From Paracoccaceae bacterium (GTDB lineage: Bacteria; Pseudomonadota; Alphaproteobacteria; Rhodobacterales; Rhodobacteraceae): DNA of 50,669 nucleotides. Location of the stretch: the NCBI GenBank assembly GCA_014879735.1, contig JACSRN010000122.1, positions 1-50,669 on the forward strand. Direction: 5' to 3'. A program made the position numbers and the translations under genes. Of this stretch, positions 1 through 50,669 are shown piece by piece (position 1 is the stretch's first letter; each line of letters starts with the position of its first letter). Under the pieces are notes generated by a model, which saw only the letters and a program-made list of their open reading frames with translations, was not told the origin of the DNA and did not search any database.

Positions 1-289
1 CTTCCGCGACGAACTGGCGATAGCTGTTCAGATGCGAGCGATAGGACGACAGGTTGTTGCAGAGATCGCCGGATATGTCCAACCGGGACGGATTGGGCCG
101 GCCGGCCCGGCGATCTTCGGTGGAATAGGACAGTTCGGCCGTGAGCTGCCGGAAGCCATCGGCGGCCCAAGCCGCGTCCAAATCGCCGTAATGGGCGACA
201 AGGCGGCGCAGATAGGACATCCGGGTCGACAATGTCCCGGCATCGACGTTGCGCGTTGCAAGCCAGGCCCGGAATGCCTCTTCCCGCAT
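1..289 (-). CDS. 5' part of a gene with a recombinase-like N-terminal domain; runs off the window edge
   Basis: Reading down from the ATG at 289 gives 96 codons with no stop before the window edge, beginning MREEAFRAWLATRNVDAG and continuing through STRMSYLRRLVAHYGDLD and SYRSHLNSYRQFVAE. The pattern (short helical stretch, LSTRMSYLRRL, then NNLSSYRSHLNSYRQF near residue 90) resembles the SAM-like, core-binding-type N-terminal domain found ahead of restriction-endonuclease-like or other effector domains in Rhodobacteraceae proteins, and loosely the N-terminus of phage integrases. The effector domain is outside the window, so I cannot name a function. The composition and the periodic Leu/Arg pattern look coding, whereas the alternative frame starting at 300 is Pro/Ile-rich and looks like a shadow. 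Confidence 0.55.
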   Translation of the reverse strand, partial: MREEAFRAWLATRNVDAGTLSTRMSYLRRLVAHYGDLDAAWAADGFRQLTAELSYSTEDRRAGRPNPSRLDISGDLCNNLSSYRSHLNSYRQFVAE

Positions 290-458
290 GCTGCCCCCAT
301 ATCATCGCGCCATTGCGCGACAGGCTGGCACGGGCAGGATTAACGGGCGGTTAATGCCGGCCGATTTCCGGCCAATCATTGTGACGATCGCAAGATATGC
401 TTTTGCCATGAAGACTTCATCACCGAGGCCGAAGCATCGCCGTCATGCAGGGACATCT

Positions 459-1373
459 TCAGCGCCAGGCCATCTGACACTTCGGTATCCATCGCTCGAG
501 GCTGCGGCCAAGCACTCCACAATGCAGCCATGCCGGCATGCGCATCAGGGGGTTCACCGCCGCGCCAGCACCCGCGAAAGCCCGCGCGCGCGCGACGCCA
601 CCCGGGCCGCGCATTCCCCGCAGGAACGACTGCAACCGAACTGCGGTGGTGGCGCGGTTCTCAACCATCAGCTTGTCCAGGTTGCTGGCGGCATGATGCT
701 TCACGCTCGACCGGCTCCGCTCAAGGATCAATGCGATCTCGCGATTGGTCTTGCCGCTGGCCCGCCAGCGCGCGACCTTATACTCGCGTGCGGTCAGCGC
801 AGGGATGACAGTCACGGGCAATCCGGGCAACAGATGATGCTCGCCCGTCGTCTGATCGCCGAGATGGTGCAGATGAATGTCGCCCGCAGGGCCCCGAAGG
901 CGCAGCCCTGCTCGCATGGCGCGCGGGTCGCGGTTTGCCGATCCCGCACCGATCCAGCGCAACCATTCGTCGGGCAGTTGCCCACCATGCCGGATACCTG
1001 CAAGCCGCAATCCTTCCAGCGTAGGTTCCGGCGCAAACAGGATCTTGCCGTCATTGCCGCAGGTGACATGGCCGCTGGGTGCGTCCTGCCCCGTCGAGGC
1101 GGTACGCAACAACGGATGGTCCGGCCCTGCCATGGCGGCGAGCTGGAAACGCTGATTGAGATGCGGCTGCAGCAGGGCCAGCATCAAACGTTCCGCCTCG
1201 TCACGCGGGCGAAGGTTTCGGCTGCTGCTTATGGTGAAGAACAGATCGTCGCGGCTGTGGAAGTTGACGCAGAGATCATGCGACAGATCCAGCGGGCAAT
1301 GGCGGAAGCGAGCGATTACGGGCTCTGCCGTCCCGCTTGGCGCGGCCGGTCTTTCCCTCATCCTGCGCGACAA
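459..1373 (-). CDS. LuxR-family (GerE-type HTH) regulator, probably shortened or damaged
   Basis: The product is 304 residues. Residues about 192-247 are a clear LuxR C-terminal helix-turn-helix: LTAREYKVARWRASGKTNREI, then SSVKHHAASNLDKLMVENR, with the usual Glu, Asn-Arg-Glu-Ile and Val-Lys-His-His positions. Residues about 43-80 (DDLFFTISSSRNLRPRDEAERLMLALLQPHL) match the end of the sensory half of LuxR proteins that carry a diverged GAF-like domain. Two things are odd. Family members usually have about 100 more residues before this motif, and about 57 residues (248-304) follow the HTH where most members stop within 15-20. Both suggest a truncated or frameshifted relic rather than a fully active regulator. 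The start at 1373 is the first available ATG. The target genes are unknown. Confidence 0.6.
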   Translation of the reverse strand: MSRRMRERPAAPSGTAEPVIARFRHCPLDLSHDLCVNFHSRDDLFFTISSSRNLRPRDEAERLMLALLQPHLNQRFQLAAMAGPDHPLLRTASTGQDAPSGHVTCGNDGKILFAPEPTLEGLRLAGIRHGGQLPDEWLRWIGAGSANRDPRAMRAGLRLRGPAGDIHLHHLGDQTTGEHHLLPGLPVTVIPALTAREYKVARWRASGKTNREIALILERSRSSVKHHAASNLDKLMVENRATTAVRLQSFLRGMRGPGGVARARAFAGAGAAVNPLMRMPAWLHCGVLGRSLERWIPKCQMAWR

Positions 1374-1711
1374 TGGCCCGCCGTTCCGGGCCTTGCTGGT
1401 TGTCGCCGCACCCTAGGTGCCTGGCGTCTGGTTCATCCGGCACGCAGTCCGGGTCGCGCTTGCCGGAGCGACCACCCGGATCGGGTTGGAGCCGATGCTG
1501 GTTGAGCGCGGCCGGAAACCGGTGCGCCGGGCTGATGCGGAAATACGCCCGCAATGGGAAGCGGCTTTCGGTTTGTATTAACCCGCGATTCGGCTGGGCG
1601 GACTGGCGACGTGGAACGAAGGGGAACGGGCGAATCCGCTTGATCCCGAACAGGTCAGATGGCTGCAAGGGTCCTTGCCAGCGTTTCCCCAATGCCTTGG
1701 AAAGAAATGAG
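1374..1711 (+). other. Intergenic stretch with broken coding remnants
   Basis: One forward frame reads as coding but is interrupted. Between the stops at 1414-1416 and 1579-1581 it gives VPGVWFIRHAVRVALAGATT and ends in RPQWEAAFGLY. After the TAA it continues as GGLATWNEGERANPLDPEQV and closes with a TGA at 1708-1710. The balanced composition suggests the remains of one small protein gene carrying a nonsense change. There is no recognisable family. I see no RNA gene or terminator here. Confidence 0.3.
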
Positions 1712-2650
1712 ATGGTTGCCGATGTCACTGGCGCGACAATTGTCCCACTGGGCATGATCCAGACGATTGCGATCTTCGCCCTGATCCTTGCCGTGATGGC
1801 AGGGTTCTATTCTGGCCTGCGCAAGCCCGACAGGCTGGATGCCCAGGCGCTCCGGCGTCTGGCGGGCCGGCGCGGCTATCGCATCGAGGCAAGGGCGACC
1901 GATGGATCAAACCGGTTCTGCGAGGTGACGCGCGACCAGAACATCGGCAAGGGCGGCCATGTTCTGAAGACCGCGTTCGAAGATCCACTCTCCATGCTGT
2001 CGCAGGGCAGGGTGGTGATCGGCCCGGCGATACCGGAAGAAGAAGCAAAGGCGGCGGCCATGCGGCTTGGGCAATTCAGTGGCAGGCCCGGGCGGCACGT
2101 TCCTTGGAAGACGGCCCGGAGACGGCGCGGGCGAGGCTCGAAGCCTGGAACCGTCGCAGGGCCCAATCAATCGCCGACGCGACGGTATTTTCCACACCGG
2201 ACGCGCCGGCGCCCAGGACAGCGCCTCGCTACGCGCCGCGGCTCGACGCCTGGCTCAAGGGTCATCCGAAGGAGGCCGAATTCCCAATCCGCTTGCGGGG
2301 CCGGATCGGCTGCGTATCCGGCCGCGCAGCGATGCCAGCCAGGCGAGGGCATTCGAGGCATTCTTGACCATGCTCTGGCAACCCGCGCCGCGCCGGATGC
2401 CGCCGCTGCTGATCGCGACGGATCCTCTCGCGTCAGCGCTGGACCCCTGGGCAACCGCTCCAACATGCGCGAGGGCCGAAAAATGCCGCCACAAGCTCTC
2501 CACGCCGGGACGGATCGGCCGTCTGACGGCGAGACGGGAATGGCCAGGCCGCCTGTCGCAAGGCTCGCCCGGCGGTGGATGGCCTTGGGCGGCGATGGAG
2601 CCATGCCATTTTCCGCCCTTCCCGAATGGCCAAGCCCGCAAGCGGTGCCG
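1712..2650 (+). pseudogene. Decayed gene for a membrane-anchored protein, split by frameshifts
   Basis: From the ATG at 1712 (or the internal ATG at 1754) the frame encodes a single hydrophobic helix (MIQTIAIFALILAVMAGFY) followed by a charged segment LDAQALRRLAGRRGYRIEAR and then VVIGPAIPEEEAKAAA. Near 2055 the coding character leaves this frame and continues in another: AWAIQWQARAARSLEDGPET and RLEAWNRRRAQSIADATVF, up to a TGA at about 2367. Further plausible coding pieces lie in the other frames to about 2640, for example MPFSALPEWPSPQAVPEW. The simplest reading is one gene for a bitopic membrane protein with at least one frameshift near 2055 and probably more downstream. The family is not recognised. 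A sequencing error could explain the first shift but not easily all of them. Confidence 0.4.
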
Positions 2651-2663
2651 GAATGGGCCGGAA

Positions 2664-4220
2664 TCACTCCAGCTCGATGGTGCCCGGCGGCTTTGAGGTG
2701 CAGTCGTAGAACACCCGGTTCACGCCCTTCACCTCGTTGATGATCCGCGTCGCGGTTTCGCCCAGGAATTCATGCGTGAAGGGGTAGTAGTCCGCCGTCA
2801 TCCCGTCGACCGAGGTCACGGCGCGAAGCGCCAGCGCATAGTCATAGGTCCGCCCGTCGCCCATCACGCCCACGGTGCGCATCGGCAGGATGGCGGCAAA
2901 GGCCTGCCAGATCTCGTCGTAAAGCCCGTGCCGGCGGATCTGGTCGATATAGACCGCATCGGCATTGCGAAGAATCTCCAGCTTTTCCGCGGTGATCTCG
3001 CCCGGGCAGCGGATGGCGAGGCCCGGGCCCGGAAAGGGGTGGCGGCCGATGAATTTCGCCGGCAGGCCCAGTTCGCGACCAAGCGCGCGCACCTCGTCCT
3101 TGAACAGTTCGCGCAGTGGCTCGACCAGCTTCAGCCCCATCTTCTCTGGCAGGCCGCCGACATTGTGGTGCGACTTGATCGTGACCGAGGGGCCGCCGGA
3201 GAAGCTGACCGATTCGATCACATCGGGGTAAAGCGTGCCCTGCGCCAGGAATTCCGCACCGTCGATCTGGCCGGCATATTTCTGGAACACCTCGATGAAC
3301 AGCCGGCCGATGGTCTTGCGCTTGACTTCGGGGTCCGAGACACCTTCCAGCGCGCCGAGGAAAAGCGCGCTTTCATCGGCATGGATCAGCGGAATGTTGT
3401 AGGTGTCGCGGAACATCGTGACCACCTCCTCGGCCTCGCCCTTCCGCAACAGCCCGTGGTCGACGAAGACGCAGGTCAGCCGGTCGCCGATCGCCTCGTG
3501 GATCAGAACCGCCGCCACCGAGGAATCGACCCCGCCCGACAGGCCGCAGATCACATGCGCACCGCCGACGCGTTCGCGAATCTTCGCGATGGCATCCTCG
3601 CGGTAGGACGCCATGGTCCAGTCGCCGGTGAACCCGGCAAGCCGCACGAAATTCTCGTAAAGCCGGGCGCCCCTGGGGGTGTGGTGCACCTCGGGATGGA
3701 ACTGCACGGCAAAGAAGCGGCGGGCCTCGTCGGCGGTGATGGCGAAGGGCGCGTTGGGCGAGGTGCCGTAGACGCTGAATCCCGGGGCGATCTTCGAGAC
3801 GTGGTCGCCGTGGCTCATCCACACCTGTTCCGTACCGGCCTCGAACCAGCCGTCCAGCAGTGCCAGCCGCTCGGCCGAGGGCGTGACGAAGGCGCGGCCG
3901 AATTCCGCCGTGCCATGGCCGCTTTCGACCAGGCCGCCCAGCTGCTGCATCATGGTCTGCTGGCCGTAGCAGATGCCGAGGACCGGGACGCCGAAGGTCC
4001 AGAGCGCCTCGGGCGCGCGGGGGGAACCGTCGCGCGTCACGCTGTCCGGCCCACCCGACAGGATCACGGCCTGCGGGGCGAAATCGGCAAGGAAGGCATC
4101 GTCCACCCGGTTGTAGGGGTGGATTTCGCAATAGACCTTCAACTCGCGCAGGCGTCGCGCGATCAGCTGCGTCACCTGAGAGCCGAAGTCGATGATGAGA
4201 AGGCGCTGGTGTTGGGTCAT
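2664..4220 (-). CDS. guaA: GMP synthase (glutamine-hydrolysing)
   Basis: The product of 518 residues is full length for GuaA. It converts XMP, ATP and glutamine to GMP in purine synthesis in the cytosol. The N-terminal class I glutamine amidotransferase domain has the nucleophile in GICYGQQ (Cys84) and the His-Glu pair in AVQFHPEV (His175, Glu177). The ATP pyrophosphatase domain has the P-loop GLSGGVDSS (about 226-234). The C-terminal dimerisation and XMP-binding domain ends in the typical GTIELE. The frame extends upstream to 4289, but the start at 4220 ([15 protein letters not shown]) places the conserved IIDFGSQ where the family has it. The DUF2270 gene lies 120 bp upstream on the same strand and could be co-transcribed. 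The gene stands at the border of the decayed left-end region. Confidence 0.97.
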
Positions 4221-4340
4221 GGCCCCGATTACGGCGGGGCCGGTGGAATCGCAAGACCCGCGAAGGATGTCGGCCTGTCCGCACCGCACCCTTTCCGCGC
4301 GCCCAGTACCGCGCGCCTGTTCCGCCTGCCTGTCCCCGGC

Positions 4341-5069
4341 CTATCCCATCGAGCCGGATTGGCCGGTGCCGCGCGCCGCGCCCCGGCGGCTGTCGGACAG
4401 GCGGCTCCAGACGGCGATGGCGATGAAGGCCGCGACATAGACCGCGCCCATCGCGACCATGACCTCGCCGGGCAGGGGGCCGACATCGGCGCGGGCCATC
4501 GCCTCGTCCCATGAGGTGACGGCAGTCGGATGCACCGCGATCTTGCCGGCATAGGCCAGCGCCTGGATCAGCAGGATCCACAGATAGTTCCGCCGCACCC
4601 GCCGGCCGATCGCCGTCATCATCGAGATATGATAGCGCGGCCGCTGGTAGTCTTGCGCCAGTGCACCCTGCCAGTTCTCGTCAAGATGCAGATCGCCGTC
4701 GGTCAGCATCGGCGCGTAGAAATGCGTCTCAAGCCAGCGCGCCCGGGCCCGCCAGACATTGAAGTAGCGGTAGCGCCGCGCCTCGATCACCAGAAAAAAG
4801 ATGACGAGCACGCCGACCAGCACCAGCGGCAGCGGCGAGGCGCCCGGCGCGGCATAGGAGATCGACAGCGCGACGCCCAGCGTCACCACCGACCAGTTGG
4901 TGGTGGTGTCGAGCCGCGTGCGCCAGATCGTGCTGCGATAGACCTCGCCGCGGTAGAGATGCGCGATTGCCCCGATCTCGGCGGCATCAAGCTGGCGCGG
5001 CTTTGCCCGGCGCTCCGGTGTCTGGGGATCCGGTATGTCCAATCTCCCTCGGGCCCATCTGCGGCCCAT
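4341..5069 (-). CDS. DUF2270 inner-membrane protein
   Basis: The product is 242 residues. The conserved DUF2270 core starts about residue 29 (LDAAEIGAIAHLYRGEVYR, then STIWRTRLDTTTNW). It is followed by two close membrane helices (about 59-95, ending VIEARRYRYFNVWRARARW), a cytoplasmic middle part (HFYAPMLTDG, DENWQGALAQDY), and two more helices (about 166-180 and 205-225). The function of the family is unknown. The start is uncertain: the ATG at 5069 lies inside a set of 11-bp tandem repeats, and the first ~28 residues are not conserved-looking. The gene is divergent from the mttB-like gene and upstream of guaA. Confidence 0.85.
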   Translation of the reverse strand: MGRRWARGRLDIPDPQTPERRAKPRQLDAAEIGAIAHLYRGEVYRSTIWRTRLDTTTNWSVVTLGVALSISYAAPGASPLPLVLVGVLVIFFLVIEARRYRYFNVWRARARWLETHFYAPMLTDGDLHLDENWQGALAQDYQRPRYHISMMTAIGRRVRRNYLWILLIQALAYAGKIAVHPTAVTSWDEAMARADVGPLPGEVMVAMGAVYVAAFIAIAVWSRLSDSRRGAARGTGQSGSMG

Positions 5070-5097
5070 CTGCGGCCCGTCTGCGGTCTGTCTGCGG
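5054..5097. repeat. Four tandem 11-bp repeats at the DUF2270 start
   Basis: The units are CCCATCTGCGG (5054-5064), CCCATCTGCGG (5065-5075), CCCGTCTGCGG (5076-5086) and TCTGTCTGCGG (5087-5097), with a partial fifth unit beginning at 5098. On the minus strand the two CAT units each supply an ATG, the two GTC units supply GAC, and the second unit's ATG (5069-5067) is the in-frame start used here. The unit length is not a multiple of three, so gain or loss of one unit changes which ATG is in frame. Confidence 0.85.
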
Positions 5098-5313
5098 CCC
5101 GTCCAGGCCTGGCTCCGGGCCTTTCGGGGCCAGTCCTGCCCCGACCTTGGCCATGGTGCCCAAGTCGTGGCGCTGCGTCAAACCCCGAAGGCGGCCGGGC
5201 ACATGTCGCTTTCGGGCGCCATGCGACGGAAACGGGGCGCGGAGGCCGGGGTTTTGGCGCGATAAGGGCGGCAAATGCCCCGAGCCGGGCCGGATTTGCT
5301 GGAGGATGGCGCA

Positions 5314-6858
5314 ATGAACGAGGAAACGGGCGGCGGCCGCCGGGCGCGCGGCGGCGGGGCGGCGCGGCGGGCGGAACGCACCGCGGTCAGCTTCGAGACA
5401 GCGCGCTTCATCGAGCGCAACATCCCGAACTTCGAGGTGCTGAACGAGGAAGCCCTCGCCGTCATCGAATACAATGCCGAAACCGTGCTGGAGGAGATCG
5501 GCGTCAATTTCGTCGAGAATCCGGCGGCGCTGGCGCGCTGGCGTGCGGCCGGCGCCGATGTCCGCGGCGAGCGAGTGCATATCCCGCGCGGCCTGGCCCG
5601 CCGGTTGTGCGCGACGGCGCCCTCGTCGTTCACGCAGCACGCCCGCAACCCCGAACGCAACGTTGACATCGGCGGGCGGGGCCTGGTGCTGGCGCCGGTC
5701 TACGGCCCGCCCTTCGTGCGCGATGCCGCCGGCGGCCGCCGCTATGCCAGGCTGGCCGATTTCCAGAACTTCGTGAAGCTCGGCTATATGTCGAAATGGC
5801 TGCATCACTCCGGCGGCACGGTCTGCGAACCGACCGACGTGCCGGTGAACAAGCGGCATTTCGACATGCTGCTTGCGCATATGACGCTGAGCGACAAGCC
5901 CTACATGGGTTCGGTGACGGAACCCAGCCGGGCCGCCGATTCGGTGGCCATGTCGAAGATCCTGTTCGGCGACGATTTCGTCGACCGCAACACGGTGATG
6001 ACCTCCCTCATCAACATCAACTCGCCGCTGACCTTCGACGGCATCATGATGGGCGCGCTGGAGGTCTATGCCGCGGCGAACCAGGCAGCCATCGTCTCTC
6101 CCTTCATTGTCGGCGGGGCCATGGCCCCGGTGACGGTCGCCGGCACGCTGACCCAGGTGCTGGCCGAATGCCTGGCGGGCGTGGCCTACAGCCAGCTGGT
6201 CCGCGCCGGTGCGCCGGTGATCATGGGCGCCTTCGTCACCTCGATCGACATGAACTCGGGCGCCCCCACCTTCGGCACGCCCGAGGCTGCGATGATCACC
6301 TATGGCGCAGGGCAGCTTGCCCGGCGTCTGGGGCTGCCCTACCGTTCGGGCGGCGCCTTCACCGGGTCGAAGCTGCCCGATGCGCAGGCGGGCTACGAAT
6401 CGGCCAACAGCCTGAACATGGCGCTGCAGGCGGGCGTGAACTTCATGCTGCATGCCTGCGGCTGGCTGGAGGGCGGCCTCGTCTCCTCCTACGAGAAATT
6501 CGTGATGGATGCCGATCAGCTCGGCTGTCTGCACAGCCTGGCGCGCGGCGTCGCGATGGACGAGAATGCGCTGGGGATGGAGGCGATCCGCGAGGTGGGG
6601 CCGGGCGGCCATTACCTTGGCTGCGCCCATACCCAGGCGAATTTCAAGGCGGCCTTCTGGCGCACGGAACTGTTGGATTACAAGCCCTTCGAAACCTGGG
6701 AAGAAGAGGGCGCCCGCGACACCCAGGCGCTGGCGGCGGTGCGGGTGAAGAAGATGCTGTCCGACTATCAGGCCCCGGCGCTGGACGAGGCCCGGCGCGA
6801 GGCGCTGGAGGACTATGTCGCGCGGCGCAAGGCAGAGATGCCCGACGCCTTCCTCTGA
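5314..6858 (+). CDS. Trimethylamine methyltransferase (MttB) family protein, non-pyrrolysine type
   Basis: The product of 514 residues belongs to the MttB/COG5598 superfamily: corrinoid-dependent methyltransferases that remove a methyl group from quaternary or tertiary amines. Typical segments are VIEYNAETVLEEIGVNF, the alpha/beta-barrel stretches VGGAMAPVTVAGTLTQVLAE and MGAFVTSIDMNSGAPTFGTP, and a C-terminal helix-rich tail. The frame contains no in-frame TAG. The pyrrolysine that defines true trimethylamine methyltransferases is therefore absent, and the substrate is more likely glycine betaine, proline betaine, carnitine or a similar compound. The start at 5314 is preceded by GGAGG at 5301-5305, which favours it over the earlier start at 5275. 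No corrinoid protein or MtgA/MtbA-type partner gene lies nearby, so the methyl acceptor must be encoded elsewhere. Confidence 0.9.
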   Translation: MNEETGGGRRARGGGAARRAERTAVSFETARFIERNIPNFEVLNEEALAVIEYNAETVLEEIGVNFVENPAALARWRAAGADVRGERVHIPRGLARRLCATAPSSFTQHARNPERNVDIGGRGLVLAPVYGPPFVRDAAGGRRYARLADFQNFVKLGYMSKWLHHSGGTVCEPTDVPVNKRHFDMLLAHMTLSDKPYMGSVTEPSRAADSVAMSKILFGDDFVDRNTVMTSLININSPLTFDGIMMGALEVYAAANQAAIVSPFIVGGAMAPVTVAGTLTQVLAECLAGVAYSQLVRAGAPVIMGAFVTSIDMNSGAPTFGTPEAAMITYGAGQLARRLGLPYRSGGAFTGSKLPDAQAGYESANSLNMALQAGVNFMLHACGWLEGGLVSSYEKFVMDADQLGCLHSLARGVAMDENALGMEAIREVGPGGHYLGCAHTQANFKAAFWRTELLDYKPFETWEEEGARDTQALAAVRVKKMLSDYQAPALDEARREALEDYVARRKAEMPDAFL

Positions 6859-6911
6859 CCGCCGGCGCCTTCGGCGTCCGCCGGCCGGACTGGCCGCGGC
6901 AGGAGGGCCCG

Positions 6912-6954
6912 CCGCGGCGCGCGTGCGCCGGTGGGGTCCTCCGGCGCGCCGCGG
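6912..6954. terminator. GC-rich hairpin between convergent genes
   Basis: CCGCGGCGCG (6912-6921) pairs with CGCGCCGCGG (6945-6954), giving 10 perfect base pairs with a 23-nt loop. It sits between the end of the mttB-like gene (6858) and the end of the DUF6477 gene (7060), which converge. There is no U-tract, so it is a possible Rho-assisted or bidirectional barrier rather than a classical intrinsic terminator. The rest of 6859-7059 shows no gene. Confidence 0.4.
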
Positions 6955-7059
6955 GCGGGGTCCGGCCTCTCCGGTGAATGGTGCCGTTGGCCGGATGCCC
7001 GTTTCCCGAACGGAAACAATCGAATATTGCACCCGGCAGGCATGCCGGGCCGCTCCGGC

Positions 7060-7365
7060 CTATTCGGCCGGGACGATGCACAACGGCCGCGGCTCCGCGA
7101 AAAGCGGCCGCGCCTCGGCGATCAGCGCAACCAGAACCTCGATATGACGGGCGATGGAATAGTCTGCATGACCGGCGCGTCGCGTCGATTCAAGCCGCGC
7201 TTCGGCCTCCATCAGCCGGGAAAGCCTGGTTTCCATTGCAGTTTCGTCGCCCGCTGGCTGCCGCAGGCCACGGCTGCGGGAATAGTCCCTGAGCCCGTGG
7301 CGTACCGCGCGCATCAGCAGGCCGGGGCGGCGCATTTCGGTCAGGGCTTTACGAAATTCGGACAT
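7060..7365 (-). CDS. DUF6477 family protein
   Basis: This is a small soluble protein of 101 residues. It starts MSEFRKALTEMRRPGLLMRAV, with a central basic helix (RHGLRDYSRSRGLRQP), a Glu/Arg-rich helix (METRLSRLMEAEARLESTRR) and a C-terminal helix before the tail. The R-RPG-LLMRAVRHGL-DY pattern fits DUF6477, a family of unknown function that I associate with Rhodobacterales. The start at 7365 is preceded on its strand by AAGGAGA with suitable spacing. It is divergent from the DUF6456 gene, with the 7468-7513 palindrome between them. Confidence 0.8.
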   Translation of the reverse strand: MSEFRKALTEMRRPGLLMRAVRHGLRDYSRSRGLRQPAGDETAMETRLSRLMEAEARLESTRRAGHADYSIARHIEVLVALIAEARPLFAEPRPLCIVPAE

Positions 7366-7467
7366 GGCAGTCTCCTTCCAGAACTGCTGCCATCCTGCAC
7401 CAGCGCAACTCCACGTTGCGCGGCATGCCGTTTCTGCGGACGCCGGATTCGCGATTGTTTAGGTTTC

Positions 7468-7513
7468 GGTTACGATTATCGCCAGAGTGTTAAGAGTTAA
7501 CGCCTCTGTAACC
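7468..7513. promoter_or_regulatory. Nested palindrome in a divergent promoter region (candidate operator)
   Basis: Three nested arms share one centre: GGTTAC (7468-7473) with GTAACC (7508-7513), AGAG (7484-7487) with CTCT (7504-7507), and GTTAA (7489-7493) with TTAAC (7497-7501) around a GAG centre. The inner 13 bp form a perfect dyad with a 3-nt spacer. It lies between the divergent starts at 7365 and 7591, where a shared operator would be expected. The outer arms are asymmetrically spaced (10 versus 0 nt), so only the inner part is convincing as a protein site. Confidence 0.5.
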
Positions 7514-7590
7514 TTTTCGCCCGAAGGTTGCCTTTGTCCAAGCCATCGGACGCAGCAGCCTTCGACCGCCGCATATGCTGAGGGGACCGG

Positions 7591-8706
7591 ATGACCATCT
7601 CCGCCGCCACAACCCTGCCGCTCTGGCTGCCAAAGCGCGTTCAGCTGTACATCAGCCACATCGAAGAGGGCGTCTCGCTGCGCGCCCTGGCCCGGCGGAC
7701 GGGGCTTAACGCCTCGACCGTGCTGCGCCAGGTTCGACGCTACGAAAACCGCCGCGATGATCCGCTGATGGATGGGGCGCTGGCCACGGTCAGCCAGAGG
7801 GCCAGGTCCGCCTCGGCCCCAGACCGACAGAAGGACACCGCTGCCATGACCGCCCCGATCCGCGACCTTCCCGCGCTTCCCGATGAGGCGCAACTTGCCC
7901 GCGAGGGCACCCGCGTGCTGCGCCGCCTGGCCGAGCCGGGGGCCATGCTGGCCTTCTCGGCCGATATGGACAAGGCGGTGGTGATGCGCGAACTGCCCGA
8001 CGGGCGCCATGCCCGCACCGCCGTTCTGGACCGCGCCATGGCCCAGGCCTTCTGCCTCAAGGACTGGATCTCCTGCCGGAAGGCCGGCCGGGTTTCCACC
8101 TACGAGATCACCTCGCAGGGCCGCGCGGCCCTGAAGCGCATGCTCGACGCCGAGACGCGGCCCGGCCAGCCCGGCCTGGCCGAGGCGGCGACGCGCTTTG
8201 CCGACCAGCACCGCGTCTGGGGCGCCCGCGTCATCGACGGTGACGAGGGCGCGCGGCGCATGCGGGTGAACGTCGCCGAAAGCCCCGTTGCCGTTCTGGG
8301 CCGGCGGCGCGACAAGGATGGCCGGCCGTTCCTTGAGCCAGAACTGGTCGAGGCGGCAGAGCGGTTGCGCGAGGATTTCGAACTGGCGCAGATGGGCCCG
8401 CGGGTGGCGCAGAACTGGGAACGGTTCCTGACCGGCGCCGACCGGGGCGATTTTCGCGCCGGCGGCGGGCAGGCCGATGGTGGCTCCCGCGCGAGAGAGC
8501 GGGTGGCCGCGGCGCTGCGCGACCTCGGGCCCGGCCTGGGCGATGTGGCGCTGCGGGTCTGCTGCTTTCTGGAGGGGATCGAGGCGGCCGAACAGCGCAT
8601 GGGCTGGGCCGCGCGCTCGGGCAAGATCGTGCTGCGCATTGCGCTGATGCGGCTGCGGCGGCATTACGACGAAACCTATGGCCGCCATGGGCCGCTGATC
8701 GGGTGA
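7591..8706 (+). CDS. Helix-turn-helix protein with C-terminal DUF6456 domain
   Basis: The product is 371 residues. Residues about 12-50 (WLPKRVQLYISHIEEGVSLR, ARRTGLNASTVLRQVRRYE) form a helix-turn-helix of the kind used by DNA-binding proteins. A middle segment follows (about 95-200, including a second winged-helix-like piece CLKDWISCRKAGRVSTYEIT, then SQGRAALKRML). Residues about 225-365 (RRMRVNVAESPVAVLGRRRD, FLEPELVEAAERLREDFELA and DVALRVCCFLEGIEAAEQRM) fit DUF6456. This looks like a chromosomal DNA-binding protein conserved in Rhodobacterales; targets are unknown. It may act on the palindrome in its own promoter region, which is an inference from position only. Confidence 0.82.
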   Translation: MTISAATTLPLWLPKRVQLYISHIEEGVSLRALARRTGLNASTVLRQVRRYENRRDDPLMDGALATVSQRARSASAPDRQKDTAAMTAPIRDLPALPDEAQLAREGTRVLRRLAEPGAMLAFSADMDKAVVMRELPDGRHARTAVLDRAMAQAFCLKDWISCRKAGRVSTYEITSQGRAALKRMLDAETRPGQPGLAEAATRFADQHRVWGARVIDGDEGARRMRVNVAESPVAVLGRRRDKDGRPFLEPELVEAAERLREDFELAQMGPRVAQNWERFLTGADRGDFRAGGGQADGGSRARERVAAALRDLGPGLGDVALRVCCFLEGIEAAEQRMGWAARSGKIVLRIALMRLRRHYDETYGRHGPLIG

Positions 8707-8822
8707 CGGCCGGCGCAACCGGTGTGGCGGGCAGATCAGGGCCGGCGGAAGGGTCTGCCGGCGGACAGATCAAGGCCGGCGGACGGATGGGCACGCGGGC
8801 AGGGGCGGCCGCACAGGCAAAA

Positions 8823-8880
8823 GGGGCCGCGATTCCCCGCGGCCCCTTCCTCGGCATTGCGGGATGGCATCTGCCATCCC
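8823..8880. terminator. Two hairpins between convergent genes (bidirectional terminator)
   Basis: The first hairpin pairs GGGGCCGCG (8823-8831) with CGCGGCCCC (8838-8846) across a 6-nt loop. It has AAAA-rich sequence on the left and TTCCTC on the right, so it can act in both directions. The second pairs GGGATGGCA (8861-8869) with TGCCATCCC (8872-8880) with almost no loop. They lie between the DUF6456 gene (ends 8706) and aqpZ (ends 8899). Confidence 0.6.
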
Positions 8881-8898
8881 CATCCCGCGACCGAGGTT

Positions 8899-9591
8899 TC
8901 ACTCGGGCTGGGTCAGCCCTTCGCCATGCAGCCAGCCCGCCAGCGCGCCCCCCACCAGCGGCGCCGCCAGAAACACCCAGAGATGACGCAGCGCATCGCC
9001 GCCGACAAACAGCGCCGGCCCGATCGACCGCGCGGGGTTCACCGAAGTGCCGGTGATCTTGATGCCGACAAGATGGATCATCGTCAGCGCCAGGCCGATG
9101 GCAAGGCCGGCAAAGCCCTTGGGGGCAAGGCCATGGGTCGCGCCCAGGATCACCGTCACGAAGACGAAGGTCGCCACCACCTCGAACAGCAGCGCCGACA
9201 CCAGATTGTAGCCGCCGCCATAGCCCGGCCCGTAGCCGTTGGCCCCAAGCCCGTTCACCGCGAGATCATAGCCCTCGCCGCCCGAAGCGATCAGATAGAG
9301 CACCGCGGCGCCGAGGATGGCACCCACCACCTGCGCCACGACATAGAGCACGAAGGCGCTGGTATCCATCCGCCCCGCCAGCCGCATGCCGAGGCTGACC
9401 GCCGGATTGAGATGGGCGCCCGAGATCGCCCCCAGACCATAGGCCACGGCGACGATGGTCAGCCCGAAGGCCAGCGCGATCCCGGTCAGCCCGACGCCCT
9501 CGGTCCCGTTTGCACCGGCGATCACCGCCGCACCGCAGCCGAAAAACACCAAGACGAATGTGCCGAGCATCTCGGCCGTAAATTTCCGCAT
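8899..9591 (-). CDS. aqpZ: Aquaporin Z
   Basis: The product of 230 residues is the normal length for AqpZ, a water channel in the inner membrane. It has six hydrophobic helices and both pore loops: SGAHLNPAV (NPA 62-64) and GTSVNPARS (NPA 185-187). The water-type selectivity filter is visible as Phe43 (AFGLTI), His173 (MIHLVG), Thr182 and Arg188, which argues for water rather than glycerol transport. A Gly/Tyr-rich extracellular loop ([14 protein letters not shown]) is typical. The start at 9591 ([12 protein letters not shown]) fits the family; the open frame continues far upstream only as a shadow of lipA. It is divergent from lipA with 111 bp between starts. Confidence 0.95.
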
Positions 9592-9627
9592 GACTTGCCA
9601 CTCCCTGCCGGTTGGCCGCAGGCTCGG

Positions 9628-9656
9628 TTGCCATGCGACGCAGTTCGCCTTATGAG
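9628..9656 (+). promoter_or_regulatory. Candidate sigma-70 promoter for lipA
   Basis: TTGCCA (9628-9633) and TATGAG (9651-9656) are separated by 17 nt, placing a start about 40 nt before lipA. The -35 is good and the -10 is weak. The overlapping GATATAT offers another -10. This is pattern matching only. Confidence 0.35.
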
Positions 9657-9690
9657 ATATATTGCCCCGCCACGTCAGGGGAAATTTTCC

Positions 9691-9701
9691 GGGACTGTCC
9701 C
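9691..9701 (+). promoter_or_regulatory. Short perfect hairpin directly before the lipA start codon
   Basis: GGGAC (9691-9695) and GTCCC (9697-9701) form a 5-bp stem ending one base before the lipA ATG at 9703. It occupies the place where a ribosome-binding site would lie, and no Shine-Dalgarno sequence is visible. It could limit translation initiation, or be chance. Confidence 0.3.
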
Positions 9702-9702
9702 C

Positions 9703-10653
9703 ATGCGCGACCTGAAGATCCCCGACCAGCGTCACCCCGAAAAGGCGCACCGCCCCGATCAGGACCAGCCGAAGAAACCGTCCTGGATCCGGGTGAAGGC
9801 ACCCAGTTCGGAAGGCTATCGCCAAACCCGCGCGATCATGAAGGAAAACCGGCTCGTCACCGTCTGCGAGGAGGCGGGCTGCCCCAATGTCGGCGAATGC
9901 TGGAGCGCGGGCCACGCCACCATGATGATCATGGGCGAGATCTGCACCCGCGGCTGCACCTTCTGCAATGTGGCCACCGGCCGGCCGAAGGATCTGGATG
10001 CTTTCGAGCCCGGCCGCGTCGCGCATGCGGTGCAGAAGCTGGGGCTGAAACATGTGGTCGTCACCTCGGTCGACCGCGACGATCTGGACGATGGCGGCGC
10101 CGCGCATTTTGCCCAGACCATCCGCGCGATCCGCCACCGCAGCCCCGACACCACGATCGAGGTGCTGACCCCGGATTTCCTGAAATGCCCGCCTTCGGCG
10201 CTGGAAGCGGTGGTCGAGGCGCGGCCGGACGTGTTCAACCACAATCTGGAGACCGTGCCCGGCCTGTATCAGGAGGTGCGCCCCGGCGCGCGCTATTTCC
10301 ACAGCCTGCGGCTGCTGCAGCGGGTGAAGGAACTGGATCCGGCAATGTTCACCAAATCGGGGATCATGGTCGGTCTTGGCGAAAGCCGGCCGCAGGTCCT
10401 GCAGGTGATGGACGACATGCGGTCGGCCGATGTCGATTTCCTGACCGTCGGCCAGTATCTGCAACCGACGCCGAAACATCACCGTGTCGCCGAATTCGTG
10501 ACGCCAGAGGCCTTTGCCGGCTATGAGAAATCAGCCTGGAACAAGGGGTTCCTGATGGTTTCTGCTACACCGCTGACCCGGTCGTCCTATCATGCCGGCG
10601 AGGATTTCGCCCGGATGCGGGCAGCCCGGCTGGAGAAGCTGGACCGCTGCTGA
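9703..10653 (+). CDS. lipA: Lipoyl synthase
   Basis: The product of 316 residues is a radical SAM enzyme that inserts two sulfurs into protein-bound octanoyl groups to form lipoyl cofactors. The auxiliary 4Fe-4S cluster cysteines are in [12 protein letters not shown] (Cys55, Cys60, Cys66) and the radical SAM cysteines in CTRGCTFC (Cys81, Cys85, Cys88). The C-terminal [10 protein letters not shown] carries the conserved serine that binds the auxiliary cluster. The start [16 protein letters not shown] at 9703 gives the usual N-terminal extension; the frame upstream is a shadow of aqpZ. It is probably transcribed alone: aqpZ is divergent and the next gene converges. Confidence 0.97.
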
Positions 10654-10720
10654 TCCGCTGCGGCGCCCGGTGCTGACGCGGCCGATGCTGACGCGGCCGG
10701 TGCGCCCGGACCGGATGCTG

Positions 10721-10737
10721 CGGGCGCTGCGCCCGCA
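10721..10737. terminator. Compact hairpin between lipA and the convergent barrel gene
   Basis: GCGGGCG and CGCCCGC form a 7-bp stem with a 3-nt loop at 10721-10737. A short direct repeat of TGCTGACGCGGCCG precedes it (about 10671-10700). The position between convergent 3' ends (10653 and 10747) suits termination. There is no T-run on either side. Confidence 0.35.
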
Positions 10738-10746
10738 GAACCTGAT

Positions 10747-11658
10747 TCAGAACCTGATGCCGATGCCGAGATCGTAGATCTCGTCCCCGCCCGAGACGGC
10801 GGCGCCGGCGCGGACATGCCCGCCGAAAGGCAGCCGGTATTCGGCATCCAGCGCCGAGAGGCTGCCGTCTTCGGTATGGATGTAGGTGCTGTTCAGCGTC
10901 AGCGCCGGCGTAAGGTCATAGCCGACATGCAGCCGCGCGACATTGCCGTCGACCACCGCGCCGGCCCGGGCCGCGGCAAGACCCAGCCGCCAGTCGCCGC
11001 CTTCGTAGAGCACGCCCAGCTCGACCGAATCGCCCGCTGCGGTGTCGCCCGACAGATGCTCGGCCGAACCGAAGACCGTGGTCGCGCCGGTGGTATAGCT
11101 GGCTGCGGCCTGCACCGCATCGACCTTCCGGCCGCCGCCCTCGATCCGGTGAACCGAGGCGCCCCAGGCAATGCCGCCCGGCGTGGCGCCCTGCACCGCC
11201 AGCCCGGGGGTCAGGCCATTGTCGTCATAAGACAGGATCGAGGCACCCGAGGCCATCGCCCGGCCATAGGCCAGATCCAGCGCCGCATTGGACAAGCGGT
11301 CGCCCATCGGTGACAGCGCCTCGGCCACCGGGCGCGGTGCGCCGAACTTCACCTCGGTTGCGCCAAAGCCCAGAACGCCGGCCGCCCAGAGGTTTTGCGC
11401 ATCCTTGCCGCTGCTGAGGTTGTAGACGCCGGTCAGCGTTGCCTCGGCACCCAGCGTCATCGGGCCGAAGGCGACCCCGGCCCAGGTCAGCGTCAGGTCG
11501 GTGGCGCCCAGTGTCTGGGTATCAGTGCCCGACAGATGCGATGCCTGAACGGCTGCGCGGCCCTCCAGCACAAGAGCGCTGCCGATCTGCAGCGGCTCGG
11601 CCGCGGATGCAAGGGGAAGCCCCGCCAGAATGGCGGAGAGAACGCGGATGCGGGTCAT
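10747..11658 (-). CDS. Outer-membrane beta-barrel (porin-like) protein
   Basis: The product of 303 residues begins with a signal peptide (MTRIRVLSAILAGLPLASAA, cleavage about residue 20). The rest is alternating hydrophobic/polar strands with many Gly and few charged clusters, such as DLTLTWAGVAFGPMTLGAEA and DWRLGLAAARAGAVV, and it ends DEIYDLGIGIRF. A C-terminal phenylalanine after alternating hydrophobic residues is the outer-membrane insertion signature. The length and strand pattern fit the porin-like proteins of Rhodobacteraceae. The substrate or role is unknown. It is a single gene with the cytochrome c gene upstream on the same strand, 139 bp away. Confidence 0.7.
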   Translation of the reverse strand: MTRIRVLSAILAGLPLASAAEPLQIGSALVLEGRAAVQASHLSGTDTQTLGATDLTLTWAGVAFGPMTLGAEATLTGVYNLSSGKDAQNLWAAGVLGFGATEVKFGAPRPVAEALSPMGDRLSNAALDLAYGRAMASGASILSYDDNGLTPGLAVQGATPGGIAWGASVHRIEGGGRKVDAVQAAASYTTGATTVFGSAEHLSGDTAAGDSVELGVLYEGGDWRLGLAAARAGAVVDGNVARLHVGYDLTPALTLNSTYIHTEDGSLSALDAEYRLPFGGHVRAGAAVSGGDEIYDLGIGIRF

Positions 11659-11797
11659 GGATGCCTCGGTGCCTGTGCCTGTATTTTTTCGGCCATTCTA
11701 GACGCCGGTTCCGGGCCATCGCAAGGAAAACCCCCGCAAGCCTGCGGATTTAACCCCGCATGTTGCGGATGCGGCGCAAGGCTGCCGCAGGATATGG

Positions 11798-12685
11798 CTA
11801 TTCGGCCGGGGGGACGGCTTTCAGATAGGCCGCGACATTGGCGGCATAATCCGGCGGCAGTTTCCCGAAATTGTCGACGACATGCGCCATATGGCCGCCC
11901 ACGCTGTCGTAATCCGGCGTCATGCCGGTGGTCAGGTAGCTGGCGATCTCCTCTTCGCTCCACTCCAGCCGGGCGGGGGTGATGTTGGGGATCGTGCCCT
12001 TTCCCGAGGGATTGGGCGCGCCGGCCAGCCAGCGGCTTTTCTCCATGCCACCCAGGGCGTTGCGCGGGGTATGGCATTCGCCGCAATGCGCCATGGCCTC
12101 GGCGATGTATCGGCCCAGTTCGGCCTCTGGCTGGAGGGTGCCGCCCACCGTCCAGGCATCGGACAGGAACAGAAGCTTCCAGCCCCCCAGCGCGATGCGC
12201 TGGTTGAAGGGAAAGCCCACGTCATGCGGGCGCGACGGGGTGGAATCGGCCGGCAGCGTCTTCATATAGGCGTAAAGATCGGCCACATCCTGCAATTGCA
12301 TCTTGTTGTAGGAGGCATAGGGCAGGGCGGGATAGAGGTGTTCGCCCTCGCGCCCGACACCGCGCATCACCGCATTTGCCAGATTGAGCAGCGACCAGTC
12401 GCCGATGCCCTGTTCGGGATCCTGGCTGATGTTCGGTGCATAGAAGGTGCCGAAGGCCGAGGGAAACTCCTGCCCGCCCGACAGCAAAAGCTGCGCATCG
12501 CCGGTGGCGCCGGGCGCCATGTGGCAGGAGGCGCAGCCGGTGGCCAGAAAGACCTGCTGGCCGTGGCCCGGATCGCCGGTCAGCCCTGCCAGGGCGCTTT
12601 CCTCCATCGGATCGGGCAGGGTGCGCCAGTACAGAAGGACACCGACGACAACGGCAAAGAGAAGGAACCAGCGAAGAAGGCGCAT
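11798..12685 (-). CDS. Membrane-anchored diheme cytochrome c
   Basis: The product is 295 residues. An uncleaved N-terminal helix (about residues 5-20, WFLLFAVVVGVLLYW) anchors it in the inner membrane with the rest in the periplasm. Two c-type heme sites are visible: CASCH (51-55) and CGECH (201-205), each in its own cytochrome domain. Candidate distal methionines are in YNKMQLQD and GGHMAHVV. The layout resembles the cytochrome subunits of periplasmic alcohol, aldehyde or gluconate dehydrogenases, but no dehydrogenase gene adjoins it, so its electron donor is unknown. The start at 12685 (MRLLRWF) puts the anchor at the N-terminus; the longer frame to 12718 adds unlikely acidic residues. Confidence 0.85.
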   Translation of the reverse strand: MRLLRWFLLFAVVVGVLLYWRTLPDPMEESALAGLTGDPGHGQQVFLATGCASCHMAPGATGDAQLLLSGGQEFPSAFGTFYAPNISQDPEQGIGDWSLLNLANAVMRGVGREGEHLYPALPYASYNKMQLQDVADLYAYMKTLPADSTPSRPHDVGFPFNQRIALGGWKLLFLSDAWTVGGTLQPEAELGRYIAEAMAHCGECHTPRNALGGMEKSRWLAGAPNPSGKGTIPNITPARLEWSEEEIASYLTTGMTPDYDSVGGHMAHVVDNFGKLPPDYAANVAAYLKAVPPAE

Positions 12686-12779
12686 TTCGGTCTCCGGTCC
12701 AGAGGCTGAATCTGACACACAGAGTAGCGGGAAAATCGCACGCTGCCAGTCTTTTGCGCGCGCCAGCGCCGAAGGCCGC

Positions 12780-12821
12780 GCGCGCCGCGGGGCCAGGCCG
12801 GTCCGTGCCGGCGCGGCGCGC
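12780..12821 (-). terminator. Hairpin downstream of hpt
   Basis: GCGCGCCGCG (12780-12789) and CGCGGCGCGC (12812-12821) form a 10-bp stem ending 3 bp from the hpt stop codon. An inner GCCGG/CCGGC pair lies in the loop. There is no U-tract. The position immediately behind hpt suggests a role in 3'-end formation. Confidence 0.4.
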
Positions 12822-12823
12822 TG

Positions 12824-13387
12824 TCACCCCGCGCCGGTGAAGCGCACCTTGCCGATGAAGGGCAGGTTGCGGTTGCGCTGGCCGTAGTCGATGCCATAGC
12901 CCACGACGAATTCGTCGGGGATCTCGAATCCGGTCCAGGTTGCCTTGATCGGTACCTCGCGTCGCGCCGGCTTGTCCAGCAGCGCGCAGATCTCCAGCCG
13001 CTTCGGCCCGCGGCTGAGCAGCAGGTTCTTCACATGGTGCAGGGTGAAGCCGGTGTCGACGATATCCTCCACCACCAGCACGTCGCGGCCGGCGATCTCG
13101 CCGCGCAGATCCTTCAGGATCCGCACCTCGCGCGAGGATTCGAGCGCGTCGCCATAGCTGGAGGCCTCAAGGAAATCGACCTCGACCGGCAGGTCGATCT
13201 CGCGCACGAGGTCGGCGATGAAGACAAAGCTGCCGCGCAGCAGGCCCACGACCACCAGCTTGCGGGTGCCGGCAAAGGCGGTGGTGATCTCTGCCGCCAG
13301 ATCCTCGACGCGGGCGGCGATGGCCTTGGCGCTGATCATCTGGTCGACGACATAGGGCGGCGGTTCGGAGGGGCGGGGTTCGGTCAT
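12824..13387 (-). CDS. hpt: Hypoxanthine phosphoribosyltransferase
   Basis: The product of 187 residues is a type I phosphoribosyltransferase that makes IMP or GMP from hypoxanthine or guanine and PRPP in purine salvage. The PRPP-binding motif [13 protein letters not shown] lies at 103-115. The flexible-loop serine-tyrosine pair EASSYGD is at about 74-80, and the base-binding lysine region ALLDKPARR and the C-terminal [16 protein letters not shown] match bacterial Hpt. It is monocistronic by context and divergent from the START-domain gene. Confidence 0.95.
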
Positions 13388-13554
13388 CGGCGATCCTGGT
13401 TCCTTCCTGTCCGGTGTGCGCCGAAGCGCGCCGCCAGTTCAAGCGGAAATCCCGATGCGCCGGGGCCGCGGGGATCTGCCGCGGCCTTGACGGGGTTGAA
13501 ATCGCGGCCGCATCGGGCGAGATGGGCGGATCGAAGCCGCAAACCGCCTGACCC

Positions 13555-14004
13555 ATGCCCAAGCATCACGAGACCCGGCGCCTGCCCTATACGGCCGATC
13601 AGATGTATGCCCTGGTCGCCGACGTCGAAAGCTATCCGAAGTTCCTGCCCTGGAACGCGGCGGCCCGCATCCGGTCGCGACGGCCGATCGAGGGTGGCGA
13701 GGTGATGGAGGCCGATCTGGTCATCAGCTTCAAGGTGTTCCGCGAAAGGTTCGGCAGCCGGGTGACGCTGCTGCCGGGCGCGGCGAAGATCCTGACCGAA
13801 TATCTCGACGGGCCGTTTCGCCACATGCGCTCGACCTGGACCTTCCGCCCCGCCGGCGAGGGCTGCGAGGTGGAGTTCTTCGTCGATTTCGAGTTTCGCA
13901 ACGCGATCCTGCAGGGGATCGTCGGCGTTGTCTTCAACGATGCGATGCAGCGCGTGGTCCGTGCCTTCGAACGCCGCGCGGCCGAGCTTTACGGCCCGCG
14001 ATGA
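13555..14004 (+). CDS. COQ10/RatA-type START-domain protein
   Basis: The product of 149 residues matches the Polyketide_cyc/COQ10 family: N-terminal HHETRRLPYTADQMYALVAD, then SYPKFLPWNAAARIRS and the C-terminal helix NDAMQRVVRAFERRAAELYG that caps the hydrophobic pocket. In eukaryotes and many alphaproteobacteria such proteins bind ubiquinone and support respiration. The E. coli homologue is called RatA and is described as a ribosome-association toxin. I favour the quinone-binding role. It converges with cinA, 36 bp away. Confidence 0.9.
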   Translation: MPKHHETRRLPYTADQMYALVADVESYPKFLPWNAAARIRSRRPIEGGEVMEADLVISFKVFRERFGSRVTLLPGAAKILTEYLDGPFRHMRSTWTFRPAGEGCEVEFFVDFEFRNAILQGIVGVVFNDAMQRVVRAFERRAAELYGPR

Positions 14005-14040
14005 GCGGCCGGCGTTTCGGCCCCGGCGCCCGTCGGCCCG

Positions 14041-14520
14041 TCAGGCCATCGCCCGCAGCAGCAGCGCCAGCGCATGGCCGGTGCTGGCCTGGCGCACCTG
14101 GGCGCGGCCGATGGCGCCGAACTCCACCGTTTCGCTGAAGACCGGCAGGCCGATGCGGCGGACGGCAAAGCAGACCCGGCCCTCGGGCTTGAACTCGCTG
14201 CCGCCCGGTCCGGCAATGCCGGTGGTGGCGATGGCCAACGTCACCCCCGCCCGGACCAGCGCGCCCTCGGCCATCTCGCGCGCCACCGCCTCGGAGACCG
14301 CGCCATGGGCCGCCAGCGTCGCTGCGGCGACGCCCAGCATCTGCTGCTTGGCCAGGTTGGAATAGGTCACGAAGCCACGGTCGAAGACGGCGGAGGATCC
14401 GGCGATATCGGTCAGCGCCGCGGCCACCATCCCGCCGGTGCAACTTTCGGCGGTGGCGATGGTCAGGCCACAGTAGCGGGCTGCCGCAAGGACCCGTTCG
14501 GCGGGGCTCAGCGCAGCCAT
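14041..14520 (-). CDS. cinA: CinA-family nicotinamide-nucleotide amidohydrolase
   Basis: The product of 159 residues is the stand-alone C-terminal CinA domain (PncC type), which hydrolyses nicotinamide mononucleotide to nicotinate mononucleotide in pyridine-nucleotide recycling. Key segments are [20 protein letters not shown] (with the catalytic serine-cysteine region), [19 protein letters not shown], and [20 protein letters not shown]. The start at 14520 overlaps pgpA by 13 nt, which indicates translational coupling in the ispDF-pgpA-cinA operon. Confidence 0.93.
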
Positions 14521-15011
14521 GGCTCGATCAGCCCGTGATAAAGCGCGGCCGCAGCCATCAGCGCGACGCCGGCGAACAGCCCGGCCACCAGATCGTCGCC
14601 CATGACGCCCGCGGCCCCGCCACGCCGGTCCAGCCGGCCGACAAGCCAGGGTTTCCAGATGTCGAACAGGCGGAAGAAGCCGAAGGCCGCCACCCAGCCC
14701 GGCCAGGCGACCAGCGCCCAGTTCTCCACCCCGTGGAACCAGAAGGCTGCGGCGGGAAACAGCAGCGCAAGCCATTGTCCCGCCACCTCGTCGATGACGA
14801 ATTCCGCCGGATCGTCGGCCGGCGAGGCCAGTGTTGCGGCCACCGCGCGATAGCCCAGCACGACAACCAGCAGCATTGCCGCGACCAGCACCGGAAAGCC
14901 CAGCCAGCGGTCGATGGCCAGGCCCAGCGCCACCGCCACCGCCGAGGCCCAGGTGCCCGGCGCCGGGCGCAGGTGGCCCAGGCCGAAACAGGTTGCGATC
15001 ATGCGGTTCAT
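14508..15011 (-). CDS. pgpA: Phosphatidylglycerophosphatase A
   Basis: The product of 167 residues is an inner-membrane lipid phosphatase that makes phosphatidylglycerol. It contains [15 protein letters not shown] near residue 9, [14 protein letters not shown] (acidic metal-binding residues), [11 protein letters not shown] and the Gly/Asp-rich [18 protein letters not shown], all PgpA hallmarks, with about four hydrophobic helices. The start at 15011 overlaps the ispDF stop by 4 nt (ATGA). Confidence 0.95.
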
Positions 15012-16132
15012 CGCTGCACCAGCAGGGCCGTGGCCAGCGCGGCGATGCCCTCCTCGCGGCCGGTGAAGCCCAGCCGTTCCGATGTGGTCGCCTTCACGCT
15101 GACCCGGCCGGCCTCGATTCCCAGAATGCGCGCCAGCTCCGCCCGCATCTGGGGGGCATGCGGGCCGATCTTCGGCCTTTCGCAGACCAGCGTCACATCG
15201 CAATTCGAAAGCTCGAACCCCTGGTCGCGGGCAAGGCCGATGGCATGGGACAGGAAGGCATGGCTTGCCGCGCCCTTCCATTGCGGATCCGAGGGCGGGA
15301 AGTGCCGGCCGATGTCGCCGGCGGCCAGCGCGCCATAGATCGCATCGGTCAGGGCATGCATGCCGACATCGGCATCGGAATGGCCGAGCAGCCCGCGGGA
15401 ATGCGGGATCTTCACGCCGCAAAGCCAGACATGATCGCCGGTCGTGAAGGCATGCACGTCATAGCCGTTGCCCATCCGCAGATCCATTCGCCGGTTCCTC
15501 AGCAGCTTGTCCCCCCGGTCGAAATCGCCGGGGAAGGTGAGTTTCAGGTTCTCCTCCTCGCCCTCGACGATGGCCACGTCAAGACCCGCGGCCAGCGCCA
15601 CCTCGACATCGTCGGCGGCATCGGCGCCGTGGGCCAGATGGGCGGCGAGGATGGGCTCGAAGCGGAAGGCCTGCGGCGTCTGGGCGCGAAACAGGCCTTC
15701 GCGCGAACGGGTGCCGCCGACCAGCCCGCCCTTGCCGTGCCAGAGCGCGTCCGTCACCGGCAGGGCCGGCGCCGCCCCCGTCGCGGTGTCCAGCGCTGCC
15801 ACCAGCCGCGCGGTCAGCGCCGGCGTGACGAAGGGGCGCGCGCCATCATGGATCAGCACGCGGGCAAAGCCGCGGCCCTGCGCCGCCACCAGCGCATTGC
15901 GGACCGAGGCGGCGCGGCTGGCGCCGCCCTCGACCAGCTCTGTCCCGGGAAACAACGCCTCCGCCTGCGGCCGGTCCTCGGGGTGAATGACCAGGATCAG
16001 CGGCAGGCCCGCAAAGGCCGCGACCGTATGGGCGAGGACCGGCCGGCCGTCAAGATTGCGCCATTGCTTCGGCACGCCACTGCCGGCGCGGGTACCGCGG
16101 CCGGCTGCGACAATGACGACAAGGGTGGACAT
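15008..16132 (-). CDS. ispDF: Bifunctional IspD/IspF enzyme of isoprenoid synthesis
   Basis: The product of 374 residues fuses two steps of the MEP pathway. Residues about 1-215 are IspD (2-C-methyl-D-erythritol 4-phosphate cytidylyltransferase) with the nucleotide-binding [19 protein letters not shown] and [10 protein letters not shown]. Residues about 216-374 are IspF (MECDP synthase) with metal ligands in [29 protein letters not shown], and [12 protein letters not shown]. Such fusions are common in alphaproteobacteria. It heads the ispDF-pgpA-cinA operon. The divergent dusB-ntrBC unit starts about 220 bp upstream. Confidence 0.97.
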
Positions 16133-16222
16133 GGCGCCTCCGGCTGTGCACTGGGCCCTTCCTAGGGCAGCGCGGCGCGGCTGACAATCTGGCGTGCCAA
16201 GGGGTGGTATGCCTTATTTTTG

Positions 16223-16240
16223 TGCAATGCCGCATTTGCA
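16223..16240. promoter_or_regulatory. TGCA-N10-TGCA dyad upstream of dusB-ntrBC
   Basis: TGCA (16223-16226) and TGCA (16237-16240) flank 10 nt with extended symmetry (TGCAATGC against GCATTTGCA, one-base bulge). It lies 114 bp before the chosen dusB start, in the divergent promoter region with ispDF. It superficially resembles enteric NtrC sites (TGCA-N9-TGCA) but the spacing differs by one. Autoregulation is only a possibility. Confidence 0.25.
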
Positions 16241-16353
16241 AGCAGTTTACAGCCCTCCCGCTCTTGCGCCATCAGGGCATCACGCTAGCTGTGGACGGGA
16301 AGGCGGCGGGCCGCAGCCCCGCCGTCGCCGTCGCCGACAATCAGGATTACGCC

Positions 16354-17331
16354 GTGCCGATCTGCCTTGGACCTTTGTCACTCTGTCCTCCGGTGATGCT
16401 TGCGCCGCTGGCCGGCATCACCGACCTGCCGTTCCGTCGGCTGGTCGGCCGCTTCGGTGCCGGCTTGGTGGTCAGCGAGATGGTGGCCTCGGACGAGGTG
16501 CTGCGCGCCCGGCCAGAGGCGCGCGCCCGGGCGGAACTGGGGTTCGGCGAACAGGCGACCAGCGTGCAGCTTGCCGGCCGCGACCCGGCATTGATGGCCG
16601 AGGCGGCGCGCTGGTGCGCGGGGCAGGGCGCGCAGGTGATCGACATCAACATGGGCTGCCCGTCGAAGCGGGTGACGACCGGGCTCTGCGGCTCGGCGTT
16701 GCTGCGCGATCTCGACCTTGCGTTGCGGCTGATCGAGGCGGTGGCCCGCGCCGTCGATGTGCCGGTCACGCTGAAGACCCGGCTCGGCTGGGACGATACC
16801 TGCCACAATGCCGCCGATCTGGCACGGCAGGCCGAGGGGGCGGGGGTGCGGATGATCGTCATCCACGGCCGCACCCGCTGCCAGTTCTACAAGGGCCGCG
16901 CCGACTGGCAGGCGATCCGCGCGGTCAAGCAGGCGGTGCGGATCCCGGTGATCGCCAATGGCGACATCACCGATGCGGCCTCCGCCCGCGCGGCGCTGGC
17001 GCAAAGCGGCGCCGACGGCGTGATGATCGGGCGCGGCGCGCAGGGGCGGCCCTGGGTTCTGGCGGAAATCGCCCATGCGCTCTACGGCACGCCGGCGCCG
17101 AATATCCCGCAGGGCGCCGCCCGCGCCGCGATGATCCTGGACCATTACGAGGATATGCTGTCCTTCTACGGCCGCGACCTTGGCCTGCGTTGCGCGCGCA
17201 AGCATCTGGGCTGGTTTCTCGATGCGGCGGGGCTGGACCAGGCCCGTGCCGAGGTGCTGACGGCAACCGATCCGTCCCGCGTCGCCGGGCTGGTCGAAGC
17301 CGCCTTTGCCACGCCGGAACTGGCCGCATGA
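16354..17331 (+). CDS. dusB: tRNA-dihydrouridine synthase (NifR3)
   Basis: The product is 325 residues from the GTG at 16354. It is an FMN-dependent TIM-barrel enzyme that reduces uridines in tRNA. Visible are VMLAPLAGITDLPFRRLVGR, the active-site INMGCPSKRV with its cysteine, VIHGRTRCQFYKGRADW, and the FMN phosphate-binding IANGDITDA and DGVMIGRGAQGRPW. The frame extends upstream to 16204, but the extra ~50 residues are not family-like. AGGA sits 7 nt before the GTG, so I choose the GTG. The gene is the classical nifR3 that heads the ntrBC operon in Rhodobacter; its stop overlaps the ntrB start by 4 nt. Confidence 0.93.
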   Translation: MPICLGPLSLCPPVMLAPLAGITDLPFRRLVGRFGAGLVVSEMVASDEVLRARPEARARAELGFGEQATSVQLAGRDPALMAEAARWCAGQGAQVIDINMGCPSKRVTTGLCGSALLRDLDLALRLIEAVARAVDVPVTLKTRLGWDDTCHNAADLARQAEGAGVRMIVIHGRTRCQFYKGRADWQAIRAVKQAVRIPVIANGDITDAASARAALAQSGADGVMIGRGAQGRPWVLAEIAHALYGTPAPNIPQGAARAAMILDHYEDMLSFYGRDLGLRCARKHLGWFLDAAGLDQARAEVLTATDPSRVAGLVEAAFATPELAA

Positions 17332-18425
17332 CCGCCTATCGCCCGCCCTATCCGGTGCCGGGGGTGATCTGGGCCTCGCTGCCCTTGCCGTCGCTGCTGA
17401 TCGACCCGCAGGGCCGCATCCTCGAGGCAAATCCGGCGGCCGAGGTCTTTCTCAACGCCTCTGCCCGGTCGCTGGCGGGGCAGCCGGTGCTGGAACGGCT
17501 GGCCATCGATGCGCCGATGGACGAGGCCTTTGCCCGCGCCCGCGCCAACAATGCGGCGCTGAACGTCAACGATGTCGACGTGGCCAGCGGCGAGCGGGCG
17601 GCGGTGCAATGCACCATCCACCTGGCGCCGATGCACGACAACCCCGGCGTGGTGCTGCTGATCCTGTCCCCGCGCGAGATCGCCGACCGGCTGGGCCGCT
17701 CGATGGGCACCAAGACGGCGGCGAAATCGGCCATCGGCATGGCCGAGATGCTGGCGCATGAGATCAAGAACCCGCTGGCCGGCATTTCCGGGGCGGCGCA
17801 GCTTCTGTCGATGGGGCTGACGGCCGAGGACCGCGAACTGACCGACCTGATCGTCGAGGAGACGCGGCGGATCGTGAAGCTTCTGGAACAGGTTGAACAG
17901 TTCGGCAATGTCCGCCCGCCCGACCGCCGCGCGGTGAATGTCCATGATGCGCTGGACCGCGCCCGCCGCTCGGCGCTGGTGGGCTTTGCTGCGCAGATGA
18001 CCATCGTCGAGGATTACGACCCCTCGCTGCCGCCGACCTGGGCCGATCCCGACCAGCTGATGCAGGTGTTCCTGAACCTGATCAAGAACGCGGCCGAGGC
18101 GGCGGGCCCCGCCGGCGGCACGATCCGGCTGCGCAGCTTCTACGACCTGTCGCTGCGCATGCGCCGCAAGGATGGCCAGCGCGCGGCGCTGCCGCTGAAC
18201 ATCGAGATCATCGACGACGGCCCCGGCCTGCCCCCCGACATTGCCGGCGAGGTATTCGAGCCCTTCGTTTCCAGCCGCGAGAACGGCACCGGCCTCGGCC
18301 TGGCGCTGGTCTCGAAGATCGTGGGCGACCACGAGGGCTGGATTTCGGTCGAATCGGTTCCCGGGCGCACCGCGTTCCGCATCTCGCTGCCGCTGGCGCC
18401 CAAGGAAAAACGGAAGGATCTGTAA
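17328..18425 (+). CDS. ntrB: Nitrogen-regulation sensor histidine kinase NtrB
   Basis: The product of 365 residues is a cytoplasmic kinase without membrane helices. It has an N-terminal PAS domain (about 18-115, [20 protein letters not shown]), the phospho-acceptor H-box [14 protein letters not shown] (His144), and an HATPase_c domain with N-box [20 protein letters not shown] and [14 protein letters not shown]. NtrB phosphorylates NtrC when nitrogen is short and is controlled by PII proteins. The start overlaps the dusB stop (ATGA), and ntrC begins 2 nt after its stop, so the three genes form a tight operon. Confidence 0.96.
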
Positions 18426-18427
18426 GG

Positions 18428-19801
18428 ATGGATGGCACGGTTCTTGTCGCCGATGACGACCGCACGATCCGCACCGTGCTGACCCAGGCGCTGACGCGGG
18501 CCGGCTGCAAGGTGCATGCGACCAGCAGCCTGATGACGCTGATGCGCTGGGTCGAGGAGGGCAAGGGCGATCTGGTGATTTCCGACGTCATCATGCCCGA
18601 CGGCAACGGGCTGGATGCACTGCCGCGGATCTCGCGGATGCGACCGGGCCTGCCGGTGATCGTGATCTCGGCGCAGAACACCATCATGACGGCGATCCAG
18701 GCCGCCGAGGCCGAGGCCTTCGACTATCTGCCGAAACCCTTCGACCTGCCCGATCTGATGAAGCGCTCGGCCCGGGCGCTGGACCAGAAGCGTCGCGCGC
18801 CGGCGGTGCCGTCCGCGGGCCGCGAAACGCGCGAGGCGGGCGAGGATCTGCCGCTGGTCGGGCGCACGCCGGCGATGCAGGCGCTGTACCGGCTGGTGGC
18901 CCGGGTGATGAACACCGACATTGCCGTGCTGATCACCGGTGAATCGGGCACGGGGAAAAGCCTGCTTGCCCGCACCATCCACGATTTCTCGGATCGCCGG
19001 ACGCAGCCTTTCATCGTGGCGCAGGCGGCGGCGCTGCAGGGCGTCGACGGTCCGGCGGCGCTGATCGCCCGGGCGCGCGGCGGCTCGATCCTCTTCGACG
19101 AGGTGGCGGATTACGACCCCGACAGCCAGGCTCGCGTGGTGCGGCTTCTCGACATGCTGGGCGACAAGGCGCCGCGGGTGATGGCAACGACCCAGGCCGA
19201 TCTGACACAGGCAATGGCGGCGGGCCGCTTCCGCCAGGATCTGTACTTCCGGCTGGGCGGCGTCAGCCTGCATGTGCCCGCCCTGCGCGAGCGGGTGGAG
19301 GACATCCCGCTTCTGGCCGATCATTTCCTTGCCCGCGGCGAGCGCGAGTTCGGGACCACCCGCCGCCTGCCGCCGGATCTGCGCGAGGTCATCCGCGCCC
19401 ATCCCTGGCCCGGCAACGTGCGGCAACTGGAAAACACCATTCGCCGGCTGTTGGCGACGGGTGCCGACCCCGAGATCGGCAAGGCCGAGGTCGCCGCCGT
19501 TCTGGGCCAGCGGTCTGCAGCCGAACCGCTGGCCGGGCCGATCGACAACGAGAAGCTGTCGGCCAGCGTCGCGCGGCATCTGAAGCGGTATTTCGACCTG
19601 CACGGCGGGCAACTGCCGCCGGCGGGCGTCTACCAGCGCATCCTGAAGGAGGTGGAGACGCCGCTGATCGAGATTGCGCTGGATGCCACGGCGGGAAACC
19701 AGGCAAGATGTGCCGATCTTCTTGGCATCAACCGCAATACGTTGCGTAAGAAGATCACAGATCTCGATATCCGCGTGACACGGCGCAGGAAGCTGATGTA
19801 A
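18428..19801 (+). CDS. ntrC: Nitrogen-regulation response regulator NtrC, GAFTGA-less type
   Basis: The product is 457 residues: receiver domain (about 1-120, phospho-acceptor Asp53 in [13 protein letters not shown]), AAA+ domain (about 140-375) with Walker A GESGTGKS (171-178) and Walker B ILFDEV (221-226), arginine region [16 protein letters not shown], and a Fis-type helix-turn-helix (about 410-457, [18 protein letters not shown]). The segment between Walker A and B is shortened ([20 protein letters not shown]). The ELFGHEKGAFTGA loop that contacts sigma-54 is missing. This matches the known Rhodobacter capsulatus NtrC, which activates sigma-70 RNA polymerase. It therefore probably acts without sigma-54 here too. 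Confidence 0.96.
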
Positions 19802-19862
19802 AACCGCAACATCAAGCGTGTCAGAACCGCAATGGTGCGGATTTGCCACCAGATGTTGCAGG

Positions 19863-22133
19863 ATGATGTCAATCAGTCAACGCGCCATTTCCCGGGATCT
19901 CTGGACACGGATCTCGCGCTTGCGTCGCCAGCGCCGTATTCAGACGGCCATGACGCTGGGCCTGGTGTTTCTCGGGCCGGTGCTGGTGGTCGCGACCTTC
20001 CTGGCCCTGGGTCCTCTGGATCTTGGCGGCCGCAGCACCTCGCTGCGGCTCGTCTTGCTGGCGGATCTGGTCTATGTCCTTGTCATCGCGACGCTTGTGC
20101 TGTCGCGCGTGGCGCGGATGGTCGCCGACCGGCGCAGCAAATCGGCCGGATCGCAACTGCATCTGCGGCTGTCGGCCGTCTTTGCCGGCGTGGCGCTGGT
20201 ACCGACCGTGCTGGTGGCCGTCTTCGCCGTGCTGTCGGTAAACCTCGGCCTCGAGGGCTGGTTCTCCGACCGGGTCCGGCAGGTGGTGGGATCCTCGCTC
20301 GAGGCGGCAGAGGCCTATGAGGGCGAGCAGCGTGCCGATCTCAGCGAGGATGCCGTGGCGCTGGCCGCCTATCTGAACCTTGCCAAGCAGCAGAGCGCGC
20401 TCTTGCGCGACGACCAGCTTCGCCCGCTGCTGAGCCAGGGCCAGGAACTGATCCAGCGCGGATTGAAGGAGGCCTATCTGATCGACGGCGCCGGCGTGCT
20501 GAAAACCCGCGGCGACCGCTCCTATCTGTTCGGATTCGAGGCCGTGACCGCCGCCGATCTGGACCGCGCCCGGACCGGCGAGGCAGTGCTGATCGAGGAC
20601 TGGTCGAACAACGAGTTCCGCGCCCTGGTCCATCTCGACGCCTTCGCCGACCGCTACCTCTATGTCAGCCGCGATGTCGACGGCCGCATCCTGTCGCTGC
20701 TCGACAAGACACAGGAGACGGTGAAGGTCTACAACCAGCTTGAGGCAGAGCGCGGCCGCATCCTGCTGAATTTTGCGCTGATCTACCTGGGCTTTGCGCT
20801 GATCCTGATTCTGGCCGCGGTCTGGCTGGGCCTGTGGTTTGCCGAACGTCTCAGCCGCCCGGTGGGCCGGCTGGCGGGGGCCGCGCAACGGGTGGGGACC
20901 GGGGATCTCGACGTTCAGGTGGTCGAGGGCGAGGGCGACGACGAGATCGCCATGCTGGGCCGGCTGTTCAACCGGATGACGCGCCAGCTGAAGGGCCAGC
21001 GCGAGGCGCTGATCGACAGCCATGCCCGGACCGAGGAACAGCGGCGGTTGTTCGATTCGGTGCTGTCGAACGTCACCGCCGGCGTGATCGGCCTGTCGCC
21101 CGGAGGGCGGGTCGATTTCATCAACCGCGCCGGCGCCCGGCTTCTGGACATCCCGCGCGAGATGCATGGCGTGACGCTGGCCGAGGCGGTTCCAGAGTTC
21201 GGCGCGCTGCTCGACCGGTTGGAAGGTGAAACCGCCATGGCGCAGGACGAGATCCGGCTGACCCGGCGCGGCAAGCTGGAAAGCCTGCTGGTCCGGATGA
21301 GCGAGCGGCGCAACGAGGACGGCGGGCTGGAGGGATATGTCGTGGCCTTCGACGACGTGACCGATCTCGTCACGGCGCAGCGCATGGCCGCCTGGGGCGA
21401 TGTGGCCCGCCGCATCGCGCATGAGATCAAGAACCCGCTGACCCCCATCGCGCTGTCGGCCGAACGGGTGAAGCGCAAGTTCCGCACCCAGGTGAAGGAC
21501 GAAGAGGAACTTGAGGCGCTGACCGACGTGATCGTGCGCCAGACCAATGACCTGCGGCGCATCGTCGACGAATTCTCCAAATTCGCGCGGATGCCGGAAC
21601 CCGACCGCAAGGAAAACGACCTGGTGCAGCTGGTACGGGATGCGCTGACGCTGCAGGAGGCGGGCCAGCCCGGCGTCCGCTTCGACGCGAGCCTGCCCGA
21701 CGGGCCGGTGCTGATGGATCTCGACGCCACGATGATCGCCCAGGCGCTGACCAATCTGATCAAGAACGCCGGCGAGGCAACCGAAAGCCTGATCGAGAAG
21801 GGCGCCCCCCCGGGCTATGCCCCCGAGATTCGGGTGGTGATGACCGCCGGCGAAGGCGAAAGCGTGATCCGCATCATGGACAACGGCATCGGCCTGCCCG
21901 AAGACCGGGCGCGCCTGTTCGAACCCTATGTCACCACGCGGGCCAAAGGCACCGGCCTCGGCCTGTCCATCGTCAAGAAGATCATCGAGGAACACGGCGG
22001 TACGCTGGCGCTCCTGGACGCGCCAGCCTTCGCCGAACACGCCCATCCCGGCGCCATGGCGGAAATCCGCCTGCCCCGGCTTGCCAAGCGGCGGATGGGG
22101 CGCAACATCGGGCCTTCGGGCCAGGGAGGCTGA
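19863..22133 (+). CDS. ntrY: Sensor histidine kinase NtrY
   Basis: The product is about 756 residues. The N-terminus has several membrane helices (about 28-50, 60-80, 100-125) flanking a periplasmic or extracytoplasmic region, and a further helix at about 300-325 (ALIYLGFALILILAAVWLGL). Then come a HAMP domain (SRPVGRLAGAAQRVGTGDLD), a PAS domain (DSVLSNVTAGVIGLSPGGRV), the H-box [14 protein letters not shown] (His520) and HATPase_c motifs (NLIKNAGEAT, MDNGIGLPE, KGTGLGLSIVKKI). In the family NtrY partners NtrX in nitrogen, redox and envelope control. Paired ATGs at 19863 and 19866 are both possible. An earlier GTG at 19818 adds an unlikely Cys-rich lead. Confidence 0.95.
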   Translation: MMSISQRAISRDLWTRISRLRRQRRIQTAMTLGLVFLGPVLVVATFLALGPLDLGGRSTSLRLVLLADLVYVLVIATLVLSRVARMVADRRSKSAGSQLHLRLSAVFAGVALVPTVLVAVFAVLSVNLGLEGWFSDRVRQVVGSSLEAAEAYEGEQRADLSEDAVALAAYLNLAKQQSALLRDDQLRPLLSQGQELIQRGLKEAYLIDGAGVLKTRGDRSYLFGFEAVTAADLDRARTGEAVLIEDWSNNEFRALVHLDAFADRYLYVSRDVDGRILSLLDKTQETVKVYNQLEAERGRILLNFALIYLGFALILILAAVWLGLWFAERLSRPVGRLAGAAQRVGTGDLDVQVVEGEGDDEIAMLGRLFNRMTRQLKGQREALIDSHARTEEQRRLFDSVLSNVTAGVIGLSPGGRVDFINRAGARLLDIPREMHGVTLAEAVPEFGALLDRLEGETAMAQDEIRLTRRGKLESLLVRMSERRNEDGGLEGYVVAFDDVTDLVTAQRMAAWGDVARRIAHEIKNPLTPIALSAERVKRKFRTQVKDEEELEALTDVIVRQTNDLRRIVDEFSKFARMPEPDRKENDLVQLVRDALTLQEAGQPGVRFDASLPDGPVLMDLDATMIAQALTNLIKNAGEATESLIEKGAPPGYAPEIRVVMTAGEGESVIRIMDNGIGLPEDRARLFEPYVTTRAKGTGLGLSIVKKIIEEHGGTLALLDAPAFAEHAHPGAMAEIRLPRLAKRRMGRNIGPSGQGG

Positions 22134-22136
22134 GCC

Positions 22137-23555
22137 ATGAGCATTCTGATCGTCGATGACGAAAAGGACATCCGCGACCTGATCGGCGACATCCTGAAGG
22201 ATGAGGGCTATGCCGTGCGGCTGGCCGGAAATTCCGATGCCTGCATGGCCGAGATCAACCGCGATCCGCCGACGCTGATGATTCTGGACATCTGGCTGAA
22301 GGACAGCCGGATGGATGGGATCGATATTCTGAAGGCGGTGAAGCGCGACAATCCCGACATCCCGGTGATCATCATCTCGGGCCACGGCAATGTCGAGATC
22401 GCGGTGGCCGCGATCAAGCAGGGCGCCTATGACTTCATCGAAAAACCGTTCAACATCGACCAGTTGACCGTGGTCGTTGCGCGGGCGATGGAAACCAGCC
22501 GGCTGCGGCGCGAGAACGCCGACCTGCGTCGCCGCGACGTGACCCAGGCGGAAATGGTGGGCTCCAGTCCCTCGTTCCGCACCCTGAAGGCGCAGCTCGA
22601 CAAGGTGACGAAGTCGAACGGGCGGGTGATGCTGACCGGCCAGCCGGGATCGGGCAAGGAAATGGCAGCCCGCTACATCCATGCCAACTCCAGCCGCGCG
22701 GCGGCGCCCTTCGTCTCGGTCTCCTCCGCCACGATCGAGCCCGAGCGGATGGAAGAGGTTTTGTTCGGCCGCGAAACGGCCGAGCGCGGCGTGGAACCGG
22801 GGCTGCTGGAACAGGCACATGGCGGGGTGGTCTATTTCGACGAGGTGGGCGACATGCCCAACGGCACCCAGTCGAAAATCCTGCGCGTCCTGACCGAACA
22901 GCAGTTCACCCGCGCCGGCGGCACCGACAAGGTGCGGGTGGATCTGCGCGTCATCTCCTCGACGACGCGCGACCTGCCGGCCGAGATTCGCGCCGGCCGT
23001 TTCCGGCAGGAACTCTACGACCGGCTGAACGTGGTGCCGATCACCATCCCCGCCCTGTCGGAACGGCGCGACGACATCCCCGAACTGTCACGCCATTTCA
23101 TCGCCTGGTTCCACCGCACCCAGGGGCTACCCGCGCGGATGATCTCGGGCGAGGCCGAAGCCATGCTGCAGACGATGCAATGGCCGGGCAACGTCCGCCA
23201 GTTGCGCAACGTGATCGAACGCATCCTGATCCTCGGCGAGAACAGCGGCATGATCGACGCCCGCGAACTGCCGGGCCCCGAAGGTCAGGTCGCACAGGGC
23301 GACGGCATGGTGCTGGGCGGGGTGGTCGCCACCTTGCCGCTGCGCGAGGCGCGCGAGCTTTTCGAACGGGAATATCTTCTGACCCAGATCAACCGCTTCG
23401 GCGGCAACATCAGCCGCACGGCGAATTTCGTCGGCATGGAGCGCAGCGCCCTGCACCGCAAGCTGAAGTCGCTCGGCGTGGTGACAACGACGAAATCGGG
23501 TGCCCGCAGCGCCCATTTCGAAGACGAGGACAATGGCGAAGGCGGCGAGGCGTGA
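22137..23555 (+). CDS. ntrX: Response regulator NtrX, degenerate sigma-54 loop
   Basis: The product is 472 residues: receiver domain with Asp51 (MILDIWLKDSRMDG), an AAA+ domain with Walker A GQPGSGKE (168-175) and Walker B VVYFDEVGDM (231-240), the sensor region [18 protein letters not shown], and a Fis-type DNA-binding helix-turn-helix near 435-452 (GNISRTANFVGMERSALHRK). Where sigma-54 activators have GAFTGA this protein reads LFGRETAERGVEPG, so the contact motif is absent, as in NtrC upstream. It begins 3 nt after ntrY and is certainly in the same transcript. Confidence 0.95.
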   Translation: MSILIVDDEKDIRDLIGDILKDEGYAVRLAGNSDACMAEINRDPPTLMILDIWLKDSRMDGIDILKAVKRDNPDIPVIIISGHGNVEIAVAAIKQGAYDFIEKPFNIDQLTVVVARAMETSRLRRENADLRRRDVTQAEMVGSSPSFRTLKAQLDKVTKSNGRVMLTGQPGSGKEMAARYIHANSSRAAAPFVSVSSATIEPERMEEVLFGRETAERGVEPGLLEQAHGGVVYFDEVGDMPNGTQSKILRVLTEQQFTRAGGTDKVRVDLRVISSTTRDLPAEIRAGRFRQELYDRLNVVPITIPALSERRDDIPELSRHFIAWFHRTQGLPARMISGEAEAMLQTMQWPGNVRQLRNVIERILILGENSGMIDARELPGPEGQVAQGDGMVLGGVVATLPLREARELFEREYLLTQINRFGGNISRTANFVGMERSALHRKLKSLGVVTTTKSGARSAHFEDEDNGEGGEA

Positions 23556-23573
23556 TCGCCCGCCACCGCCCCC

Positions 23574-23590
23574 GGGGGCGCTTCGCCCCC
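23574..23590 (+). terminator. Hairpin downstream of ntrX
   Basis: GGGGGCG (23574-23580) and CGCCCCC (23584-23590) form a 7-bp stem with a CTT loop, 18 bp after the ntrX stop. It is followed by the dispersed repeat rather than a U-tract. Confidence 0.45.
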
Positions 23591-23591
23591 C

Positions 23592-23672
23592 GGACCCCCC
23601 GAGGATATTTGGACAGAGAAGAAGGGCGAAGGCCGCGGGTTTCTTCTCTGTGGAAATATCCCACGGGGGTCC
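23592..23672. repeat. Pair of facing copies of a dispersed intergenic element
   Basis: The arm at 23592-23623 (GGACCCCC, then GATATTT and CAGAGAAGAA) is repeated in inverted orientation at 23641-23672 with about four differences over 32 bp. A 17-bp GC-rich spacer separates the arms. Each arm resembles the single copies at 28443-28465 and 33751-33773 (TATTTGGA, AGA, GAAG). Transcribed in either direction it could fold into a long hairpin between ntrX and trkA. No transposase is present. Confidence 0.7.
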
Positions 23673-23727
23673 GGGGGTGTGAAACCCCCGGCGGCCGTTG
23701 CCGCAGGCAGGTTCTGGAGCGGAGACC

Positions 23728-25104
23728 ATGAAAGTCATCATCTGTGGCGCCGGCCAGGTCGGCTGGCAGATTGCCCGCCATCTTTCCGGCGAAAAGAACG
23801 ACGTCACCATCGTCGACACCAACCCCGAACTGGTGCGGCGGGCGACGGAAACGCTGGATGTGCAGGGCGTGGTCGGTTTTGCCAGCCATCCCGACGTTCT
23901 GGCCCGGGCCGGCGCGCGCGATGCCGACATGATCATCGCCGCCACCCATTCCGACGAGGTGAACATGGTCTGTTGCCAGATCGCGCAGGCCGCTTTCGAC
24001 ATCACCCGCAAGATCGCGCGGATCCGGGCGCAGAGCTATCTGGAGACCGGCTATTCCGACCTTTACAATTCGGACCGGCTGGCCATCGACGTCATCATCA
24101 GCCCCGAGCGCGAGGTGGCCGAGGCGGCGCTGCAGCGGCTGGCTGCGCCCGCGACCTTCGACACCGAGGTCTTCATGGGCGGGCGGGCGCAGCTTCTGGG
24201 CATCCAACTCTCCGAGGATTGCCCGGTCCTGAACACGCCGCTGCGCCAGTTGAACGAGTTGTTCTCGACCCTGCGCGCCATTGTCGTCGGCATCCGCCGC
24301 GACGGCCGGCTTTTCGCGCCCGATCCAGGCGACCATCTCGAGGCGGAGGACCAGATCTATGTCTTCACCCATGTCGAGGACGTCAACCGCGCGCTGGAAA
24401 TCTTCGGCAAGCAGACCAAGAAGCAGGAGCGGGTGATCGTCATCGGCGGCGGCAATGTCGGGCTGACGGTGGCGCGCGCCCTGGAGGCGCGGTCGGACCG
24501 CGTGCGGGTGAAGATCATCGAGAAGGACCGTGCCACCGCCGAGGCGGCGGCCGATGCGCTGGAGCGCACCATCGTGCTGAACGGCGACGGCATGAACATC
24601 GACCTGCTGTCGGAGGCTGCGGTCGACCGGGCCGATGCGCTGCTGGCCGTCACCGACGACGACAAGACCAACCTGCTGGTCTCGGTCCGGGCCAAGCAGG
24701 CCGGCTGCCGGATGGCCATCGCGCTGGTGAACGACCCGACGCTTGCGCCGCTGATGGCGCCGCTCGACATCGACGCCTATATCAACCCGCGCGCGACCAC
24801 CGTCTCGTCGATCCTGCGCCATATCCGGCATGGGCGGGTCCGCCATGTCTATTCCGTCGGCGATGCCGAGGCCGAGATGATCGAGGCGCAGGTGATGACC
24901 ACCTCGCCCATCGCGGGCAAGCATGTCCGCGACATCGACTTTCCCGAAGGGGTTCTGGTCGGTGCGGTGATGAAGGGGGACCGGGTGATGAAACCCACCG
25001 GCGAGTTGCGGATCGAGCCGGGGGACGTGGTGGCGCTGTTTGCCATGACCAAGGACGTGCACGAGGTCGAGCGCCTTCTGCAGGTCTCGATCGATTTCTT
25101 CTGA
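23728..25104 (+). CDS. trkA: Trk potassium-uptake NAD-binding protein TrkA
   Basis: The product of 458 residues is the cytoplasmic gating subunit of the Trk potassium system. It consists of two RCK units: each has a Rossmann motif (CGAGQVGWQIARHL from residue 6 and IGGGNVGLTVARAL near 241) and a C-terminal TrkA_C domain. The start at 23728 is preceded by GGAG. An earlier in-frame codon at 23698 adds residues unlike the family. trkH follows after 1 nt. Confidence 0.95.
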   Translation: MKVIICGAGQVGWQIARHLSGEKNDVTIVDTNPELVRRATETLDVQGVVGFASHPDVLARAGARDADMIIAATHSDEVNMVCCQIAQAAFDITRKIARIRAQSYLETGYSDLYNSDRLAIDVIISPEREVAEAALQRLAAPATFDTEVFMGGRAQLLGIQLSEDCPVLNTPLRQLNELFSTLRAIVVGIRRDGRLFAPDPGDHLEAEDQIYVFTHVEDVNRALEIFGKQTKKQERVIVIGGGNVGLTVARALEARSDRVRVKIIEKDRATAEAAADALERTIVLNGDGMNIDLLSEAAVDRADALLAVTDDDKTNLLVSVRAKQAGCRMAIALVNDPTLAPLMAPLDIDAYINPRATTVSSILRHIRHGRVRHVYSVGDAEAEMIEAQVMTTSPIAGKHVRDIDFPEGVLVGAVMKGDRVMKPTGELRIEPGDVVALFAMTKDVHEVERLLQVSIDFF

Positions 25105-25105
25105 C

Positions 25106-26623
25106 ATGCGCGTCCGGCTGGCGGAGGTTCCCTTCATCATCGTCCTTCTCGGCGCGGTCGGGCTGTTGTGCTGGCTGCCGGCCGGCCATGCGCTGATCCT
25201 GCGCGACCACCGGACCGCGCAGGCCTTTCTCTATGCCGGCCTGGCACTGATGGTGCTGGCCGGGATGCTGGCCATCGCCACGGCCGACCCGCAGGCGGGC
25301 AACCGCGCGCGCTCGCAGCTGGCGGCGCTGGCCGGGGCCTATCTGGGTCTGCCCGTCGCCATGGCGCTGCCGGTCGCGCTGGCGGTGCCCGACACCAGCT
25401 GGACCAATGCCTGGTTCGAGATGCTGTCCTGTTTCACCACCACCGGCGCCACGGTCTACGAGCCGGGGCGGCTGCCGCCCTCGGTCCATCTGTGGCGGGC
25501 GCTGTCGGGCTGGCTGGGCGGGTTCTTCGCCTTGCTTGCCGCCTATGCCATCCTGACGCCGCTGAACCTGGGCGGCGCCGAGGTGCTGTCGGGCCGGGTG
25601 CCCGGGCATGATGCCGGCGGTGCCGGGCAGGCCGGTCGCCTGAGCGGAATCTCGCGGCGGCTGAACCGGCATGCGGCGGAGCTGCTGCCGGTCTATGCGG
25701 CGGTGACGCTGCTGCTATGGGTCCTGCTGCTGATCGTCGGCGAGGACGGGCTGCTGGCGCTGTCGCATGCGATGGGCACGATCTCGGCCTCGGGGATCAC
25801 CGCCGGCATTGGCATGTCCGTCACCGCATCGGGCCTGCCGGGCGAGATCCTGATCTTTGCCTTCCTGATCTTCGCGCTGTCGCGGCGCACCTGGCCGCGC
25901 CTGCCGGGCATGCCGCGGCGCGAGGCGCTGCACGAGGATCCGGAACTGCGGCTGGCGGCGGCGATCACCCTTGTGGTCGTGGCGGTGCTGTTGCTGCGCC
26001 ATCTTGCGCTGGAGATCGAGGTCCGGCAGATGGAATCGATGCCGGGCCTGTTCCGCGCCTTCTGGGGGGCGGCCTTCACCGCCGTGTCCTTCCTGTCGAC
26101 CACCGGCTATGAAAGCGCCCACTGGACCTCGGCCCGCGACTGGTCGGGGCTGGGCGCGCCGGGGCTGATGCTGCTGGGCCTGGCCATGGTGGGCGGCGGC
26201 GTCGCCACCTGCGCGGGGGGGGTAAAGCTGTTGCGCGTGCATGCGCTGCTTCTTCTGGGCGGGCGGGAACTGGACCGGATCGTCCATCCCAGTTCCGTCA
26301 CCGGCGGCGGGGCCGAGCGGCGGCGGCTGTCGCGGTCGGGCGCCTATATGGCCTGGGTGTTTTTCATGTTCTTCGCCATCGCGATCTTTGTCGTCACCGG
26401 CGCGCTGACGCTGGTCGGCATCGATTTCACCCGCGCCATGGTCTTTGCCATTGCCGCGCTGACGACGACCGGGCCGCTGGCGACGGTCGCCGGGCCCGAA
26501 CCCTTCAGCTATGCCGGGCTGGGCGTGGTGGCGAAGGTGATTCTCGGCATGGCGATGATCGTCGGCCGGCTGGAGATTCTGGCCGTGATCGCGCTTCTTG
26601 CACCGGCGGCCTGGCGACGCTAA
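25106..26623 (+). CDS. trkH: Trk potassium-uptake membrane subunit TrkH
   Basis: The product of 505 residues is an inner-membrane potassium transporter with ten or so helices in four M1-P-M2 repeats. The four pore-loop segments with a glycine filter are visible: [39 protein letters not shown] and [13 protein letters not shown]. The fourth is more diverged, as usual in the family. Its start lies 1 nt after trkA, so the two subunits are co-translated. Confidence 0.95.
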
Positions 26624-26657
26624 GCCAGTATGGTCGTGTAAAGGCCTGTATTTCGGG

Positions 26658-26686
26658 CTGGAATCTGCGCAACAACCGCATAATAT
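26658..26686 (+). promoter_or_regulatory. Candidate promoter for hfq
   Basis: CTGGAA (26658-26663) and TAATAT (26681-26686) are separated by 17 nt in the 172-bp gap between trkH and hfq. The -10 is good and the -35 weak. It would give a leader of roughly 100 nt. Confidence 0.3.
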
Positions 26687-26795
26687 CGCAGATGCCGCGC
26701 GGAGAGGACTGGTCCGCGACCGGAATTCTGTACATCAGGCTACGAGACTTTCACAAGGCCGCGGCCAACGCGGCAAAGCGCAAGGCAAAACAACA

Positions 26796-27029
26796 ATGGC
26801 TGGCGACAAGCAAAACCTTCAGGACGCCTTTCTCAACCACGTCCGCAAGGCCAAGATTCCGGTGACGATCTTCCTCATCAACGGGGTAAAGCTGCAGGGT
26901 GTGATCACCTGGTTCGACAATTTCTGCGTCCTGCTGCGCCGGGACGGCCAGTCGCAGCTGGTGTACAAGCATGCGATATCAACCATCATGCCCGGCGCAC
27001 CCATCAACCTTTATGAAGGCGACGACTGA
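26796..27029 (+). CDS. hfq: RNA chaperone Hfq
   Basis: The product of 77 residues is a hexameric Sm-like protein that pairs small RNAs with mRNAs. It starts [20 protein letters not shown] with the QNLQD uridine-binding motif on the proximal face. It has the Sm1 strand set ([20 protein letters not shown]) and the Hfq-defining Sm2 motif VYKHAIST, and lacks the long enteric C-terminal tail, as usual in alphaproteobacteria. hflX follows at close range, the conserved hfq-hflX order. Confidence 0.98.
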
Positions 27030-27118
27030 TTAGCAGCGATGATGAAGACGACGACCTGATCCCCCTGCCGCAGGAGCGGTCCAAGGGGCAGGAGACTGCT
27101 GCGCGTCCGACGCGGACG

Positions 27119-28369
27119 GTGGTGCTGCATCCCGACACCCGATCGCGCGAAACCCGGCGGCTGCCGGAACATGGCCTGGCCGAGGCGGTGTCGCTGGCGG
27201 CGGCGCTGCCCAATCTCGAGGTGCTCTGGGCCGAGGTGGTGCGGCTGCCGAAGCTGCAGCCGGGCACGCTGTTCGGATCGGGCAAGGTGGCAGAGCTGAA
27301 GGCGCGGATCAAGGCCGATGCGGTGGATCTGGTCCTGATCGACGGTCCCGTCAGCCCGGTGCAGCAACGCAACCTGGAAAAGGAATGGGGCTGCAAGCTG
27401 CTGGATCGTACCTCGCTGATCCTGGAGATCTTCGCCGACCGCGCCCGCACGCGCGAGGGCGTGCTGCAGGTGGAACTGGCGGCGCTGTCCTACCAGCGCT
27501 CGCGCCTGGTCCGGGCCTGGACCCATCTCGAACGGCAGCGGGGCGGGTTCGGTTTTGTCGGTGGCCCGGGCGAGACCCAGATCGAGGCCGACCGCCGGGC
27601 GATCGACGATCAGGTGGTGCGGCTGAAGCGCCAGCTCGACCGGGTGGTGAAGACGCGCGAACTGCACCGCGCCGCACGGGCCAAGGTGCCATTCCCGATC
27701 GTGGCCCTGGTGGGCTATACCAACGCCGGCAAGTCGACGCTGTTCAATCGGGTGACGGGCGCCGAGGTGCTGGCGAAGGACATGCTTTTCGCCACGCTGG
27801 ACCCGACGATGCGCGGCGTCGTCCTGCCATCGGGGCGCAAGATCATCCTGTCCGACACCGTGGGCTTCATCTCGGATCTGCCGACCCAGCTTGTCGCTGC
27901 CTTCCGCGCGACGCTGGAGGAGGTGCTCTCGGCCGATCTGATCTGCCATGTCCGCGATATCTCGCATCCCGAGACGGCGGAACAGGCGGCCGATGTCGAG
28001 GAGATTCTCGCCTCGCTGGGGGTGAAGCCGGGCGTGCCGCGATTCGAGGTGTGGAACAAGCTCGACCTGGTCGCGGCCGCCCCGCGCGAGGCGCTGCTGG
28101 CCCAGGCCGGTGCGCGGCCCGATGTCTTTGCCGTCTCGGCCCTGACGGGCGAGGGGGTGGAGGGGCTGCTGGAGGCGATCTCGACGGTCTTCGACGAGGA
28201 AAAGACCGATCGGCTGCTGCGGCTGGCCTTTGCCGAGGGCCGCAGGCGGGCCTGGCTGCATGCCGAGGGCGTGGTCGAGGACGAGCGGCAGGACGAGGAC
28301 GGCTGGCAGGTTGCCGTGCGCTGGACCGCCCGGCAGGAGCGACGCTGGCGCGAACTGCCGCCCGCCTGA
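27119..28369 (+). CDS. hflX: GTPase HflX
   Basis: The product is 416 residues from the GTG at 27119. HflX binds 50S subunits and rescues stalled ribosomes. The N-terminal domain has TLFGSGKVAEL and VQQRNLEKEW. A coiled linker with GGPGETQIEADRRAI follows, and then the G domain with G1 GYTNAGKSTLFN, G3 SDTVGFISDLP and G4 NKLD. The same frame is open back to 27017 and reads DEDDDLIPLPQERSKGQETA upstream of the GTG. It contains no ATG, GTG or TTG there, so either the GTG is real or a rare codon just behind the hfq stop is used. Confidence 0.93.
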   Translation: MVLHPDTRSRETRRLPEHGLAEAVSLAAALPNLEVLWAEVVRLPKLQPGTLFGSGKVAELKARIKADAVDLVLIDGPVSPVQQRNLEKEWGCKLLDRTSLILEIFADRARTREGVLQVELAALSYQRSRLVRAWTHLERQRGGFGFVGGPGETQIEADRRAIDDQVVRLKRQLDRVVKTRELHRAARAKVPFPIVALVGYTNAGKSTLFNRVTGAEVLAKDMLFATLDPTMRGVVLPSGRKIILSDTVGFISDLPTQLVAAFRATLEEVLSADLICHVRDISHPETAEQAADVEEILASLGVKPGVPRFEVWNKLDLVAAAPREALLAQAGARPDVFAVSALTGEGVEGLLEAISTVFDEEKTDRLLRLAFAEGRRRAWLHAEGVVEDERQDEDGWQVAVRWTARQERRWRELPPA

Positions 28370-28400
28370 GAACGCACCCGCCAGAGAGGCTGGCCAAAGA

Positions 28401-28436
28401 GGGGGCGCTGCCCCCGTCTCCGGCCGAGCCGGAGAC
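28401..28436 (+). terminator. Double hairpin downstream of hflX
   Basis: GGGGGC (28401-28406) pairs with GCCCCC (28410-28415). Immediately after it, GTCTCCGGC (28416-28424) pairs with GCCGGAGAC (28428-28436) around a 3-nt loop. The dispersed repeat at 28443-28465 follows in place of a U-tract. Confidence 0.55.
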
Positions 28437-28442
28437 CCCCCC

Positions 28443-28465
28443 GGGGTATTTGGATCAAGAGGAAG
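28443..28465 (+). repeat. Dispersed intergenic element, copy behind hflX
   Basis: The core TATTTGGATCAAGAGGAAG preceded by GGGG is identical over 23 bp to the reverse complement of 33751-33773, and similar to both arms at 23592-23672. It lies just downstream of the hflX hairpins and 21 bp from the end of the convergent acetyltransferase gene. Confidence 0.8.
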
Positions 28466-28485
28466 GGCCAGGCGGGCCGGGAGGA

Positions 28486-29013
28486 TCAGCCGGGCGGGGC
28501 AGGATCGGTCCGGGCAGGGCGCGGCAGGGCGAGATAGAGGCTGTCGCACCATTCGTCACGCCATTTCATCGTGCGTTCGGCGCGGTGGGTTTCGCGAAAG
28601 CCGAAGCGGGCGAGGAGTGCCCGCGAGGCGGCGTTGCGCGGGTCGACCTCGGCCGTCAGGGCCGGGATCGGATGGGCGGCGAAAAGATGCGGGATCAGCG
28701 CCGCGAGGGCCTCGGCCATCAGGCCTTGCCGCCAATGGCGGACGTCCAGGATATAGCCGATCTCGGGCAGGCGCCAGGCGCCGGCCTTGCCGATGGCGCG
28801 GCCGGCATGCTCGACCACATAATCGTCGCTGGTCGCGGGATCGGCGTCGAGCATCGACTGCAGCCAGAGCCGCGTCTCTTCGATGCTGTCGTGTTCGGGC
28901 GTCGACCAGTAGCGCATGGCCTGCGGCTGGCGCATCACCTGGTGCAGATCGGCCAGATCCGTGGCGCGGGCGCGGCGCAGGATCAGCCGCGGCGTGCGGA
29001 TCGCCCGGGTCAT
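28486..29013 (-). CDS. GNAT-family N-acetyltransferase (RimJ/RimL-like)
   Basis: The product is 175 residues. N-terminal IRTPRLILRRARATDLADLH is the RimJ/RimL-like opening; GYILDVRHWRQGLMAEALAA carries the acetyl-CoA pyrophosphate-binding Q/R-x-x-G-x-G/A variant, and TAEVDPRNAASRALLARFGF is the conserved N-x-x-S helix. The substrate is probably an N-terminal amine or small amine; it cannot be named from sequence. The start at 29013 overlaps the stop of the penicillin-acylase-family gene by 4 nt, so the pair is translationally coupled. Confidence 0.9.
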   Translation of the reverse strand: MTRAIRTPRLILRRARATDLADLHQVMRQPQAMRYWSTPEHDSIEETRLWLQSMLDADPATSDDYVVEHAGRAIGKAGAWRLPEIGYILDVRHWRQGLMAEALAALIPHLFAAHPIPALTAEVDPRNAASRALLARFGFRETHRAERTMKWRDEWCDSLYLALPRPARTDPAPPG

Positions 29014-31481
29014 TCGGGGCTGGCCGGGGTCAGGACCATGACCCCGGTGGCCGCGGCATGGGCGAGATCGGGGTCGAGGCTCATCGGGATATATTCGCCG
29101 CGGCGCCACAGCTCGCTCAGATCGTCATAATGGCGCGACAGCGGATGACCGGACTGGCCGGTCGAAATGACGAAGACCGAACTGTCGGGATCGGCGAAGT
29201 CGTAGACGCCGCGGTAGCCCGCGCCATGGACGTTCAGGAACGGGTCGGGATCGGTGCCCTTGGTGCGCCCGCGCAGCAGCGTGTCGTCGCCGCCACTGGT
29301 GGACTGGCGGATGTTCACGAACCAGCTCAGGAACGGCACGTCGCCCAGCACGGCATGATCCTGCGCCGCCTGATGCGCATCGCCCCAGCGCCAGCTTTCG
29401 ATGTTCGGGCCATATTGCTCTTTCAGCCGGATCAGCGCCTCGTCCAGCGCGATGCGGGCGATGTCGGTGCAGGTTTCGACCGCTGCCGACTGGATCACGT
29501 CGCACCAGGCCGAGGCGCCGGCGGTGTCGCGGTAGACCCGGTCGATGAAGACCGCATCGGGATGGGTGAATTTCTCGGCCAGCGGCCCGAGTTCGTCCTC
29601 GGCCAGCCTTTGCATCAGCGCGCGCAGCCAGGCCTCTGCGATCAGCGGTTCCGGCATGTGTTCGTTCATCTCGCCATTCCACTTGGCCAGCAGATCCAGC
29701 GCGCGCTGGCGGAAGGCCTCGGGCGTGCCTTCGGCGGCGGCCTCGCCGGTGAACCACAGATCGCCGCCGATCAGCGGCAGCAGCTGGCGCGAGGTCGGGT
29801 CGACGGTGTCGAGCTGTGCTTCGATGAAGCTTTCGCGGGTATGGACCTCGCGCGATTTCATCAGCGCCAGCCAGGCCTGGATGCGCTGGGTATCGCCCCA
29901 GACGAAGGACAGGTGCCGCGGGAAGGGCAGGTCGACGGTCTTGTTGTTGGTATTGCCCAGGATGCCGGAGGGCGGGTTCACCCAGCGGGGGTTGTCCTCA
30001 TAGGGGAAGATGCCCTTGAAGCCGGTCTCGGGCAGCCAGCCGGGTGCGGGCATGCGGCCCTGGCTTGGATGCGCGGGGTCGCGGGCCGGCTGGGCCCCGA
30101 TCACCTGCATGGCGATGCCGTCCCGGCCGGCCAGCATCAGGTTCTGGCTCGGGGCGATGAACAGGCGCCCGGCCTCCAGCGCCGCCTCGATGGATTTCGC
30201 CTGCATCAGATGCATCGCCGCCGTCATCGAGGTATCGGCATCCGACAGTGCCGTCCAGGACAGCGCTGCGACATGGCCGGCAGGCGTGATGCTGCCCAGG
30301 TCGAACTGCCTGCCAGACAGGATCGGCCCGTTGCGCGACCAGCGCAGCGTCAGGGTCAGCGGCTCGCCGCCTTTCACGGTCACGATGGTCTGGCGGGCGC
30401 GGAAGGTTTCATAGCTGCCATCGGGCAGCAGATATTCCTCGGGATTGTCGGGGTTCAGCTTCTCGATCACCACGTCCTGATCGTCGAGATAGCTGGAGGT
30501 CAGGCCCCAGCCCATTTCCTCGGAGCGGCCGACCAGCACGATGGGTGCACCGGGAATCGTGCCGCCGATCAGCCCGCCCGAAGGCAGTTCCAGCCGCGCC
30601 AGATACCAGATCGAGGGTGCGGTGAACCCCAGATGCGGGTCGTTTGCCAGCAGCGCGCCGCCGGCGGCGGATCGTGCCGGGGTTGCGGCCCAGGCGTTCG
30701 AGGCACCGGCAAAGGCCGGATCTGCCACCGGCGACAACGGGCCCAGCGCAAACTGCACCGGGGCCGCGCCCGGGGTGGCGCCGGGAATCAGCGCGGCATA
30801 ATCGGGCAGGGCGGCGACCGCGGCCTGCGGATCCTCGGGCAGGATGTCGGCCAGCCGCCCGGGTTCCAGCACCAGCGACAGGCGCGCGCGCAGCACCTCG
30901 TTCTGCACCTGCCCCGACAGTTGCAGCGCCATAAGCTTCAGGATGGCGATGGAATCGGCCGGCGCCCAGGTCGCGATCTCGGGCGAGAACAGCCAGAATT
31001 CCGGCGCGCCGCGGCCGCGGGCCCCCTTGTTCACCTCGGCGATCCAGGCATTGACGCCGGCCGAATAGGCCTCGAGGGCGCGCAGCGTCTGGGCGTCCTG
31101 CGCCTTTACCGATGCCAGCGAGAGGCCGTAGAGGTCGAGCCGGCGGATCAGCTCGTCGATGGGCAGCGTGGCCGCTCCGAACAGTTCCGACAGCCGGCCC
31201 TGCGCGGTGCGCCGCAGCATCGTCATCTGCCAGAGCCGGTCCTGGGCATGGGCGAAACCCAGCGCGAAGAAGACATCGGCCTCGGTCTTGCCGAAGATAT
31301 GCGGCACGTCATCATTGTTGCGCACCACCTCGACCGGGGCGGTGATGCCGGGCACCGCGAAATCCTCGTCCGGGTCGATCAGCGAGCGGCTGAGGAACCA
31401 GTAGAGCAGCAGCCCCGCCACCAGCGACAGCGCAAGAAGCCCGGCCACGATCCGGACGAGCCAGCGAAAGAGATTGAACAT
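29010..31481 (-). CDS. Penicillin acylase family (Ntn hydrolase) protein
   Basis: The product is 823 residues. A membrane helix (about 8-30) or signal anchor places it in the periplasm. The alpha part (to about 260) has VRNNDDVPHIFGKTEADVFF and GFAHAQDRLWQM. The precursor is expected to self-cleave before Ser261 in GASNAWA, which becomes the N-terminal nucleophile of the beta chain. LANDPHLGF and the oxyanion Asn region GNTNNKTVD also fit. Family members hydrolyse amides such as penicillins, acyl-homoserine lactones or other acyl amides; the actual substrate is unknown. Quorum-signal turnover is possible but not shown. Confidence 0.9.
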   Translation of the reverse strand: MFNLFRWLVRIVAGLLALSLVAGLLLYWFLSRSLIDPDEDFAVPGITAPVEVVRNNDDVPHIFGKTEADVFFALGFAHAQDRLWQMTMLRRTAQGRLSELFGAATLPIDELIRRLDLYGLSLASVKAQDAQTLRALEAYSAGVNAWIAEVNKGARGRGAPEFWLFSPEIATWAPADSIAILKLMALQLSGQVQNEVLRARLSLVLEPGRLADILPEDPQAAVAALPDYAALIPGATPGAAPVQFALGPLSPVADPAFAGASNAWAATPARSAAGGALLANDPHLGFTAPSIWYLARLELPSGGLIGGTIPGAPIVLVGRSEEMGWGLTSSYLDDQDVVIEKLNPDNPEEYLLPDGSYETFRARQTIVTVKGGEPLTLTLRWSRNGPILSGRQFDLGSITPAGHVAALSWTALSDADTSMTAAMHLMQAKSIEAALEAGRLFIAPSQNLMLAGRDGIAMQVIGAQPARDPAHPSQGRMPAPGWLPETGFKGIFPYEDNPRWVNPPSGILGNTNNKTVDLPFPRHLSFVWGDTQRIQAWLALMKSREVHTRESFIEAQLDTVDPTSRQLLPLIGGDLWFTGEAAAEGTPEAFRQRALDLLAKWNGEMNEHMPEPLIAEAWLRALMQRLAEDELGPLAEKFTHPDAVFIDRVYRDTAGASAWCDVIQSAAVETCTDIARIALDEALIRLKEQYGPNIESWRWGDAHQAAQDHAVLGDVPFLSWFVNIRQSTSGGDDTLLRGRTKGTDPDPFLNVHGAGYRGVYDFADPDSSVFVISTGQSGHPLSRHYDDLSELWRRGEYIPMSLDPDLAHAAATGVMVLTPASPE

Positions 31482-31565
31482 CGGGGCCCCGGGCTTGACG
31501 GCAGGTTGTCCTGACGTTCCTAGTCGAAGCCGGATCGAAGGGCAAATCACGCGAGGGACAGGCGC

Positions 31566-32429
31566 ATGGCACGGGTGGCATTTCTGGGGCTCGGGGTGAT
31601 GGGGGCCCCGATGGCGGGGCACCTGGCCGCGCAGGGGCATGCGGTGACGGTCTGGAACCGCAGCCCGCAAAAGGCCGAGGCCTGGGTCGCCCGCCACCCC
31701 GGGCAGCGCGCGGATACCGCCCGCGCGGCGGCAGACGGGGCAGAGTTCGTCATGGCCTGCGTCGGCAACGACAATGACCTGCGGCAGGTCTGCCTTGGCC
31801 CCGAGGGTGCCTTTGCCGGCATGGAGGCCGGGGCGATCTTTGTCGACCACACCACGGTTTCGGCCAGCGTCACCCGCGAACTGGCGGCGCTTGCCGCAGT
31901 GCAGGGCGCGGGCTATGTCGACGCGCCGGTTTCGGGCGGGCAGGCCGGCGCCGAAAGCGGCCAGCTTTCCATCATGTGCGGCGGCAGCGCGGCCGATTAT
32001 GCGCGGGCCGAGCCGGTGATGGCGGCCTATGCCCGAATCTGCCGCCGCCTGGGCGACAGCGGTGCGGGCCAGATCGCCAAGATGATGAACCAGATCTGCA
32101 TCGCGGGGCTGATGCAGGGCCTGTCCGAGGCGCTGGCCTTCGGCGAGAAGGCGGGGATGGACGGCGCCGCGGTGGTCGAGGTGATCGCCCAGGGCGCGGC
32201 CGGATCCTGGCAGATGGCCAACCGGCACCAGACCATGCTGGAGGGCCGGTTCGATTTCGGCTTCGCGGTGGACTGGATGCGCAAGGATCTGAAGATCTGC
32301 CTCGAAACCGCCGACGAGATCGGCGCCAGCCTGCCGGTGACGGCGCTGGTCGACCAGTTCTACAAGGATGTGCAGCAGATGGACGGCGGGCGCAACGACA
32401 CCTCCAGCCTGATCCGCCGCCTGCGCTAG
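31566..32429 (+). CDS. NAD(P)-dependent beta-hydroxyacid dehydrogenase
   Basis: The product of 287 residues belongs to the 3-hydroxyisobutyrate dehydrogenase / tartronate-semialdehyde reductase family. The Rossmann motif FLGLGVMGAPMAGHL is at residues 6-20, the substrate-binding DAPVSGGQAGAESGQLSIM near 118-136, and the catalytic-lysine segment GAGQIAKMMNQI near 165-176. VWNRSPQKAE at the end of beta-2 has an Arg-Ser that tends to indicate NADPH preference. The exact substrate cannot be fixed. Its 3' end overlaps the convergent DedA-type gene by 4 nt. Confidence 0.9.
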   Translation: MARVAFLGLGVMGAPMAGHLAAQGHAVTVWNRSPQKAEAWVARHPGQRADTARAAADGAEFVMACVGNDNDLRQVCLGPEGAFAGMEAGAIFVDHTTVSASVTRELAALAAVQGAGYVDAPVSGGQAGAESGQLSIMCGGSAADYARAEPVMAAYARICRRLGDSGAGQIAKMMNQICIAGLMQGLSEALAFGEKAGMDGAAVVEVIAQGAAGSWQMANRHQTMLEGRFDFGFAVDWMRKDLKICLETADEIGASLPVTALVDQFYKDVQQMDGGRNDTSSLIRRLR

Positions 32430-33016
32430 CCTGCCCGCGGCCCGGCTTTCCGGCTTGCCCGGCGGCGCCACAGAAGATGCAGCGTCAGCGCGACAGCGCC
32501 CACGGCCAGGACCAGCCAGAGCCAGTCATGCAGCGGCAGGCGGCCGAACAGGGCTTCGGTGGCGCGGCCGAAATGATAGCCGAGCGCGGTAAAAATCCCG
32601 GCCCAGACCAGGACCGACAGGCCATCGAGTGCGGCAAAGACCGGCCAGCCCAGCCCGGTCTGCGCCAGCAGGACCGGGCCGAGGATCCGCGTGCCGGGGA
32701 CGAAGCGGAAGATCAGCGATGCCAGCACCGCATGCCGGCCGAGACCGGCCTGGAACCGGCTTGCCGCCGCAAGCTGGCGCAGGCGGGCCAGGCGCGGCCA
32801 GGTGCCGGCATGGCGCGACAGCAGGAACCAGCCCTGGTCCGCCACGAAGGCGCCCGCCGCCGCCGAGGCCGCCATCACCAGCCAGCCCGCGATGCCGCGA
32901 TGGGCGATCATGCCGCCCAGGATCGCCGAGGTCTCGCCCTCCAGAGCGCAGCCCGCGAAAACGGCTGCCGGCCCCCAGGTCGGCCCCCAACTCGCCACAA
33001 GGCTTTCCAGCGACAC
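32426..33016 (-). CDS. DedA/VTT-domain membrane protein
   Basis: The product is 196 residues. The pattern fits the DedA (VTT) family: WGPAAVFAGCALEGETSAIL with the acidic residue in the first re-entrant helix, GMIAHRGIAGWL, RHAVLASLIFRFVPGTRILG with the conserved arginines, then two or three C-terminal helices and a basic tail. DedA proteins act in lipid-carrier recycling and membrane homeostasis, and the undecaprenyl-phosphate flippase role is established for some. Which carrier applies here is unknown. It ends 4 nt inside the convergent dehydrogenase gene. Confidence 0.85.
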   Translation of the reverse strand: MSLESLVASWGPTWGPAAVFAGCALEGETSAILGGMIAHRGIAGWLVMAASAAAGAFVADQGWFLLSRHAGTWPRLARLRQLAAASRFQAGLGRHAVLASLIFRFVPGTRILGPVLLAQTGLGWPVFAALDGLSVLVWAGIFTALGYHFGRATEALFGRLPLHDWLWLVLAVGAVALTLHLLWRRRASRKAGPRAG

Positions 33017-33026
33017 CGCTGCCGCC

Positions 33027-33581
33027 TCAGGGAATGATGCGCGTGTATTTCACCCCCGCCAGCGTCGCCCCCGCGATCAGCCCCTGCTGGCCGAAGATCA
33101 GCGCGATCACCGGGTCGATCTCGGTCGTGGCCTTGCCGATCGTCGCGCCCTCCTCGGGCGTGGCATAGCGCAGGTCGGCCGACACCGCCCATCCGCTCGA
33201 GCGGCGGAAATCGGCCAGCGCCTGCTCGGTCATGAAGAACAGCGCATGGCCATATTGCTGCGCGCCGATCTGCAGGCCGAAGCTTGCCTTGGTGGCCGAA
33301 TAATAATCGACCGTCACACCGCGGATGCGCAGCGCGCCGCGACCATAGGCACCGCCCCAGACAAAGCCCGCCTCGGTGATCAGCGGCATGTAGAGCACGC
33401 CATTGGCCCGCGCTGCCAGATCGCGCATGCCGGGATAGCGGTCGAACAGGAAATCCTGGGTCGCGCTCACCCTTGCGTCGATCTCCGCCGCGGCGTTCGA
33501 CCCCACGCCATTGCCGCAGGCCTGCAGCAGCGCCGCCGCCCCCGCACCCGCCAGAATTCCGCGCCTGCTGACCATGATCAT
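33027..33581 (-). CDS. SYLF/YSC84-domain lipoprotein
   Basis: The product is 184 residues. The N-terminus MIMVSRRGILAGAGAAALLQ ends in a lipobox with Cys22 (LLQAC), so the protein is probably a lipoprotein; the double arginine may also route it through Tat. The mature part matches the SYLF lipid-binding domain: FDRYPGMRDLAARANGVLYM, GFVWGGAYGRGALRI, YYSATKASFGLQIGAQQYGH and the C-terminal GLIAGATLAGVKYTRI. Family members bind phospholipid surfaces; the bacterial role is unclear. The start at 33581 has GAGGG 9 nt upstream; a second ATG at 33575 is possible. Confidence 0.87.
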   Translation of the reverse strand: MIMVSRRGILAGAGAAALLQACGNGVGSNAAAEIDARVSATQDFLFDRYPGMRDLAARANGVLYMPLITEAGFVWGGAYGRGALRIRGVTVDYYSATKASFGLQIGAQQYGHALFFMTEQALADFRRSSGWAVSADLRYATPEEGATIGKATTEIDPVIALIFGQQGLIAGATLAGVKYTRIIP

Positions 33582-33750
33582 GCTGCTGCCCTCTTGCCTT
33601 TTGCCTGCCGCTGGGGCTTCTCGGGCCCCGTTTGCGCAAAATCTAGCGGTTTCGCGCCGGCTTGTCATGCTCTTCCCGCAGGATCGGCAGGAAGGCGCAA
33701 ACCCGGTCGGCCGCAGCCTGCCCCCCCGGGGGGCGGATGGCCACCTGCCG

Positions 33751-33773
33751 CTTCCTCTTGATCCAAATACCCC
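33751..33773 (-). repeat. Dispersed intergenic element, copy behind hemB
   Basis: On the minus strand this reads GGGG followed by TATTTGGATCAAGAGGAAG, identical over 23 bp to 28443-28465. Between it and the hemB stop (33810) two hairpins are visible on the minus strand (GCGGC/GCCGC and GGAGGC/GCCTCC). The order gene end, hairpins, element is therefore the same as behind hflX. The rest of 33582-33809 contains a GCCCCCC/GGGGGGC palindrome near 33721-33734 and no gene. Confidence 0.8.
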
Positions 33774-33809
33774 CGCCGGAGGCCCCTGCCTCCAGCGCCG
33801 GCCGCGGCG

Positions 33810-38992
<5,183 letters not shown>

Positions 38993-40153
38993 AGATCGCA
39001 CCGCCAATCAGCAGCGGCAGCGGCGTGCCGTTGAAGGCCAGCCCCACCGGGATCGCCAGAAGGACCGAGCCGACGGTCGCCAGCGAGGAGATCACGCTGG
39101 CCGCCAGCCCGGCGATATTGCCGACCGGCTCCATCGCAAGGGCGTTGAGGTTGCCCATCGTCAGGCCCAGCGAGCCGAACATCACCACGGTCCAGATCAG
39201 GAAGGCGGGAAATTCCGCCGCAGGCGACAGCAGGCCCGAGGCGAACAGCGCCAGCATCGCCACCGTCAGCCACAAGAGCACGCCATAGGCCAGCCGGATC
39301 ATTGCCCGCATGCCGATCCGCATCACCGCGCGCGCATTCAGGAACGAGCCGGCAGCGGAACAGACGGCGATGAAGGCAAACCACAGCGGAAAGGTCTCGG
39401 CCCGGTCGAAGCGCTGTTCGAACAGGCCCTGGATCGAGGACAGCAGCGCGAAAAGGACCGCCAGCGTCAGGGTTTGCGCCAGGATCGAGATCGTCACCAC
39501 CCGATGGCGGAACAATTCGCGGGTGCCCTCCAGCAGTTCGGCCACCGACAGCGGCCGCCGCTCTGTCGGCGGCAGGGTCTCGGGCTGGCGCAGGGCCAGC
39601 CACAGCGCGGCCAGCGCGGCAAAGGCGATATAGACCAGGAAGATCGCCTTCCAGTCGGCAAAGGACATCACCACCTGGCCCAGCAGCGGCGCCACCGCGG
39701 GAACCAGGGTGAAGACCATCATCGCGAAGGACATGATCCGCGCCATCTCGCGCCCGTGGTAGAGATCGCGCACGATGGCGATGGTCACGGTCCGCGGCCC
39801 GGCGGCGCCGATCCCCATCAGCAGCCGAGAGACCAGCAGCACCGGCAGCGTGGGCGAGGCCCAGGCGGCGAAGGCCGCGACGATATAGATGGCGGTTCCG
39901 AACAGAACCGTCCATTTGCGGCCGAAGGCATCCGACAGCGGCCCCGCAACCAGCGTGCCGATGCCCATGCCGAGGACAAAGCTGGTCAGCACCAGCTGGG
40001 CATTGTTCGGCGCATCCGGCGACAGCGTGGCCGCGATCTCGGGCAGGGCCGGCAGCATCGCATCGATCGACAACGCGACGGTCGCGAACAGCATCGCAAC
40101 CATGACGATGAATTCAACCTGAGAAGGTTGCTTCGGCGGAAGGGGACGGTCGG

Positions 40154-40792
40154 TCATGCCTGGCTCGCGATGTCGCGGATCACATCGGCCCAAAGCTCGG
40201 GCGGCTGGGCGCCGGAGACGACATATTGCCGCGCGATCAGGAAGGTGGGCACGGCCGTGACGCCCTTTTCCCGCGCATCGCGGTCGCGGGCCATCAGATC
40301 GTCGGCATCGGCATCCGTGGTCAGCAGCCGCGCCACCGCATCGCCGTCCATCCCGGCGCCGGCGGCAATGGCCGACAGCACCGCGGCATCGCCGATGTCG
40401 CGCCCCTCGTCCCAATAGGCGCGAAACAGGGCGGTGACGACCGGATCCTGCCGCCCCTCGATCCCGGCCCAGTGGATCAGCCGATGCGCGTCCAGCGTAT
40501 TGGGCTGGCGCTGCGGAATATCGGGATCGAGCGCGACGCCGGCCTTGCGCGCGGCCTCGCGCAGGCGTTCGTGGATCGCATCGACCTGCGCCTTGCCGCC
40601 GAATTTCGCCTCGAGATAGGCGCGCTTGGCAACGCCCTCCCGTGGCAGGTCGGGGTTCAGCTGGAACGGGTGCCAGGCGGTCGCGAAGGGCTGCACCGGC
40701 GCACCGGCCAGCGCACGGTCAAGGTTCGCCTTGCCGATGTAGCACCAGGGACAGACGGGATCGATGAAGACGTCGAGCGAAACAGGGGTCAT
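40154..40792 (-). CDS. FrnE-like DsbA-family thiol oxidoreductase
   Basis: The product is 212 residues. The thioredoxin-fold active site is DPVCPWCYIGK (Cys14, Cys17) directly after the first strand, with the cis-proline loop in GVTAVPTFLIARQYVVSGAQ near 185-204 and an inserted helical domain (FQLNPDLPREGVAKRAYLEA). There is no signal peptide, so it acts in the cytosol, as FrnE and the 2-hydroxychromene-2-carboxylate isomerase-like relatives do. It is coupled by 4-nt overlaps to both neighbours. Confidence 0.92.
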   Translation of the reverse strand: MTPVSLDVFIDPVCPWCYIGKANLDRALAGAPVQPFATAWHPFQLNPDLPREGVAKRAYLEAKFGGKAQVDAIHERLREAARKAGVALDPDIPQRQPNTLDAHRLIHWAGIEGRQDPVVTALFRAYWDEGRDIGDAAVLSAIAAGAGMDGDAVARLLTTDADADDLMARDRDAREKGVTAVPTFLIARQYVVSGAQPPELWADVIRDIASQA

Positions 40793-42318
40793 GGCGCGGG
40801 CCTGATCAGGGCCGCAAGCGCGCGGCGGTTCACCTTGCCGGTCGGGCCGCGCGGAATGGCCTCGACGCGGATCCAGAGGCGGGGGCATTTGTAGCGCGCC
40901 AGCCGCTCGGCCGCAAAGGCCGCGGCGGTGCTTTCCGGCACATCTGCCCCTGCGTGAAAGCACGCTATGACCCGCGTGCCGGGGCCGACCTCGACCTCGG
41001 TCACGACCAGGTCGGCAACGCCGGGCAGGCCGGCCAATGCCTGTTCCACCTCGCGCGGGGAAACCCGCACGCCGCCGGGATTCATCATCTCGTCGGTGCG
41101 GCCGTGGTAGTGGATGGCGCCGGAATGGTCCTGATGCACCTGGTCGCCGGTTGCGAACCAGGCCCCCCGGGGCGGCCCCGCACCCTCTCCGCCGCCATCT
41201 CCACCGCCGTCTCCGACACGGCCCGCGGCGTCTTCGCCGGCACTCTCATAGCCCAGCATCAGGCCGGGGTCGGCCGTCGATACCGCCAGCGTGCCGATCT
41301 CGCCCGGGGGCAGCGGCCTGCCCTCGGGGTCCAGCACGGCAATGCGGCGGCCGGGCTGGGGAAAGCCGGTGGTGCCGGCGGGCGCGGGGCGCGCCGGGCT
41401 GCCCGAGACGAAGGTGGAAATCTCGCTCATCCCCAGCGCCTCGTGGATGTCGGTGCCGGTGCGCGCCTGCCAGTCGGCCCGAAGGTCGGGGGGCAGGGCC
41501 TCTCCGGCGGAAAGCGCATGGCGCAGGCGGGGCAGGCCCGGCATCTCGGCGCGCAGAAGCCGGCGAAAGACCGTGGGCACGCCGGCCAGGATCGTGGCAT
41601 CGTGGCGGCGCAGCACCAGCGGCAGATGTTCCAGCGCGACCGAGGGCGCCGGGATCAGCGCCGTGGCCCCCACCGTCCAGGGGTCGAGCAGCCCGGTCCC
41701 CATGGTATAGGTCCAGTTGAAGGCGCCGGCATGCAGCAGCCGGTCGGACGGCCCGATCCCCTCCCAGCCCTGATGCATCAGGGCGCGGGCCAGGATCGCG
41801 CGATGGGCATGGCGCACCGCCAGCGGCCGGCCCGAAGTGCCCGAGGTGAAGACGACATAGCCCTCGCGGCCGGCATCGCCCAGGTGCCAGTCGCAGGGGG
41901 CATGCGCCTCCCAGCCCGGCAGATCCTCGGGCAGGGGCACCGCCCCCTCCGGCACCGCGATGCCGGCGGCCGCTACGGTCAGCCGCGGGCGGACCAGCGC
42001 CGCCATCCGGCCAGTCTCGGCCGCCGTCAGCAGCGGCGAGGTGGCGACCGGCACCAGCCCGGCGGCGATCGCGCCGAGATAGAGCACCGGATAGGCCGGG
42101 GTATTGCCCAGCCGGATCAGCACCCGCTCGCCCGGCTGCATGCCCTGCGCCCGCAGCCAGCCGCCGGCGCCGAGGACGGCGCGCGTGAGCCGCCCATAGC
42201 TCCAGCGCTCCGCCCCGGTCAGCGTCAGGATCGCCAGCGCCACCTTGTCGGGCGTGGCCGAGCCTGCCGCCAGCACATGGGCGGCAAGGTTGAAGCGGGA
42301 AAGGTCGGGGGCCGTCAT
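40789..42318 (-). CDS. AMP-forming acyl-CoA synthetase/ligase family protein
   Basis: The product is 509 residues of the ANL superfamily, which activates a carboxylate with ATP and usually transfers it to CoA. The A3 motif reads VVFTSGTSGRPLAVRHAHRA, where the usual Lys after Pro is Leu. A5-like HEALGMSEIS, A7 WFATGD, A8 YHGRTDEMMNPGGVRVSPRE and the C-terminal catalytic-lysine motif PTGKVNRRAL are present. A Gly/Asp-rich insert (GRVGDGGGDGGGEGAG, about 385-400) interrupts the region before A7. The substrate is unknown. It heads the overlapping ligase-FrnE-exporter cassette. A start 12 nt upstream at 42330 is also possible. Confidence 0.88.
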   Translation of the reverse strand: MTAPDLSRFNLAAHVLAAGSATPDKVALAILTLTGAERWSYGRLTRAVLGAGGWLRAQGMQPGERVLIRLGNTPAYPVLYLGAIAAGLVPVATSPLLTAAETGRMAALVRPRLTVAAAGIAVPEGAVPLPEDLPGWEAHAPCDWHLGDAGREGYVVFTSGTSGRPLAVRHAHRAILARALMHQGWEGIGPSDRLLHAGAFNWTYTMGTGLLDPWTVGATALIPAPSVALEHLPLVLRRHDATILAGVPTVFRRLLRAEMPGLPRLRHALSAGEALPPDLRADWQARTGTDIHEALGMSEISTFVSGSPARPAPAGTTGFPQPGRRIAVLDPEGRPLPPGEIGTLAVSTADPGLMLGYESAGEDAAGRVGDGGGDGGGEGAGPPRGAWFATGDQVHQDHSGAIHYHGRTDEMMNPGGVRVSPREVEQALAGLPGVADLVVTEVEVGPGTRVIACFHAGADVPESTAAAFAAERLARYKCPRLWIRVEAIPRGPTGKVNRRALAALIRPAP

Positions 42319-42449
42319 GCCTCCGGGCATAGGGCGGGCGTGCCGCTGGCGCAAGCCCGCCGGCGCTGCGGTTCGGCAGGGAAATTGATCTGACGCATGG
42401 CGGATGTACCTTTCGCGGCCTAGTTTCACGAAATCAGGCGGAGGGGCGG

Positions 42450-43190
42450 ATGCAACTGGCGATTCTGACCGACATTCACGGCAACCGCGAGGCCTTCGAA
42501 GCCGTACTTGACGATGTGGCGCAGCGCGGTATCGGCGGGATCGTTCTGCTGGGCGATATCGTGGGCTACGGTCCCGATCCGGAATGGTGCTGCGATCGCG
42601 CCGAGCGGCTGGTGGCCGAGGGTGCGCTCTGCGTCCGCGGCAACCACGACAATGCGGCGGCGGGGGCGGCGGAAAGCATGGGCGGCCTGGCCCGGCGGGC
42701 AATGGACTGGACGATCCCGCGGCTGTCGGCCGGACAGAAGCGGTTTCTGGCCGGGCTGCCGATGACGGCCGCCACCGGCGAGACGCTGTTCGTCCATGCC
42801 AGCGCCAACGGCCCCAAGGACTGGAACTATGTCACCTCGGATCTGAAGGCCGTGGGTTCGTTTCGCGCGACGACGGCGCGGGTCATCTTCTGTGGCCATG
42901 TGCATGTGCCGCTTCTGGTGTCGCGCGACCTGTCGGGGACCGTGCGCGAGCAGGGCTTTCGCGCCGGGTTTCCCTTTCCGCTGCTGCGGTCGCGGCGCTG
43001 GCTGGCGGTCGTGGGGGCGGTCGGGCAGCCGCGCGACGGCCTGCCGCAGGCGGGCTATGCGCTCTATAACACCGACAGTTCGGAACTGACCTTCCGCCGC
43101 GTGCCCTACGACAACGGCACCACCGCGGCCAGGATACGCGCCGCAGGACTGCCCGAGGAACTGGCCCTGCGGCTGATGCGCGGAGAGTGA
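42450..43190 (+). CDS. Metallophosphoesterase (PrpA/YfcE-like)
   Basis: The product is 246 residues with all calcineurin-type motifs: DIHGN (Asp8, His10), LLGDIVGYGPDP, RGNHDN, LFVHAS and CGHVHVP, giving a two-metal active site. The family includes serine/threonine and dinucleotide phosphatases. It stands one nucleotide before the kinase-Usp fusion gene, so it is plausibly the protein phosphatase that reverses that kinase. This is an inference from gene order. The unit is divergent from the ligase cassette. Confidence 0.92.
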   Translation: MQLAILTDIHGNREAFEAVLDDVAQRGIGGIVLLGDIVGYGPDPEWCCDRAERLVAEGALCVRGNHDNAAAGAAESMGGLARRAMDWTIPRLSAGQKRFLAGLPMTAATGETLFVHASANGPKDWNYVTSDLKAVGSFRATTARVIFCGHVHVPLLVSRDLSGTVREQGFRAGFPFPLLRSRRWLAVVGAVGQPRDGLPQAGYALYNTDSSELTFRRVPYDNGTTAARIRAAGLPEELALRLMRGE

Positions 43191-43191
43191 G

Positions 43192-44661
43192 ATGAAAAGA
43201 CCGTACAAGGGGCTGGAGATCGACGGCTTCACCCTGGGCGAGCAACTGCATGCCGGGGGGTTCGCCACCATCTGGGAGGCGACGAACCCGAAATACCGCA
43301 CCCCGCTGGTGATGAAGGTGCCGACCATCCTCGATGGCGACGACGGGCCCACCATCGTGGGTTTCGAGGTCGAGCAGATGATCATGCCCCGCCTGACCGG
43401 CCCGCATGTGCCGCGGGTCATGGGCACCGGCGATTTCGATGTGATGCCCTATATCGTCACGGAAAAGATCCGCGGCGGCTCGATGCTGACCACCTTCCGC
43501 AAGGCGCCACTGCCGCTGTCCGACCTGCTGGAGATCGCCGCGCGGCTGGTCGATGCGGTGGCCGATGTGCACCGGCAGGGGGTGATCCACCTCGATCTGA
43601 AGCCGGAGAATTTTCTTCAGCGTCCCACCGGCGAGATGGTGCTGATCGACTACGGCCTGTCGCGCCATGACCGCCTGCCCGACCTGCTGGCCGAGGAATT
43701 CCGCATCCCGATGGGCACCTATCCCTATATCGCGCCCGAACAATACCTGCGGGCCCGCAACGATCCGCGATCCGATCTCTTTGCGCTTGGCGCCATGATC
43801 TATGAACTTGCGGTCGGCCGGCCGCCCTTTGGCGTGCCGCAGCGGTTGAAGGGCGTGCGCCGCCGGCTGTGGCGCGATCCGGTGCCGCCGCGCGCCCTGC
43901 GCCCCGAATTGCCCGAATGGCTGCAGGAGATCGTCCTGCGCGCGCTGGAGGTCGATCCGCTGCGCCGCTATCAGACGGCGGCGCAGCTGGCCTTTGACCT
44001 TGCCCATCCCCAGCAGGTGAAACTGACCCGGCGCGCGACGAAGCTGAAACAGGACGGCTGGCTGCAGGTCTTCGACCGCTGGCGCGAGGTCCGCAGGATC
44101 AGGCAGTTCCAGGCACCCGATTCGGTGGCCTCGCAGATGGCCTCGGTCCCGATCATCTGCGTGGCGGTCGATACCGCGCCCGAGCATGAGGAACTGGCGC
44201 AGGTGCTGCATGCGGCGGTGAAGCGGATGCTGGTGATCGAGCCGGACGCCCGCGTCGCCTGTGTGAACGTGATCAAGACCGCCAGGATCGGACTGGACCA
44301 GATGACCGACGACCGGGGCAACAACCTGCATGTCCTGCGGCTGGTGCAATTGAAGCATTGGGCCACCGCCATCGACCTGCCCGAGGAACGGCTGACCTAT
44401 TCCGTGCTCGAAGGGCCGGATCCGGGGCAGGCCATCCTCGATTATGCCGCACAAAACCATGTGAGCCACATCATGATGGGCGCGCGCGGCCATTCCACCG
44501 CGCGGCGCTATCTCGGCTCGGTCTCGGCGCAGGTGGTGGCCGAGGCGCATTGCTCGGTGACGGTGATCCGCCAGACCGAAAAGCGGCCAGGCCCCGCCCA
44601 GGCGCCGGGCGAAGGCATGGCCACGAGTGGGAGAGAGGCGGCGGGCGAGGTGGCGGCCTGA
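43192..44661 (+). CDS. Ser/Thr protein kinase fused to a universal stress protein domain
   Basis: The product is 489 residues. Residues about 10-275 are a Hanks-type kinase: glycine loop LHAGGFATIWEA, ATP lysine Lys42 (VMKVP), catalytic loop HLDLKPEN (Asp135, Lys137, Asn140; the usual Arg of HRD is Leu), metal motif DYG (153-155) and GTYPYIAPEQ (175-184). Residues about 318-465 are a Usp domain with its ATP motif GARGHSTARRYLGSVSAQVV. There is no membrane helix, so the protein is soluble. The preceding phosphatase gene suggests a reversible phosphorylation pair. The Usp half may sense nucleotide or stress and control the kinase; this is inferred. Confidence 0.93.
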   Translation: MKRPYKGLEIDGFTLGEQLHAGGFATIWEATNPKYRTPLVMKVPTILDGDDGPTIVGFEVEQMIMPRLTGPHVPRVMGTGDFDVMPYIVTEKIRGGSMLTTFRKAPLPLSDLLEIAARLVDAVADVHRQGVIHLDLKPENFLQRPTGEMVLIDYGLSRHDRLPDLLAEEFRIPMGTYPYIAPEQYLRARNDPRSDLFALGAMIYELAVGRPPFGVPQRLKGVRRRLWRDPVPPRALRPELPEWLQEIVLRALEVDPLRRYQTAAQLAFDLAHPQQVKLTRRATKLKQDGWLQVFDRWREVRRIRQFQAPDSVASQMASVPIICVAVDTAPEHEELAQVLHAAVKRMLVIEPDARVACVNVIKTARIGLDQMTDDRGNNLHVLRLVQLKHWATAIDLPEERLTYSVLEGPDPGQAILDYAAQNHVSHIMMGARGHSTARRYLGSVSAQVVAEAHCSVTVIRQTEKRPGPAQAPGEGMATSGREAAGEVAA

Positions 44662-44881
44662 CCGCCCCCCGCGCCGGGCAGGCCCCCCCGCAGCCGCCGC
44701 CGGGGGTGACGCGCCACCGGCAAAGCGCAGGCAGGGCCGCCAAAGCGCAGGCCGGGCCGCGTTTCAGCGCGCGCGCTCAGGTCCCGGCGGGATTTCCCCC
44801 CGCCCGCCATCTCGCCTGCGCCCGGATTCCGCATCCGGATTCCGCGCCGGTATTGCTGATGCTGCGGCTTTCCTGCCGCGG
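44662..44881. other. Intergenic stretch with short direct repeats
   Basis: GC-rich region between the convergent kinase-Usp gene and the entericidin-like gene. It holds two near-identical copies of CAAAGCGCAGGC followed by GGGCCG at about 44719-44757, and Pro/Arg-coding-like low-complexity sequence. I see no convincing gene and no terminator with a U-tract. Confidence 0.5.
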
Positions 44882-45001
44882 CTATTGCAGCCAGTTCTGC
44901 ACGGTCCGCGCGCCGCCCGAGACATCCTCGCCCACGCCGGCCACCGTGTTGCAGCCCGAAAGGGCGGCGAGAACCGCGCCCAGAAATACCAGTTTCCTCA
45001 T
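44882..45001 (-). CDS. Entericidin-like small lipoprotein
   Basis: A 39-residue product starts MRKLVFLGAVLAALSGCNTV and ends VQNWLQ. Residues 1-16 are a lipoprotein signal with the lipobox LSGC (Cys17), followed by NTVAGVGEDVSGGARTVQNW. That fits entericidin A/B family lipoproteins (CNTxxGxGxDI/V followed by G and an amphipathic helix). In enterics the pair acts as an envelope toxin/antidote; in alphaproteobacteria many copies have no known role. It is downstream of nothing on its strand except the peptide-binding-protein gene (which ends the other side at 45032). Confidence 0.8.
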   Translation of the reverse strand: MRKLVFLGAVLAALSGCNTVAGVGEDVSGGARTVQNWLQ

Positions 45002-45031
45002 GATCTGCCTGCCTGCCTTGTTGTTCTCTGC

Positions 45032-46849
45032 TCAGTCCTGATACCACCAGATATCCGGCTGGAACCCGAGCCAGTCGCCGTAAAGCGGCAGATGCGCCGG
45101 GAAGCGGAGTTCCTTTTTATGCGCGATCCGCGCTCGGTCCGAGTACCAGATGGGGATGACATATCGCCCGGCGGTCAGCACCCGGTCAAGCGCCTGCGCC
45201 ACCGCCAGCACCTCATCGCCGTCGCGCGCCGCCAGAAGTTCGCCGATCAGCGCGTCGGCGGCCGGCGATACCATGCCCATCCAGTTGCGCGTGCCGGGTT
45301 CCGTCGCCCCGGCCGACCCCCAATAGAGCGTCTGCTCATTGCCCGGCGACAGCGACAGCGAGCGGATGTAATGCGTCATGTCGAAATCGTAGTCGTTCGT
45401 CCGTGCCTTCATCTGCGCGCTGTCGAGTTTGGTGACGCTGGCCTCGATGCCCAGGGCCTTCAGCTCCTCGACATAGATCGAGGCGATGGCGACCATCTCG
45501 TCCTGGCCCGAGGTCAGGACAATCTCGAAGCGGAAGGGTTCGGCCGCGGCATTGCGCAGCACGCCGGCCGCGTCCACGGTCCAGCCGGCCTCTTCCAGCA
45601 GTCGTGTCGCCGCGCGAATGTTCTTGCGGTTGGTCGGGCTGCCATCGGAAACCGGCAGCGCATAGCCCTCGATCGTGCCGGGAAGAAGGCTGTCGGCAAA
45701 TGGCGCCAGCAGATCGAGCACCCGGCCCTCGGCCGGCGTGCCGGGCACCATCGCCAGCGGCGAGTTCGAGAAATAGGACTGGATGCGCGGCTGCACGCCG
45801 CCGGTCAGCGACTGGTTGATGAATTCGTAGTTGAAGGCCAGAATCAGCGCCTGACGCACCCGCCAGTCGGCGAAGATCGGGCGACGGGTGTTGAAGACCA
45901 GCCCCTCGATCCCCGACGGCCGGCGGTGCGGGATCTCCGATTTCACCACATCGCCGGCAGCGACCGCGGGGAAATCATAGTTTGTCGCCCATTTCGCCGG
46001 GTTGGTCTCGCGGTAGCTGGACAGGATCCCGGCCTTGAACGCCTCGAAATTCGCCTGGGCATTGGCGAAATATTCGTAGCGGATGGTGTCGAAATTCCAC
46101 AGGCCGCGGTTGATCGGCAGATCCTTGCCCCACCAGTCAGGGTTGCGACGATAGGTGATCGACACGCCGGGATCGACCTTGTCGACCACATAGGGGCCCG
46201 AGCCCACCGGCGCCTCGAAGCCCGAGGCCTCGAAATCCTTGCCCTGCCATTGCGCCTTCTGCAGCACCGGCCGCAACCCCAGGATCAGCGGCAATTCGCG
46301 ATCCGCGGTGTTGAAGGTAAAGCGGACGCTGCGCGGCCCGGTCTGCTCGGCCCCGGCCACCTTCGACCAGGCCGCGTGATAGCGCGGGTTGCCGTCCGTG
46401 GCCAGTTTCTCGAAGGACCACAGCACATCCTCGACCGTGACCGGGCTGCCATCCGAGAAGCGCGCACCCTCACGCAGGGTAAATTCCACGTAAGAGCGCG
46501 AATCATCGGTGTCGATCGACTCGGCCAGAAGGCCGTAAAGCGAGAATGGCTCGTCATAGCCGCGGGCCATCAGCGTCTCGACCGTAAAGCTTGCGATGCC
46601 GGCCGCCGGCTGCCCGGCGGTGACGAAGGGGTTCAGTGTGTCGAAGCTGCCGTTCTCGCTCAGAACGATGGTGCCCCCCTTGGGCGCATCGGCATTCGCC
46701 TGCGGCAGCGACACAAAATCCGGGGGCAGGGCGGGTTCGCCATACATAGCTATGCCGTGGCGCGGCTCGGCCAGCAGCGATCCGGGCAGGGCCATAATGC
46801 CGGCGCAGAAGGCGGCACTGGTGAGAGTCGCGAAAAAGTGACGGCGCAT
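45032..46849 (-). CDS. ABC transporter peptide-binding protein, family 5 (YejA-like)
   Basis: The product is 605 residues with a signal peptide (cleavage about residue 27, SLLAEP). It fits the large SBP_bac_5 proteins: FDTLNPFVTAG, YVEFTLREGARFSDGSPVTV, GSGPYVVDKVDPGVSITYRR and the C-terminal IPIWYSDRARIAHKKELRFP. Its closest named relatives are YejA-type oligopeptide or microcin-C-binding proteins. No permease or ATPase genes follow, so it is an orphan component here. The promoter must lie in the 290-bp gap to bdhA. Confidence 0.9.
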   Translation of the reverse strand: MRRHFFATLTSAAFCAGIMALPGSLLAEPRHGIAMYGEPALPPDFVSLPQANADAPKGGTIVLSENGSFDTLNPFVTAGQPAAGIASFTVETLMARGYDEPFSLYGLLAESIDTDDSRSYVEFTLREGARFSDGSPVTVEDVLWSFEKLATDGNPRYHAAWSKVAGAEQTGPRSVRFTFNTADRELPLILGLRPVLQKAQWQGKDFEASGFEAPVGSGPYVVDKVDPGVSITYRRNPDWWGKDLPINRGLWNFDTIRYEYFANAQANFEAFKAGILSSYRETNPAKWATNYDFPAVAAGDVVKSEIPHRRPSGIEGLVFNTRRPIFADWRVRQALILAFNYEFINQSLTGGVQPRIQSYFSNSPLAMVPGTPAEGRVLDLLAPFADSLLPGTIEGYALPVSDGSPTNRKNIRAATRLLEEAGWTVDAAGVLRNAAAEPFRFEIVLTSGQDEMVAIASIYVEELKALGIEASVTKLDSAQMKARTNDYDFDMTHYIRSLSLSPGNEQTLYWGSAGATEPGTRNWMGMVSPAADALIGELLAARDGDEVLAVAQALDRVLTAGRYVIPIWYSDRARIAHKKELRFPAHLPLYGDWLGFQPDIWWYQD

Positions 46850-46926
46850 TTCGGAAACGATCCCCGGTTTTCCCCATATCCGGCCGCGAGACTATGCCGG
46901 CACGGCAGGCATTTCAAACTTTTAGC

Positions 46927-46955
46927 TTGGAACGGGCAACGTTGAGGGTTATATA
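46927..46955 (+). promoter_or_regulatory. Sigma-70 promoter of the candidate small RNA
   Basis: TTGGAA (46927-46932) and TATATA (46950-46955) are separated by exactly 17 nt. This is the best consensus-like promoter I found in the window. It predicts a start near 46962. Confidence 0.55.
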
Positions 46956-46961
46956 GAACTT

Positions 46962-47036
46962 ACTGCTCGATAGGTTTCTTGCCTGTATGAAACCTGCCTC
47001 AACACTCAACGCCGGCCTTGCGCCGGCGTTTTTTTT
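46962..47036 (+). ncRNA. Candidate small RNA with hairpin and intrinsic terminator
   Basis: About 75 nt follow the promoter above. A 7-bp perfect hairpin AGGTTTC (46972-46978) / GAAACCT (46989-46995) has the loop TTGCCTGTAT. A single-stranded linker containing CCTCAACACTC comes next, and then a 9-bp terminator AACGCCGGC/GCCGGCGTT with a CTTGC loop and eight T residues. This is the form of a trans-acting, Hfq-compatible small RNA, but the unit could also be a leader that ends before bdhA (102 nt from its start). No protein frame of note occurs in it. Confidence 0.55.
47008..47036 (+). terminator. Strong intrinsic terminator
   Basis: AACGCCGGC (47008-47016) pairs with GCCGGCGTT (47022-47030) around CTTGC, followed by a T-run to 47036. 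It is the only textbook stem plus U-tract I found in the window, and it points rightward (+). Confidence 0.9.
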
Positions 47037-47072
47037 CGTGCCGTTTCCCGCCAACGCTGCAGGGGCCTCCGG

Positions 47073-47101
47073 CTGGTGTTCGCGGCTGCAGCAGATATGA
47101 T
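47073..47101 (+). promoter_or_regulatory. Candidate promoter for bdhA
   Basis: CTGGTG (47073-47078) and TATGAT (47096-47101), 17 nt apart, lie after the terminator and 38 nt before the bdhA start. If real, bdhA is expressed independently of the small-RNA unit. Confidence 0.3.
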
Positions 47102-47138
47102 CGCGCAAAAGCCAAGCAATGCTGGAAAGGGCGGGATC

Positions 47139-47912
47139 ATGGATCTGAAGGGCAAGCGGGCGGTCGTCACCGGATCGAACTCTGGCATAGGTCTCGGCGT
47201 GGCTGAGGAACTGGCCCGGGCCGGGGCCGAAGTCATCCTCAACAGCTTCACGAATCGCGAAGAGGATCACGCGCTTGCGAGCGGGCTTTCCGCCAGGTTC
47301 GGCGTGACCGTCCGCTATATCCAGGCCGATCTGTCGAAAGGCGAGGAGGCCCGCGGGCTGGTCGAGCAGGCGGGCGGCTGCGACATCCTTGTCAACAATG
47401 CCGGCATCCAGCATGTCGCCGCGGTCGAGGAGTTTCCGGTCGACCAGTGGAACCGCATCCTGGCGATCAACCTGTCCTCGGCCTTCCACACCATCGCCGT
47501 GGCGCTGCCGGGAATGCGGGCCCGCGGCTGGGGGCGCATCGTCAACATTGCTTCGGCCCATGGGCTGACGGCCAGCCCCTACAAATCGGCCTATGTCTCG
47601 GCCAAGCATGGCGTGGTCGGCCTGACCAAGACGGTCGGCCTTGAAACCGCAGGGCAGGGGATTACCTGCAATGCCGTCTGCCCCGGCTATGTGCTGACGC
47701 CGCTGGTCGAGGCGCAGATCCCCGACCAGATGAAGGTGCACGGGATGGACCGCGAGACGGTGATCCGCGAGGTCATGCTGCAGCGCCAGCCCTCGCGCCA
47801 GTTCGCCACCACCGAGCAACTGGGCGGCACGGTCGTCTGGCTGTGTTCCGACTATGCCGCGCAGGTGACGGGGACGACGATCTCGGTCGATGGCGGCTGG
47901 ACGGCGCTCTGA
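47139..47912 (+). CDS. bdhA: 3-hydroxybutyrate dehydrogenase
   Basis: The product of 257 residues is a classical short-chain dehydrogenase that oxidises D-3-hydroxybutyrate to acetoacetate with NAD, a step in polyhydroxybutyrate use. The cofactor motif is TGSNSGIGLG (11-20), NNAG follows beta-4, the catalytic Ser is in NIASAHGL, the Tyr-Lys pair in YKSAYVSAKHGVVG, and the C-terminal VTGTTISVDGGWTAL matches BdhA. The start at 47139 has GGAAAGG 8 nt upstream. The frame to 47076 has no such site. Confidence 0.94.
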   Translation: MDLKGKRAVVTGSNSGIGLGVAEELARAGAEVILNSFTNREEDHALASGLSARFGVTVRYIQADLSKGEEARGLVEQAGGCDILVNNAGIQHVAAVEEFPVDQWNRILAINLSSAFHTIAVALPGMRARGWGRIVNIASAHGLTASPYKSAYVSAKHGVVGLTKTVGLETAGQGITCNAVCPGYVLTPLVEAQIPDQMKVHGMDRETVIREVMLQRQPSRQFATTEQLGGTVVWLCSDYAAQVTGTTISVDGGWTAL

Positions 47913-47916
47913 CGCC

Positions 47917-48594
47917 TCAGCGCGGCTCCTTCGGCTGGGGGTAGACCAGGCCGCCCGAGACGATCAGCTTGGCGGCATCGTCGACCCCCATGTCGAGAAA
48001 GACCAGATCCTCGGTCGGGACGAACAGCAGCATGCCCGAGGTGAAGGGCGTGAGCCCGACGAAGACCGCCGCCAGATCCGGGCCCTGTTCGGCCAGCCTT
48101 TCGGCAAGCTCGCCCTTGGGCCGCGTCGACAGGAACCCCAGCGCCCAGGATCCGGGGCGGGGAAACTGGACCAGCACCACCTTGTCGAAGCTCTTTTCCT
48201 TCTTGTTGAAGAAGGTTTCGGCCACTTGCTTGAACGCGCCGTAGATCGACCGGACGACGGGCATGCGGTCGACGACATCCTCGCCGGTGCGGATGATCGA
48301 CCGGCCGATCAGCCCCTTGGCCAGCCAGCCCACGATCACCGTGACGACAAGGAAGACCAGCACCCCCACGCCGCGCACCGGGAATTCGTAGTCCGGCCCG
48401 AACCAGCGCGCCATCAGCGCATCGGGTTGGTAATAGGCGGGGATCAGCGGCAGGATCCAGCCGTCGATCCAGCCCACCACGGCCCAGACCACGTATAGCG
48501 TCAGCCCGATGGGCAGGATGACGACAAGCCCGGTCAGGAAGCTGGCGCGCAGCACGGCCAGGAGGCTCCGGCGATGTGTCTCGTGCTCGTCCAT
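47917..48594 (-). CDS. DUF502 membrane protein
   Basis: The product of 225 residues has two membrane helices (about 18-45, FLTGLVVILPIGLTLYVVWA; and 76-97, GVGVLVFLVVTVIVGWLAKG). The DUF502 signatures are MPVVRSIYGAFKQVAETFF, SFDKVVLVQFPRPGSWALGF and the C-terminal LVFLDMGVDDAAKLIVSGGL. The function of the family is unknown. The start at 48594 has GGAGG 5 nt upstream on its strand. It converges with bdhA, 4 bp between stops. Confidence 0.92.
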   Translation of the reverse strand: MDEHETHRRSLLAVLRASFLTGLVVILPIGLTLYVVWAVVGWIDGWILPLIPAYYQPDALMARWFGPDYEFPVRGVGVLVFLVVTVIVGWLAKGLIGRSIIRTGEDVVDRMPVVRSIYGAFKQVAETFFNKKEKSFDKVVLVQFPRPGSWALGFLSTRPKGELAERLAEQGPDLAAVFVGLTPFTSGMLLFVPTEDLVFLDMGVDDAAKLIVSGGLVYPQPKEPR

Positions 48595-48670
48595 GGTGCC
48601 TCCGCGGTTCACGGCCAATCTAGGGCGTGGCGGGGCTGCGCCGCAATGCCGCAGATGCGAAAATCACCCG

Positions 48671-49615
48671 TCAGCGAGCGATGACCGCCAGTTCCCGGGC
48701 AATCGCCGCCGCCAGGCGGGCGTTCGACAGCACAAGCGCGATATTTGCCGCCAGCGAGCGCCCGCCGGTCCGCTCGAAGATCTGCTGCAGCAGGAACGGC
48801 GTCACCGCCTTGGCGGCGATGCCCTGCGCTTCGGCCTCGGCCAGCGCGGCCTCGATATGGGGCGCGATCTCGTCGCGGGGAATCTCCGCCGCGGCGGGAA
48901 TCGGGTTCGCCACCAACTGCCCGCCGGGCAGGCCGAGCAGGCCGCGCATGTGGTGGGCCGCAGCGATCTCGGCCGCGGTGTCCATGCGCAGCGGTGCCGC
49001 CAGGCCCGAGGACCGCGACCAGAACGCGGGAAAATCGTCCTGCCCGAAGGCCACGACAGGAACGCCGCGGGTTTCCAGCACTTCCAGCGTCTTGGGCAGG
49101 TCGAGGATCGCCTTGGCGCCGGCCGCGACGACGGTGACGGGGGTCTCTGCCAGTTCCATCAGATCGGCCGAGATGTCGAAGCTGTTTTCCGCCCCGCGGT
49201 GGACGCCGCCGATTCCGCCGGTGGCGAAGACATCGATGCCGCCAAGCCGGGCGCAGATCATGGTGGCGGCCACCGTGGTGGCGCCGGTCCGCCCCGAGAC
49301 CAGGCAGGCGGCGAGATCGGCGCGCGACAGTTTCGCCACCCCCTGCGCCCGGCCGAGCCGGTCGAGTTCCTCTGCCGTCAGCCCGATATGGATGCGCCCG
49401 CCGATCACCGCGATGGTGGCCGGCGTGGCCCCGGCGGCGCGCACTGCCGCCTCGACGCGGGCGGCGGTCTCCACGTTCTGGGGAAAGGGCATGCCATGGG
49501 TGATGATGGTCGATTCCAGCGCGACCAGCGGCGCACCGGCCGCGCGGGCCTCGGCGACCTCGGGCGAGAAGGCAAGGGGCGGTACAGGGGGCGGTACAAG
49601 GGCCGGCCGGATCAT
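48671..49615 (-). CDS. psuG: Pseudouridine-5'-phosphate glycosidase
   Basis: The product of 314 residues cleaves pseudouridine 5'-phosphate to uracil and ribose 5-phosphate, with manganese at the active site. Characteristic segments are VALESTIITHGMPFPQN, VSGRTGATTVAATM, GGIGGVHRGAENSFDISADL and VVAAGAKAILDLPKTLE (with the lysine used for ring opening). The start at 49615 overlaps the psuK stop by 4 nt, so kinase and glycosidase are made together. Confidence 0.95.
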   Translation of the reverse strand: MIRPALVPPPVPPLAFSPEVAEARAAGAPLVALESTIITHGMPFPQNVETAARVEAAVRAAGATPATIAVIGGRIHIGLTAEELDRLGRAQGVAKLSRADLAACLVSGRTGATTVAATMICARLGGIDVFATGGIGGVHRGAENSFDISADLMELAETPVTVVAAGAKAILDLPKTLEVLETRGVPVVAFGQDDFPAFWSRSSGLAAPLRMDTAAEIAAAHHMRGLLGLPGGQLVANPIPAAAEIPRDEIAPHIEAALAEAEAQGIAAKAVTPFLLQQIFERTGGRSLAANIALVLSNARLAAAIARELAVIAR

Positions 49616-50505
49616 GAGGCGATATCTCCCGAGACATAGGCCGCGGCGGCGGCAAGTGCTGCGGCAAGCGCCGCGGCCCGGTCGTCCCCCCGCCGTTCGG
49701 CCACCAGATGCGCAGCCATGAAAGTATCGCCCGCGCCGGTGACACGGGCGACCAGAACCTGCGGCGGCGCGGCGGTGACAATGCCCGCACCCTGCCGGCC
49801 GCAGGCCGCGGCGCGGCCGCCATCCGTCACCAGCACCCGCGCAGCCCCGCGGGCCAGCAGCGCCTCGGCCGCCTCGGCCGCGCAGGTGGCGCCGGCACGG
49901 GTCAGCAGATTCGCCTCTTCGAGGTTGAGATAATGCGTCGCCCGGGGATGGGACAGCAGCGGGCGCAGCCGCTCGGCCTTGCCGGGACTGGCCGGCGCCA
50001 CCCGCAGGTCGGCCGCGCCGAACAGCGGCGAGGCGGCGATGGCCGACAGCAGCGTCTCGGTCAGGTTGCCGTCCAGCGCCACGGCGCCCGCCCAGGGCGC
50101 GGATTCGCTGCCGAGGCGGCCATCGGCCAGCGGCGCGAGGATTCGAGGGCCGGCGGCCTCCAGCGAATGTGCGTCGGCGATGGCGGCAATCAGCCCGTTC
50201 GCCCCCTCGATCGCCAGGTAGCGGTCGGTCGGCAGGTCGTCGGAACGATAGGCATGCGCCGTCGATATGCCCAGCCTCTCGCAGGCGGCGACCAGTTCCT
50301 CGCCCTCGGCATCGCGGCCGATGGCCGTCAGCACCGCGGGGGAAAGACCGAAGCGCGCCAGCGTCATGGCGATATTCATCGCCACCCCTCCGGGCAGGCG
50401 GGTGATGCGGCCGGGCACATCGGATCCCTGCCGCATTGCGGCGGGCGAGCGGCCGATGATGTCCCAAAGGACCGAACCGATGCAGAGGATGTCGGGCGTC
50501 GTCAT
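49612..50505 (-). CDS. psuK: PfkB-family carbohydrate kinase, pseudouridine kinase
   Basis: The product of 297 residues is a ribokinase-fold enzyme that phosphorylates pseudouridine for PsuG. It opens TPDILCIGSVLWDIIG, has the sugar-binding GGVAMNIAMTLARFG, and the anion-hole/catalytic motif GAGDTFMAAH near 257-266. The start at 50505 (MTTPDIL) is the family-like one. The open frame continues to 50649 only through low-complexity and adapter sequence. The assignment as psuK rests on the coupled psuG. Confidence 0.92.
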   Translation of the reverse strand: MTTPDILCIGSVLWDIIGRSPAAMRQGSDVPGRITRLPGGVAMNIAMTLARFGLSPAVLTAIGRDAEGEELVAACERLGISTAHAYRSDDLPTDRYLAIEGANGLIAAIADAHSLEAAGPRILAPLADGRLGSESAPWAGAVALDGNLTETLLSAIAASPLFGAADLRVAPASPGKAERLRPLLSHPRATHYLNLEEANLLTRAGATCAAEAAEALLARGAARVLVTDGGRAAACGRQGAGIVTAAPPQVLVARVTGAGDTFMAAHLVAERRGDDRAAALAAALAAAAAYVSGDIAS

Positions 50506-50632
50506 GGCCCGTTTCTCGCAAGCCGCGGCGGCCGAGACAAGGGGCGCCAGGGGGGCGAGAGGAAGGGGCAACAAGGGCGGCGCCAAAAAAAGGCCGGGCG
50601 CAACAAGGGGGGACACCGGGAAGGGGGGGCAC

Positions 50633-50665
50633 CTGTCTCTTATACACATCTGACGCTGCCGACGA
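50633..50665. other. Illumina Nextera adapter at the contig end
   Basis: The bases from 50633 begin CTGTCTCTTATACACATCT and match the 33-nt reverse complement of the Nextera transposase i5-side adapter over its whole length; the last four bases are probably index sequence. The mosaic-end translation gives the well-known artefact peptides MCIRDR and MYKRQ, which open the minus-strand frames at 50649 and 50647. This is not genomic DNA. Confidence 0.97.
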
Positions 50666-50669
50666 CGGA

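Follow-up and report, generated by a model that had tools for sequence, protein, structure and literature searches.

The unit of 75 nt predicted at positions 46962–47036 of the window, the whole stretch of 50,669 nucleotides analysed here, probably encodes an ortholog of StsR, a stress sRNA of R. sphaeroides. We put the probability of this assignment at roughly 0.9, judging by the description of StsR and not by its letters. Sequence comparison gives strong support to a self-contained sRNA gene: conservation extends from promoter to terminator, the terminator stem changes in a compensating manner, and the unit persists at loci that have no adjacent bdhA. The first-pass annotation, citing a possible separate bdhA promoter at 47073–47101, had argued rightly for a separate gene and not just a bdhA leader. 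Its remark that it did not recognise the RNA as a known Rhodobacter small RNA needs correction, as the leader that the RNA matches, its length, its kind of promoter and its orphan nature all point to StsR. This kind of sRNA is already known and the gene described here is a new, unannotated member; new are the family-wide constancy of the RNA and its co-conservation with the dcw leader. The features of the locus are given in Table 1.

Table 1. Features of the sRNA locus and its flanking genes, in positions of the window.
Feature	Positions	Strand	Basis or detail
SBP_bac_5 (YejA-like) solute-binding protein gene	45032–46849	-	Pfam PF00496
Conserved box CAAACTTTTAGCTTGG	46915–46930	+	Reaches from upstream into the -35 element; ungapped stacking
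-35 element TTGGAA	46927–46932	+	Seen in the sequence
-10 element TATATA, spacer 17 nt	46950–46955	+	Seen in the sequence
sRNA gene (probable StsR ortholog), 75 nt, predicted ends	46962–47036	+	A46962 to T47036
Near-invariant 40-nt core	46962–47001	+	36 similarity-fetched loci
Hairpin 1	46971–46996	+	Stem 46971–46978/46989–46996, 10-nt loop 46979–46988; centroid fold
Predicted mraZ/dcw leader pairing region	46980–46999	+	sRNA nt 19–30 and 33–38; own-genome prediction
Unpaired stretch CCTCAACACTC	46997–47007	+	Centroid fold
Intrinsic terminator, 9-pair stem (47008–47030) then eight T	47008–47036	+	Centroid fold
3-hydroxybutyrate dehydrogenase gene (bdhA)	47139–47912	+	TIGR01963, 361.6 bits, over cut-off

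Conservation and distribution of the small RNA gene

The -35 and -10 elements, their spacing and the unit of about 75 nt are all where the first-pass annotation had placed them, and the unpaired stretch, the 9-bp terminator and the eight T residues are reproduced in the centroid fold. Two of its descriptions require adjustment. The hairpin is present, yet it comprises 8 pairs, one of them U-G, and not 7; the promoter elements exist and are conserved, yet "near-consensus" is too strong with respect to sigma-70, as TTGGAA and TATATA agree with that consensus at 8 of 12 positions by our own count, and a sigma-70 scan that demanded 9 of 12 found no promoter in 6 kb. When loci were stacked on the core, the T, T and G of the -35 element were conserved in 151, 137 and 145 of 151 loci and the T, A, T and A of the -10 element in 148, 149, 144 and 139 (among the matches listed). 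Most of these loci were fetched by an exact match to the core, and the promoter lies outside that pattern. The near fixation of TTG and TATA is better evidence for a promoter than likeness to sigma-70. Conservation extends further upstream: in the ungapped stacking the box CAAACTTTTAGCTTGG shows the consensus base at each position in 102 to 151 of the 151 distinct loci among the matches listed, with CAAACTTTTAG as the extra box kept upstream. The upstream box may be the mark of a further regulator or of an extended sigma contact.

The fold of the candidate sRNA, within which ACTGCTCGATAGGTTTCTTGCCTGTATGAAACCTGCCTCA lies, surpasses all 200 dinucleotide shuffles (z -3.57). The terminator taken alone is not beyond chance, since five terminator-type sites occur in 6 kb against 3.8 expected. 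Six of the nine pairs of the terminator stem have changed on both sides in a compensating fashion, and on four of five covariation measures none of 500 shuffles attained the observed value, the fifth being attained by 15 of 500. All slid controls scored lower than observed. The first stem is invariant in the aligned loci and, as it never varies, provides no evidence either way on its pairing. Hence the test set beforehand, compensatory changes in both stems, came out in favor of the terminator stem and was uninformative for the first.

The core itself hardly varies. In the alignment of 36 loci fetched by similarity and cut out with the motif present in all 36, 37 of the first 40 columns show no variation; columns 19 and 26 have one deviating row each, and three rows, shorter by one A, have a gap at column 40. 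The exact 40-nt core was also found in at least 118 stretches of named contigs. As these were fetched by the exact core they say nothing on its variation and were used for promoter and synteny alone, core conservation resting on the 36 similarity-fetched loci.

A search of relatives, as the first-pass annotation had suggested, was run by similarity and by covariance model and showed the sRNA to be nearly universal in the sampled family, by which we mean Rhodobacteraceae in the GTDB sense, judged from the named carriers. A query of 131 bases matched in 36 of 36 genomes, the window's own and those of its genus and family, with a worst E value of 1.8e-14, whereas the best match among 24 genomes of other families had an E value of 0.0039 and lay in the terminator part. 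At E 1e-5 or better the sRNA was present in 384 of 394 family genomes (393 genera), three of the 384 showing two matches, and in 345 of the 347 genomes with a completeness of 90% or more and a contamination of 5% or less; of the ten genomes without a match, eight are less than 90% complete. In a class-wide sample of 289 genomes the covariance model gave matches in 4, all four of the same family as the window, under strict filters by which weak matches may be lost. Among the matches listed, named carriers include Paracoccus, Ruegeria, Sulfitobacter, Leisingera, Jannaschia, Rhodovulum, Thioclava and Tabrizicola, as well as three Neomegalonema MAGs, a genus that NCBI assigns to another Rhodobacterales family. 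Four Paracoccus records of a plasmid collection contain the sRNA with no feature listed there. Carriage by viruses was considered and rejected, there being no core in viral contigs and no phage hit.

Complementarity to the mraZ leader and the identity of the RNA

Several short antisense matches of the 131-base query fell upstream of mraZ. When loci were fetched by the MraZ profile alone and the 900 bases before the MraZ domain were searched, 17 of the 18 family loci proved to contain a perfect complement of 12–18 nt to the sRNA core, as against none of the 12 outgroup loci; of the latter one (L169) is truncated where its contig ends. The complement includes CATACAGGC and faces the loop and the 3' arm of hairpin 1. 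Nine of the 17 positive loci belong to the window's own genus, and for two of them a match of 12 nt also arose in 1 of 300 shuffles; the family locus that lacks the site is from genome G020. A further set was drawn from the 30 best-scoring MraZ matches, one of which (L173) was left out as already counted. A site of at least 12 nt was present in 24 of the remaining 29, and all 29 had a match of 9–18 nt starting 450–551 nt before the MraZ domain, the five of 9–11 nt being beyond shuffles not clearly by length, only by position. Seven more leaders (L198–L201, L203, L204 and L206) have the site and were left uncounted, as they were fetched via the match or by a weak MraZ hit; the genome of one of them, L203 (G024), re-enters the count of 29 as L324.

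The window's own genome is absent from the 18-locus count because the MraZ profile missed its mraZ, which was found on contig 120 via the leader of a relative. There the site GGCAGCTTCATACAGGCA, at 2320–2337, is predicted to pair with sRNA nt 19–30 and 33–38 at -17.0 kcal/mol, compared with -7.2 (sd 2.9) for 100 shuffles, the lowest of which scored -16.4. Of five other leaders scored in this way four were well below their shuffles and one, L175, was no better (-7.6 versus -5.2, sd 2.6). In the window's genus the site is shortened and bulged, comprising 12 nt plus 6 pairs. An alignment of 24 leaders with the site, some of them chosen for having it, places CAGGTTTCATACAGGCA amid variable sequence, upstream of a conserved hairpin. 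By complementarity, the sRNA is thus predicted to base-pair with UpsM and the dcw 5' UTR.

A match on another contig of the same genome (C129, L196) was rejected as a target because of the orientation of the gene-like frame at that place, which is the wrong one for a target. In G020 (L185, L042) the sRNA core is unchanged and the mraZ leader is without the site, which makes it a place to seek other targets. Four viral contigs (L315–L318) carry the exact 18-nt leader site GCAGGTTTCATACAGGCA. The UpsM part of leaders L173–L206 has a highly conserved segment of its own, GATCCGGCGCGCGAGCGAGCAGACATC..CCCCCAGGTGGCGC. It also has a hairpin in which, judged by eye, the two arms change in concert.

UpsM of R. 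sphaeroides is a 5'-UTR-derived sRNA of the dcw cluster; according to a 2016 study, RNase E processing of UpsM was lost only in the absence of both RpoHI and RpoHII, from which an RNA under RpoHI/RpoHII control, then unknown, was predicted (PMC5089854). The RNA predicted there is StsR. In later work, StsR is described as a 72-nt RNA that depends on RpoHI/RpoHII, binds Hfq and shows strong induction during stationary phase; it pairs with both UpsM and the dcw leader, opens an RNase E site and has rpoE mRNA as a further target (PMC8307010, PMC11354728). Other papers call it an orphan sRNA (PMC8625941) and report that it responds when iron is limiting and when singlet oxygen exposure is prolonged (PMC3413700, PMC3688512), and a figure legend gives the core of RpoHI/HII promoters as -35 TTG and -12 TAT (PMC10673084).

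The candidate resembles StsR (formerly RSs0827) in each of the traits by which we file it as an ortholog, namely length, orphan position, promoter core and target. It is an orphan intergenic gene with its own promoter and terminator, of 75 nt by predicted ends versus 72. Its promoter agrees with the RpoHI/RpoHII core at the level of the motif, TTG and TATA being nearly fixed in the 151 loci among the matches listed, and the UpsM/dcw leader would be its target by complementarity. Two differences stand against these likenesses. One is the shortened and bulged leader site of the window's genus, and the other is rpoE: unlike published StsR, the candidate shows no conserved rpoE pairing in the relatives examined. 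In the 18 relatives' loci that could be placed, of 30, the longest exact complement to rpoE was 8 nt and pairing energies were mostly at shuffle level, with one z of -4.2; the window's own genome gave no RpoE match at E 1e-60.

These observations bear on the alternative that the gene encodes a conserved sRNA pairing with the dcw leader, and that StsR of R. sphaeroides is a different RNA of similar role. The rpoE trait, not seen in the relatives examined, speaks for it, as does a likeness to StsR that is one of description and not of letters: four spellings of the sRNA were not found in the literature text, no RpoE identical to that of R. sphaeroides was found among the 394 family genomes (best 78%), and a comparison of the RSs0827 neighbourhood by locus tag was not usable, as the only Rhodobacter row calls RSP_0829 lctB. 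On the other hand, the candidate agrees with StsR in length, in being an orphan, in its TTG/TAT promoter and in its complementarity to UpsM, and as nearly every sampled family genome has one match, a second RNA with the same properties is unlikely. We consider this alternative improbable and retain the StsR assignment. No statement on StsR beyond R. sphaeroides was found in the portions of the literature searched, and the founding NAR 2021 paper may contain one; in the sections seen of the sRNA lists of Ruegeria pomeroyi and Paracoccus denitrificans, none of the entries was tied to the candidate gene.

Gene neighbourhood and other RNA families

Synteny was examined among the matches listed, in the 98 of 118 loci that had at least 600 nt on each side, the other 20 being dropped. 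The yejA-like gene is adjacent to the sRNA in 92 of the 98 loci, and 80 have bdhA in the same orientation no more than 1.5 kb downstream, which is also the number with the order yejA-like gene, sRNA, bdhA. This frequent arrangement is what a leader or attenuator of bdhA would show, in which the terminator controls read-through and no trans-acting sRNA is made. Such a leader is nevertheless very unlikely. The sRNA is kept in 18 of the 98 loci without bdhA within 1.5 kb (in two of these bdhA lies further downstream and in 16 there is no bdhA match in the available piece, which in one case extends 662 nt downstream), and in six of the 98 with neither neighbour; this persistence argues against a bdhA leader. 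Counts taken with 1500 nt on both sides, again among the matches listed, were 68 of 72 for yejA, 59 for bdhA and 4 for neither. Moreover, the unit ends in a 9-pair stem and eight T, and the part that does not vary has its match in the dcw leader, at another place in the genome, a match that a bdhA leader would not need. A separate, trans-acting sRNA therefore remains our reading of the locus.

The Rfam search proposed by the first-pass annotation, run with Rfam 15, gave no match at gathering threshold anywhere in the window; there were below-threshold matches, none of which we take as membership. The model of mmgR/suhB (RF00519) scored 19.4 bits over its full length, the likeness presumably being the two-hairpin Hfq-type layout, with no shared core shown. 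SorX (RF02784) also scored 19.4 bits over the full model length, in an alignment that covers the hairpin, the CCUC stretch and the terminator; like StsR, to which we liken the candidate, it is a stress sRNA of R. sphaeroides. Membership in either of these alphaproteobacterial families can practically be dismissed, as the scores are far below the gathering scores of 46.6 for SorX and 41 for mmgR/suhB, and SorX is 3'-UTR-derived according to the title of a reference in PMC8307010, whereas the candidate is intergenic with a conserved promoter of its own.

Elsewhere in the window, the frame at 43192–44661 matches Ser/Thr kinase models at residues 13–278 and a universal-stress-protein model at 377–460, all below curated cut-offs, and is possibly a kinase-USP fusion as far as these matches indicate. 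The right end of the window, 50633–50669, is what we take to be Nextera-type adapter sequence. Contig C129 of the same genome starts with its reverse complement, and frames that run into adapter ends (MCIRDR, VYKRQ, SYTHL) are artefacts.

The constant core and a proposed mechanism

We propose that the locus would produce a trans-acting intergenic sRNA of roughly 75 nt with its own RpoH-type promoter and terminator. By analogy with R. sphaeroides, stress or stationary phase would lead RpoH-type sigma factors to switch on the sRNA, which with Hfq would pair with UpsM and the dcw leader; RNase E would then cleave the leader, dcw expression would fall and division would slow. An RpoH encoded in the window's own genome scores above its curated threshold. 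An Hfq-like frame was found by motif at about 26796–27029 on the plus strand, and the first-pass annotation also names hfq in the window.

As to the order of contacts, the 10-nt loop UUGCCUGUAU may serve as a toehold on AUACAGGCAA of the leader, after which, in most genera, CAGGUUUC of the leader would displace the sRNA's own 5' arm AGGUUUC, a motif that CAGGUUUC contains in most genera seen. Loop-first contact followed by strand displacement is the likely course suggested by the paired sequences, and it would explain why both arms of the first stem are frozen without compensatory change. As the leader match is shorter and bulged in the window's genus, displacement there would be partial, with fewer pairs.

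To our knowledge, base-pairing sRNAs do not usually keep their core so constant across hundreds of genera. Strand displacement does not explain the frozen first ten bases, and since the UpsM site would not account for the whole 40-nt core, we tentatively suggest a second contact for these ten. In 42 of 46 leaders a 7-nt complement to sRNA nt 2–8, CGAGCAG, follows the first site at a distance of 26–48 nt (L185, which has no first site, was dropped from the 47 loci), where by our own arithmetic about 0.1 such matches would be expected by chance over the whole core. We came upon this putative clamp post hoc, and energy calculations do not favor it, a complemented control having scored the same; with suggestive counts and no energetic support, we do not adopt the two-site clamp on the leader as more than a candidate. 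Our broader proposal is accordingly a tentative one, held at somewhat less than even confidence: StsR may be a family-wide core regulator and not a phototroph stress RNA, coupling RpoH-type stress to the dcw leader, and a second contact would keep the RNA's first 10 nt (ACUGCUCGAU) fixed, either as a bipartite clamp with CGAGCAG or through other conserved targets.

The alignment and the covariance model are ready for a new Rfam family, and the constancy of the core raises the question of which contacts fix it. An sRNA studied in one phototroph may thus become a testable family-wide link from stress sigma factors to cell division, and the control of division by an sRNA would be open to study in Paracoccus, Ruegeria, Sulfitobacter and others with the same core.
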